Source: Gemmatimonadaceae bacterium (lineage in GTDB: Bacteria > Gemmatimonadota > Gemmatimonadetes > Gemmatimonadales > Gemmatimonadaceae). From it: a stretch of 39,857 bases of DNA. Shown in pieces: positions 1 to 39,857 of the stretch (positions are counted from its first letter, which is position 1; the number at the start of each line of letters is the position of its first letter). The notes below the pieces were generated by a model. It saw only the letters and a program-made list of their open reading frames with translations. It searched no databases and was not told where the DNA came from. The stretch lies in NCBI GenBank assembly GCA_035533015.1, contig DATLUQ010000059.1, forward strand, positions 1 through 39,857. Direction: 5' to 3'. The translations under genes and the position numbers were made by a program.

Positions 1-1539
1 TTGCTGTTGTCGCAGGCGGCGGTGCGCCGCCGGGAGATCGCCGTTCGTGCAGTGCTCGGGGCCACCCGGGCCCGGATCGTCCGACAGCTGCTGACGGAGA
101 GTGCCATCCTCGCCATCGGCGGAACCGCCATCGGCGTGCTCGTGGCGCCGCCGATTCTCCGCGTCGTCAACACGATGATGCCGGCGCCGCTGGCCGGCCT
201 CGCCCCTCCGGAGATTGACTGGCGGGTGCTGGGCTTCGCTGCCGCGCTGGCGCTCGTCACGAGCATCGGGTTCGGGCTCTGGCCGGCTCTCGGCTCCGCG
301 CGCGCCGACCTGGGCGAGACGATGAAGGCGGGCGGGGGGCGGGGCGCGACCGTCGGCTCGGGACGGATGCGCCGAAGTCTGGTGGCGGCCGAATTGGCGC
401 TGGCCGTCATGCTGCTCGTCGGGGCAGGACTGACGTTGCGCAGCTTCACGCGCCTCGTGTCCGTGAACAGCGGCATGAATACGTCGCGCGTGGGAACGCT
501 TGAAATGACGTTCGGCTCGGAGGCCAACGACAACACGCGGCGACTGGCCGTCCTCGAAGCCGTCGTGGGGCGCCTCCGCTCGGAACCCGGAATCCAAGCG
601 GCAGGAGTGGTCAACGATCTTCCGCTCCGCGGTGGGGGCGGTATCGGCCTCTCGTTCCACGCCGAAGGCACGCCGGCTTGGAAACCCGGGATGCCGATCG
701 TCTTCGCGCGGTACCTCATCGCGTCGGGCGGCTACTTCAAGGCGCTGGGCATCCCCCTACTGCGCGGGCGTACGTTCGCCGAGAGCGACGATTCCCTGGC
801 ACCGAAGGTGGCGGTGATCGACCGGTTGATGGCCGACAGCATCTGGCCCGGGCAGAATGCGGTTGGCCGCCGATTCACCTTCGGCATCGACTCGCTTCAT
901 CCCGTTACGGTCATCGGTGTCGTCGGGGCCGTGCATGATTTCAGTCTCGCCGCAACGCCCTTGCTGCAGATGTACTTCCCGATCTCGCAGCAAGCGCCGC
1001 AGAACCTCGCGATCGTCGCCCGCGCGACGCTTCCGCCGGAGGCACTGCTCGCCCGGCTTCGCGACGCAGTGCATGCCGTGGATCCGGCGCAGGCCGTCTA
1101 CCGCGTGCGCATGATGGACGACGTGGTCGGTGCGTCCGTGGCGCCGCAGCGCACGAATGCATTGTTGATCACGATGTTCGGCGCGTTGGCGCTCGTGTTG
1201 ACGTCGCTCGGGGTCTATGCCGTCGTCGCGTATTCGGTTGCCCAGCGTCGGCGCGAACTCGGCATCCGGGCGGCGCTGGGCGCCACACGCCGCGACCTCA
1301 CGGCGCTCGTGGCGCGGGAAATGTTCTGGGTGACGGTGCTCGGGCTCGGGGTGGGATTGGCGAGCGCGTGGGCGGCGGCCCGCGTCATGGCATCGTTGGT
1401 ATTCGGGGTAGGCACGCACGACCCAGCCACGTATGTGGTAGCGCCGTTGGCGCTGCTCGTGCCCGCCGCCCTCGCGACGTTCATCCCAGCCCGCCGGGCG
1501 GCGCGCACGAATCCGATGGACACGATTCGGGAGGAGTAG
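1..1539 (+). CDS. ADOP-family ABC transporter permease (5' truncated by window edge)
   Basis: The visible 512 residues are the C-terminal two thirds of a duplicated FtsX/MacB-type permease. They open in the cytoplasmic loop of the first FtsX domain (REIAVRAVLGATRARIVRQL), followed by two hydrophobic segments. A fresh transmembrane helix near residues 126-146 leads into a MacB-like periplasmic domain (about 150-375), and a second FtsX domain follows (about 385-505) with the matching loop RRELGIRAALGATRRDL. This repeated layout is typical of the orphan duplicated permeases common in Acidobacteria and Gemmatimonadota. Their substrates are mostly unknown, and no ATPase gene lies in the window. 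The true start is upstream of base 1; the first TTG is not a credible start. The stop TAG overlaps candidate GTG starts of the next gene, so the two are probably co-translated. Confidence 0.85.
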   Translation: MLLSQAAVRRREIAVRAVLGATRARIVRQLLTESAILAIGGTAIGVLVAPPILRVVNTMMPAPLAGLAPPEIDWRVLGFAAALALVTSIGFGLWPALGSARADLGETMKAGGGRGATVGSGRMRRSLVAAELALAVMLLVGAGLTLRSFTRLVSVNSGMNTSRVGTLEMTFGSEANDNTRRLAVLEAVVGRLRSEPGIQAAGVVNDLPLRGGGGIGLSFHAEGTPAWKPGMPIVFARYLIASGGYFKALGIPLLRGRTFAESDDSLAPKVAVIDRLMADSIWPGQNAVGRRFTFGIDSLHPVTVIGVVGAVHDFSLAATPLLQMYFPISQQAPQNLAIVARATLPPEALLARLRDAVHAVDPAQAVYRVRMMDDVVGASVAPQRTNALLITMFGALALVLTSLGVYAVVAYSVAQRRRELGIRAALGATRRDLTALVAREMFWVTVLGLGVGLASAWAAARVMASLVFGVGTHDPATYVVAPLALLVPAALATFIPARRAARTNPMDTIREE

Positions 1540-1541
1540 TG

Positions 1542-2018
1542 GTGACGCGAGAATCGCGGCCGGAGAGCCTGCGGGTCAGAAGCCGTGGCCCCGTCGCCGG
1601 CGCGATATTCCTGGCGACCTTCGTCGCCGCGTGTCGAAGCGGGGCGCCGGCGCGGCCGGAACCCGTGGCGTCAGGGCGAGCCTACTGCTGGAGCGTGTTG
1701 CGGACTCACGAATCCGAAGACTCGGTCGCGAGCCGCTTTTCCCGCGCCGCGACTGGAGCTGGCTTTCGCCAACCCACGGTAACCAAGGTCGCAGACACGG
1801 TTCGCGTCGCGGCGGGTCCCCAGTTGCTCGATGGAGGCCAGTCGAATACGGCGTTCATGGCTGGGGTGAGCGCATATCCGGTTGGCGACAGCGTACGAGT
1901 GCGATTCGAGGCGGGATGGATAGTCCCGAAAGATGGATGGAGGACTGAACGGGACAGCCTTTCAGCCCGAGCCCAAGCGCTGTGGTTATGCGACGTCTTC
2001 GGGTCGGCCGCGAGATGA
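1542..2018 (+). CDS. Small predicted lipoprotein of unknown function
   Basis: A 158-residue product. After a basic N-terminus comes a hydrophobic stretch ending in a lipobox (FVAAC, Cys about residue 31), so it is probably a lipoprotein anchored in the envelope. I do not recognise the mature domain. It is Ser/Arg rich and contains a second Cys in GRAYCW and another in ALWLCDVF near the C-terminus, which could form a disulfide. GTG at 1542 is chosen because a GGAGGAG Shine-Dalgarno sequence ends five bases upstream. The alternative GTG at 1539 overlaps the permease stop and would sit only two bases from it. The gene abuts the permease and is likely in its operon. Its 3' end overlaps the convergent CHAD gene by about 33 bp. 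Confidence 0.6.
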   Translation: MTRESRPESLRVRSRGPVAGAIFLATFVAACRSGAPARPEPVASGRAYCWSVLRTHESEDSVASRFSRAATGAGFRQPTVTKVADTVRVAAGPQLLDGGQSNTAFMAGVSAYPVGDSVRVRFEAGWIVPKDGWRTERDSLSARAQALWLCDVFGSAAR

Positions 2019-2936
2019 CCGGTTCGAGGAGGGCGGGCCCTGCACTCGCCGCCCCCTCACCCGCGCGGCGATCGCGTCGATGCCGCGCAGTTCGCGCGCC
2101 GTGCGGCTCGCGTTCCAGCTTCGCCGGAAGGACGTGAACGACCGGTGCCCGTCGCGCTCCGCGAGGGCGGCCAACTCGGGCGCGCCGGCGCGCCGCAGCC
2201 GATCGCGCAGTAACTGCGCGTCGTGGTGTTCACCCAGACGATCCTGCAGCGTCTTGAGCCGCCGCACGGCGTGCGCCACCCGGCGGTCGGAGTCCAACGG
2301 CTCCAGCAGGTAGCGCAGGTGCTTGCCCTCGATGCGCGCCCGATGGGCGCCCGCCACATCGGCCGACGCCCGTGCGCGGGCGAGCGCCCGGGCCAGTCGG
2401 CGCCGGTGTTGCCGCAGCAGACTGGCGGTGAGGCCGTGCATGGTCAGTTCCTCGTCGCGATCCACCGAGCGGCGCACGTAGTACTGCTCCAACTGGCGCG
2501 ACAGGCGCTCGGCCGCGGCCGGCAGACGCCGGGCCACGTACTTGGCCGCCGTCTGGGCCGTGCGCTGCTGCTCCACGGGGAGCGCGGCGAGCAGGCGCTG
2601 GTGATCGGGCTGGATCTCGGACGGCACGCCGGCAAGCGCGTGCAGCCAGGCCAGCGCCACCTCGTCGTCGCGCGCGTCGTTGGTGGCCCGCGCCAGCTTC
2701 GCGAAGGCGCGCCGCGACGTGCGCGTTACCGTGTCGTCGAGCGCCGGCCGATAGGCTCTGAGCCAGGTGCGGAGCCGCCGAAGCGCAACGCGCAGATCGT
2801 GCAACGCGTCCGGTTCACCCTGCCCGAGCCGTGCGAACGCGCGCAGGGCCACGTCGAGCCGCTGGCGCGCGATCACCCGCGCGGCACGCGCCGCCGGCTG
2901 CGCCAACAACTCGGAGGTCAACTGCGGCTCGGACAT
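1986..2936 (-). CDS. CHAD domain-containing protein (polyphosphate-binding family)
   Basis: A 316-residue, all-alpha, very Arg-rich protein. Two halves each carry the CHAD signature of conserved His and basic residues on helices: DALHDLRVALRRLR near residues 42-55, and EGKHLRYLLEP followed by RLKTLQDRLGEHHDAQ in the second half. CHAD (conserved histidine alpha-helical domain) proteins are known to bind inorganic polyphosphate in a basic pore and often localise to polyphosphate granules. The start lies 4 bp after the stop codon of the PPK2 gene, so the two are almost certainly one transcript. That independently supports a polyphosphate role. No CYTH or other catalytic domain is fused, so it is probably a binding or granule protein. 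Its 3' end overlaps the convergent lipoprotein gene. Confidence 0.88.
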   Translation of the reverse strand: MSEPQLTSELLAQPAARAARVIARQRLDVALRAFARLGQGEPDALHDLRVALRRLRTWLRAYRPALDDTVTRTSRRAFAKLARATNDARDDEVALAWLHALAGVPSEIQPDHQRLLAALPVEQQRTAQTAAKYVARRLPAAAERLSRQLEQYYVRRSVDRDEELTMHGLTASLLRQHRRRLARALARARASADVAGAHRARIEGKHLRYLLEPLDSDRRVAHAVRRLKTLQDRLGEHHDAQLLRDRLRRAGAPELAALAERDGHRSFTSFRRSWNASRTARELRGIDAIAARVRGRRVQGPPSSNRSSRGRPEDVA

Positions 2937-2940
2937 GCGA

Positions 2941-3741
2941 CTACCTGATCTTCAATGAGAGGATCGCGGGGTCGCCTTTGGGATAGCGCAGTCTGAGATT
3001 GGCCAACGTCTTCGCGATCGTGTTGGCGATCAGCCAGTTCCGCACTTTGTTGACGTCGGCCGGCACCACGTACCACGGCGCCCACTTCGTGCTGCACCGC
3101 CGGAGCGCATCGCGATAGGCCGCCGTGTACGCCCCCCAACGCGCGCGGTCTTCGAGGTCGCCGGCGTTGAACTTCCAGTTCTTGGTCTCGTCGGTGAGGC
3201 GATCCCGAAGGCGGCGCTTCTGCTCCCGGCGGGACACGTGGAGGAAGAACTTGAGGATGACGACGCCGTTCTCGGTGAGCATGCGCTCGAAATCGTTGAT
3301 CTGCCGGTAGCGCGCTTCCCATACGCGTTTCGGCACCAGACCGCGCACGCGTTCCACCAGCACGGCTTCGTAGTGCGAGCGGTTGAAGATGCCCATCATG
3401 CCGCGCGCCGGCACGCGGCCGTGCACGCGCCAGAGATAATCGTGGCGCTGCTCGAGGTCGGTGGGCTCCTTGAAACTCGTGACCTCGCAGCCCTGGGGAT
3501 TGACGGCGGAGAACACGTGCCGGATCGTGCCATCCTTGCCGGCGGCATCGCGCCCCTGCAGCACGATCAGCAGCGCGTGGCGCGCGTCGGCGTAGAACAC
3601 GCGCTGCAGTTTGGAAATGCGCGTCGTCTGCTCGCGGAGGTCGTCGTCGAGCGCGTCGCCGGTGGGCAGGCCCGCCGGAGGGGCCGCATCGCGGTCCGCG
3701 AGGCGGAGCGGCGTTCGAGCAGAGACGGGACGGAGCAGCAT
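2941..3741 (-). CDS. Polyphosphate kinase 2 family protein
   Basis: A 266-residue member of the PPK2 family, which transfers phosphate between polyphosphate and nucleotides (GDP/ADP or, in some classes, AMP). The Walker A motif GRDAAGKDGT lies at about residues 63-72 with Lys69. It is followed by the family blocks NPQGCEVTSFKEPT, FNRSHYEAVLVERV (lid/Walker B region), ENGVVILKFFLHVSRREQ, and WKFNAGDLEDRARW with a C-terminal WYVVPADVNKVRNWL. Length fits a single-domain enzyme. The ATG at 3741 is preferred because the upstream in-frame sequence has no PPK2 similarity and overlaps the small gene on its 5' side. The class cannot be fixed by eye. It sits between a 57-residue charged protein gene (gap 32 bp) and a CHAD gene (gap 4 bp), forming a polyphosphate operon. 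Confidence 0.92.
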   Translation of the reverse strand: MLLRPVSARTPLRLADRDAAPPAGLPTGDALDDDLREQTTRISKLQRVFYADARHALLIVLQGRDAAGKDGTIRHVFSAVNPQGCEVTSFKEPTDLEQRHDYLWRVHGRVPARGMMGIFNRSHYEAVLVERVRGLVPKRVWEARYRQINDFERMLTENGVVILKFFLHVSRREQKRRLRDRLTDETKNWKFNAGDLEDRARWGAYTAAYRDALRRCSTKWAPWYVVPADVNKVRNWLIANTIAKTLANLRLRYPKGDPAILSLKIR

Positions 3742-3773
3742 GGCAATCCTTGGCCGGCCTGGGACGGCCGGTT

Positions 3774-3947
3774 CTAGAACTCCCGCCGCTTCATCTCCTT
3801 GAAGAAATGGCGCCGGTCCTCGTCCTCGTCGCTCTCCGGGCCGCGCGTAGCATCGAGCGCTGCGTCGTAGGTCCGACGTTTGCCCTTGGGCGCCACGGAT
3901 TTGGCGGCATTCTTCTTGGCCAGCGCCAGCAACTGCTTCTCGTCCAT
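3774..3947 (-). CDS. Small charged protein (57 aa) leading the PPK2-CHAD operon
   Basis: A short ORF starting at ATG 3947, with a strong Shine-Dalgarno AGGAGG nine bases upstream, and ending in TAG at 3774-3776. The product has three zones: a basic helix-prone N-terminus (MDEKQLLALAKKNAAK, then KGKRRTYDAA), a central acidic run (PESDEDED), and a basic/aromatic tail (RRHFFKEMKRREF). No transmembrane segment or signal peptide is present. I do not recognise a family. It ends 32 bp before the ppk2 start on the same strand, so it is most simply the first gene of that operon. The mixture of Lys/Arg clusters and an acidic Ser stretch would suit polyphosphate or protein binding, but that is inference. 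The good ribosome site and operon position argue it is real. Confidence 0.6.
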   Translation of the reverse strand: MDEKQLLALAKKNAAKSVAPKGKRRTYDAALDATRGPESDEDEDRRHFFKEMKRREF

Positions 3948-4055
3948 GTCCGATGTCCTCCTCGCCCGCGCGTCGGGCGGCCACGGGTCAGCGCCTCGGT
4001 CTGGCCGGCGCGCCGCCTCTCGCCAGGAAATCTAGCACGGCCCGCTCCGCAGCGG

Positions 4056-5333
4056 TTAGGCCGCCCCGAGAGCCCCGGCCTCGGCAACCGCCTCGGGCCG
4101 CGTGGCCCGCCATGCCACCGCCATCCCCACGAGCAGGAACAGCGCGGCGAGCAGGAACGGGGCGCCCGGCAGATGCCAGTGCCGCGCCGAACCGCCGATG
4201 AAGTAGGCGAAGGTCACCGTGAACAGGCCGGGGCCCAGCATGCCGGTGATGCCCGTGATGCTGCTGTTCGCACCCTGGAGCTGGCCCTGCTCCGATGGAC
4301 TCACGCGGTGCGTCATGAGCCCCTGCACCGACGGGCCATAGAACCCCATGGTTGCCGACAGGACGATGCCCACCCAGAACACCCACGGCGTGCTGGCGAG
4401 GCCAAACAGCACCAGTCCCACCGCGCCACCGAACAGCCCCAGCATGAGCGACCGGCGCTCACCAAACCGGGCGACGACCGGGCGGACGAGGCCGCCCTGC
4501 ACGATGGCCGTAGCCAGGCCGACGCCCGCCAGCGTGAGCCCGATGGTACGCTCGCCCCAGCCGTAGCGGAGCCCGACGTACAGCACGTACACGCTGGGCA
4601 GCACCTGGTGGGCCATGTAGTACAGGAAATTCACCGTGGCCAGTCCCAACAGTTCGCGATGCGACCGGAGCAGCTTCAGCGATCCGACGGGGCTGGCGCG
4701 GCGGAAGTTCAGCGGCCGGCGGCGTTCGGGCGGCAGCGACTCGGGAAGCACGAACAGGCCGTACATGGCGTTGAGCAGGGTCAGTCCGGCCGCCACGTAA
4801 AACGGCAGGCGGATGTTGGTCGCGCCCAGGACGCCGCCCATGGCTGGGCCGAGCACGAACCCCAGCCCCCAGGCCGCGCCGATAAGGCCGAACCCGTGGG
4901 CGCGCTTCTCGGGTGGGAGCACGTCCGCGATGTAGGCACCGGCCGGCGTGAAGCTCGCCCCCGCGATACCCGAGACGACCCTCCCCAGAAAGAGCCAGGC
5001 GAGCGACGGCGCCAACGCCATGACGAGGTAGTCGAAGCCGAGCGCGAAGTTCGAGATCAGGATCACGGGGCGGCGTCCGAACCGGTCGGAGAGCACGCCC
5101 ATGACCGGCGAGAACACGAACTGCATGCCGGCCCACACGGTGCCGAACACGCCGAAGATCTCGGCGGCCCGGGCCGTGTTCCCGCCCATGAACTCCTTGA
5201 TCAGTTCGGGGAGCACGGGCAGCATGACGCCCATGGCAAGGACGTCGAGCACGACCGTGATGAAGATGAAAGTGATGGCGGGGCGGCGGTTCGCGGTCAC
5301 GGAATCGGGGTGAAAGCCGTTGCAAGATAGCAC
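4056..5333 (-). CDS. MFS transporter, TCR/Tet-like drug:proton antiporter family
   Basis: About 425 residues with the 12-helix major facilitator pattern. Diagnostic motifs are motif A in loop 2-3 (GVLSDRFGRRPV), motif B-like GRVVSGIAGASFTPAGAYIAD in helix 4, and antiporter motif C in helix 5 (GAAWGLGFVLGPAMGG). The wording of these blocks is closest to TetA-type (DHA1) exporters, so a drug or metabolite:H+ antiporter in the inner membrane is likely. The substrate cannot be inferred and tetracycline resistance should not be assumed. Two GTG starts are possible: 5333, taken here, or 5300 (MTANRRPAITFIF), which gives an N-terminus more like Tet proteins; neither has a clear ribosome site. It diverges from the argJ-like gene across about 116 bp. 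Confidence 0.85.
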   Translation of the reverse strand: MLSCNGFHPDSVTANRRPAITFIFITVVLDVLAMGVMLPVLPELIKEFMGGNTARAAEIFGVFGTVWAGMQFVFSPVMGVLSDRFGRRPVILISNFALGFDYLVMALAPSLAWLFLGRVVSGIAGASFTPAGAYIADVLPPEKRAHGFGLIGAAWGLGFVLGPAMGGVLGATNIRLPFYVAAGLTLLNAMYGLFVLPESLPPERRRPLNFRRASPVGSLKLLRSHRELLGLATVNFLYYMAHQVLPSVYVLYVGLRYGWGERTIGLTLAGVGLATAIVQGGLVRPVVARFGERRSLMLGLFGGAVGLVLFGLASTPWVFWVGIVLSATMGFYGPSVQGLMTHRVSPSEQGQLQGANSSITGITGMLGPGLFTVTFAYFIGGSARHWHLPGAPFLLAALFLLVGMAVAWRATRPEAVAEAGALGAA

Positions 5334-5449
5334 CCGATCCGCGCCTGGAAACCCGAACGGTCGGTGGCGCGTGCAGGGCCGAGCGCGATAACTTCCCCGT
5401 CCTTCACGCCATTACCACGCCGTCGCCCCGCCGCCCAGCCGCCCGCGCC

Positions 5450-6616
5450 ATGCCCTTTCTCGACACGCCCGTTCTTCCACGCGGCTTTCGCTGCGCCAGT
5501 CGCAACATCGGGCTCAAGCCCACCGCCAAGGACCTCGCGTTGTTCGTGAGCGACGTGGACGCCGCTGCCGCCGCGATGTTCACGCGCAACCAGTTTCCCG
5601 GCGCGCCGATCGTGCTGGGCCGCGAGACGATCAGGGGCGGCGTGCTGCGGGCGATCGCCGTGAACAGCAAAGTGAGTAACGTGGCCACCGGCGCGCGCGG
5701 CGTGGAGAATGCCCGGCGCATGGCGGCCGCCGCCGCCGCCGAGATCGGGTGCGACCCCAATCTCGTGCTGGTGAGTTCCACCGGCGTCATCGGCGTTCCG
5801 CTTCCCATCGAGAAGATCGAGCAGGGGTTCCGCGGCATGTGCGGCGAACTGCAGAGCGATCCGATCGTCGGCGTCCACGGCATGATGACCACCGACACGT
5901 ACCCCAAGGCCCTGTCGGCGCGCGTGGGGGACGCGACCATCACCTGGGTCGCCAAAGGCTCGGGCATGATCGAGCCGAACATGGCGACGATGCTGGCGTA
6001 CATCTTCACCGACGCTGCCTTCGCGGCGCCGGCGCTCGACGCGATGCTGCGCGTGGCGGTGAACGTGTCGTTCAACATGCTGAGCGTGGACAGCGACACG
6101 AGCACCTCCGATACCTGCGCGCTGCTGGCCAACGGGGTCGCAGGACCGGTGGATCATACGGCGTTCATGCAGGCGCTCGCCGCCGGCTGCATCCGCATGA
6201 CCGAGATGCTGGCCCGCGACGGCGAGGGCGCCAAGCACCTGCTCCGCGCCGTCGTGCGCGGCGCGGCCGACGAGGCCGACGCACGGCGCGTGGCCAAGTC
6301 GCTCGTCAATTCGCCGCTCATCAAGACCATGGTGTTCGGCGCCGATCCCAACGTGGGGCGCATCCTGATGGCGGTGGGCAAGTGCTTCGACTGCACCATC
6401 CGGCCCGACGCGACCGACGCATTCATCAACGGGCACGCCGTGGTGCGCGGAGGCGCGCGCGTGGATTTCGACGACGCGGAGGTACGCGCGGCCCTCGGCC
6501 ACGAGATCGTGGACCTCGAGATCGCACTCGGCGTGGGCGACGCGAGCGCCACGGCGTACGGCTGCGACCTCACGCAGGGCTATATCGACGAGAATGCGGC
6601 GTATTACTCGAGTTGA
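5450..6616 (+). CDS. argJ: ArgJ-family ornithine/glutamate N-acetyltransferase (divergent)
   Basis: A 388-residue ArgJ-family protein. In arginine synthesis ArgJ moves the acetyl group from N-acetylornithine to glutamate and is made as a precursor that self-cleaves before a catalytic Thr. Here the site is KGSGMIEPNMA|TML with Thr180. The oxyanion-hole block is SSTGVIG, and the C-terminus (VGDASATAYGCDLTQGYI) matches the family. Several usually conserved positions differ: the NSG(N/G)AN loop is N72-S-K-V-S-N77, DGEGATK is DGEGAKH, and DPNWGR is DPNVGR. Substrate preference may therefore be altered, for example another acyl-ornithine or amino acid. No other arginine gene is nearby. ATG 5450 gives the normal short N-terminus; no Shine-Dalgarno is evident. 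A strong hairpin follows the stop. Confidence 0.85.
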   Translation: MPFLDTPVLPRGFRCASRNIGLKPTAKDLALFVSDVDAAAAAMFTRNQFPGAPIVLGRETIRGGVLRAIAVNSKVSNVATGARGVENARRMAAAAAAEIGCDPNLVLVSSTGVIGVPLPIEKIEQGFRGMCGELQSDPIVGVHGMMTTDTYPKALSARVGDATITWVAKGSGMIEPNMATMLAYIFTDAAFAAPALDAMLRVAVNVSFNMLSVDSDTSTSDTCALLANGVAGPVDHTAFMQALAAGCIRMTEMLARDGEGAKHLLRAVVRGAADEADARRVAKSLVNSPLIKTMVFGADPNVGRILMAVGKCFDCTIRPDATDAFINGHAVVRGGARVDFDDAEVRAALGHEIVDLEIALGVGDASATAYGCDLTQGYIDENAAYYSS

Positions 6617-6634
6617 CGATCGCGGCGGATGAAC

Positions 6635-6650
6635 GGTAGGAGAGTAGGAC
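6635..6650 (+). repeat. GGTAGGAC-type octamer pair (left arm of intergenic element)
   Basis: Two tandem 8-mers, GGTAGGAG and AGTAGGAC, lie 19 bp after the argJ-like stop and are followed by AGAGAACTGC. The complementary pair GTCCTACC-GTCCCACC lies at 6735-6750, so the two arms face each other across the terminator hairpin. A very similar arrangement occurs at 23314-23378. Confidence 0.5.
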
Positions 6651-6664
6651 AGAGAACTGCCCAA

Positions 6665-6704
6665 GAAGACGCCGCCTACCACATCAGTGGTAAGCGGCGT
6701 CTTC
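6665..6704. terminator. Bidirectional terminator between convergent argJ-like and S10 genes
   Basis: An 18-bp stem (GAAGACGCCGCCTACCAC paired with GTGGTAAGCGGCGTCTTC, one mismatched position) closed by a 4-base loop (ATCA). It sits between two convergent genes and would serve either strand. There is no long T-run on the plus side beyond CTTCATT. Confidence 0.75.
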
Positions 6705-6734
6705 ATTGGCTTCTCCCGACATCTCGCTCCTGCC

Positions 6735-6754
6735 GTCCTACCGTCCCACCGTCC
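6735..6754 (-). repeat. GGTAGGAC-type octamer pair (right arm), overlapping the S10 gene 3' end
   Basis: Read on the minus strand this is GGTGGGAC-GGTAGGAC. It supplies the last codons and the TAG stop of the S10 peptidase gene (protein end ...RTVGR). The repeat has therefore been accommodated as coding sequence. It is the inverted partner of the copy at 6635-6650. Confidence 0.5.
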
Positions 6755-8276
6755 GGTCAATGAACGCTCCGACGTTGGCCTTGAACTTGGCCAGCGACGG
6801 CACGTGGACGTACACCATGTGCCCCGACTCGTATTCGGCTTCCGTGATCTGGGCGCGGACCTGCTTGGGCAGGCCCATGTGATCCATGGTCCACTCCGCG
6901 GCAAAGTACGGCGTGGCCAGATCGAACAGCCCGGCGTTGAGCAGCACGTGCGCCTTGGGGTTCATCATCAGTTCCTGCGCCAGGTCCGTGGCGACGTTCG
7001 TGTGGCCGGGCCAACCACGGCTGGCCCCGTGGGTCCAATCCCACGGATTCACGTTGCCGCTCGTGGCGTAGATCTTGTCGCGGCCGTAGTTCAGGTCATC
7101 GTGCATGTAGTTGTTGAACAGGGAGGCGTATGCCGAACTGATGTCCGCCGACTGCGGATCGTAGGGCGCGTCCTCGGCGAGCAGGTCGCCCGTCTCACCG
7201 GTGAAGCGGGCGTCCAGACGCCCCAGCACCTTGCCCTGCGAACGCAGCAGCTCCTTCTCGAACTGGCTGGCCGTCACCCGCAGGTCGGCCCTGTCCAGAT
7301 AGTCGCGGCTGAGGCCGGTGTACTCGTGCAGCTTGTCGAGAATCTTCGCGCGGTCGGCCGCGGACAGGTTGTCGCCCTGCAAGAGCGCCGTCGCATAGTC
7401 GTGCGTGGCGAACTGCTCGACTTCCTTGAGGAACGGCCGCAGCTGCGCCGGCTTCGTGGGCAGCGCGTTGTGGTACCAGGCCACGGCGGCGTATGACGGC
7501 AGGTACAGGACGTACGGTTCGTCGTTGCCCGGATCGAACGTGATGGTCTGGAAGTCCAGCACGGACGAGAGCAGGATGACGCCGTTGAGATCGATGTTGC
7601 GCCGCTGCAGCAGCGCCGACAGCGCCGCCGAACGCGTGGTGCCATAGCTCTCGCCCATCAGGTAGCGCGGCGAGTTCCAGCGGTCGGTCTCGCTCAGGTA
7701 GCGGCTCACGAACTGGGCCAGCGAGTTGGCGTCCTGGTCCACCCCCCAGAAGTCCGAGCCCTTGCCCACGCCGATCGGCTTGCTGTACCCGGTGCCGACG
7801 GGATCGATGAACACGAGGTCGGCCTTGTCGAGCATGCTGTACTCGTTGTCGACCAACGTGTACGGCGGCGGCGATGCGTGCGCGGTGTCGGGAATGTCCA
7901 CGCGCTTGGGGCCGAGCAGCCCCATGTGCACCCAGATCGACGACGAGCCCGGACCGCCGTTGTAGGCGAACATCAACGGCCGGTGCGACTCGTCGGTCAC
8001 GCCGCGCTTGGTATACGCAATATAGTATATCTCGCCGGTCGGCTCGTCCTTGGCGTTCCGGATGATGACGCTGCCGACCGTCGCGTCGTAGTCGATCTTC
8101 TGGCCGCCGATCGTGGCCGAATGCTGGGTGGTGACGTGGACTTCCCGGGGCGCGGCCCCGGCGTGCACGGCGTCGGTATCGGGCGCTGGGGCGGCGGCGC
8201 GGGCGCCGCGCTGGGCGAAGGCAGTCGCCGGAATGGCCAGCGCCGCCAACAGAAGGGCTGCTCGTTTCATGATCAT
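6738..8276 (-). CDS. S10 family (serine carboxypeptidase-like) peptidase, secreted
   Basis: A 512-residue alpha/beta-hydrolase of the S10 family, which removes C-terminal residues from peptides. The N-terminal signal peptide ends AFA|Q, so the mature enzyme is periplasmic or secreted. Family marks: NGGPGSSS (oxyanion region) near residue 105, the nucleophile in GESYGTTR (Ser210), Asp452 in LFDLATPYF and His486 in SGHMVYVH. The catalytic triad is complete and spacing is normal. The start is taken at ATG 8276 (MIMKRAAL); 8270 also fits, and the longer upstream extension would spoil the signal peptide. A paralogue with the same layout is at 29483-31036. The last codons and stop lie inside an intergenic-type repeat. 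It is read towards the argJ-like gene across a strong terminator. Confidence 0.9.
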   Translation of the reverse strand: MIMKRAALLLAALAIPATAFAQRGARAAAPAPDTDAVHAGAAPREVHVTTQHSATIGGQKIDYDATVGSVIIRNAKDEPTGEIYYIAYTKRGVTDESHRPLMFAYNGGPGSSSIWVHMGLLGPKRVDIPDTAHASPPPYTLVDNEYSMLDKADLVFIDPVGTGYSKPIGVGKGSDFWGVDQDANSLAQFVSRYLSETDRWNSPRYLMGESYGTTRSAALSALLQRRNIDLNGVILLSSVLDFQTITFDPGNDEPYVLYLPSYAAVAWYHNALPTKPAQLRPFLKEVEQFATHDYATALLQGDNLSAADRAKILDKLHEYTGLSRDYLDRADLRVTASQFEKELLRSQGKVLGRLDARFTGETGDLLAEDAPYDPQSADISSAYASLFNNYMHDDLNYGRDKIYATSGNVNPWDWTHGASRGWPGHTNVATDLAQELMMNPKAHVLLNAGLFDLATPYFAAEWTMDHMGLPKQVRAQITEAEYESGHMVYVHVPSLAKFKANVGAFIDRTVGR

Positions 8277-8355
8277 CGGTATCGAGTGAGAGTGAGGAAT
8301 ACGTCGGACCGCGAACAACGTAGCCCCGGCCGCCGGGGCCCGTCCACCGCTCGGC

Positions 8356-10056
8356 CTATTGATGCACCGCCATCATCGAGTCGCGCTTGGCCTTGAACTC
8401 CGTGCCCGCCTTCCACTGCGGGAACCCGGGCGCGTTGGCCACGACGTCGCCGACCCGGAAGAACACGCGCAGATCCTCGACGGCGCCCGACAGATCCCAA
8501 TCCGGCTTCACCTCGTCGCTCACCTTGTGGTAATCGTTGGCCGTGTATTCGTCCCGCTTCTGCATCCCGTACCCGGCCGGCTTGCCGATGAAGTCGATGC
8601 CCGCATCGGGATCGAGCGCCGGCACACCTTCCTTGGCGAACGAGAAGTGATCCGAGCGATAGTAGAATCCCTTCTCGGGTTCCGGATCGGCCCGCACCAG
8701 GCGCCCGTCGGCCGCCAGCACGTCCCCGAGCACGTCGTCGAGCGTGGAGTTCCCGAGGCCGATCACCGTGACGTCCTTCGTGCGGCCCCACTGGTTGAGG
8801 CCGTCCATGTTGAGGTCGGCCGCCGTCTTGGAAAGTGGATACAGCGGGTGCGTGGCGTAGTACTCCGACCCGATGAGGCCCTTCTCCTCGCCGGTCACGG
8901 AGAGAAAGAGAATCGACCGGTCGGGCGGCGTGGCCAGCTTGGTGAAGGCCCGCGCGATCTCGATCAGCCCGGCCGACCCGCTCGCGTTGTCCAGCGCGCC
9001 ATTGTAGATCTGGTCGCCCTTGAGGGCGGTGTCGCGGCCCAGATGGTCCCAATGCGCCGTGTACACCATGTATTCGTCCTTCTTCGACCCGCCCTCGAGC
9101 TTCGCCACCACGTTCTTCGACTCGATCGTGCGGACGTCCACCTTCACGTCCCACGTGGCCTTGGCCTTGAGCGTCACCGGCCGGAAGTCCTTGCGCGCCG
9201 CCGCCGCGTGCAGCGAGTCGAAGTTGAGTCCGGCGTCGCGGAACATCTCCCGGGCCTTGTCGGCCGTGATCCACCCTTCCACCGGCACACGCTGCTCAGC
9301 CGTGGGCGACGGGATGTCGAACTGCTCGGCGCTGAAGCTCCCCTTCACCACGGCGTACGGATAGCCGGCGGGCCCCGTCTCGTGGATGATGATCGCGGCC
9401 GCGGCTCCCTTGGTCGAGGCGATCTCGTACTTGTACGTCCACCGGCCGTAGTACGTCATCGCCTTGCCCTTGAACATCGTCGTGTCGAGCTGCGCCGTGT
9501 CGCCGGCAACCGTCACCGGCGGGTCGTTGACGAGCATCAGAATCGTCTTGCCCTTCACGTCGAGGCCCTTGTAGTCGTCCCAACCGTACTCGGGCGCCAC
9601 CACGCCGTAGCCCACGAACACCACGTCCGAGTTGTCGACCTTGATCTCGGGGCGGTTGTGGCGCGAACTCGCCACGTAGTCGTCGGGATACTCGAGCGCC
9701 AGCGTCTTGCCGCCCGATACGATCTTCGCCGTCGGATGCGACGTGTAGCCGATCAGCTGCACCTTCTGGATCCACGTGCCATCGGGGTTTCCGGGCTTGA
9801 GCCCCAGCGCCTGGAATTCACGCTGCATGTACGCGGTGGCCTTCTGCTCCCCGGGAGTGCCGGGGGCGCGGCCTTCCATTGAATCGGCGGAGAGATCCTT
9901 GATGTGCTGCAGCAGAGAGTCGGCGTTGATCGCCTGGGCCGCCTGCATCACGGCCGGATCCTTGCCGGTCGCATCGACGGTGCCGGCGGAGGAGCACGCG
10001 CCGGCGAGCGCGGCGGCGATGGCGGCCGCGACGAATGAGGCAGAGACCTTGCGCAC
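8356..10056 (-). CDS. M28 family metallopeptidase with PA-type insert, predicted lipoprotein
   Basis: A 566-residue zinc aminopeptidase of the M28 family. From GTG 10056 the N-terminus reads as a lipoprotein signal with lipobox LAGAC, followed by a Ser-rich linker. An insert between about residues 130 and 300 ([22 protein letters not shown]...) is the protease-associated (PA)-like domain often found in this family. All dizinc ligands and the general base are visible: H335 and D337 in AHWDHLG, D356 in GALDNASG, E390/E391 in TGEEKGL, D418 in LNMDG and H510 in DYHKVSDE. An ATG at 10128 would add 24 residues before the signal sequence and has no ribosome site, so it is not preferred. It probably cleaves N-terminal residues from peptides at the cell surface or in the periplasm. 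Confidence 0.9.
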
Positions 10057-10087
10057 GAGAACGGGGGGTTGGGGGATCAGGCAGGGC

Positions 10088-10104
10088 GGCGCGTCGAACG
10101 CGCC
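10088..10104 (-). terminator. Possible weak terminator hairpin after the saccharopine-dehydrogenase-family gene
   Basis: GGCGCG-TCGAA-CGCGCC forms a 6-bp all-GC stem with a 5-base loop, 46 bp beyond the stop of the upstream minus-strand gene and within the leader of the M28 gene. There is no T-tract, so the call is tentative. Confidence 0.25.
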
Positions 10105-10150
10105 ACCGTGAATCTCCGGGTTCCCCATCGATGCGGCAAGGGCGCGCCGT

Positions 10151-11374
10151 TCAGGGCCAGGACTCCTCCTCGCGCGTCACGTGAATGCCCCGGCGTTCGA
10201 GCGGCGGAAACACCAAGTCGTAGGGAACGTCGAGCGGCGTGAGCAGGCCGCGCTTGGGCAGCGTCCCGTCGAGAATGAGGCGCGCGCCAAGCGCCAGCGT
10301 GAACCCCACCGTGCGCTGCATGGACGTGAAGCCGGTGGCGAAGTCGCGCCGGTCCACGAGGTCGTACACCACGCGCACTCCCGTGCCGGCGCGGATGCCG
10401 CGCACGTCCACGCGAACGAACGTGAGATCGGCCTCGTCGTCGGCGTACTGGAAGCGCGGCTGCGAAGCGAGCAACGCCGCCACGAAGTCCAGCGGCGCCA
10501 CCTGCGCGCCCCCCACGGCCAGCGGGGCCTGCTCCAGAAAGCCGCACTTGGCCATCACGTCCCAGAACGCGCAGTGGCCCGGCAGGCGCCCCGTGTAGCG
10601 CGCCATCTCCCGCACCCGGCCGCGCAACCCGAACAGCTCCGCGTAGTGCACGGCATCGCCGTTGGGATAGCACTCGAGCGCGGCGCCAACGGCCGGCACG
10701 TCGAGCACGTGCACCCGATGGGGCTCGAACAGCGTGGCCGGATCGATGTCCACGGCGGCGCCCTCATGGATGATCCGCGCCGGCCGGCTGTACGAGCGCA
10801 TCACGCCGATGGGCGACCACGAGAACTTGTAGTGCAGCGCATTGTCGCGCGCGCCGGGCCCGGGAATGCCGGCCCCATACGCATGGAATTCTCGCACCTC
10901 GTCCAGCTCGGCCAGCGCCCGAACGCCAAGCACGAGATCGAGCCCCGGATCGAGCCCGAACTCCGTGAGAATCGTCAGCCCGCGCGCCGCCGCGTCCCGC
11001 GCCAACGCGGCCAACGCGCGCTCGGCGGTGGCCAGGCGCCCGGCGTCGCGCTCCTGCGGATCGCGGTAGTACATGCTGCTCACCAAGCTCACGGCGGCGT
11101 CCACGGCCAGTCGGCCAACCGGAAGTGCGAACGGACCGGGGAGGGCCTCCACCACTACGTCGGCGTCTCGCATCAGCGCCACTACGGCCGCCGCGTCGCC
11201 CGCGTCCACGGGGCGCGTCGTCACCCGGGACGCCGGGTACCGGGCCACGTACTCGGCCAGGCCCGGCGCGCGGTCCGCAACCGTAACGCGCGTAGTCTCG
11301 TCGGCCGTGACGAGGTCGTGCAGCGCCGCCTTGCCCTGCGCGCCGAGTCCGAGCAGCAGCACGCGCCGCGTCAT
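10151..11374 (-). CDS. Saccharopine dehydrogenase family oxidoreductase
   Basis: A 407-residue protein with an N-terminal Rossmann fold starting right at the start codon ([17 protein letters not shown]; GxGxxG-like) and strands at VTVADR and [10 protein letters not shown]. The C-terminal domain typical of saccharopine dehydrogenases follows, including [20 protein letters not shown] and [15 protein letters not shown]. The family includes saccharopine reductase/dehydrogenase, lysine 6-dehydrogenase and carboxynorspermidine synthase, all NAD(P)-dependent enzymes of amino-acid or polyamine metabolism. Which reaction applies here cannot be told, though the size is close to lysine 6-dehydrogenases. 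The ATG overlaps the stop of the upstream GNAT gene in an ATGA, so the two are translationally coupled. No signal peptide, so cytoplasmic. Confidence 0.8.
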
Positions 11375-11859
11375 GGGGATCGCGGCTCGGACCGCGCGAG
11401 GATGCCCCGAGACGGCGCGAATCCCGCGCGCGCGTACAGCGTGCGGCTGCCCTCGGTGGGCCAGAGGATCACGGAATGCGCATGGACGGCGTGGCAGTGG
11501 GCGAGCGCCGCGTCGAGCAGGGCCTGCCCCACACCGCCGCGCGCCTCCGGCACCACATAGAGGTTGGAGAGGTAGGCGTGTGACTCCGGCTCCACCACCG
11601 GGTTGGGGATCTTCTCGATCAACTGCAGCCAGATGTTGCCCACGGTGACGCCGTCGCGTTCGGCCACCCATGCCTGCCAGCGGCCGTGCGGGCCGAGCGC
11701 GCCGCGCATCCAGGCCTCGCAGCGCACCAGGAACGCTTCGTGGGACGTGGCGGCCGGCGCGTCCGCGGTGCGGAAATCCCAGCGGAGTTCGGCCAGCCGC
11801 CGGGTATCGTGGACGGAGGCGGCGCGGATGCGCACGCCAGACGGTCGTGGGGAAGCCAC
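11371..11859 (-). CDS. GNAT family N-acetyltransferase
   Basis: A 162-residue GCN5-related acetyltransferase. Motif A, which binds the acetyl-CoA pyrophosphate, is YVVPEARGGVGQALLDAAL at about residues 101-119. It is preceded by the strand with AYLSNLYV and followed by a motif B region with the usual LYARAGF. The N-terminal half (VRIRAASVHDTRRLAELRW) is the standard GNAT beginning. The acceptor substrate is unknown. It is the upstream partner of the saccharopine-dehydrogenase-family gene through a 4-base ATGA overlap, suggesting both act on the same amino-acid or amine compound; that is inference. It diverges from the S9 peptidase gene at 12184 across a 324-bp gap. Confidence 0.85.
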   Translation of the reverse strand: MASPRPSGVRIRAASVHDTRRLAELRWDFRTADAPAATSHEAFLVRCEAWMRGALGPHGRWQAWVAERDGVTVGNIWLQLIEKIPNPVVEPESHAYLSNLYVVPEARGGVGQALLDAALAHCHAVHAHSVILWPTEGSRTLYARAGFAPSRGILARSEPRSP

Positions 11860-12183
11860 CGGGAGGTCACCTGCGAGTCGAAAGTGAGTCCCGGTATTCT
11901 ACGTCATGGCGGGCTAGCCGTCGCCCCCCGTGCCGCTCGTCTTGGACGCGACCCAGTTTAGATCCAGCCCCAGGGTTTGAACCAGGTGCGGGCCATGCGG
12001 AATTCCTCGCGGCTGGTGGACGGCGTGATCCGAATGGACTTTACAGTGCAAAGCATGTTCCGGCGGCGCAAGGACGACCGCGACCCGGTTGCCCAACTGC
12101 GGGCCGGGCGCGCATTGTTCAGGCGGTGCATCGCCTCCCCCAACATCCGCACAACTTTCCGTCGACGTCCATCGAGGACCATC
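11860..12183. other. 324-bp intergenic region between divergent GNAT and S9 genes
   Basis: No gene is supported here. The S9 frame stays open upstream to 11977, but that sequence is not signal-like and has no ribosome site. The only structured item I see is the palindrome at 12039-12053. The last 15 bases before the S9 start contain GAGG eight bases from the ATG. Promoters for both flanking genes should lie in this region; I cannot place them securely. Confidence 0.4.
12039..12053. promoter_or_regulatory. Candidate operator palindrome upstream of the S9 peptidase gene
   Basis: CTTTACAGTGCAAAG is an interrupted palindrome of the form CTTT-N-CA-N-TG-N-AAAG, lying 130 bp before the S9 start. 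The two half sites match except at the three N positions. It is a plausible dimeric repressor site; the regulator is unknown. Confidence 0.3.
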
Positions 12184-14568
12184 ATGCGACATCGTGCTGT
12201 ACTCGTGGCGGCCCTGGCCGCCCTTGGCCCGGCCGCCCTCGCCGCCCAAGCACCCAAGACCGTCACGGCCGCCGACTACGCGCGCGCCGAGAAGTTCATG
12301 GGCTACTACACCAATGCGCTCGTCACCGGCGGCGGCGTCAGTCCGGCCTGGATGGCCGGGGACCGCTTCTGGTACCGCGCCTCGACGCCGCAGGGTACGG
12401 AATTCGTGCTGGTCGATCCGGCTCGCGGTACCAAGGTGCCGGCGTTCGACCACGCCAAGCTCGCGGCCGCGCTCTCGGCGACCACGGGACGGCCGTTCGA
12501 CGCGAACCACCTGCCCTTCGCCCAGATCGACCTCTCCGCCGACGGCCGCATGGTGTCGTTCGACGCGGCGGGCCGCCACTACCGCTGCGACGTCGGCGGC
12601 GCGCAGTGCACCGATGAGGGAGCGGCTACGAACCGCGGACGCGGCTTCGGACGTGGAGGGCGCGGCGGGGGTGGCGGCGCGCCTGGCCAGCCGCCCGAAT
12701 CGCTTTCCCCCGACGGCCAGCATGCCGTGTTCATCCGCGATTGGAACCTCTGGGTGCGCGACGTGGCCACGGGCGAGGTGCGGCAGCTGACGCACGACGG
12801 CGTCGAGAACTTCGGCTACGCCACCGACAACGCCGGCTGGACGAGCAGCGACCGGCCAATCGTGCTCTGGTCGCCCGATTCGAAGAAGGTGGCCACCTAC
12901 CAGCAGGACCAGCGCAACGACGGCGACATGTATCTCGTCGAGACGCGGGTGGGTCATCCCGTGCTGAAGGCGTGGAAGTACCCGCTTCCCGGCGACAGCA
13001 TCATCACGATGATCCAGCGGGTGATCATCGACGTCGACGCCGGCACCGTCGTGCGGCTCAAGATGCCGCCCGACCAGCACCGCACGTCGATCTGCGACGA
13101 CATCTCGTGCAGCGGGGAGTTGACCGATGCCGAGTGGAGCCCCGACTCCAAGACCCTCGCGTTCCTCTCCACGTCGCGCGACCATCGCGACGAGCATCTG
13201 CGCGTGACCGACGCCGCCACCGGCGACGTGCGCGACATCATGGAAGAGAAAGTGCCCGACTTCTTCGAGTCGGGGTTCAACATGGTCAACTGGCACTACC
13301 TGCCCACGTCCAACGAGATCATCTGGTATTCGGAACGCACCAACTGGGGCCATCTGTACCTGTACGACCTGGCCACGGGCCATCTCAAGAACGCCATCAC
13401 CAGCGGCGATTGGAAGGTGCTGCAGGTGCGGAACGTCGACCAACCGCACCGCACGATCTACTTCACCGCCGCGGGACGCGAGCGCGGCGACCCGTATTTC
13501 GAGTACTTCTATCGCGTGAACTTCGACGGCTCGGGGCTCGAGCTGCTCACGCCCGACAGCGCCAACCATACCATCCAGATGGCGCCCGACGGCCGGTACT
13601 TCGTGGACACGTACTCCACGCCGCAGACGCCGTCCGTGACGGTGCTGCGCAACGACGAGGGCCGCGTCATCACCACCCTCGACAAGCAGGACATCTCCAA
13701 GCTGCTCGCCACGGGGTGGAAGCCGCCGCGGTCGATCATCGTCAAGGCGCGGGACGGCAGGACGGACCTCTACGGCCTGATGTACACGCCCACCCACATG
13801 GTGCCCGGCCGCAAGTATCCGATCATCAATCACATCTATCCGGGCCCGCAGACGGGCAGCGTGGGCGGCCGCAGCTTCTCGGCGGCGCGCGGCGACGCGC
13901 AGGCGCTGGCCGAACTGGGGTTCGTGGTGGTCGAGATCGACGCCATGGGCACACCCATGCGCTCGCACTCGTTCCAGGCGGAGTACTACGGCAAGATGGG
14001 CACCGACGGCGGGCTCCCCGACCAGGTGACCGGCATGAAGCAGCTGGCGGCGCGCTATCCGTTCATCGATCTCGACAAGGCCGGGATCTACGGCCACTCG
14101 GGCGGCGGGCTCGCCACGGCCGATGCGATGTTCCGCTATCCCGACTTCTTCAAGGTGGGCGTCTCGGAATCGGGCAATCACGACCAGGCCGAATACGAGG
14201 ACGACTGGGGCGAGAAGTGGCAGGGATTGGACGTGAAGCTCCCCGACGGCACGTGGAGCTACGATGCGCAGTCGAACGAGTCGGTGGCCAAGAATCTCAA
14301 GGGCCATCTCCTGCTGGCGCACGGCACGATGGACAACAACGTGCCACCGTACAACACGCTGCTCGTGGTGGATTCGCTGATCAAGTACAACAAGGACTTC
14401 GACCTGATCATGATCCCCAACAAGCCGCACGGCTACGGCGACGCGACGAACTACATGATGCGGCGCCGGTGGGACTACTTCGTCCGGTATCTCATGGGCG
14501 CGACGCCGCCGCACGAATATCTGATGAAGCCGCCGGCGAATCCGGGGTTCGGGCGGCGGGGAGGGTGA
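12184..14568 (+). CDS. S9 family (prolyl oligopeptidase/DPP IV-like) peptidase, secreted
   Basis: A 794-residue serine peptidase. A Sec signal peptide ends LAA|Q near residue 22. An eight-bladed-type DPP IV N-terminal propeller (about 90-540) is followed by the alpha/beta-hydrolase domain (about 555-794). The catalytic triad is Ser639 in YGHSGGG, Asp717 in GTMDNNV and His749 in NKPHGYG, so it should be active on small oligopeptides, with proline-type specificity expected but not provable here. A C-x6-C pair (Cys135, Cys142) is directly followed by a Gly/Arg-rich insert (151-172, [16 protein letters not shown]). The paralogue at 17947-20433 has the same arrangement. Start ATG 12184 is chosen for its signal peptide and GAGG ribosome site; the frame is open further upstream. 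A very long hairpin follows the stop. Confidence 0.92.
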   Translation: MRHRAVLVAALAALGPAALAAQAPKTVTAADYARAEKFMGYYTNALVTGGGVSPAWMAGDRFWYRASTPQGTEFVLVDPARGTKVPAFDHAKLAAALSATTGRPFDANHLPFAQIDLSADGRMVSFDAAGRHYRCDVGGAQCTDEGAATNRGRGFGRGGRGGGGGAPGQPPESLSPDGQHAVFIRDWNLWVRDVATGEVRQLTHDGVENFGYATDNAGWTSSDRPIVLWSPDSKKVATYQQDQRNDGDMYLVETRVGHPVLKAWKYPLPGDSIITMIQRVIIDVDAGTVVRLKMPPDQHRTSICDDISCSGELTDAEWSPDSKTLAFLSTSRDHRDEHLRVTDAATGDVRDIMEEKVPDFFESGFNMVNWHYLPTSNEIIWYSERTNWGHLYLYDLATGHLKNAITSGDWKVLQVRNVDQPHRTIYFTAAGRERGDPYFEYFYRVNFDGSGLELLTPDSANHTIQMAPDGRYFVDTYSTPQTPSVTVLRNDEGRVITTLDKQDISKLLATGWKPPRSIIVKARDGRTDLYGLMYTPTHMVPGRKYPIINHIYPGPQTGSVGGRSFSAARGDAQALAELGFVVVEIDAMGTPMRSHSFQAEYYGKMGTDGGLPDQVTGMKQLAARYPFIDLDKAGIYGHSGGGLATADAMFRYPDFFKVGVSESGNHDQAEYEDDWGEKWQGLDVKLPDGTWSYDAQSNESVAKNLKGHLLLAHGTMDNNVPPYNTLLVVDSLIKYNKDFDLIMIPNKPHGYGDATNYMMRRRWDYFVRYLMGATPPHEYLMKPPANPGFGRRGG

Positions 14569-14597
14569 CCCTGCGATAGTCCCACCCCGCCCCAACG

Positions 14598-14652
14598 GCA
14601 GGCAGACAGCCGCGCGTGGCTAGCTACTAGCCGCGCGCGGCTGTCTGCCTGC
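14598..14652. terminator. Long bidirectional terminator hairpin between convergent S9 and sortilin-like genes
   Basis: A 26-bp stem with a single mismatched position (T against C) and a 3-base loop (CTA). The arms begin GCAGGCAGACAGCCGCGCG and end CGGCTGTCTGCCTGC. It sits midway between convergent stops at 14568 and 14669. It is far longer than needed for a simple terminator. Confidence 0.75.
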
Positions 14653-14668
14653 TGCCATCCGTTCGCCG

Positions 14669-17600
14669 CTACGGGATGATCTTCGTCCCGGCCAGCTTGT
14701 CGTACGCCGACAGATCGTTCTTCATGAATGCCTCATACGCGCCCTTCCCCGCCGCGAGGTCCTTCTCGATCATCTGCAGGACCTCCATCGACGTATCCGT
14801 CGGCTTGTAATCCGACCCGCCCGCGACGTCGCCACCGCCCCCACCCACTTCGGCGTACAGCCAGATCAGGTTGAGATACACCTTGTCGGCCGTGACGAAG
14901 TACTTGTCGTCGCTGTTCAGGTTCTCGCGCGAGATGAGCATCGTCTCGACATTCATCAACTTGTCGTTCATCGCCGCCAGCGCCTTCTGGCGGTCGGCGT
15001 CACCGCCCGCGGCCTTGGCCTGCTCCTCGAGCGCGTGCCGCATGACCTCGAGCCGGTTGATCATCCCCACCGTCTCGTTCATGTCGCCGCGAATGCGGAG
15101 CTGCGCCTGGAGCGACGCCTCGAGATCGGCCTGCGAGCTGGCGATGGCCGGATCGGGGATCACCTCGAACGGCCGCGTATAGCTCTTGCCGTCCACGGTG
15201 AGTTTGGCGGTGTATTTCCCGGGCACCGCCATCGGTCCCGCGCGCTGCGGCCCCTCGATCCCCCAGTGGGTCACCGGGCGCGTGTCCTTGCCCTTGAACC
15301 GCGGTTCATCCCAGATGTGCGGGTTGTCGGGCGCCACCGTGCGCAGCTCCACCTGGGCAGGGCCGTCGTACTCCAGGTTCCAGCGCATCAGGTTCTCGCC
15401 GGCCCGGCCTGCCTGCTTCATGGTGCGGATCACCGTGCCACGGGCGTCGGCGATCTGGAGTTCGACCGAGTCCTCGGGCGCGCTCTTCAGCCGGAACAGG
15501 AAATCGGCGGAGCCGCTCCGCGCCTGCCGGAACGCCGGCCGCGGCTCGTAGAAGTACACCGCAGCGTCGGCCGGCACCTGGTCGCCCTGCTCGAGGGTCG
15601 TGATGTCGTGCATGATGTAGATGCCGCGCCCGTACGTCGACACGACCACGTCGTGCCAGAGCTTGGGCACCACGATCCAGCTCACCGGGGCCGCCGGCAG
15701 CCCGGCCTGGTCGTGGGTCCAGTGCGCGCCGTCATCCATGGAGTAGTAGAACGCGTGCCCGGTGCCGGCGAACAGCATCCCCTTGCGGTTGGGGTTCTCC
15801 ACCACGGTCATGACGTAGTCCAGCGGGCCCCCGTGGGGCAGCGCGTCGCTGATCTTCGTCCACGTCCGGCCGTAGTCGGTGGTCTTGAAGATGAACGGAT
15901 CGCGATCGTCCATCATGTGGTAGTCCACCGCCATGTACGCCGTGCCCGGGTCGAACACCGACGGCGAGATCTCGCGCACGGTGCCCCACGCCGGCATATT
16001 CACGTTCTTTGATACGTCGTTCCAGTGCAGGCCGCCGTCGCGCGTGTACCAGACCTTGCCGTCGTTGGTGCCGGCCCAGATGAGCCCGCGCTGGATGGAC
16101 GACGGCGCGATGGCGAACACCACCTCGCCCGCGAACTGGCCCAGGTTGTCGCCCACCAGCCCGCCCGACGACACGATGCGGCTGCTGTCGCGGGTCGAGA
16201 GGTCGGGGCTGATCACGCTCCAGCTCTGGCCGCCGTTGGTGGTCTTGAAGATCACCTGGCAGCCGTAGTACACGGTGTTGTGGTCGAACGGATCGATGGC
16301 CAAGGGCGGGGTCCAGTGGCAGCGGTACTTGGCCTGGTTCGGGGCAAAATCGAGCGTGTGGATCCACGGGCTCACGGCCCGCGCCAGCCCGGTCCGGGCG
16401 TCGTAGCGCGACACTTCGTCGGCGTAGCAGGTGGCCCACACGATGTTGTGGTCGGTGGGATCGGGAATCGTGAATCCCGACTCGCACCCGCCCAGGTTAT
16501 GGTCCCACGTGGCCGTGCGCGTGAACCCGGCGCCGAAGCCGCCGCGCCCGCCGAATCCTCCGCCGCCCCGGCCACCGCGGCCGCCCCGCCCGTTCTGGTT
16601 CATCGCCGAGCTGTCGAAGCTGATGATGCGCGTCGGGTCAAAGCCATTGGGCGCTTCCACCGCGTCGCTCGGGCCCCGCATCGTCCCGTCGTCCTGCCGG
16701 TTGCCGTACACCCAGTACGGCACCTGGTTGTCCACCGCCACATGGTACATCTGCGCATTGGGAATACCGATGCGCGTCATCGTGCGCCCGTGATCGGTGG
16801 TCACGCTCGCCCCGCCGTCGTACGTGATGCCGAAGTGGTCGGGGCTGATGGGGTCCATCCAGATGTCGTGGTTGTCGCCGCCCCACGGCATGCTCTCCCA
16901 GGTCTTTCCGCCGTCGGTGGAGCGCCAGAACGAACTGTTCGCCACCAACACCTCATCGGCGTTGCCGCTGTTCACCACGAGGTGGATGTAGTAGCCGGCG
17001 CGCCCGATCAGCAGACGGCTCCAACTCACCACGTGCCACGTATGGCCGCCATCGTCGGAGCGCCAGACCGAGCCCTGATCGGCCGTCTGGATGAGGGCGT
17101 ACACGCGGTTCGATGCCGACGGCGCCACGGCCACGTCGATCTTGCCCAGCGGTTCGTGGGGGAGCCCGGCGTCCTCGACGTGCGTCCAGGTGGCACCGCT
17201 GTCGCGCGTCACGTAGATGCCGCTGCTCGGCCCCCCGCTGTATTCGGCGTACGTGTGCATCTGCAGCTCCCACATGCCGGCGAACAGCACCGCCGGATTG
17301 TGGGGATCGAGCGTGAGCCCCGAGCACCCCGTGTTCTCGTCCACGAACAACACGCGGGTCCACGTCTTGCCGCCGTCCATCGTGCGGTAGACGCCGCGCT
17401 CCTGCTGCGGTCCGGTCGCCCGCCCCAACGCGCACACGTACACGATGTCGGGGTTGGTCGGATTGACGATGATCCGTCCGATGCGGCCGGTCTGGTCCAG
17501 GCCCATGTGCTGCCAGGTCATGCCGGCGTCGGTGGACTTGTACACGCCGTCGCCCATCACGTCGGCATCGCGGATGGCCCACGCCTCGCCCGTGCCGGCC

Positions 17601-17932
17601 CAGACGATCTTGGGATCGGACGGCGCCACGGCCAGCGCGCCGATGGCCTGCACCGGTTCCTTGTCGAACACCGGGCCGAAGCTGTGGCCACCATCCACCG
17701 ACTTCCACACGCCGCCGGACGCCGAGCCGAGGTACCAGACGGCCGTGTCGCCGGGCACGCCGCTGATCGAGGCGATGCGCCCGCCGCTGGCCGGACCGAC
17801 GAACTGGAAGTGGAGCGGCTGCGGGGCCGGCGGCGGCCCGCCGCGGCCGCGGCGCTGGGCGAGCGAAGGCGCGGCCGCCACGGGAACGATCAGCAGGCCG
17901 GCAAGAACGGAGCGGAGGCGAAGGGAGATCAT
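14669..17932 (-). CDS. Sortilin/VPS10-like BNR-repeat beta-propeller protein, secreted
   Basis: A 1087-residue exported protein with a signal peptide ending SLA|Q. At least eleven Asp-box (BNR, S/T-x-D-x-G-x-T-W) hairpins are visible, for example KSVDGGHSF, RTMDGGKTW, VTRDSGATW, RSDDGGHTW, RSTDGGKTW, YTRDGGLHW and KTTDYGRTW. This is the ten-bladed or tandem propeller arrangement of the VPS10/sortilin and related WD40/YVTN/BNR-like proteins. A Gly/Arg/Phe-rich insert (residues 448-469, [15 protein letters not shown]...) lies in the middle, and the mature N-terminus is also RGG-like (QRRGRGGPPPAP). The C-terminal 250 residues hold an immunoglobulin-like region and a helical tail. Catalytic function is not evident; such proteins are usually binding proteins or glycosidase-like. 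It starts 14 bp after the S9 peptidase stop and is co-transcribed with it. Confidence 0.85.
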   Translation of the reverse strand: MISLRLRSVLAGLLIVPVAAAPSLAQRRGRGGPPPAPQPLHFQFVGPASGGRIASISGVPGDTAVWYLGSASGGVWKSVDGGHSFGPVFDKEPVQAIGALAVAPSDPKIVWAGTGEAWAIRDADVMGDGVYKSTDAGMTWQHMGLDQTGRIGRIIVNPTNPDIVYVCALGRATGPQQERGVYRTMDGGKTWTRVLFVDENTGCSGLTLDPHNPAVLFAGMWELQMHTYAEYSGGPSSGIYVTRDSGATWTHVEDAGLPHEPLGKIDVAVAPSASNRVYALIQTADQGSVWRSDDGGHTWHVVSWSRLLIGRAGYYIHLVVNSGNADEVLVANSSFWRSTDGGKTWESMPWGGDNHDIWMDPISPDHFGITYDGGASVTTDHGRTMTRIGIPNAQMYHVAVDNQVPYWVYGNRQDDGTMRGPSDAVEAPNGFDPTRIISFDSSAMNQNGRGGRGGRGGGGFGGRGGFGAGFTRTATWDHNLGGCESGFTIPDPTDHNIVWATCYADEVSRYDARTGLARAVSPWIHTLDFAPNQAKYRCHWTPPLAIDPFDHNTVYYGCQVIFKTTNGGQSWSVISPDLSTRDSSRIVSSGGLVGDNLGQFAGEVVFAIAPSSIQRGLIWAGTNDGKVWYTRDGGLHWNDVSKNVNMPAWGTVREISPSVFDPGTAYMAVDYHMMDDRDPFIFKTTDYGRTWTKISDALPHGGPLDYVMTVVENPNRKGMLFAGTGHAFYYSMDDGAHWTHDQAGLPAAPVSWIVVPKLWHDVVVSTYGRGIYIMHDITTLEQGDQVPADAAVYFYEPRPAFRQARSGSADFLFRLKSAPEDSVELQIADARGTVIRTMKQAGRAGENLMRWNLEYDGPAQVELRTVAPDNPHIWDEPRFKGKDTRPVTHWGIEGPQRAGPMAVPGKYTAKLTVDGKSYTRPFEVIPDPAIASSQADLEASLQAQLRIRGDMNETVGMINRLEVMRHALEEQAKAAGGDADRQKALAAMNDKLMNVETMLISRENLNSDDKYFVTADKVYLNLIWLYAEVGGGGGDVAGGSDYKPTDTSMEVLQMIEKDLAAGKGAYEAFMKNDLSAYDKLAGTKIIP

Positions 17933-17946
17933 GAGCGAATCCCGGG

Positions 17947-20433
17947 TCAGTGCTTGATGGGGTTGGACGTCAGAACTTCCGCGTTGCGGTCCGGGGGTTC
18001 AACCCCCAGGAGGTTGTGCACAAAGAAATCGTCGCGCTTCATGGAGCCGTACGCGCCCCCCGACGTGTGGTCGGAGTTCGGGATCTCGAGCAGATCGAAG
18101 GTCTTGTTCGCCTTGATCAGCGCGTTCACCACCTGTACGGTGGACGAGGGATCGACGTTGGTGTCCAACTCGCCGTACACCAGCATCAACTTGCCCTGCA
18201 GCCGCCAGGCGTTCTCCATGTTCGAACTGGCGATGTACTGGGGCCCCAGCGGCCACCCCATCCACAGTTCGTTCCACCAGATCTTGTCCATGCGGTTGTC
18301 GTGGCAGCCGGATGCCGAGTACGCCACCTGGTAGAACTCCGGATGGAAGAGCAGCGCGCCCATGGCGTTCTGTCCGCCGGCCGACGTTCCGTAAATGCCG
18401 ACGCGCGTGATGTCGTAGGACGGGTACTTCGCCGCCACCGCCTTGTGCCAGAGAATCCGGTCGGGGAATCCGGCGTCGGCCAGGTCGTGCCAGGCCACGT
18501 CGTGGAACGCCTTGGACCGGTTGGCCGTGCCCATGCCGTCGATCTGCACCACGATGAATCCGAGTTCGGCGAGGTTGCGCATGCCGTTCAGCACCTGGAA
18601 GCTCTTGGGCACGAACGAGCCCTGCGGGCCGGCGTAGATGTTCTCGATCACCGGGTATTTCCGATGCGCGTCGAAGTTCGTGGGACGGAAGATCAGCCCG
18701 TAGATGTCGGTCTTGCCGTCGCGCCCCCTGGCCACGAACACCTCGGGCGGCTTCCACCCCGCCCGTTCCAGCGCGGTGATGTCGCCATGCTCCAGCGGCA
18801 TCACCACCGACTGGTCGCTGGCGCGGCGCAACTCGCCCACCGGCGGCAGGTCGACGCGGGAATAGAGATCCACGTAGTACCGGTGGTCGTCCGACCAGGA
18901 CACGGCGTGGTTGGCGTTGGCCGGCGTGTACGACACGAGCCCCGTGCCGTCGAAGTCGATGCGGTAGTCGTGCAGGAAGTACGGATCCTCGCCGGGGTCC
19001 ATGCCGCCGGCGCTGAAGTAGATCTGCTTGGCCAGGGTGTCCACGTACTCCACGTTGCGCACCAGCCACGGCCCCTTGGTGATCTGCCGGATCACCGTGC
19101 CGGTGGCATCGTCGTACAGATACAGGTGGCACCAGCCGTCGCGCTCCGACGCCCAGATCATCTGCCGCCCGTCGCCCAGGTCGTACCGGAACTGGCGCCC
19201 CGAGTCGGTGATGTTGCCGCTCATGCGCGGATAGTCGATGAACGTGTCGGAATGCTCGTCCACGATCGCCCGGGCCTTGCCGGTGGCCGCGTCCACCTCG
19301 ATCACGCGGTACACCTGATGGCCACGCTGATTATACTCGAATGTGAATGCTCGCCCGTCGTGCCACCACTCGGCGCCGGTGATGGCGTAGGCGTTCGGAA
19401 AGAGGGCGTCGTCCACCGCGATCTGCCGGTGGGTGGCGAGGTCGAACAGCACGGGGCGCCGGACGTCCAGCCGGTCGCCGGGCTTCTGGTAGAAGCGCAC
19501 CGAATCCCTCGGTTGCAGCTGATCCGGAGGCGTGGACACCACGTAGTGCACTTCGCGGTGGTAGCCGGGCTCCACCCGGTAGGCCACGAGCCGGCGCGAG
19601 TCGGGCGACCACTGGATGGACAGGAAGGAATAGTAGTTTCCCTCCGAGCCGTCGTAGCTGAGTTCGGTGCCCGACGACGCCCCCACCGGCCGCACGTACA
19701 CGTTGTAGTTCCAGATGTACGCTTCGGACTTCCCGTCGGGCGACCGCCGCGCATCGGGCGATTCTCGCAGGCTCGGCGCCTGCTGGGCCTCCGCCTGCTC
19801 CTCCGACGCCCACTCCGTGTTCCAGGGGCCCTCGTCGGGGACGGAGTCGGCCGCGCTCGCCGCATCGGCCGCCCACGGCGAACCCGACGGGCTCACCCCG
19901 CCGCCCGCTCCCGGGATCACCGCGGGCGCTGGCCCCGGCCCCCGTCCCCTTCCCCCGCGCCCGCCGCGTCCGAACCGCGCCGGCCCGGTGTTGCGACAGG
20001 AGTAATCGGCGAGCGTGCACCGCCAGGTGAACCCGCCGCGTACGAACTCGATGGCCTGCTCACCGTCCTGGAACGTGAAGCGAATGAACGGCAGCGTGAC
20101 GGCGGTGATCGTGGTGTCGAGAGACACCGACAGGGCCGCGGCGAGCCTCGCGTGGTCGAATGCGGGGCGCTTCTCCTTGGTGGCGGCATCCACCAGCTCG
20201 AACTCGTGCCCGCCCTTTACCGACCTTCGGTAGAAGAACCGATCCGTACCCGCGATCCACTGCGGCGGATCCATGAAGTCGAGGGCGAGCCCTTCGTACC
20301 GCGCATCGAGGCCGGCGGCCCGCTGGTAGTCGGCTGCGGTGCCCTGCGCCCCGACCCCGCGCGCCAGGGACGCGAGCGCGAGGCCGAGCACGAACGCGCG
20401 TGGCGAGACTCGGCAAGCAGGAAGGCGCGGCAT
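17947..20433 (-). CDS. S9 family peptidase (DPP IV-like), secreted; first gene of operon with sortilin-like protein
   Basis: An 828-residue paralogue of the S9 peptidase at 12184-14568. The signal peptide ends VGA|Q (about residue 29). An N-terminal DPP IV propeller is followed by an alpha/beta-hydrolase domain with Ser684 in YGTSAGGQ, Asp757 in GELDTNV and His789 in NSDHTSGG. The C-x6-C loop (Cys139, Cys146) precedes a Gly/Arg/Pro-rich insert at 153-172, exactly as in the paralogue. A further Ala/Glu/Ser-rich segment runs to about residue 225. The frame is open upstream to 21636, but that stretch is antisense to the GH51 gene. ATG 20433 is the only start that gives a signal peptide. The stop is 14 bp from the start of the sortilin-like gene, so the pair probably acts together outside the cytoplasm. 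Confidence 0.92.
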
Positions 20434-20537
20434 GCAACGATCCGAATGGAGAGCGGCGAGGATATCCCGGGCAGTCGGTCGATAAATGACACCCGGTGCA
20501 CGGCCCGCGCTAGGGACGGCGCCGCGCTGCCGCCCGG

Positions 20538-22202
20538 TCAGCCCGCCAGTGTCATCGTCAACTTGGTCACCGATGCCGACGGGAAGCTGTACACCAGCGG
20601 CGAGCTCCTCATCGCCAGGTCGGCCGTGACCGGCCGGACCACGTCCGGATGGTCGAAGCTGTTCACGTCGTGCACGCTCGGAGCGGTGAGCGTCGTGGCG
20701 CGGATGGCCTGCACCGCCGCGCCCCGCACCACGATCTCCGTCTCCCGTGGCTCGGTCATCGAGCTGTTGGTCACCGTGAGGGTCAGTTCCCGCCCGTTGA
20801 CCGACGCCGAGCCGTTGAGCCCCCAGAACGTCGCCGGCTTGCCGTCTTTCGCCGTCCACGACACGCGCGGGGCCGACACCAGCGTGCGCACCGACTGCGC
20901 GCCCTGGTGCGCGGCGTACATCGCGAACACGTGATAGACCGGCGTGACCGTGAAGTTGTCCTCGTGCGCCAGGAACACCGACTGGATGCAGTTGATGAGT
21001 TGGGCGACGTTGGCCATCGCGACTTTTTCGGCGTTCCGATGAAAGATGTCGAGCGTGAGCCCGGCCACCAGCGCGTCGCGCATGGTGGACTGCGACTCGA
21101 ACAGGTGGCTGGGGTCGGCGATCGGTGCGCTCTTGTGCCAGGCGCCCCATTCGTCCACCACCAGCTTGACGGCGTGGCGGCGATCGGCCTCGTGCATGGT
21201 CTGCCAGACCGTGCCGATCACGCTTTCCATCCGGTCGGCGCTCACCAGCAGGTCGTACCATCCGCGTTCGTCGAACGCCACCGCGTCGGCGCCGGCGTCG
21301 GGCGCGCTGCAGTAGTGGTGCACCGACAACCCCCAGACGCTGTCGAGGGCGCCCCGCTCCGCCAGCGCGCCCATCAGGCGCCGCGTCCAGTCCACGTCGG
21401 CGCCGCTGGGGCCCGACGCGATGGTCCGCAGATCCACGCCGAACCTGGGCACCGACGCAGTCACGAACCGCCGGTACTCCTCGGCGTACTCCTCGGGGGT
21501 GAAGTCCCCCCCGCACCCCCACGCTTCGTTGCCGACGCCCCAATACCGAATGTCGTATGGCTGGGCATCGCCCGCCGCGGCGCGCACCCCGGACCAGGTG
21601 GTCGTGCCGGCCGGCGAATTGCAGTATTCCAGCCACTGGTCGAACACGCGAGCCGGCAGCGTGCGCACGTTGGCGGCCATGTACGGCTGCGCGCCCACCA
21701 GCCGGCAGAAGTGCACGAACTCCGTCGTGCCGAAGGTGTTGGGGTCGTACTTGGCCGGCCCCCCCGCCACGTTCTTGAACCCCGGGTCGTCGGCCCAGAA
21801 GTTGGTGCGCGTCGGCCGCTGGTCGCGCGGGCCCACGCCGTCGCGCCAGTCATACGAGTCGGCAAAGCAGCCGCCTGGCCAGCGGATCACACTCGGCTTG
21901 ATGAGCCTCATGGCGTCGACCAGCGCCTTCCGTACGCCCCCGATGTTGGGAACCTTCGAGTTCTCCCCCACCCACACGCCGTCGTAGATCACCCCGCCCA
22001 GATGTTCGGTGAAGTGGCCGTAGATCTCAGGCGCGATCGTGCCGATCGGCTCGTCGAGCCGTATCTCGATGTGGGAGTCGGCGAGCGCCGACCGGTGGCG
22101 CTCGCCGAGCAACGCGGCCATCGGGCTGAACTTCGGCAGCACCAGAGCGGCGCCGCCGGCCACGGCGGAGCGAAGGAATTCGCGACGGGGAATGTCGGCC
22201 AT
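20538..22202 (-). CDS. GH51 family alpha-L-arabinofuranosidase, Tat-exported
   Basis: A 554-residue glycoside hydrolase of clan A, family 51 type. The TIM barrel carries the acid/base Glu226 in GVGNEAWG and nucleophile Glu351 in VVDEWGAWH, with the family blocks [13 protein letters not shown] and [21 protein letters not shown] near the N-terminus and a beta-sandwich C-terminal domain (about 430-554). GH51 enzymes release terminal L-arabinofuranosyl units from arabinoxylan and arabinan. The N-terminus [19 protein letters not shown] is a twin-arginine signal, so it is exported folded. Start 22202 is chosen to put the RR motif near the N-terminus; the upstream in-frame region is an 8-bp tandem repeat and is not credible coding. 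It is encoded alone among peptidase genes. Confidence 0.9.
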
Positions 22203-22212
22203 GGGATGGACC

Positions 22213-22255
22213 AGGAGGACGGTAGGACGGTAGGACGGTAGGACGGTAGGACGGT
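22213..22255. repeat. Tandem GGTAGGAC octamers upstream of the GH51 gene
   Basis: Four perfect GGTAGGAC units (22221-22252) are flanked by an imperfect unit AGGAGGAC on the left and a partial GGT on the right, just 10-50 bp before the GH51 start. The same octamer appears in diverged pairs at 6635, 6735 and 23314. The tract would be prone to slippage. Confidence 0.8.
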
Positions 22256-22390
22256 GCAATCGTGGCCACGGCGAGCGGCAAGATCAAGGGCGCGCGTCAT
22301 CGGCACGACAGGTGCCCCGCCTACTCTTCATGACATGGTGCGCGTGCCCTCGCTCGCGCCGCATCCCCCTCACAGCCGGAGTCTGACTTC

Positions 22391-22774
22391 ATGAAACCGA
22401 TGTCGATCGCCCTCGCCCTTGCCGTCACCGCATTCGCGGCCGCCGGCGCACAGCAGCCCACCTACAAGCGCGACGTGCCGGCCGCGTTGCTCAAGCGCGC
22501 GAAGGTGAAGGAGACCGACGCCGCGGCCATGGCGCGGAAACTGGTGCCCGCCGCCACGATCGATGCCCTGGAACTCGAACGCGAGGGCGGCAAGCTCATC
22601 TACTCGTTCGACATGAAGACGCCGGGCAAGGATGGCATCGACGAGGTCAACATCGACGCGATCACCGGCAAGCAGGTGGGCAAGATCGGCCACGAGTCCG
22701 GTGCCGACGAAGCCAAGGAAGCCGCGGCCGAGAAGAAGGCGGCGCCCAGGAAGAAGAGCGGCGGCGCGCGATAG
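22391..22774 (+). CDS. PepSY domain-containing periplasmic protein
   Basis: A 127-residue exported protein. The signal peptide ends AGA|Q (residue about 20). The mature part holds a single PepSY-like domain: a helix with DAAAMARKLVPAATI, then strands ALELEREGGKLIYSFDMKT and DEVNIDAITGKQVG. PepSY domains are small envelope modules thought to inhibit peptidases or sense small molecules. The C-terminal 30 residues are a low-complexity Lys/Ala/Glu tail (EAAAEKKAAPRKKSGG). It diverges from GH51, with about 190 bp between starts. Given the many peptidases around it, an inhibitor-type role is possible but is inference only. A GC-rich hairpin follows the stop. Confidence 0.8.
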   Translation: MKPMSIALALAVTAFAAAGAQQPTYKRDVPAALLKRAKVKETDAAAMARKLVPAATIDALELEREGGKLIYSFDMKTPGKDGIDEVNIDAITGKQVGKIGHESGADEAKEAAAEKKAAPRKKSGGAR

Positions 22775-22784
22775 GCAGGCAGCG

Positions 22785-22804
22785 GCGCCGGCCTCGGCCG
22801 GCGC
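22785..22804. terminator. Bidirectional GC-rich hairpin between PepSY and thioesterase genes
   Basis: GCGCCGGC-CTCG-GCCGGCGC style inverted repeat (8-9 bp stem) in the 29 bp between convergent stops; the right arm touches the thioesterase stop codon. There is no T-tract. Confidence 0.5.
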
Positions 22805-23286
22805 TACTGCTTCATCGTATCAGGGATCCGCACCGCCACGACCTCGCCCCGGGCGGTCACGATTCCGTTCGCGCTCACCGTCGCCTCGACCACCACCTTG
22901 CGCTCGCCGATCTCGCGCGCGTGGGCGCGAATCTCCAACTCGGCGTCGGCGGGCGTGGGCTTGAGGTACTGCACGTTGAGCGCCGCGGTGACGAATCGCG
23001 GCGCGGGCCGTTGGCCCATCGCGCGGCCTGCGGCGCGCTCGGTCGCCGCGGCGGCCGTCCCCATGGCGTGGCAGTCGATGAGTGACGCGATGAGCCCGCC
23101 GTACGCGAACCCGGGCACTCCGATCTGATCGGGCCGCGGCGTGTAGCGCGCCACCATGTCCGGCCCGTCGCCGTCCCAGCGCGACTTGAGTTGCATGCCG
23201 TGCGCATTGAGCCGCCCGCAGCCGTAGCAGTGGGCGAAATCATCGGGGTAGAAGTCCTGGATGGCGGGGGCGGAGTCTGATGGCAT
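22804..23286 (-). CDS. PaaI-like hotdog-fold thioesterase
   Basis: A 160-residue single-domain hotdog protein of the PaaI/THEM4-like type, which hydrolyses acyl-CoA thioesters. Visible marks are the Cys-rich opening HCYGCGRLNAHGMQL, the hotdog helix and catalytic region GFAYGGLIASLIDCHAMGTA (where an Asp/Glu or Asn normally acts), and the strands VTAALNVQYLKPTPADAELEI and RKVVVEATVSANGIVTARGEVVAV. Length and order are normal for the family. No signal peptide, so cytoplasmic. The acyl-CoA substrate is unknown. It lies downstream of marC on the same strand, separated by a 96-bp gap that contains an intergenic repeat element, so it may have its own promoter. Confidence 0.82.
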   Translation of the reverse strand: MPSDSAPAIQDFYPDDFAHCYGCGRLNAHGMQLKSRWDGDGPDMVARYTPRPDQIGVPGFAYGGLIASLIDCHAMGTAAAATERAAGRAMGQRPAPRFVTAALNVQYLKPTPADAELEIRAHAREIGERKVVVEATVSANGIVTARGEVVAVRIPDTMKQ

Positions 23287-23313
23287 GATTGAATGATGGT
23301 AGCACAGTGGGGC

Positions 23314-23378
23314 AGTAGGACAGTAGGACGGATAACTGCAGAACGTTGTTCCTCTCCTACTCTCCTAGCGTCCCACCG
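23314..23378. repeat. Intergenic palindromic repeat element with GGTAGGAC-type arms
   Basis: Two AGTAGGAC units are followed by GGATAACTGC, then the opposite-strand arm CTCCTAC-TCTCCTAGC-GTCCCACC. Left arm, ACTGC spacer and right arm match the order seen around 6635-6750, indicating a dispersed family. It fills the gap between the marC stop and the thioesterase start. Confidence 0.55.
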
Positions 23379-23382
23379 CTCG

Positions 23383-24009
23383 TCATCTCAGAAAACTATC
23401 CCTCACACCCGTGATGATGAATTGTGTCGCCACCGCCGCCAGCAGGAGTCCCATGATGCGCGTCATCACGCGGATGCCGGTCTGGCCGAGCAGTGCGATC
23501 AGCCGCTCGCCCAGGCGCAACGTCACGTAGGACACGAGCGCGGTGAGCGCGATCGCGCCATAGACCACGACGCCGTGGCTCACCGAGCGGATCTCACCGG
23601 CCAGCACCATGGTGGTCGAGATCGCGCCGGGGCCGGCGAGCACTGGAATCGCCAGCGGGGTGACCGCGACGTCCTCCTTCAACTGCCCCTCGCTGAGTTC
23701 CTCCTGGCCTTCGTGCGTGCTGCGTTTTGCCCGCACCATGTCGAGCGCTACCAGCCAGAGGATCAGCCCGCCGGCGATGCGGAACGCCGGCAGGGTGATG
23801 CCGAACGCGTCGAAGATGAACCGTCCGGCAGCGGCGAACACGACGAGGAGCAGTGCCATGGCTACGCAGGCGCGCAATGCGGTGCGCTTCCGCTCCACCG
23901 GCGTCTCGTTCTGCGTAATGACGAGGTACGACGGCACGGCCGCGATCGGATCCACGATGAAGAGGATCGACGTGAAGGTGATGAGGGCGAACTGAGCGAG
24001 TTCTCGCAT
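23383..24009 (-). CDS. MarC family (UPF0056) integral membrane protein
   Basis: A 208-residue inner-membrane protein with six predicted hydrophobic segments. MarC-family blocks are FALITFTSILFIVDPIAAVPSYL at the N-terminus, AFRIAGGLILWLVALDMV, and TPLAIPVLAGPGAISTTMVL after the central hydrophilic loop. The family's role is uncertain; it was once linked to multiple antibiotic resistance and related proteins are annotated as NAAT (neutral amino acid) transporters, without firm proof. ATG 24009 begins directly at the first helix. It diverges from the ADOP permease across 132 bp. Confidence 0.88.
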   Translation of the reverse strand: MRELAQFALITFTSILFIVDPIAAVPSYLVITQNETPVERKRTALRACVAMALLLVVFAAAGRFIFDAFGITLPAFRIAGGLILWLVALDMVRAKRSTHEGQEELSEGQLKEDVAVTPLAIPVLAGPGAISTTMVLAGEIRSVSHGVVVYGAIALTALVSYVTLRLGERLIALLGQTGIRVMTRIMGLLLAAVATQFIITGVRDSFLR

Positions 24010-24141
24010 AAGCGGCCAGACGCGGAATCTACAACGTCCAGGCGCGCGAAACTCGTGGCCAGCCGATTCGTAGGGCCTCTCACCGGCTGCCGTCCCAGCG
24101 GCCGCGCGCCACGGCCATACCCCGCCAGCCCCGAGCCGCCC

Positions 24142-26583
24142 ATGCCCAGCTTGCTGCAGGACCTGCGCTACGCCCGCCGGATTCTCGTCAAGAGTCCGCT
24201 GTTCACCGCCATCGTCGTCATAACGCTCGCCCTCGGCATCGGGCTCAACACGGCGGTCTTCTCGGCCATCGATACCCTGCTCCTCAAGCCGCTGCCGGGC
24301 GTGCGCGCGCCCAACGAATTGGTGCAGCTCTACCGCTCATGGCCGGGCGATCAGAAGTTCGGGTCCAACTCCGTCCCCCACTACCAGGATCTGCGCGATC
24401 GGACCACGGACGTCTTCTCGGGTGTTGCCGCCTGGGCGTTCGTCCGGGTGAGTCTGTCCTCAGGGGGGCGCTCGCAGCAGGTGTTCGGGACTGCGGTGTC
24501 GGCCAACTACTTCTCGGTGTTCGGCGTGAACCCCCTTCGCGGGCGCACCTTCGTTCCCGCCGAAGCCGTGGGCCCGGGCGCGCACGCCGTGGCCGTGCTC
24601 AGCTACGACGGCTGGCAGAACCTGTTTGGCGGGGACCCCACGGTGGTCGGCCGGTCGGTGGTGCTCGACGGCCAGGCGTATACGATTGTCGGCATCGTGC
24701 CGCGGGACTTCAAGGGCGCCATCCCCATCGTGTCGCCCGCGGTGTACATCCCGCTCACCCAGATCGACCAGCTCCGCCCGGGGGAGGGCGATCTGCTCAC
24801 CGAGCGCGGCGACAATTTTCTCAACGTCGTGGCGCGGCTCGCGCCGGGCGTCACCGTGGCGCGGGCCAACGACCGGCTGGGGGTGGTGTTGCGCGGCCTG
24901 CTCCAGGAGCATCCCGACGACTATAAGAATTCCGGCATCTTTCTCGTGCGCCAGGCCGACGCCGGCCTCCATCCCACGCTCAAGGGCGCCGAGGTCGGGC
25001 TGTCGTCAGTCGTCATGGCGGTCGTGGCGATCCTGCTGCTCATCGCGTGCGTGAACGTGGCCAACCTGTTCCTGGCCCGCGCGCGCGACCGCGCCCGCGA
25101 GATGGCCATCCGCCTGAGCCTCGGCGCGAGCCGGGCGGCGCTCGTGCGCCAGTTGCTCACCGAGAGCCTGCTGTTCGCGGTGGTCTCGGGAGTGGCCGGG
25201 CTCGGCGTGGCTTCGTGGGCCATCGGCCTCGCCAATCGCGTCTCCCTGCCCATGGACATCGACTTCCGCCCCGGGCTCTCGGTGAGTCCGATCGTCCTGC
25301 TGTTCACGCTGGGCGTGACGGTGGCCACGGGATTCCTGTTCGGCCTCGCCCCGGCCCTCCAGGCCACGCGCCCGTCGATGATTCCCGCGCTCAAGGGCGA
25401 ATCGGCGGCTGGCGAGTCCCGGTCGCGCGCCACGCGCGTGCTCGTCGTGGCGCAGATGGCGCTGTCCATCGTGCTCCTCGTGTGCGCCGGGCTCTTCCTG
25501 CGCAACCTCAACTCGGCCACGAACGTCGACAAGGGGTTCAACTCCGCCCACGTGCTGGTGGCCAGTCTCGATCCCGGGATCCAGGGGTACACGCGCCCGC
25601 GGGCCGAAGAATTCTACCGGCAACTCACGGCGCGGCTGGCGTCCGATCCCGACGTGACGGCCGTGGGGTTCACGTCGGAACTGCCGCTCGACCTCGGGGA
25701 GAGCGACTCCGGCGTCCAGATCCCGGGCTACACGCCGGCCAAGAACGAGAACATGTCGATCCAGAACGTCTCGGTCACGCCCGGGTACTTCCGGGCCATG
25801 GGCACCAGGCTGCTGGAGGGGCGCGGCTTCACGGCGCAGGACGATAGCGCGTCACCGGGGGCCATCGTCGTGAATGAGCGGTTCGCCACGCGGTTCTGGC
25901 CGGGCCAGGATGCGCTCGGCAAGACCGTCCACGTCCACGGGCGCGACCACACCGTGATCGGCGTCGTGCCAACGGGAAAGTACGACCGGCTGGGCGAGCC
26001 GCCCACGCCCTACATGTACTTCGCCCAGGCCCAGGATTGGGAATTCGGTATGACCCTGGTGCTGCGCACCCGCGGCGACCCGTTGGCCGTGGTGCCCACG
26101 CTCCGTTCCGAAGTGGCCGCGCTGGATGCCGACATGCCGCTGAGCGACGTGCGGTCCATGGAGAGCCACCTGGGCATCGCGCTGCTCCCGGCCCGGCTCA
26201 CCGGATGGGTACTGGGGATTTTCGGGTTGCTGGGGCTGATCCTGGCTTCAGTGGGTATGTACGGGGTGATGGCCTATTCGGTGGCGCAGCGCACGCGGGA
26301 GATCGGCATCCGGATGGCCATCGGGGCGGCGGGCGGCGCCGTCGTCCGACTACTGATGAAGCAGGGGTTGACCCTGGTTCTGGTGGGCACCGGGGTCGGA
26401 CTGGCGGGCGCGTTCGGTGTGGCGCAGATTATTCGAGGCCAGTTATACTTGGGAAGTGGATTCGACCCGCTCACGTTCGTGCTCGTCCCCGTGGTCCTGG
26501 TCGGCGTAGCCATGGGAGCCATATGGATTCCTGCCAGGCGCGCCGCGGGGCTGGACCCGGTACGCGCTCTGAGGCAGGAATAG
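24142..26583 (+). CDS. ADOP-family ABC transporter permease
   Basis: An 813-residue, complete duplicated permease. The N-terminus (SLLQDLRYARRILVKSP, then TM1 with LALGIGLNTAVFS) is the signature of the orphan duplicated permease family. It is followed by MacB-type periplasmic domain 1, FtsX domain 1 with loop REMAIRLSLGASRAALVRQLL at about 317-337, a second TM and periplasmic domain, and FtsX domain 2 with REIGIRMAIGAAGGAVVRLL near residue 720. No ATPase gene is near. These proteins may work with a shared MacB-like ATPase or have another role; substrate unknown. ATG 24142 matches the family N-terminus; the frame is open much further upstream but that region is antisense to marC. An inverted repeat follows the stop. 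Confidence 0.9.
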   Translation: MPSLLQDLRYARRILVKSPLFTAIVVITLALGIGLNTAVFSAIDTLLLKPLPGVRAPNELVQLYRSWPGDQKFGSNSVPHYQDLRDRTTDVFSGVAAWAFVRVSLSSGGRSQQVFGTAVSANYFSVFGVNPLRGRTFVPAEAVGPGAHAVAVLSYDGWQNLFGGDPTVVGRSVVLDGQAYTIVGIVPRDFKGAIPIVSPAVYIPLTQIDQLRPGEGDLLTERGDNFLNVVARLAPGVTVARANDRLGVVLRGLLQEHPDDYKNSGIFLVRQADAGLHPTLKGAEVGLSSVVMAVVAILLLIACVNVANLFLARARDRAREMAIRLSLGASRAALVRQLLTESLLFAVVSGVAGLGVASWAIGLANRVSLPMDIDFRPGLSVSPIVLLFTLGVTVATGFLFGLAPALQATRPSMIPALKGESAAGESRSRATRVLVVAQMALSIVLLVCAGLFLRNLNSATNVDKGFNSAHVLVASLDPGIQGYTRPRAEEFYRQLTARLASDPDVTAVGFTSELPLDLGESDSGVQIPGYTPAKNENMSIQNVSVTPGYFRAMGTRLLEGRGFTAQDDSASPGAIVVNERFATRFWPGQDALGKTVHVHGRDHTVIGVVPTGKYDRLGEPPTPYMYFAQAQDWEFGMTLVLRTRGDPLAVVPTLRSEVAALDADMPLSDVRSMESHLGIALLPARLTGWVLGIFGLLGLILASVGMYGVMAYSVAQRTREIGIRMAIGAAGGAVVRLLMKQGLTLVLVGTGVGLAGAFGVAQIIRGQLYLGSGFDPLTFVLVPVVLVGVAMGAIWIPARRAAGLDPVRALRQE

Positions 26584-26595
26584 ACACAGCCGGCC

Positions 26596-26612
26596 GAGAA
26601 AGTTTCTTTCTC
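26596..26612. promoter_or_regulatory. Perfect inverted repeat GAGAAAG-TTT-CTTTCTC, candidate operator
   Basis: Seven-bp perfect arms with a 3-base centre, 13 bp after the permease stop and 4 bp before the TTG of the candidate promoter at 26617. It may be an operator for the HTH gene or a weak AT-rich terminator for the permease. Confidence 0.4.
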
Positions 26613-26616
26613 CCTG

Positions 26617-26647
26617 TTGCCCTCTGGATTAAAAAATTCTAACTTTG
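26617..26647 (+). promoter_or_regulatory. Bacteroidetes/FCB-type promoter candidate for the HTH gene
   Basis: TTG at 26617-26619, a 20-base spacer, then TAACTTTG at 26640-26647. This matches the Bacteroidetes housekeeping consensus (-33 TTTG/TTG and -7 TAnnTTTG, spacing 19-21). The segment is unusually AT-rich for the window. It would give a leader of roughly 110 bases before GTG 26761. Confidence 0.4.
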
Positions 26648-26760
26648 TTGCACGACGCGCGTGCGCCGCGATCTTCGGGCCGGCTTGGTGAGTGGTCCAC
26701 GGAGCGCCCGACACGCACTTACCCGGCCCCCTCACCGACTGATCCGTCTCCCAACCCACC

Positions 26761-27096
26761 GTGACCCCACGCAAACGCAGTACCTCCAAAGCCCGCGCGC
26801 ATTCGGATGAGGTCCTCTCCAAGGCCCGCCTGGCCGACGAAATCAAGAAGGTCATCGCCGAAAAGGGACTGACCCAGACGGCCGCTGCGGCCGTCGCGCG
26901 CGAGGCCCAATCCCAGATGTCCCTCGTGATGTCAGGGCATCTTCAGGGCTTCTCGGCGAACCGCCTGTTTCGCATCCTGCTTCGCCTCGGGCGCAATGTC
27001 GACGTGATCATCACGCGCACCGCGGGCGCCAAGAGCGGTGGACGGATGAAGATCACCGGCACGGGTCCGGCCCGCGCCGCCGGGCGTCGCCGCTGA
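26761..27096 (+). CDS. XRE-type helix-turn-helix protein (antitoxin-like, no adjacent toxin)
   Basis: A 111-residue DNA-binding protein. Residues about 20-86 form the compact HTH fold seen in HigA-like antitoxins and small XRE regulators: LADEIKKVIAEKGLTQTAAA, then QSQMSLVMSGHLQGFSANRL, ending in LGRNVDVIITR. The basic N-terminal and C-terminal tails are extra. Type II antitoxins of this shape usually sit next to a RelE/HigB toxin gene. None is present here: upstream is the permease and downstream the opposite strand codes for a response regulator. It is therefore an orphan regulator or a relic. The start is GTG with no clear Shine-Dalgarno. Its last 165 bp overlap the 3' end of the convergent regulator gene. 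Confidence 0.65.
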   Translation: MTPRKRSTSKARAHSDEVLSKARLADEIKKVIAEKGLTQTAAAAVAREAQSQMSLVMSGHLQGFSANRLFRILLRLGRNVDVIITRTAGAKSGGRMKITGTGPARAAGRRR

Positions 27097-27852
27097 CGGT
27101 TGGGCAGGCGCCCAGTAGTCGCCGGGCGCCTGAAAGCTGTACCCTTCGCCCTTCACGGTTCTGAGAGCGTGCGCAAGCCCCACTTTGGAGAGCTTGCGCC
27201 GCAGGTACAGCACATAGACGCCGACGATCCCCGTCGACGACGGGCGATCGTCGCCGTCGCCCCACACGCGGAGTAAAATCTCTGCGCGTGAGAGTGTCGT
27301 GCCGCCGCCGTCTGCCAGACAGCGGAACACGGCGAACTCGCGCGTCGTGAGCGTCACGCGCCGGCCGTTGGCACCCACCGTCCGGCGCGTCCCGTCCAGT
27401 TGCATCCCTTCGGGACCCGCCGGCATCGGCAGGATGAGGGGGGACGCGCGCCGTAATTGGCGGCGGAGCCGTACCACCAGCTCCGCCCACGCGCGGTCCG
27501 ATGACACGAAGTCGTCCACGCCCACGGCGAGCAGACTGGTGAGCACCGACGGGCCGGCCGCCGAGGTGACGACGATCTGCGGCACCAGCTCCCAGCGGTC
27601 GCGCAGCCGTTGGAGGGTCTCCACGTAGTCGGCGGTGACCGCGGACGGCACGTCCACGACGATCGCGTGCGGCGCCTTGGCTCCGCGCCGCCAGAGGCCG
27701 GACGCCGGAGCCCGCCAGGCGAACGTCGTCGTGAGAATGCCATAACGCTCGAGCGCCCGCTGGATCATCGCCACGCGGGCGCGCACCCGTCCGATGACGA
27801 GCACCGTCGGGGCTTCGGGCGCTTTATGGGCAGACTTGCGGCGATGGTTCAT
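26932..27852 (-). CDS. Response-regulator-like protein: degenerate receiver plus OmpR-type winged helix
   Basis: About 306 residues from ATG 27852 (a TTG at 27879 is an alternative). The N-terminal domain has the receiver fold order (VLVIGRV, HAIVVDVPSA, PQIVVTSAAG), with Asp retained at the central strand. The acidic pair after strand 1 is replaced (VIGRVRA) and the usual Lys after strand 5 is lost (DFVSSDRAW), so phosphorylation is doubtful. The C-terminal winged helix is intact: RRVTLTTREFAVFRCLADGGG, EILLRVWGDGD, VGVYVLYLRRKLSK and LRTVKGEGYSFQ. A 60-residue Ala/Gly/Arg-rich tail follows, encoded opposite the HTH gene; the natural domain end is just after GYSFQAPG. No histidine kinase gene is near. 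Confidence 0.75.
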   Translation of the reverse strand: MNHRRKSAHKAPEAPTVLVIGRVRARVAMIQRALERYGILTTTFAWRAPASGLWRRGAKAPHAIVVDVPSAVTADYVETLQRLRDRWELVPQIVVTSAAGPSVLTSLLAVGVDDFVSSDRAWAELVVRLRRQLRRASPLILPMPAGPEGMQLDGTRRTVGANGRRVTLTTREFAVFRCLADGGGTTLSRAEILLRVWGDGDDRPSSTGIVGVYVLYLRRKLSKVGLAHALRTVKGEGYSFQAPGDYWAPAQPSAATPGGAGRTRAGDLHPSTALGARGARDDHVDIAPEAKQDAKQAVRREALKMP

Positions 27853-27953
27853 GCGGAATGGGTGAGCGTCATCCCGCAAACAATTGGGGAGAGCCCGAAG
27901 CCGGCGGCGGGTGGTGACCGGAGCGAATCTACGGCCGGGACTTCGCGGGAGGG

Positions 27954-28790
27954 TTACAGAGCGGGCAATGCAGCCCGGCTTTGTGCCGCCCTCGGCGCCG
28001 GGCGCAGCCGCTGGACGAACAGGTCGAGCACGCAGCGCAGCCCGCCCTGACGGCGCACCTCGCTCGCCCGCAAGGCCGTATAACGCTTCATCGCGTTGCG
28101 GAGGGCCTTATCCGACGGGTACTCCATCTCCAGCGCCACCCACTCCACCGTCTGGCCGGTGCTCGACAGAAGCTGCGCGGCAAGCATCAGCCGGCACCAG
28201 GCTATCAATCTTGCGGGCGACGGCGACCCGCCCGCCACGCAGCGATTGCGCAGCGTTTTGCGGTGGACGCCGAGCGCCGACGCGACGCTGTCCACCGAAC
28301 GCGCCTCGGCCGCGTGCGTCACGCAGTACTCCGCCACCGGGCGGATGGCCGCGGGGAGCACGGGCAACAGCGCGTCGAGCACCGCGTCGGCCGCGCACGC
28401 CCGCTGCGCCGCCGCGACCACCGACCGCAGGGCGACGCGGCTGTCGTCCACGCCCACGAACAGGAACTCGTGGACGCCGGCTTCGGCCATCTGGCGGATG
28501 CCCGCGGCATTTGCCAGGCCCGTGTGGCAGTGGGCGACGACCGCCGCGGATGGGGCGATGCGCCGCAGTTCGCGCACGATTGGCGCAGCCGAGTGCCCAT
28601 CGCCGTCCCGGGGGGCCAGGATCACCGTGATCGCCGCCCCTTTGGCGCGCCGGACCGCGGCAACGACCTCGGCCAGCGACTCGGCCCACTGCGCGCGCGC
28701 CCAGCCCCGCAACGCGCCCGTGAGCCGGGCGCGTTCCGCGTGGCTGGCGACGTATCCCACGATCAGCGGCAGCCGCGGAGTCGGCTTCAT
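27954..28790 (-). CDS. AraC-like transcriptional regulator with receiver-like N-terminal domain
   Basis: A 278-residue protein. The C-terminal third holds an AraC-type double helix-turn-helix: RSVDSVASALGVHRKTLRNR for the first, and EWVALEMEYPSDKALRNAMKRYT for the second, where family members usually have GFxxxSxFxRxFK. The N-terminal 130 residues look like a receiver domain by strand order (LPLIVGYVAS, AITVILAPRDG, SAAVVAHCHTG, VHEFLFVGVDD) but lack the acidic pocket in the usual places, so it is probably a pseudo-receiver. ATG 28790 is chosen because it directly precedes the first strand and lies 8 bp after the GNAT stop. It precedes the degenerate OmpR-type regulator on the same strand (101-bp gap). 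DNA targets are unknown. Confidence 0.7.
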   Translation of the reverse strand: MKPTPRLPLIVGYVASHAERARLTGALRGWARAQWAESLAEVVAAVRRAKGAAITVILAPRDGDGHSAAPIVRELRRIAPSAAVVAHCHTGLANAAGIRQMAEAGVHEFLFVGVDDSRVALRSVVAAAQRACAADAVLDALLPVLPAAIRPVAEYCVTHAAEARSVDSVASALGVHRKTLRNRCVAGGSPSPARLIAWCRLMLAAQLLSSTGQTVEWVALEMEYPSDKALRNAMKRYTALRASEVRRQGGLRCVLDLFVQRLRPAPRAAQSRAALPAL

Positions 28791-28798
28791 CTGGGCCG

Positions 28799-29329
28799 CT
28801 ACGGCCAGGACCGGCGCGGGCCGCGGAGCCCCGTGCGGTACAACACGTGGCGCGTTCCGGCGTGTATCACGTCGCGCTCGAAGATCATGCCCACCTTCTC
28901 CATCACTCGGCGCGACCCGTTGTTGGTGGGCAGCGTGACCGCGACCAGCGAGTCGAGGCCGAGTTCGAACCGCCCGATGACCAGGCACTTGTTGGCGACC
29001 TCCGTGGCCAGGCCCTGCGCCCACCAATCGGGGTAGAAGGCGTAGCCGATCTCGACCTCGGCGGCGCCTTCCACGTCGAGGTGGCGCACGCAGGCGCGCC
29101 CGATGATCGCGTCCCGCGCGGCCGTGCGCACCATCCAGAGCCCGAACCCGTACCGTTCCCAGTGCTCCAGGTTCTGCTCCAGGTAGCGGCGCGTCTGTTC
29201 CTCGGTGCGCACGCCGCCGAGCGTGGCCATGACGTGCGCGTCCTGGTGCATGCGCCGGATTTCCGACAGATGCGCCGGGACGAGTCGCTCGGCGTGGAGG
29301 CGGGGTGTGGTGAACGAGTCGAGAGTCAT
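28799..29329 (-). CDS. GNAT family N-acetyltransferase (RimJ/RimL-like)
   Basis: A 176-residue acetyltransferase of the RimJ/RimL-like subgroup. The N-terminus LDSFTTPRLHAERLVPAHL is the usual opening. The core follows with IIGRACVRHLDVEGAAEVEIGYAF, then the acetyl-CoA loop WWAQGLATEVANKCLV and the late NNGSRRVMEKVGMIFE, with its Asn and Gly-Met conserved. Targets in this subgroup range from ribosomal protein N-termini to amino acids and antibiotics, so none is assigned. ATG 29329 gives the standard N-terminus. The AraC-like regulator starts 8 bp after the stop, so the two are co-transcribed and that regulator may control this acetyltransferase. Confidence 0.85.
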   Translation of the reverse strand: MTLDSFTTPRLHAERLVPAHLSEIRRMHQDAHVMATLGGVRTEEQTRRYLEQNLEHWERYGFGLWMVRTAARDAIIGRACVRHLDVEGAAEVEIGYAFYPDWWAQGLATEVANKCLVIGRFELGLDSLVAVTLPTNNGSRRVMEKVGMIFERDVIHAGTRHVLYRTGLRGPRRSWP

Positions 29330-29397
29330 GAGGGATTGGAACGGCGCCGTTACTGAATCTGGTATGGCGGGGCGCGCGGCGCGAGCCCCAACGTGAA

Positions 29398-29427
29398 ACG
29401 CCGGAGGACCCGAAGGCCCCCCGGCGT
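29398..29427 (-). terminator. Hairpin terminator downstream of the S10 peptidase gene
   Basis: ACGCCGG and CCGGCGT pair as a 7-bp stem, extended inward by imperfect pairs around ACCCGAAGG. It lies 56 bp beyond the S10 stop at 29483 in the reading direction, and upstream of the GNAT start. Confidence 0.45.
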
Positions 29428-29482
29428 ATCGCATCCGCCCCCGGCCGCCTGCTTCACCGGCGCCGCGGATCGTTCACGGCCT

Positions 29483-31036
29483 CTACTTGCCGCCCTGCTT
29501 CGTGGAGTCGATGAACTTCTCGATGTTCTGCTGAAGCTGCTTGGCCGACGTCTGGTTGAGGTAGGCCATGTGGCCGCTCTCGTAGTAATCGAACTTCACG
29601 CGATCCGAGTAAGTCTGGTCGAACCCCAGGTGCCGGAAGGTGTACTCGGCGTTCGCGAACGGCGTGGCCATGTCGTAGTAGCCGGCGCCCACCAACACGT
29701 GCAGGGTGGAGTCCTTGGCCATGGCCAGGCGCAGCTCCTGGCTCTCGCTCGGGTAGCCGGCGTAGCCGCCCGGGCCCCAGTCCCAACGACCGGTGTGTCC
29801 GCCGATGTAGTACTGAAGGTCGGTGTGGTAGTCGAGGTCGTCGTGCAGGTAGCGCATGAAGGCCGTCATGAACGCGCCCGTGGGCGCCACGTCGCTGGGA
29901 TCGTAGTCCTGGCGCTGGTCGGCCGCGTTGCCATTGATGCCGATGAGCCGGCTGTCGTAGCGGCCGAGCATCTCGCGCTGGTCGCGCAGCAGCTCGGTGC
30001 GGAAGGTGCCGGCATCGACGCGCAGGTTGGTGTTGAGCAGGAACTGCTGCGACAGCCCGGTGAGCCGGGCCAACTTCTCGGCCGCCGCCGTCTTCTCGGC
30101 GCTCGTCAGTTCGTTGCCCTTGGCGAGCGTGGTCAGGTAGTCGCCAAAGGCGTAGTCGCGCGACTGCTGCACCACCTGCGCGAGCGGCAGCTTCTGCAGG
30201 TCGGGCGGCAGCTTCTTGTGGTACCAGGCCGTGGCCGTGTAGGTGGGCAGGAACATCGCGTAGGGCGCGTCGTTGGTGGGCGACGGCGCGATGTTGCCGA
30301 GGTCGAGCACCGTGCCGAGGAGCATCACGCCGTTCATGTAGATGCCCTCGTTCTCCTGCAGTTCGTTGACCAGGCCGGCCGAGCGGAAGGTGCCGTAGCT
30401 CTCGCCGAACAGGTACTTGGGGCTCGCCCAGCGATTGTACTTGTCCAGGTAGTCGCGAATGAACTGGCCGAACATCGTGATGTCGTTTTCGGCGCCGGTG
30501 AACTCCGTGGCGGGCACTCCCGGTGCCGGCCGCGAGTAGCCGGTGTTCATCGCGTCGATCTGCACCAGGTCGGTGGCGTCGAGCGGCGAATTCTGGTTGG
30601 CCACCAGGTCGTACGGCGGGGCCGGCTCGCTGCCGTTGGGGCCCATGTTCGGGTGCATCGGGCTCATGATGCCCATGTCGAGCCAGATGGACGACGAGCC
30701 CGGGCCGCCATTGTAGAAGAAGGTGACCGGGCGCTTGGCCACGTCCTCGCCGTCCTTGGTGTAGGCGATGTAGAAGACGGTCGCTTTGGGTTTCCCATCG
30801 CCGTCGCGGATGACCATGGTGCCGGCGTTGGCGGTGTAGGCGATCTGCTTGCCGTCGATCATCACGGTGTGGTGCGTGGTGGCGACCTTCTCGATGGCGG
30901 GGACGCCCGCGGAGTCCGCGGCGCCGCCGGGGGCGCCACCGCGTCCTCCGCGGCCCGGGTATTGGCCGCTCGCGGCGGCGGGAACGATGGCCAGAGACGA
31001 AGCGGCGATACCGATCAACAGCAGCCTAGCGCGCAT
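29483..31036 (-). CDS. S10 family (serine carboxypeptidase-like) peptidase, secreted
   Basis: A 517-residue paralogue of the S10 peptidase at 6738-8276. The signal peptide ends ASG|Q, and the mature N-terminus is RGG-like (QYPGRGGRGGAPGG). Catalytic marks: NGGPGSSS near residue 110, Ser213 in GESYGTFR, Asp455 in YYDMATPFA and His489 in SGHMAYL. The enzyme should be an active periplasmic or extracellular carboxypeptidase. ATG 31036 is supported by a GGAGGG ribosome site seven bases upstream; the frame extends further upstream but without signal features. It diverges from the third ADOP permease across 157 bp that contains a TATACT box. Confidence 0.92.
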   Translation of the reverse strand: MRARLLLIGIAASSLAIVPAAASGQYPGRGGRGGAPGGAADSAGVPAIEKVATTHHTVMIDGKQIAYTANAGTMVIRDGDGKPKATVFYIAYTKDGEDVAKRPVTFFYNGGPGSSSIWLDMGIMSPMHPNMGPNGSEPAPPYDLVANQNSPLDATDLVQIDAMNTGYSRPAPGVPATEFTGAENDITMFGQFIRDYLDKYNRWASPKYLFGESYGTFRSAGLVNELQENEGIYMNGVMLLGTVLDLGNIAPSPTNDAPYAMFLPTYTATAWYHKKLPPDLQKLPLAQVVQQSRDYAFGDYLTTLAKGNELTSAEKTAAAEKLARLTGLSQQFLLNTNLRVDAGTFRTELLRDQREMLGRYDSRLIGINGNAADQRQDYDPSDVAPTGAFMTAFMRYLHDDLDYHTDLQYYIGGHTGRWDWGPGGYAGYPSESQELRLAMAKDSTLHVLVGAGYYDMATPFANAEYTFRHLGFDQTYSDRVKFDYYESGHMAYLNQTSAKQLQQNIEKFIDSTKQGGK

Positions 31037-31095
31037 GACAGACCCTCCGGTTTCCGGTACTGGATTGTGATTGGAACGCGGTTGTGCGGGGGTCC

Positions 31096-31107
31096 GTAAA
31101 GTATACT
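31096..31107. promoter_or_regulatory. Candidate -10 region in the S10/ADOP divergent promoter
   Basis: GTAAAGTATACT contains the self-complementary AGTATACT, giving a TATACT hexamer on both strands (TATACTTTAC on minus). It lies 60 bp from the S10 start and 87 bp from the permease start. No good -35 box is evident on either side. Confidence 0.3.
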
Positions 31108-31193
31108 GGCTGGCAACCGTCGGCGTAGCCGTGGTTACCAAGTGACTGTAGGCGGACGCCGGCCGTTGGTGCCCACCCCCTTCCGAACGGGGC

Positions 31194-33665
31194 ATGACCG
31201 CAATGATCGAGACGATCCTTCGGGACCTCAAACACGCCGTCCGGCTGTTCCGCAAGAGCCCGGGCTTCGTCTTTGCCGCCGTGGCCGCGCTCGCGCTCGG
31301 GATCGGCGCCAACACCGCCATCTTCTCCGTGGTCGATGCGGTGCTGCTCAAGCCGCTGCCCTACCCGGCGCCCGAGCGCATGGTCCTGTTGGGCGTCAAG
31401 TCGCCGCAGGGACAGAACCTCGCCGGGTCGCCCGCCAAGTTCGAGTACTGGCAGAAGCAGACGTCGGTGATCCAGGACGTGGCGGCGTTCAACACCGGGT
31501 TCGTGAACTACACCGGCGGAAGATTTCCCGAGCAGTTCAAGTCGGCCGATGTCTCCGCAAATTTCTTCCGGCTGTTCGGCGCCCGCACCGTGGTCGGCCG
31601 GCCCTTTACCGAGCAGGAGGACCAACCCAACGCCGGGCATTTCGCGGTCATCAGCAATGGGCTCTGGCGGCGGCAGTTCAACCGCGATCCGCAGATCGTC
31701 GGCAAGTCCATCTCGCTGGGCGGCGATCCGTACACCGTGACCGGCGTGCTCGACCAGTTCGACTTCAGCGATTTCGGGGCCACGCCCGACGTGATCATGC
31801 CGTTCCAGTTCGACCCCAACACCACCGACCAGGGACACTACTTCACCGTCGGGGGCCGGCTCAAGCCGGGCGTCACCCTGGCCCAGGCCAGCGCGGAGTT
31901 GGGGCACGCCACGGCCCAGTATTCGGCGGCCTTTCCGAACGCGATAGGCAAGGGCGGCGCCTTCTACGCCGTGGGAATGGGCGACGGGCTCGTGGCCAAC
32001 GCGCGCAAGTCGCTGTACGTGCTGCTCGGCGCGGTGGGCTTCGTGCTGCTCATTGCCTGCGCCAACGTCGCCAACTTGCTGCTCGCCCAGGCCACCGGGC
32101 GCAAACGGGAGATCGCCATCCGCGCCGCGCTGGGCGGATCGCGCGCACGCATCGTGAGCCAGCTGCTCACGGAGAGCGTGATGCTCGCGCTCGCCGGCGG
32201 CGTGCTCGGGCTCGTGCTCGGCGCGCTGGGCATCAGGGCCCTGCTCTCCGTGAACACCGCGGGACTGCCACGCATCGGGGAGCACGGGGCGGGAGTGGGC
32301 ATGGACTGGCGGGTGCTCGTGTTCACCCTCGTCGTGGCGCTCGGCACGGGCATCGTGTTCGGCCTCGTTCCGGCGCTCGCCAGTTCGCGCACCGACCTCG
32401 CGGAGACGTTCAAGGAGGGAGGGTCGCGCACCGGGTCGGGGTTCCGCCACAACAAGGCGCGGAGCGTGTTCATCGTCACCGAGATCGCGCTGGCGCTGGT
32501 GCTGCTCGTGGGGTCGGCGCTGCTCATCCGCACCGACCTCGCGCTGTCCAACGTGGACCCGGGGTTCGACGCGCGCCACGTGCTCACGATGCGCATGTCG
32601 CTCACCGGCGAGCGGTGGGCCACCACGGAGGCCGTGGCGCTGGCGGTGCGCGACGGCATGCAGCGGGTGGAGGCCATTCCGGGCGTCGAACTCGCCAGCG
32701 CCACCTGCTGCGTGCCGCTGCAGGGCGGCTACGGGCTGCCCTTCACCATCGCCGGCGCGCCGCTCACCAACGGGCCGTACAGCGGCGGGGCGTCGTGGGT
32801 GACCGTGTCGCCCGGCTACTTCGAGGTGTTCAAGATCCCCATCAAGCGCGGCCGGACGTTCACCGATCGGGACGACGCGCAGGCCACGCCGGTGGTGATC
32901 ATCAACGAAGCGATGGCCAAGCAGTTCTGGCCCAAGGGCGACGCGCTGGGCGCGCACATGACCATCGGCCACGGGGTCATGAAGCAGTTCGAGAGCGACC
33001 CGGAGCGCCAGGTGATCGGGATCGTGGGGGACAGCCGCGACAACGGGCTGAACAGCGACCCGGGCCCGCGCATGTTCGTGCCGCAGGCGCAGACTGCCGA
33101 CGCGGTGAACCAGCTCAATTCCGGGCTGTCGCCCATGGCCTGGGTGGTGCGCACCCGCACGCCGCCCATGGGGCTGAGCAGCAAGATCGAGGCGGCGCTG
33201 CGGGCGGCCACGGGGCTGCCCGTGTCGGACATCGCATCCATGGACCAGGTGGTGCAACAGTCGACGTCGCGCCAGCGGTTCAACATGTGGCTCATGACCG
33301 TGTTCGGCGCGTCGGCGCTGGTGCTGGCAGCGATCGGGATCTACGGGCTGATGGCGTACACCGTGGAGCAGCGCGCACAGGAAATCGGCATCCGGCTCGC
33401 CCTTGGCGCCGACGGCTCACGGGTGAAGAACATGGTCGTGGCGCAGGGAATGCGGCTGGCGCTGGTGGGCGTGGTGGTGGGCATCGGGGCGTCGTTCGCG
33501 CTCACGCGACTGATTGCGAGTTTCCTGTTCGGCGTGAAGCAGTACGATCCGCTGGTGTTCGTGAGCGTGCCGCTGGTGCTCACGGCCGTGGCGTTGGTGG
33601 CAGTGTGGTGGCCGGCGCGCCGGGCGAGCAGCGTGGACCCGTTGAGCGCATTGCGGTACGAGTAG
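31194..33665 (+). CDS. ADOP-family ABC transporter permease
   Basis: An 823-residue complete duplicated permease. The N-terminus ETILRDLKHAVRLFRKSPGF leads into TM1 with LALGIGANTAIFS, the family hallmark. Order: periplasmic MacB-type domain 1, FtsX domain 1 with REIAIRAALGGSRARIVSQLL at about 305-325, TM and periplasmic domain 2, FtsX domain 2 with QEIGIRLALGADGSRVKNM near residue 730, ending WWPARRASSVDPLSALRYE. ATG 31194 or 31203 are both possible; the difference is three residues. No ATPase is encoded beside it. It shares a divergent promoter region with the S10 peptidase, so the two may be co-regulated. Substrate unknown. Confidence 0.92.
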   Translation: MTAMIETILRDLKHAVRLFRKSPGFVFAAVAALALGIGANTAIFSVVDAVLLKPLPYPAPERMVLLGVKSPQGQNLAGSPAKFEYWQKQTSVIQDVAAFNTGFVNYTGGRFPEQFKSADVSANFFRLFGARTVVGRPFTEQEDQPNAGHFAVISNGLWRRQFNRDPQIVGKSISLGGDPYTVTGVLDQFDFSDFGATPDVIMPFQFDPNTTDQGHYFTVGGRLKPGVTLAQASAELGHATAQYSAAFPNAIGKGGAFYAVGMGDGLVANARKSLYVLLGAVGFVLLIACANVANLLLAQATGRKREIAIRAALGGSRARIVSQLLTESVMLALAGGVLGLVLGALGIRALLSVNTAGLPRIGEHGAGVGMDWRVLVFTLVVALGTGIVFGLVPALASSRTDLAETFKEGGSRTGSGFRHNKARSVFIVTEIALALVLLVGSALLIRTDLALSNVDPGFDARHVLTMRMSLTGERWATTEAVALAVRDGMQRVEAIPGVELASATCCVPLQGGYGLPFTIAGAPLTNGPYSGGASWVTVSPGYFEVFKIPIKRGRTFTDRDDAQATPVVIINEAMAKQFWPKGDALGAHMTIGHGVMKQFESDPERQVIGIVGDSRDNGLNSDPGPRMFVPQAQTADAVNQLNSGLSPMAWVVRTRTPPMGLSSKIEAALRAATGLPVSDIASMDQVVQQSTSRQRFNMWLMTVFGASALVLAAIGIYGLMAYTVEQRAQEIGIRLALGADGSRVKNMVVAQGMRLALVGVVVGIGASFALTRLIASFLFGVKQYDPLVFVSVPLVLTAVALVAVWWPARRASSVDPLSALRYE

Positions 33666-33676
33666 GCGCGCCCCGG

Positions 33677-33970
33677 CTACCCCTGCCCCTGCGTAGCCCG
33701 GTAATCCCGCTCGCCGGTCTTGGGATTGAACCACACCTCGACCAGCTTGCCGCTGGTGGGGTCCACGAACCGCTCGCCGGTGGCTTCCCAGCGACCCGCG
33801 CCGGCGGTGGGTGGCGCCGCGTAGCGCCAGCGCTCGAACAGAATGCCCACCGTGAACATGCACCCTGCGATGAGCAGGTAGAGCGCCGCGCCGTAGACCC
33901 TGGCCCACAGGGCGAGCAGGGCGCCCAGCAGGAGGGCGACGCCGAGCATCAGGACTGCGCGGCGAAGCAT
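33677..33970 (-). CDS. Small two-TM membrane protein of unknown function
   Basis: A 97-residue protein with two hydrophobic helices at about residues 5-22 and 28-45, then a soluble C-terminal half (RWEATGERFVDPTSGKLVEV, ending VWFNPKTGERDYRATQG). The C-terminal part is polar with a predicted beta-hairpin (WFNPKTGERDY). No family recognised. Its ATG lies a single base after the stop of the YbjQ-family gene, so the two are tightly coupled. It is convergent with the third ADOP permease, 11 bp from its stop. Confidence 0.65.
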   Translation of the reverse strand: MLRRAVLMLGVALLLGALLALWARVYGAALYLLIAGCMFTVGILFERWRYAAPPTAGAGRWEATGERFVDPTSGKLVEVWFNPKTGERDYRATQGQG

Positions 33971-33971
33971 T

Positions 33972-34295
33972 TCAAGTCTCCTTTTCCAGCACCACTGCGG
34001 TGCCGTAGGCCACGATCTCGCTCATCGTCTGGCCGATCTCGGCGGAGTCGAAGCGCATCATGACGATGCCGTTGGCGCCCATGGCCGTGGCGTTCTGCAC
34101 CAGCCGGTCCACCGCATGGCGGCGTGCCTCCTCGAGGAGCTCCGTGTATTCGGTGATCTCGCCGCCTTTGATGGAGCGCAGGCCCGCCATGATGTTGCCG
34201 CCGATGCCGCGGCTGCGCACGACCACCCCGAAGGCCTGGCCTTTGGTTTCCTTGACGCGGTAGCCCGCGACGTACTCCGACGTTACGACTATCAT
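33972..34295 (-). CDS. YbjQ family (DUF74) protein
   Basis: A 107-residue protein matching the YbjQ/UPF0145 family in length and motifs: VTSEYVAGYRVKETKGQAFG, VVRSRGIGGNIMAGLRSIKGGEI, EARRHAVDRLVQNATAMGANG and VMMRFDSAEI. These small pentamer-forming proteins are sometimes called heavy-metal-binding, but their function is not established. ATG 34295 is supported by a GGGAGGGAG ribosome site. The upstream in-frame extension has no family similarity. It is the first gene of a two-gene unit with the two-TM protein at 33677-33970, which may tether it to the membrane (inference). Confidence 0.88.
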   Translation of the reverse strand: MIVVTSEYVAGYRVKETKGQAFGVVVRSRGIGGNIMAGLRSIKGGEITEYTELLEEARRHAVDRLVQNATAMGANGIVMMRFDSAEIGQTMSEIVAYGTAVVLEKET

Positions 34296-34475
34296 GATGA
34301 ACGCTCCCTCCCGGGTTGGCCGAGTGCGCCGCTGCGGGCATCGTCCGGCGGCGTGGAATTGTCTCCGGATAAGCTGCATGCCGCCGGGGCGTTCGGCGAG
34401 GGTGGGCCGTGCCGCCATTGACGCTGCGTCCCGCTCCCCCCACTATTTGCCGACTTCCGACCCAGGGAAACTCCC

Positions 34476-35597
34476 GTGCACCGTTCGCGCTCCGCCCCGC
34501 CCCTCGCCCTCCTGTTCGTGCTTCCGATCGTCGCGGCGTGCACCACCCGCGAGCCCGGGCGGCACGTCTCGACATCGGGCAAGGACACCGGCGACTGCCT
34601 CGCCGCCCCATGCGCCACGATCGGCTACGCCGTGCGCCAGGCGAGCCCCGGCGACACGATCTCCGTGGACAGCGGCACCTATCACGAATCGCTGATGGTG
34701 ACCAAGCGGCTGGCGCTGATCGGGCACCACGCCACCATCGATGCCGCGGGACTGGCGTCGCCGCCCAACGGGGTCCAGATCTCCGGCGGCGGCGCGGCGG
34801 GCACGCTGGTCTCGGGGTTCACGATCGAGAACGCGGGGCTGGAAGGGATATTTGCCCTCCGCACGTCCAAGGTCGTGATCGAGAACAACACCCTGTTCCA
34901 CAACGACGCCTACGGCAAGAGCGACTCGCTGTGCACCAAGCACCAGGACGACTGCGGCGAGGCGATCCACCTGCAGACCGTGAGCGGCGCCGTGGTGCGC
35001 GGCAACACGGTGCACAACAATCTCGGGGGAATCCTGCTCACCGACGAGACCGGTCCCACGCGCGACAACCTGATCAGCGACAACACCATCGGGGACAATC
35101 CGAGCGACTGCGGCATCACGCTGGCGTCGCACTGGGTGGACAGCTCCAAGGTGGCGACGGCCGAGGTGGCCGGGATCTATCGCAATACCGTCACGCGCAA
35201 CACCGTGAGCGGCAGCGGCGGCGCGGGGATCGGCATCTTCGCCGCGGGGCCCGGCGGCGCCGCGTGGGGGAACATCGTGGATGGGAACACGGTCACGAAG
35301 AACGGCCTGGCCGGGCTGGCCATCCACAGCCATGCCAAGTTCCAGAACGTGGACGGAAACGTCTTCCGGAACAACACGGTGTCCGGGAACGCCACCGACG
35401 CCATGAACCCGGCCGATCACCAGCCGGCGGGGATCAGCATTTACAGTTCCGTCGTGCCCATCCGGAACACGGTCGTCACCGGCAATACGATCAGCGACGA
35501 GAAGGTCGGCATCATCTCACAGAACGTCGACCCGCTCACCGATCTCGGGAGCAACACGTTCGCGCCTTCCGTGGCCGTGAAGACCCAAGCGCACTAA
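34476..35597 (+). CDS. Right-handed parallel beta-helix (NosD-like) lipoprotein
   Basis: A 373-residue predicted lipoprotein. The signal ends in lipobox IVAAC at residue 22. The mature protein is a right-handed beta-helix: after a DUF1565-like start (GDTISVDSGTYHESLMVTKR) come many coils of the pattern VVIENNTLF, VVRGNTVHNN, LISDNTI, VTRNTVSGSG, VDGNTVTKNG, FRNNTVSGN and VVTGNTI, with stacked Asn. Such folds bind or cleave polysaccharides (polysaccharide lyase or pectinase-like) or act as NosD-type periplasmic factors; no catalytic set can be assigned. Four Cys in the N-terminal part may form disulfides. Start is GTG 34476 with AGGGAA upstream. The stop is 20 bp before the outer-membrane protein gene, indicating an operon. 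Confidence 0.8.
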   Translation: MHRSRSAPPLALLFVLPIVAACTTREPGRHVSTSGKDTGDCLAAPCATIGYAVRQASPGDTISVDSGTYHESLMVTKRLALIGHHATIDAAGLASPPNGVQISGGGAAGTLVSGFTIENAGLEGIFALRTSKVVIENNTLFHNDAYGKSDSLCTKHQDDCGEAIHLQTVSGAVVRGNTVHNNLGGILLTDETGPTRDNLISDNTIGDNPSDCGITLASHWVDSSKVATAEVAGIYRNTVTRNTVSGSGGAGIGIFAAGPGGAAWGNIVDGNTVTKNGLAGLAIHSHAKFQNVDGNVFRNNTVSGNATDAMNPADHQPAGISIYSSVVPIRNTVVTGNTISDEKVGIISQNVDPLTDLGSNTFAPSVAVKTQAH

Positions 35598-35617
35598 GGG
35601 TTTACCGAGATGGCAGG

Positions 35618-36484
35618 ATGATCGCCTGTTCCAGATTGGTCCTTGCCTGCGCGGCGCTCGTGCCGCTGTCGCCTCTCCAGGCGCAGCTCACGCCGCCGGA
35701 TTCCGTGGCGCCGGCGCCGTGGACGCTGACCGCCGGCTACGAACTGGCCCGGCCCACGGGCTGGGTGCAGGTTCGCGAGAACGCCATTGCCGGCACTCGG
35801 CTCTCGCTGGCGCGGGACCTTGGCGTCCACGTCGCATCGACCGTGGAGATGACGCTCACCGTGCCGGCCGGCGCCGGCGCGGTGGGCGTGAGCGTTGCCG
35901 GTACCGCGCTCCGGGGCAGCACCGTGCTGGGCCAGTCCGTGTATTTCAACGGTTCGACGCTGCAGGGTGGCACCGTGCTGAATACGCGAACGGAGGCAGG
36001 CGACTTTCTGCGCGTGGTGGTGGATTACGAGCGCCGCCTTGCGCGGGTGGGCGCGGGCGGCGAGCTGGTGGGCCGCGCCGGGCTCGACGCGACGCTGCTC
36101 AACTTCCGGCTGCAGGGCACCCTTGCGCCCACCACGGTGGGCCACGAGACCAAGGAAGACTTCGTGACCCAGGAGCTGCCGGCGCCATTCATAGGAGCCG
36201 AGCTTCACCTCCCACTGAGTGGGCGCGTCGAGTTGCGGGTGGGGGCCGGCGGCGGCGGGCTGCCGTGGGTCTCGTCGCTGCGCTACGAGGGCGGGCTCGT
36301 GCGGCTGTGGCAGCGCCGGCTGGACGGAAACGCGGGGCTGGACATCGCGCTCGCGTCGCGGCTACACGCCGGCGCCGCGTTGCACTATACGAGCTTCGCG
36401 CAGCACGAACGGAGCGGCGAGGACGGCAACCAGTTCAGCATGGCGAGCACGGGCGTGGCGCTGCACCTCGCCTGGGGGTTCTGA
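35618..36484 (+). CDS. Predicted outer-membrane beta-barrel protein
   Basis: A 288-residue protein with a signal peptide ending LQA|Q (about residue 22), followed by alternating hydrophobic/polar strands through the whole length (for example VASTVEMTLTVPAG, RVELRVGAGGGGLPWV, LHAGAALHYTSFAQ). It ends in ALHLAWGF, a C-terminal aromatic strand of the kind recognised by the BAM machinery. No named family recognised. Start ATG 35618 lies 20 bp after the beta-helix lipoprotein stop, and the two are probably co-transcribed and may associate at the outer membrane. A perfect hairpin follows 75 bp after the stop. Confidence 0.65.
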   Translation: MIACSRLVLACAALVPLSPLQAQLTPPDSVAPAPWTLTAGYELARPTGWVQVRENAIAGTRLSLARDLGVHVASTVEMTLTVPAGAGAVGVSVAGTALRGSTVLGQSVYFNGSTLQGGTVLNTRTEAGDFLRVVVDYERRLARVGAGGELVGRAGLDATLLNFRLQGTLAPTTVGHETKEDFVTQELPAPFIGAELHLPLSGRVELRVGAGGGGLPWVSSLRYEGGLVRLWQRRLDGNAGLDIALASRLHAGAALHYTSFAQHERSGEDGNQFSMASTGVALHLAWGF

Positions 36485-36558
36485 ATCGGCGGTACCCGCG
36501 CGGCGCGCCAGGGCTCGAAGTCGAGGAACTGAGGGGGCCTTGGCCCGACGCCACAACG

Positions 36559-36593
36559 GCGAACGCCCGCCGCAAAGAGCGGCGGGCGTTCGC
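36559..36593. terminator. Perfect 15-bp hairpin between the OMP gene and the convergent tRNA
   Basis: GCGAACGCCCGCCGC and GCGGCGGGCGTTCGC pair perfectly around loop AAAGA. It can end transcription of the plus-strand beta-helix/OMP operon and, from the other side, of the tRNA, whose transcript first meets CCTTTTC after its 3' end. Confidence 0.75.
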
Positions 36594-36665
36594 AGTTACA
36601 GCGCACCCGGCAGGTATGGAAATGGTATCCGTGCCTCGACACCGAGTCAAGCATTGAAAAGGCCG

Positions 36666-36749
36666 TGCCCGGAGCGGGACTCGAACCCGCACGCTCTTGC
36701 GAGCACGCACCTGCCGGGTGCGCATGTCTACCAATTCCATCATCCGGGC
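36666..36749 (-). tRNA. Class II (Leu-like) tRNA with abnormal anticodon loop
   Basis: An 84-nt gene that folds fully: acceptor GCCCGGA/TCCGGGC with discriminator A; T8 G9; D arm ATG/CAT with loop GAATTGGTAGA; anticodon stem CGCAC/GTGCG; long variable arm with stem GCTC/GAGC and GCAA loop; T arm GCGGG-TTCGAGT-CCCGC. The D-loop, long variable arm and A73 are leucine-type. By standard folding the 7-base anticodon loop is CCGGCAG. That puts C rather than U at position 33 and GGC (an alanine anticodon) at 34-36. Shifting the register to read CAG (Leu) would break an anticodon-stem pair (C30-C40) and put G at 33. CCA is not encoded. The structure is intact, so it is not simply decayed. Confidence 0.8.
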
Positions 36750-37049
36750 ACGTGTGCAAGAATGCTGGAATCCGGTCGACCACTCGGCAGGTATCTCCTC
36801 GCTACCTCGTGGCACAGCGTAGCTCGTGGCCGCAGGAGCACCATCATCCCCCGGGCGCTGGGCGGCGCAATCTATCGCGCGCCGCGGACCATCGGGGTCG
36901 CGGGAGCGCCCTTCGCTCGCGGCGCCCCGGTCCGGCGCGTACTTTAGATGCCGCCGAGCCCTTCGGCCTCCCTCTGCCACCGTCTCCCTCCCACCCGCGT
37001 GACCGGCCCGCCCCCATCGGATGCGTCGCGCCCGAGTAATCCGACACCC
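36750..37049. other. 300-bp region between the tRNA and the M14 gene
   Basis: No gene is supported. A small hairpin, AGGTA-n9-TACCT, occurs near 36790-36810. A possible -10 element TACTTTAG at 36940-36947, about 103 bp before the M14 start, resembles the TACTTTAC at 31096-31103 (minus strand) and the TAACTTTG at 26640; no matching -33 TTG at the right spacing is seen. Confidence 0.35.
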
Positions 37050-39857
37050 ATGAGACACCGCTTCGCTCAGGCCGTTGTATGTGCCGCGGCCGCCCTCAGC
37101 CTCGTCGCGTCCACCGTCGCAGCCCAGCAGTCCGTGCTCGAGACGCGGGATCCCCACCAGCAGCAGGATCCCGACTTCGCCGCGTTCTACAAGACGTGGA
37201 CGCACCACGGGAGCCCGCTCGTGGACCACCTGCCCATCGTAGCCGGCGTTCCCACGCCCAAGCAGTTCCTGGGCTACTACATCGGCGCGCCCAAGAAGCT
37301 CACGTACTACGACCAGATGGTGAAGTACTATCGCGCGCTCGCCAAGGCCACGCCGCGCGTGAGGGTCGAGACCATCGGCCGCTCGGACGAAGGGCGCGAA
37401 CTCGTGGTCGTGTGGGTCTCGTCCGCGGAGAACCTGGCGCACCTGGCGGAGAACCGCGCGAATCTGGCTAAGCTCGCCGACCCCCGCGGCCTCTCCGAGG
37501 CGCAGATCCACGAGCTGATCGCCACGACCAAGCCGGACTATCACCTGATGGGCGGGCTGCACTCGGGCGAGACGGGGCCGCCGGAGATGCTCATGGAACT
37601 CGTCTATCGGTTGGCCACGGAGACGTCGCCGCTGATCGACAAGATCCGCGACAACGTGATCGTCTCGGTCACGCCGGCCGCCGAGCCCGATGGCCGCGAT
37701 CGCAACGTCGACTGGTTCTATCACGGCCTCGACATGCAGGCCAAGTACGGGCCGGCCGACTCGGTTGCGCGCGCCGACAGCCTGCGCGCCGACAGCCTCA
37801 AGGCTGACAGCGCGCAGGGCGGACGCCGCGGACGAGGCGGGCGTGGTGGTCGCGGCGGACGCGGCGGACGCGGCGGCGGCACGGGGGCGGCCGTGGCCAC
37901 GTTGGCCGGCCCGCCGGGCCGCGGTGGCAGGGGCGGCGGCCTGGAGGGCGGGCTCCCCTACTGGGGCAAGTACGTCTATCACGACAACAATCGCGACATC
38001 AACCTCTCGCAGGTCGAGATGCGCGCGATCACCGATTGGTACCTCACGGCGCATCCGCCCATCGTGCACGACATGCACGAGGCGGAGGCGCTGATGTACA
38101 TCTACAGCGGTGGTCCGCCGCAGAATCCCACGCTCGATCCGATTCTCTTTACCGAACTGCCCTTCTTTGCCAACTACCAGCTCGAGCAGACCACGAAATA
38201 CGGCATGCCGGGCGTGTACACGCACGCCTTCATGGACGGCTGGTCACCCGGCTACCTGGGGTCGGTGGCGTACAACCACAACGGCATGATGGAGATGTAC
38301 GAGACCGAGTCCGGCCACGACATTCCGGCCGACTCGATGGCGGACAGCATTGCCAATGCAACGCCGCCGGGGCGCGGCGGCGCGTTCGGACGCGGCGGCT
38401 TCGGTGGCCGAGGCGAGAGCCTGCCCACCGGCCAGGGAGCCGGCCAGCCGCGCGAGTGGTATCGCGGTCTGCCCCTGCCGGCCAATGGCGTGGCCACCTT
38501 CACGCGCCGCGACAACGCCAACTACATGGAAACCGGCGTTCTCTCGGCGCTCCAACTCACGTCGATGTTCCCGCAGATGGTGCTGGAAGACTTCGCCGTG
38601 ATGACGCAGCACTCGATTGACGACGGCAACACCAAGGCGCCATACGCCTACGTCATCCCGGTGGCGCCGGACATGACCAAGGCGGCGACCCTGGTCAACA
38701 TCCTGCGCGCGCAGGGCATCGAGGTGGGCACGCTCAAGCAGACCACCGTGGCGGGCAAGGACACCATTCCCGCCGGCTCGTACGTGGTGAAGCTCAACCA
38801 GCCGTACGGCCGTCTGGCCAAGAACCTGCTCCAGAAGCAGATCTTTCCCGACCCGCGGCTCACGACATACGACGACAGCGGCTGGTCCATGGGCTGGGCG
38901 TTCGACGTCACGGTGAACGAGATCGAGGACAAGTCCATTCTCGACGCGGCGGTGACGCCCGTGAAGCGGGCCGAGGTGCGGGGCACCGTGGCCGGCAGCG
39001 GGACGGCCGGCCTCGCCGTGGCCCACTACGGCTCCAACAACATGATCACCTTCCGGTACCTGCTCAAGAACGTGCCGATGCAGGTGGCCGACTCGGCGTT
39101 CACCGCCAACGGCGTGAAGTTCCCCGCCGGCTCGTTCATCGTCACCGGCTCCGCGGCCGACCTCGCCGCAGCCAAGCGCACCGTGGATTCGCTCGGACTC
39201 ACCGCGGCCGCGCTCCCGTCGCTGCCGCAGGTGCCGTCGCATCAGGCCAACGTGCCGCGCGTGGCCATCTACTCACAGTGGAACGGCACGCAGGACCTGG
39301 GCTGGTATCGCTACACCTTCGACCGATTCCACATTCCGTATGACCTGATCTTCAAGGAGCGCGTGGAAAAGGGCGACCTGAAAAAGGACTACGACGTGAT
39401 CGTGATGGCGGCGCAGAACATCAACCGGGCGGCGGTGTTCGCGCCCAAGGCCAAGCACCCGCAGCCCTACGAACAGAGCGCCAGGTACAGGAACCTGGGC
39501 ATGTACGGCTCCACGCCAGACATGAGCGGCGGATTCGGGCAGGCCGGAGTGGACGCGATCGATGCGTTCCTGGATGCGGGGGGCACGCTCATCACTGCCG
39601 CGCAGGCGGTGGACTATCCGATCGACTTCGGGCTCGCGCGGTCGGCGTACGGCGAGAATCCCGCGGGCGTGACGGCGCAGAAGCCGCTCGTGATGGCCAG
39701 GATCACCCGCACCGACAGCCCCATCTTCTATGGATATGCGGCCGATACCATTCCCATAAAGTTCAACCAGGGCGCGCAGGTATTCCACATCGGCGTCGCC
39801 GATTCGACCCGTGTGCTCGCCGAGTACGTGGGCGGTGACGCAAGTGTGTTGAGCGGG
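37050..39857 (+). CDS. M14 family zinc carboxypeptidase, secreted (3' truncated by window end)
   Basis: The frame is open from ATG 37050 to the window end (936 residues, no stop). The signal peptide ends VAA|Q near residue 25. M14 metallocarboxypeptidase marks: zinc ligands H171 and E174 in GGLHSGETGPPE, and H343 in IVHDMHEAEA; substrate-binding Arg315 in NNRDINL; candidate general base Glu418/Glu420 in MYETESGHD. The catalytic domain is interrupted by low-complexity sequence: an (R/K)ADSL repeat at about 242-255, then Gly/Arg tracts at 257-279 and 291-297, and a third at 441-456 after the catalytic Glu. The C-terminal part (from about 520) is an extension of unknown fold found in large M14 members of these phyla. 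A single-domain M14 enzyme is about 300 residues, so this is an enlarged secreted form. Confidence 0.88.
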   Translation, partial: MRHRFAQAVVCAAAALSLVASTVAAQQSVLETRDPHQQQDPDFAAFYKTWTHHGSPLVDHLPIVAGVPTPKQFLGYYIGAPKKLTYYDQMVKYYRALAKATPRVRVETIGRSDEGRELVVVWVSSAENLAHLAENRANLAKLADPRGLSEAQIHELIATTKPDYHLMGGLHSGETGPPEMLMELVYRLATETSPLIDKIRDNVIVSVTPAAEPDGRDRNVDWFYHGLDMQAKYGPADSVARADSLRADSLKADSAQGGRRGRGGRGGRGGRGGRGGGTGAAVATLAGPPGRGGRGGGLEGGLPYWGKYVYHDNNRDINLSQVEMRAITDWYLTAHPPIVHDMHEAEALMYIYSGGPPQNPTLDPILFTELPFFANYQLEQTTKYGMPGVYTHAFMDGWSPGYLGSVAYNHNGMMEMYETESGHDIPADSMADSIANATPPGRGGAFGRGGFGGRGESLPTGQGAGQPREWYRGLPLPANGVATFTRRDNANYMETGVLSALQLTSMFPQMVLEDFAVMTQHSIDDGNTKAPYAYVIPVAPDMTKAATLVNILRAQGIEVGTLKQTTVAGKDTIPAGSYVVKLNQPYGRLAKNLLQKQIFPDPRLTTYDDSGWSMGWAFDVTVNEIEDKSILDAAVTPVKRAEVRGTVAGSGTAGLAVAHYGSNNMITFRYLLKNVPMQVADSAFTANGVKFPAGSFIVTGSAADLAAAKRTVDSLGLTAAALPSLPQVPSHQANVPRVAIYSQWNGTQDLGWYRYTFDRFHIPYDLIFKERVEKGDLKKDYDVIVMAAQNINRAAVFAPKAKHPQPYEQSARYRNLGMYGSTPDMSGGFGQAGVDAIDAFLDAGGTLITAAQAVDYPIDFGLARSAYGENPAGVTAQKPLVMARITRTDSPIFYGYAADTIPIKFNQGAQVFHIGVADSTRVLAEYVGGDASVLSG

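Follow-up and report, generated by a model that had tools for sequence, protein, structure and literature searches.

The tRNA gene at positions 36,666 to 36,749 (minus strand) of the window, by which we mean the whole stretch of 39,857 nucleotides analysed here, raises the question of why an intact tRNA should join the body of one amino acid's tRNA to the anticodon of another. The window is the entire contig C59 of the source genome (G000; 3.03 Mb in 66 contigs) and ARAGORN calls a single tRNA in it, at 36,665–36,749 (−), with the anticodon GGC. The Rfam tRNA model RF00005 matches 36,666–36,749 (−) over its full length with 44.7 bits, the gathering score being 29, in a whole-genome search and a focused scan; the match is absent from the whole-window scan at the gathering threshold. 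The acceptor stem reads GCCCGGA/TCCGGGC, the D-loop GAATTGGTAGA and the anticodon stem CGCAC/GTGCG, the variable arm is long, position 73 is A and CCA is not encoded. Identity to the Leu tRNAs of the same genome is 0.81 for Leu-GAG and 0.77 for Leu-CAG, whereas normal non-Leu tRNAs reach at most 0.67. The class II variable arm, the Leu D-loop and A73 are those of a tRNA-Leu, but the loop CCGGCAG (C32 C33 G34 G35 C36 A37 G38) places GGC at positions 34–36, where a canonical tRNA-Leu has NAA or NAG. Nor is the body that of a canonical tRNA-Ala(GGC), which is class I with G3-U70; here it is class II and the 3-70 pair is C-G. The original prediction, that this is a Leu-type tRNA with a GGC anticodon and C33 in place of U33, is thus borne out by ARAGORN, by RF00005 and by the identities to Leu tRNAs, and its warning that the tRNA, if used, could mistranslate Ala as Leu stands, GGC being an anticodon that reads Ala GCC/GCU. 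C33 would weaken decoding in this copy.

Outside the window, the normal Leu tRNAs of the genome are complete (GAG, TAA, TAG, CAA and CAG) and normal Ala tRNAs (GGC, TGC and CGC) are also present, so that the full Leu set and the tRNA-Ala(GGC) which the original prediction had proposed to look for are both there. It was not known to that prediction that a second Leu-type GGC tRNA lies at G000:C17:4461-4544, with U33 and an anticodon stem unlike that of the window copy, nor that an antisense gene adjoins both copies.

It is this cognate antisense RNA gene that is the decisive feature of the locus. About 50 nt past the tRNA 3' end (position 73), and on the same strand, lies a predicted sRNA gene with its own promoter, TTGACT-N17-TACCAT (36,622–36,650, −), whose −35 box occupies 36,645–36,650 and whose −10 box occupies 36,622–36,627. 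The predicted 5' end of the sRNA begins just past the −10 box with the antisense stretch ACCTGCCGGGTGCGC (36,601–36,615, −), which is the exact 15-nt reverse complement of the stretch GCGCACCCGGCAGGT (36,709–36,723, −), that is, of the 5' strand of the anticodon stem and the entire anticodon loop, so that arm and antisense form inverted repeats about 100 nt apart. The sRNA is closed by a terminator-like hairpin with a 15-bp stem, GCGAACGCCCGCCGC-TCTTT-GCGGCGGGCGTTCGC (36,559–36,593, −), followed by a weak U-tract. A sequencing error in the loop, named earlier as a possible refutation, cannot account for the locus, because the neighbouring 15-nt antisense matches C33 too. The C17 locus has the same layout, with TTGACT-17-TAnnnT about 50 nt after position 73, the antisense TGTGCCTGCCAAGCAC and a GC-rich hairpin; the arms of the two copies differ and their antisense stretches differ in step, each being exactly complementary to its own arm. 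As judged by sequence, an antisense RNA gene adjoins the RNA with which it pairs, as in type I and type VIII toxin-antitoxin systems.

We then looked for the same arrangement across the family (179 genomes) and the phylum (395 genomes), using as a pattern a Leu-type tRNA with a base other than A at position 35, supplemented by BLAST. The tRNA and an antisense occur together at 25 loci in 19 Gemmatimonadota genomes from at least four families, counts which are lower bounds because the pattern is strict. The Leu-type body, A73 and the long variable arm are found at every one of the 25 loci, A37 is nearly always kept, and the anticodons are GGC, GCG, GCC, CGC, GTC, GTG and GGT. A promoter of the form TTGAC-17-TAnnnT precedes the sRNA at nearly all loci, with at least eight hexamer matches at 17 of 25 (shuffled mean 0.7, maximum 4), and the antisense starts a few bases after the −10 box, forming the very 5' terminus of the predicted sRNA. 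The C33 to which the original prediction drew attention is real but is not the key to the locus, since 21 of the 25 loci have U33; in the four that have C33 (the window, G321, G275c and G070) the antisense has a G facing it. In eight elements (G321, G275a, G275c, G409, G046, G021, G040 and G070) the acceptor stem ends in a G1-U72 wobble.

Within the genus of the source genome, G002 carries an intact copy with a different arm and its own matching antisense, and contig C4 of the source genome holds two more copies, both degenerate, together with an sRNA remnant that has no tRNA. The 5' half of the tRNA is broken in both degenerate copies, one of which keeps an intact, matching antisense. In G255 and G014 the antisense covers a different region, beginning in the anticodon loop and extending into the variable arm, and pairs there over 20 nt with a few mismatches (duplex z −4.0 and −3.7); in G048 the tRNA is intact but the adjacent antisense no longer matches, possibly as a recently mismatched pair. 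The G048 locus (L228) has the Gly anticodon GCC, and its adjacent sRNA-like sequence fits a GUC anticodon better. Three Leu-type tRNAs with the Pro anticodon TGG (G420, G153 and G295) were excluded, having no convincing antisense, and G173 was excluded as not being a tRNA. Two of these TGG tRNAs, from two genera (L231 of G420 and L233 of G153), directly follow a terminator-like hairpin and are themselves followed by a short lysine-rich ORF; they are possibly mobile or prophage tRNAs.

That the sRNA belongs to the tRNA beside it is seen when partners are exchanged. Among the 21 loci with a standard antisense (G255, G014, G048 and the degenerate C4a lying outside this set), true arm-antisense pairs form Watson-Crick pairs at 306 of 357 positions, whereas permuting the partners 2000 times gives 166±11, with a maximum of 212; positions 28–31 and 39 show three or four pair types. 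Pairs within one genome are insulated from each other: the three pairs of G275 have duplex energies of −35 to −41 kcal/mol with their own partner and −10 to −26 kcal/mol when crossed, and for the window and C17 pairs the values are −37.5 and −42.4 kcal/mol against −20 and −23 kcal/mol. In genus g19, G275c has the same upstream M24-peptidase neighbour as G021 and the same downstream cyclase neighbour as G321, and the arms of G275c, G021 and G321 are GGAACCCGCGAAGTTCC, GGAGCCTGCGAAGCTCC and CGCACCCGCGAAGTGCG, all of them matched by antisense stretches of their own, so that arm and antisense here have apparently coevolved in place. Inverted repeats about 100 nt apart, with several copies in one genome, could also be the mark of a mobile DNA repeat whose symmetry has nothing to do with RNA pairing, but almost all loci have their promoter, start and hairpin where a transcribed gene would have them, the cloverleaf covaries, and the neighbours examined include no transposase and show no shared boundary. 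We consider such a repeat a most improbable source of the pattern.

The tRNA half is also under constraint. Among 17 elements 99.0% of cells in the stems are paired, 17 of the 24 pairs have changed on both sides, and the covariation score is 0.719 compared with 0.203 after shuffling; these relatives of the window tRNA thus have neither the degenerate stems nor the lack of constraint expected of pseudogenes. Decay or an assembly error might be thought of in a genome where two of the four copies are degenerate, but the window copy is whole, both the fold and the antisense have been kept from family to family, and the covariation refutes this explanation, to which we attach next to no probability. 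The window tRNA is neither an isolated oddity nor a pseudogene. The earlier view that it is not simply decaying therefore holds, and the relatives, in which a pseudogene or a standard Leu anticodon might have turned up, instead keep the odd anticodon in other copies and in a second species.

The controls lack such an element. The 118 viral Leu-type matches with odd anticodons include none with an antisense partner, their best score being 23.5 against at least 32 in the 21 standard elements, and among the 42 tRNAs of the source genome the two elements alone rise above the rest. Next in rank is Leu(TAA), whose score of 28 is explained by a second Leu-type tRNA in convergent orientation downstream of it. 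Past this tRNA-Leu(TAA) (L012, G000:C13 near 214212-214292), the opposite strand resembles the 5' half of a second tRNA-Leu(TAA). Searches of 199 genomes from another phylum, that of an alphaproteobacterial MAG (L066), and of 34 genomes of mixed phyla yielded no element. Matches from an exact-pattern scan of contigs were rejected: either they are palindromic insertions in tRNA-Leu genes from other phyla or they lie in unrelated DNA, and no element in register is among them. The palindromes, about 20 nt long (CTGCC...GGCAGGCAGG), are inserted immediately behind the D-loop GGTAGAC in tRNA-Leu genes or fragments, sometimes in several neighbouring fragments, in L059, L062, L064, L067, L070, L078, L082, L103, L127, L376 and L377, which belong to other phyla and in many cases to the Bacteroidota; they resemble a family of repeats by which tRNA-Leu is targeted or captured.

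The tRNA has an upstream promoter-like element of its own, in the window ATGATG-N20-TACGCT (36,816–36,847, −), and [AG]TGA[CT]-N20-TANNNT occurs in 7 of 23 elements, against a shuffled mean of 0.07; from this element a leader of about 60 nt is predicted. The 20-bp spacer, in the window as in the other loci among these seven, is unusually long, and spacers of this length are typical of MerR-type regulated promoters. In the window the leader contains, at 36,781–36,808 (−), a conserved stretch, GAGGTAGCGAGGAG, followed by a weaker second anti-anticodon-like stretch, TACCTGCCGAGTG. Leaders often hold such a stretch, for example TCGC in a hairpin loop in several GCG tRNAs and TCAC in a GTG tRNA, and the complementarity, compared with shuffled and swapped leaders, is of modest significance (chi-square 75.5 on 46 degrees of freedom). 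We regard it as suggestive.

What, then, might such a pair of genes do? Its architecture, pairing, coevolution and cloverleaf can be read directly from the DNA; for charging with Leu, transcription, silencing, toxicity and the role of the module we infer the following. The first gene would supply a Leu-type tRNA whose anticodon has been changed to that for a very common non-Leu codon, Ala GCC in the case of the window. Bacterial LeuRS largely ignores the anticodon. LeuRS has been described as tolerating anticodon changes, as do AlaRS and SerRS, but to a lesser extent (PMC11415595), and these tRNAs should therefore accept Leu whatever their anticodon. The free tRNA would then insert Leu at the corresponding codons throughout the proteome. 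From its sigma-70-type promoter the second gene would yield a short RNA, the first 15 or so nucleotides of which would anneal to that same tRNA at its anticodon stem and loop, covering the loop and one side of the stem and so blocking decoding, and the duplex would probably be exposed to RNase III. As long as the sRNA is made the tRNA would be silent; should its supply drop, the stable tRNA would be freed and mistranslation would follow.

The choice of anticodons bears on this directly. In the window the codons GCC, GGC, GCG, GAC and CGC rank 1, 2, 3, 5 and 6 in usage, and five of the seven anticodons (GGC, GCC, CGC, GTC and GCG) read codons of these ranks, so that Leu from the free tRNA would replace other residues at a large fraction of codons, which is what a toxin should do. 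Two other readings of the tRNA can be weighed against the same observation. The suggestion that it serves outside decoding, for instance as an aminoacyl donor for another pathway with the sRNA as a regulator, draws on C33 at 4 of the 25 loci; a donor requires no particular anticodon, yet common codons are read and A37 is nearly always kept, the loci have no neighbour gene in common, and C33 is the minority state. This role, like that of a specialised isodecoder, had been put forward in the original prediction; neither finds support here, and the donor we hold to be very unlikely. An sRNA whose true targets are mRNAs, with the tRNA arm as a decoy that sequesters it in the manner of the E. coli pre-tRNA spacers, would fit the seed-like position of the antisense at the extreme 5' end. 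A sponge would need no intact, covarying cloverleaf with A73 and a Leu body everywhere, nor anticodons for common codons, and a seed that changes from species to species in step with the tRNA would break a conserved set of mRNA targets, which leaves the decoy an unlikely reading.

We are somewhat more inclined than not to see an RNA-only module in which an antisense RNA silences a Leu-charged, mistranslating tRNA, most likely with the toxin-antitoxin-like logic of types I and VIII. The fuller proposition, a class of RNA-only toxin-antitoxin systems in which a Leu tRNA is re-aimed at the commonest codons, an antisense sRNA masks its arm, a leader hairpin possibly acts as a safety, and arm and antisense coevolve and become insulated, seems to us evenly poised. 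That the tRNA should break first, as in the one degenerate copy of the source genome whose antisense still matches, is to be expected if harm comes from the tRNA; it is the targeting of codons, the predicted block of decoding and this loss of the tRNA first that favour a toxin-antitoxin-like pair, regulated mistranslation being the chief rival. In the latter, a Leu tRNA for Ala, Arg or Gly codons would be freed conditionally to diversify proteins, to the benefit of the cell, and the sRNA would be the off-switch. Neighbours of the loci examined are unrelated housekeeping genes, with no neighbour gene shared across loci, and some copies look vertically inherited; G275c in particular shares its neighbours with G021 and G321 despite differing arms, which is consistent with long inheritance in place, and the actinomycete tRNA-ProX sets a precedent for mistranslation that is encoded (PMC11415595). 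(For the window itself, an empty-site comparison of its flanks with G001–G003 found the neighbours rearranged.) Substitution at the very commonest codons would be proteome-wide, anticodons differ among close relatives, and the patchy presence of the module (11 of 179 family genomes), with the tRNA lost before the sRNA, is more toxin-like, so that beneficial mistranslation appears possible but doubtful.

Several observations nevertheless sit uneasily with the toxin-antitoxin reading. The housekeeping neighbours and seemingly vertical copies fit regulation as well as addiction, and a strong toxin should not tolerate the mismatched antisense of G048 unless that tRNA is weak or silent. The terminator hairpin of the sRNA has little U-tract, and the simplest version of the proposal leaves the weaker anti-anticodon stretch of the leader unexplained.

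Known systems resemble the module in part. In type I and type VIII toxin-antitoxin systems the antisense RNA is encoded beside its target and paralogues are insulated, as here, but the targets are toxin mRNAs or small RNAs and not the anticodon arm of a tRNA. The tRNA-ProX of Streptomyces and Kitasatospora, which is encoded with ProRSx, has a Pro body with an Ala, Asn or Thr anticodon and A33, and mistranslates in E. coli (PMC11415595). It likewise joins the body of one amino acid to the anticodon of another and is atypical at position 33, but it differs in its Pro body, its A34, its co-encoded dedicated synthetase and its phylum, and no antisense RNA has been described for it; the present tRNAs have a Leu body and G34, and no synthetase is found among the neighbours examined. 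The nev-tRNAs of nematodes belong to class II (they have a V-arm), carry non-Leu anticodons and are charged with Leu in vitro, no mistranslation having been detected in cells; they share the class II body with a non-Leu anticodon, but are eukaryotic, have Gly CCC and Ile UAU anticodons and have no described antisense partner (PMC4300185). In CreTA, CreT sequesters rare tRNAs through a mini-ORF, and CreA, derived from a CRISPR repeat, guides the CRISPR effector Cascade and brings about transcriptional repression (PMC8501985). That system too consists of two RNAs and is toxic by way of decoding by tRNAs (a toxicity that we only propose here), but in the present case the proposed toxin is the tRNA itself and its partner pairs with it directly. 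Each of tRNA-ProX, the nev-tRNAs and CreTA thus has one trait in common with the module, and in none of them does a tRNA of swapped identity occur together with an antisense RNA dedicated to it, a combination of which we found no description in the open-access literature searched.

A two-gene arrangement whose halves change together across a phylum suggests, from its sequence, an undescribed all-RNA poison and antidote or an on/off switch for mistranslation. If this is true, a tRNA alone can serve a genome as a weapon: a few base changes in a tRNA, together with an anticodon-blind synthetase, would give a proteome-wide mistranslator that is held in check by a short antisense RNA. The missense tRNA would be a new toxin principle, and antisense masking of the anticodon a new form of tRNA control. 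It would also be a natural mistranslation switch in which at least seven anticodons have already been sampled, and it would account for the unusual surplus tRNAs for Ala, Arg or Gly that annotation reports in these genomes.
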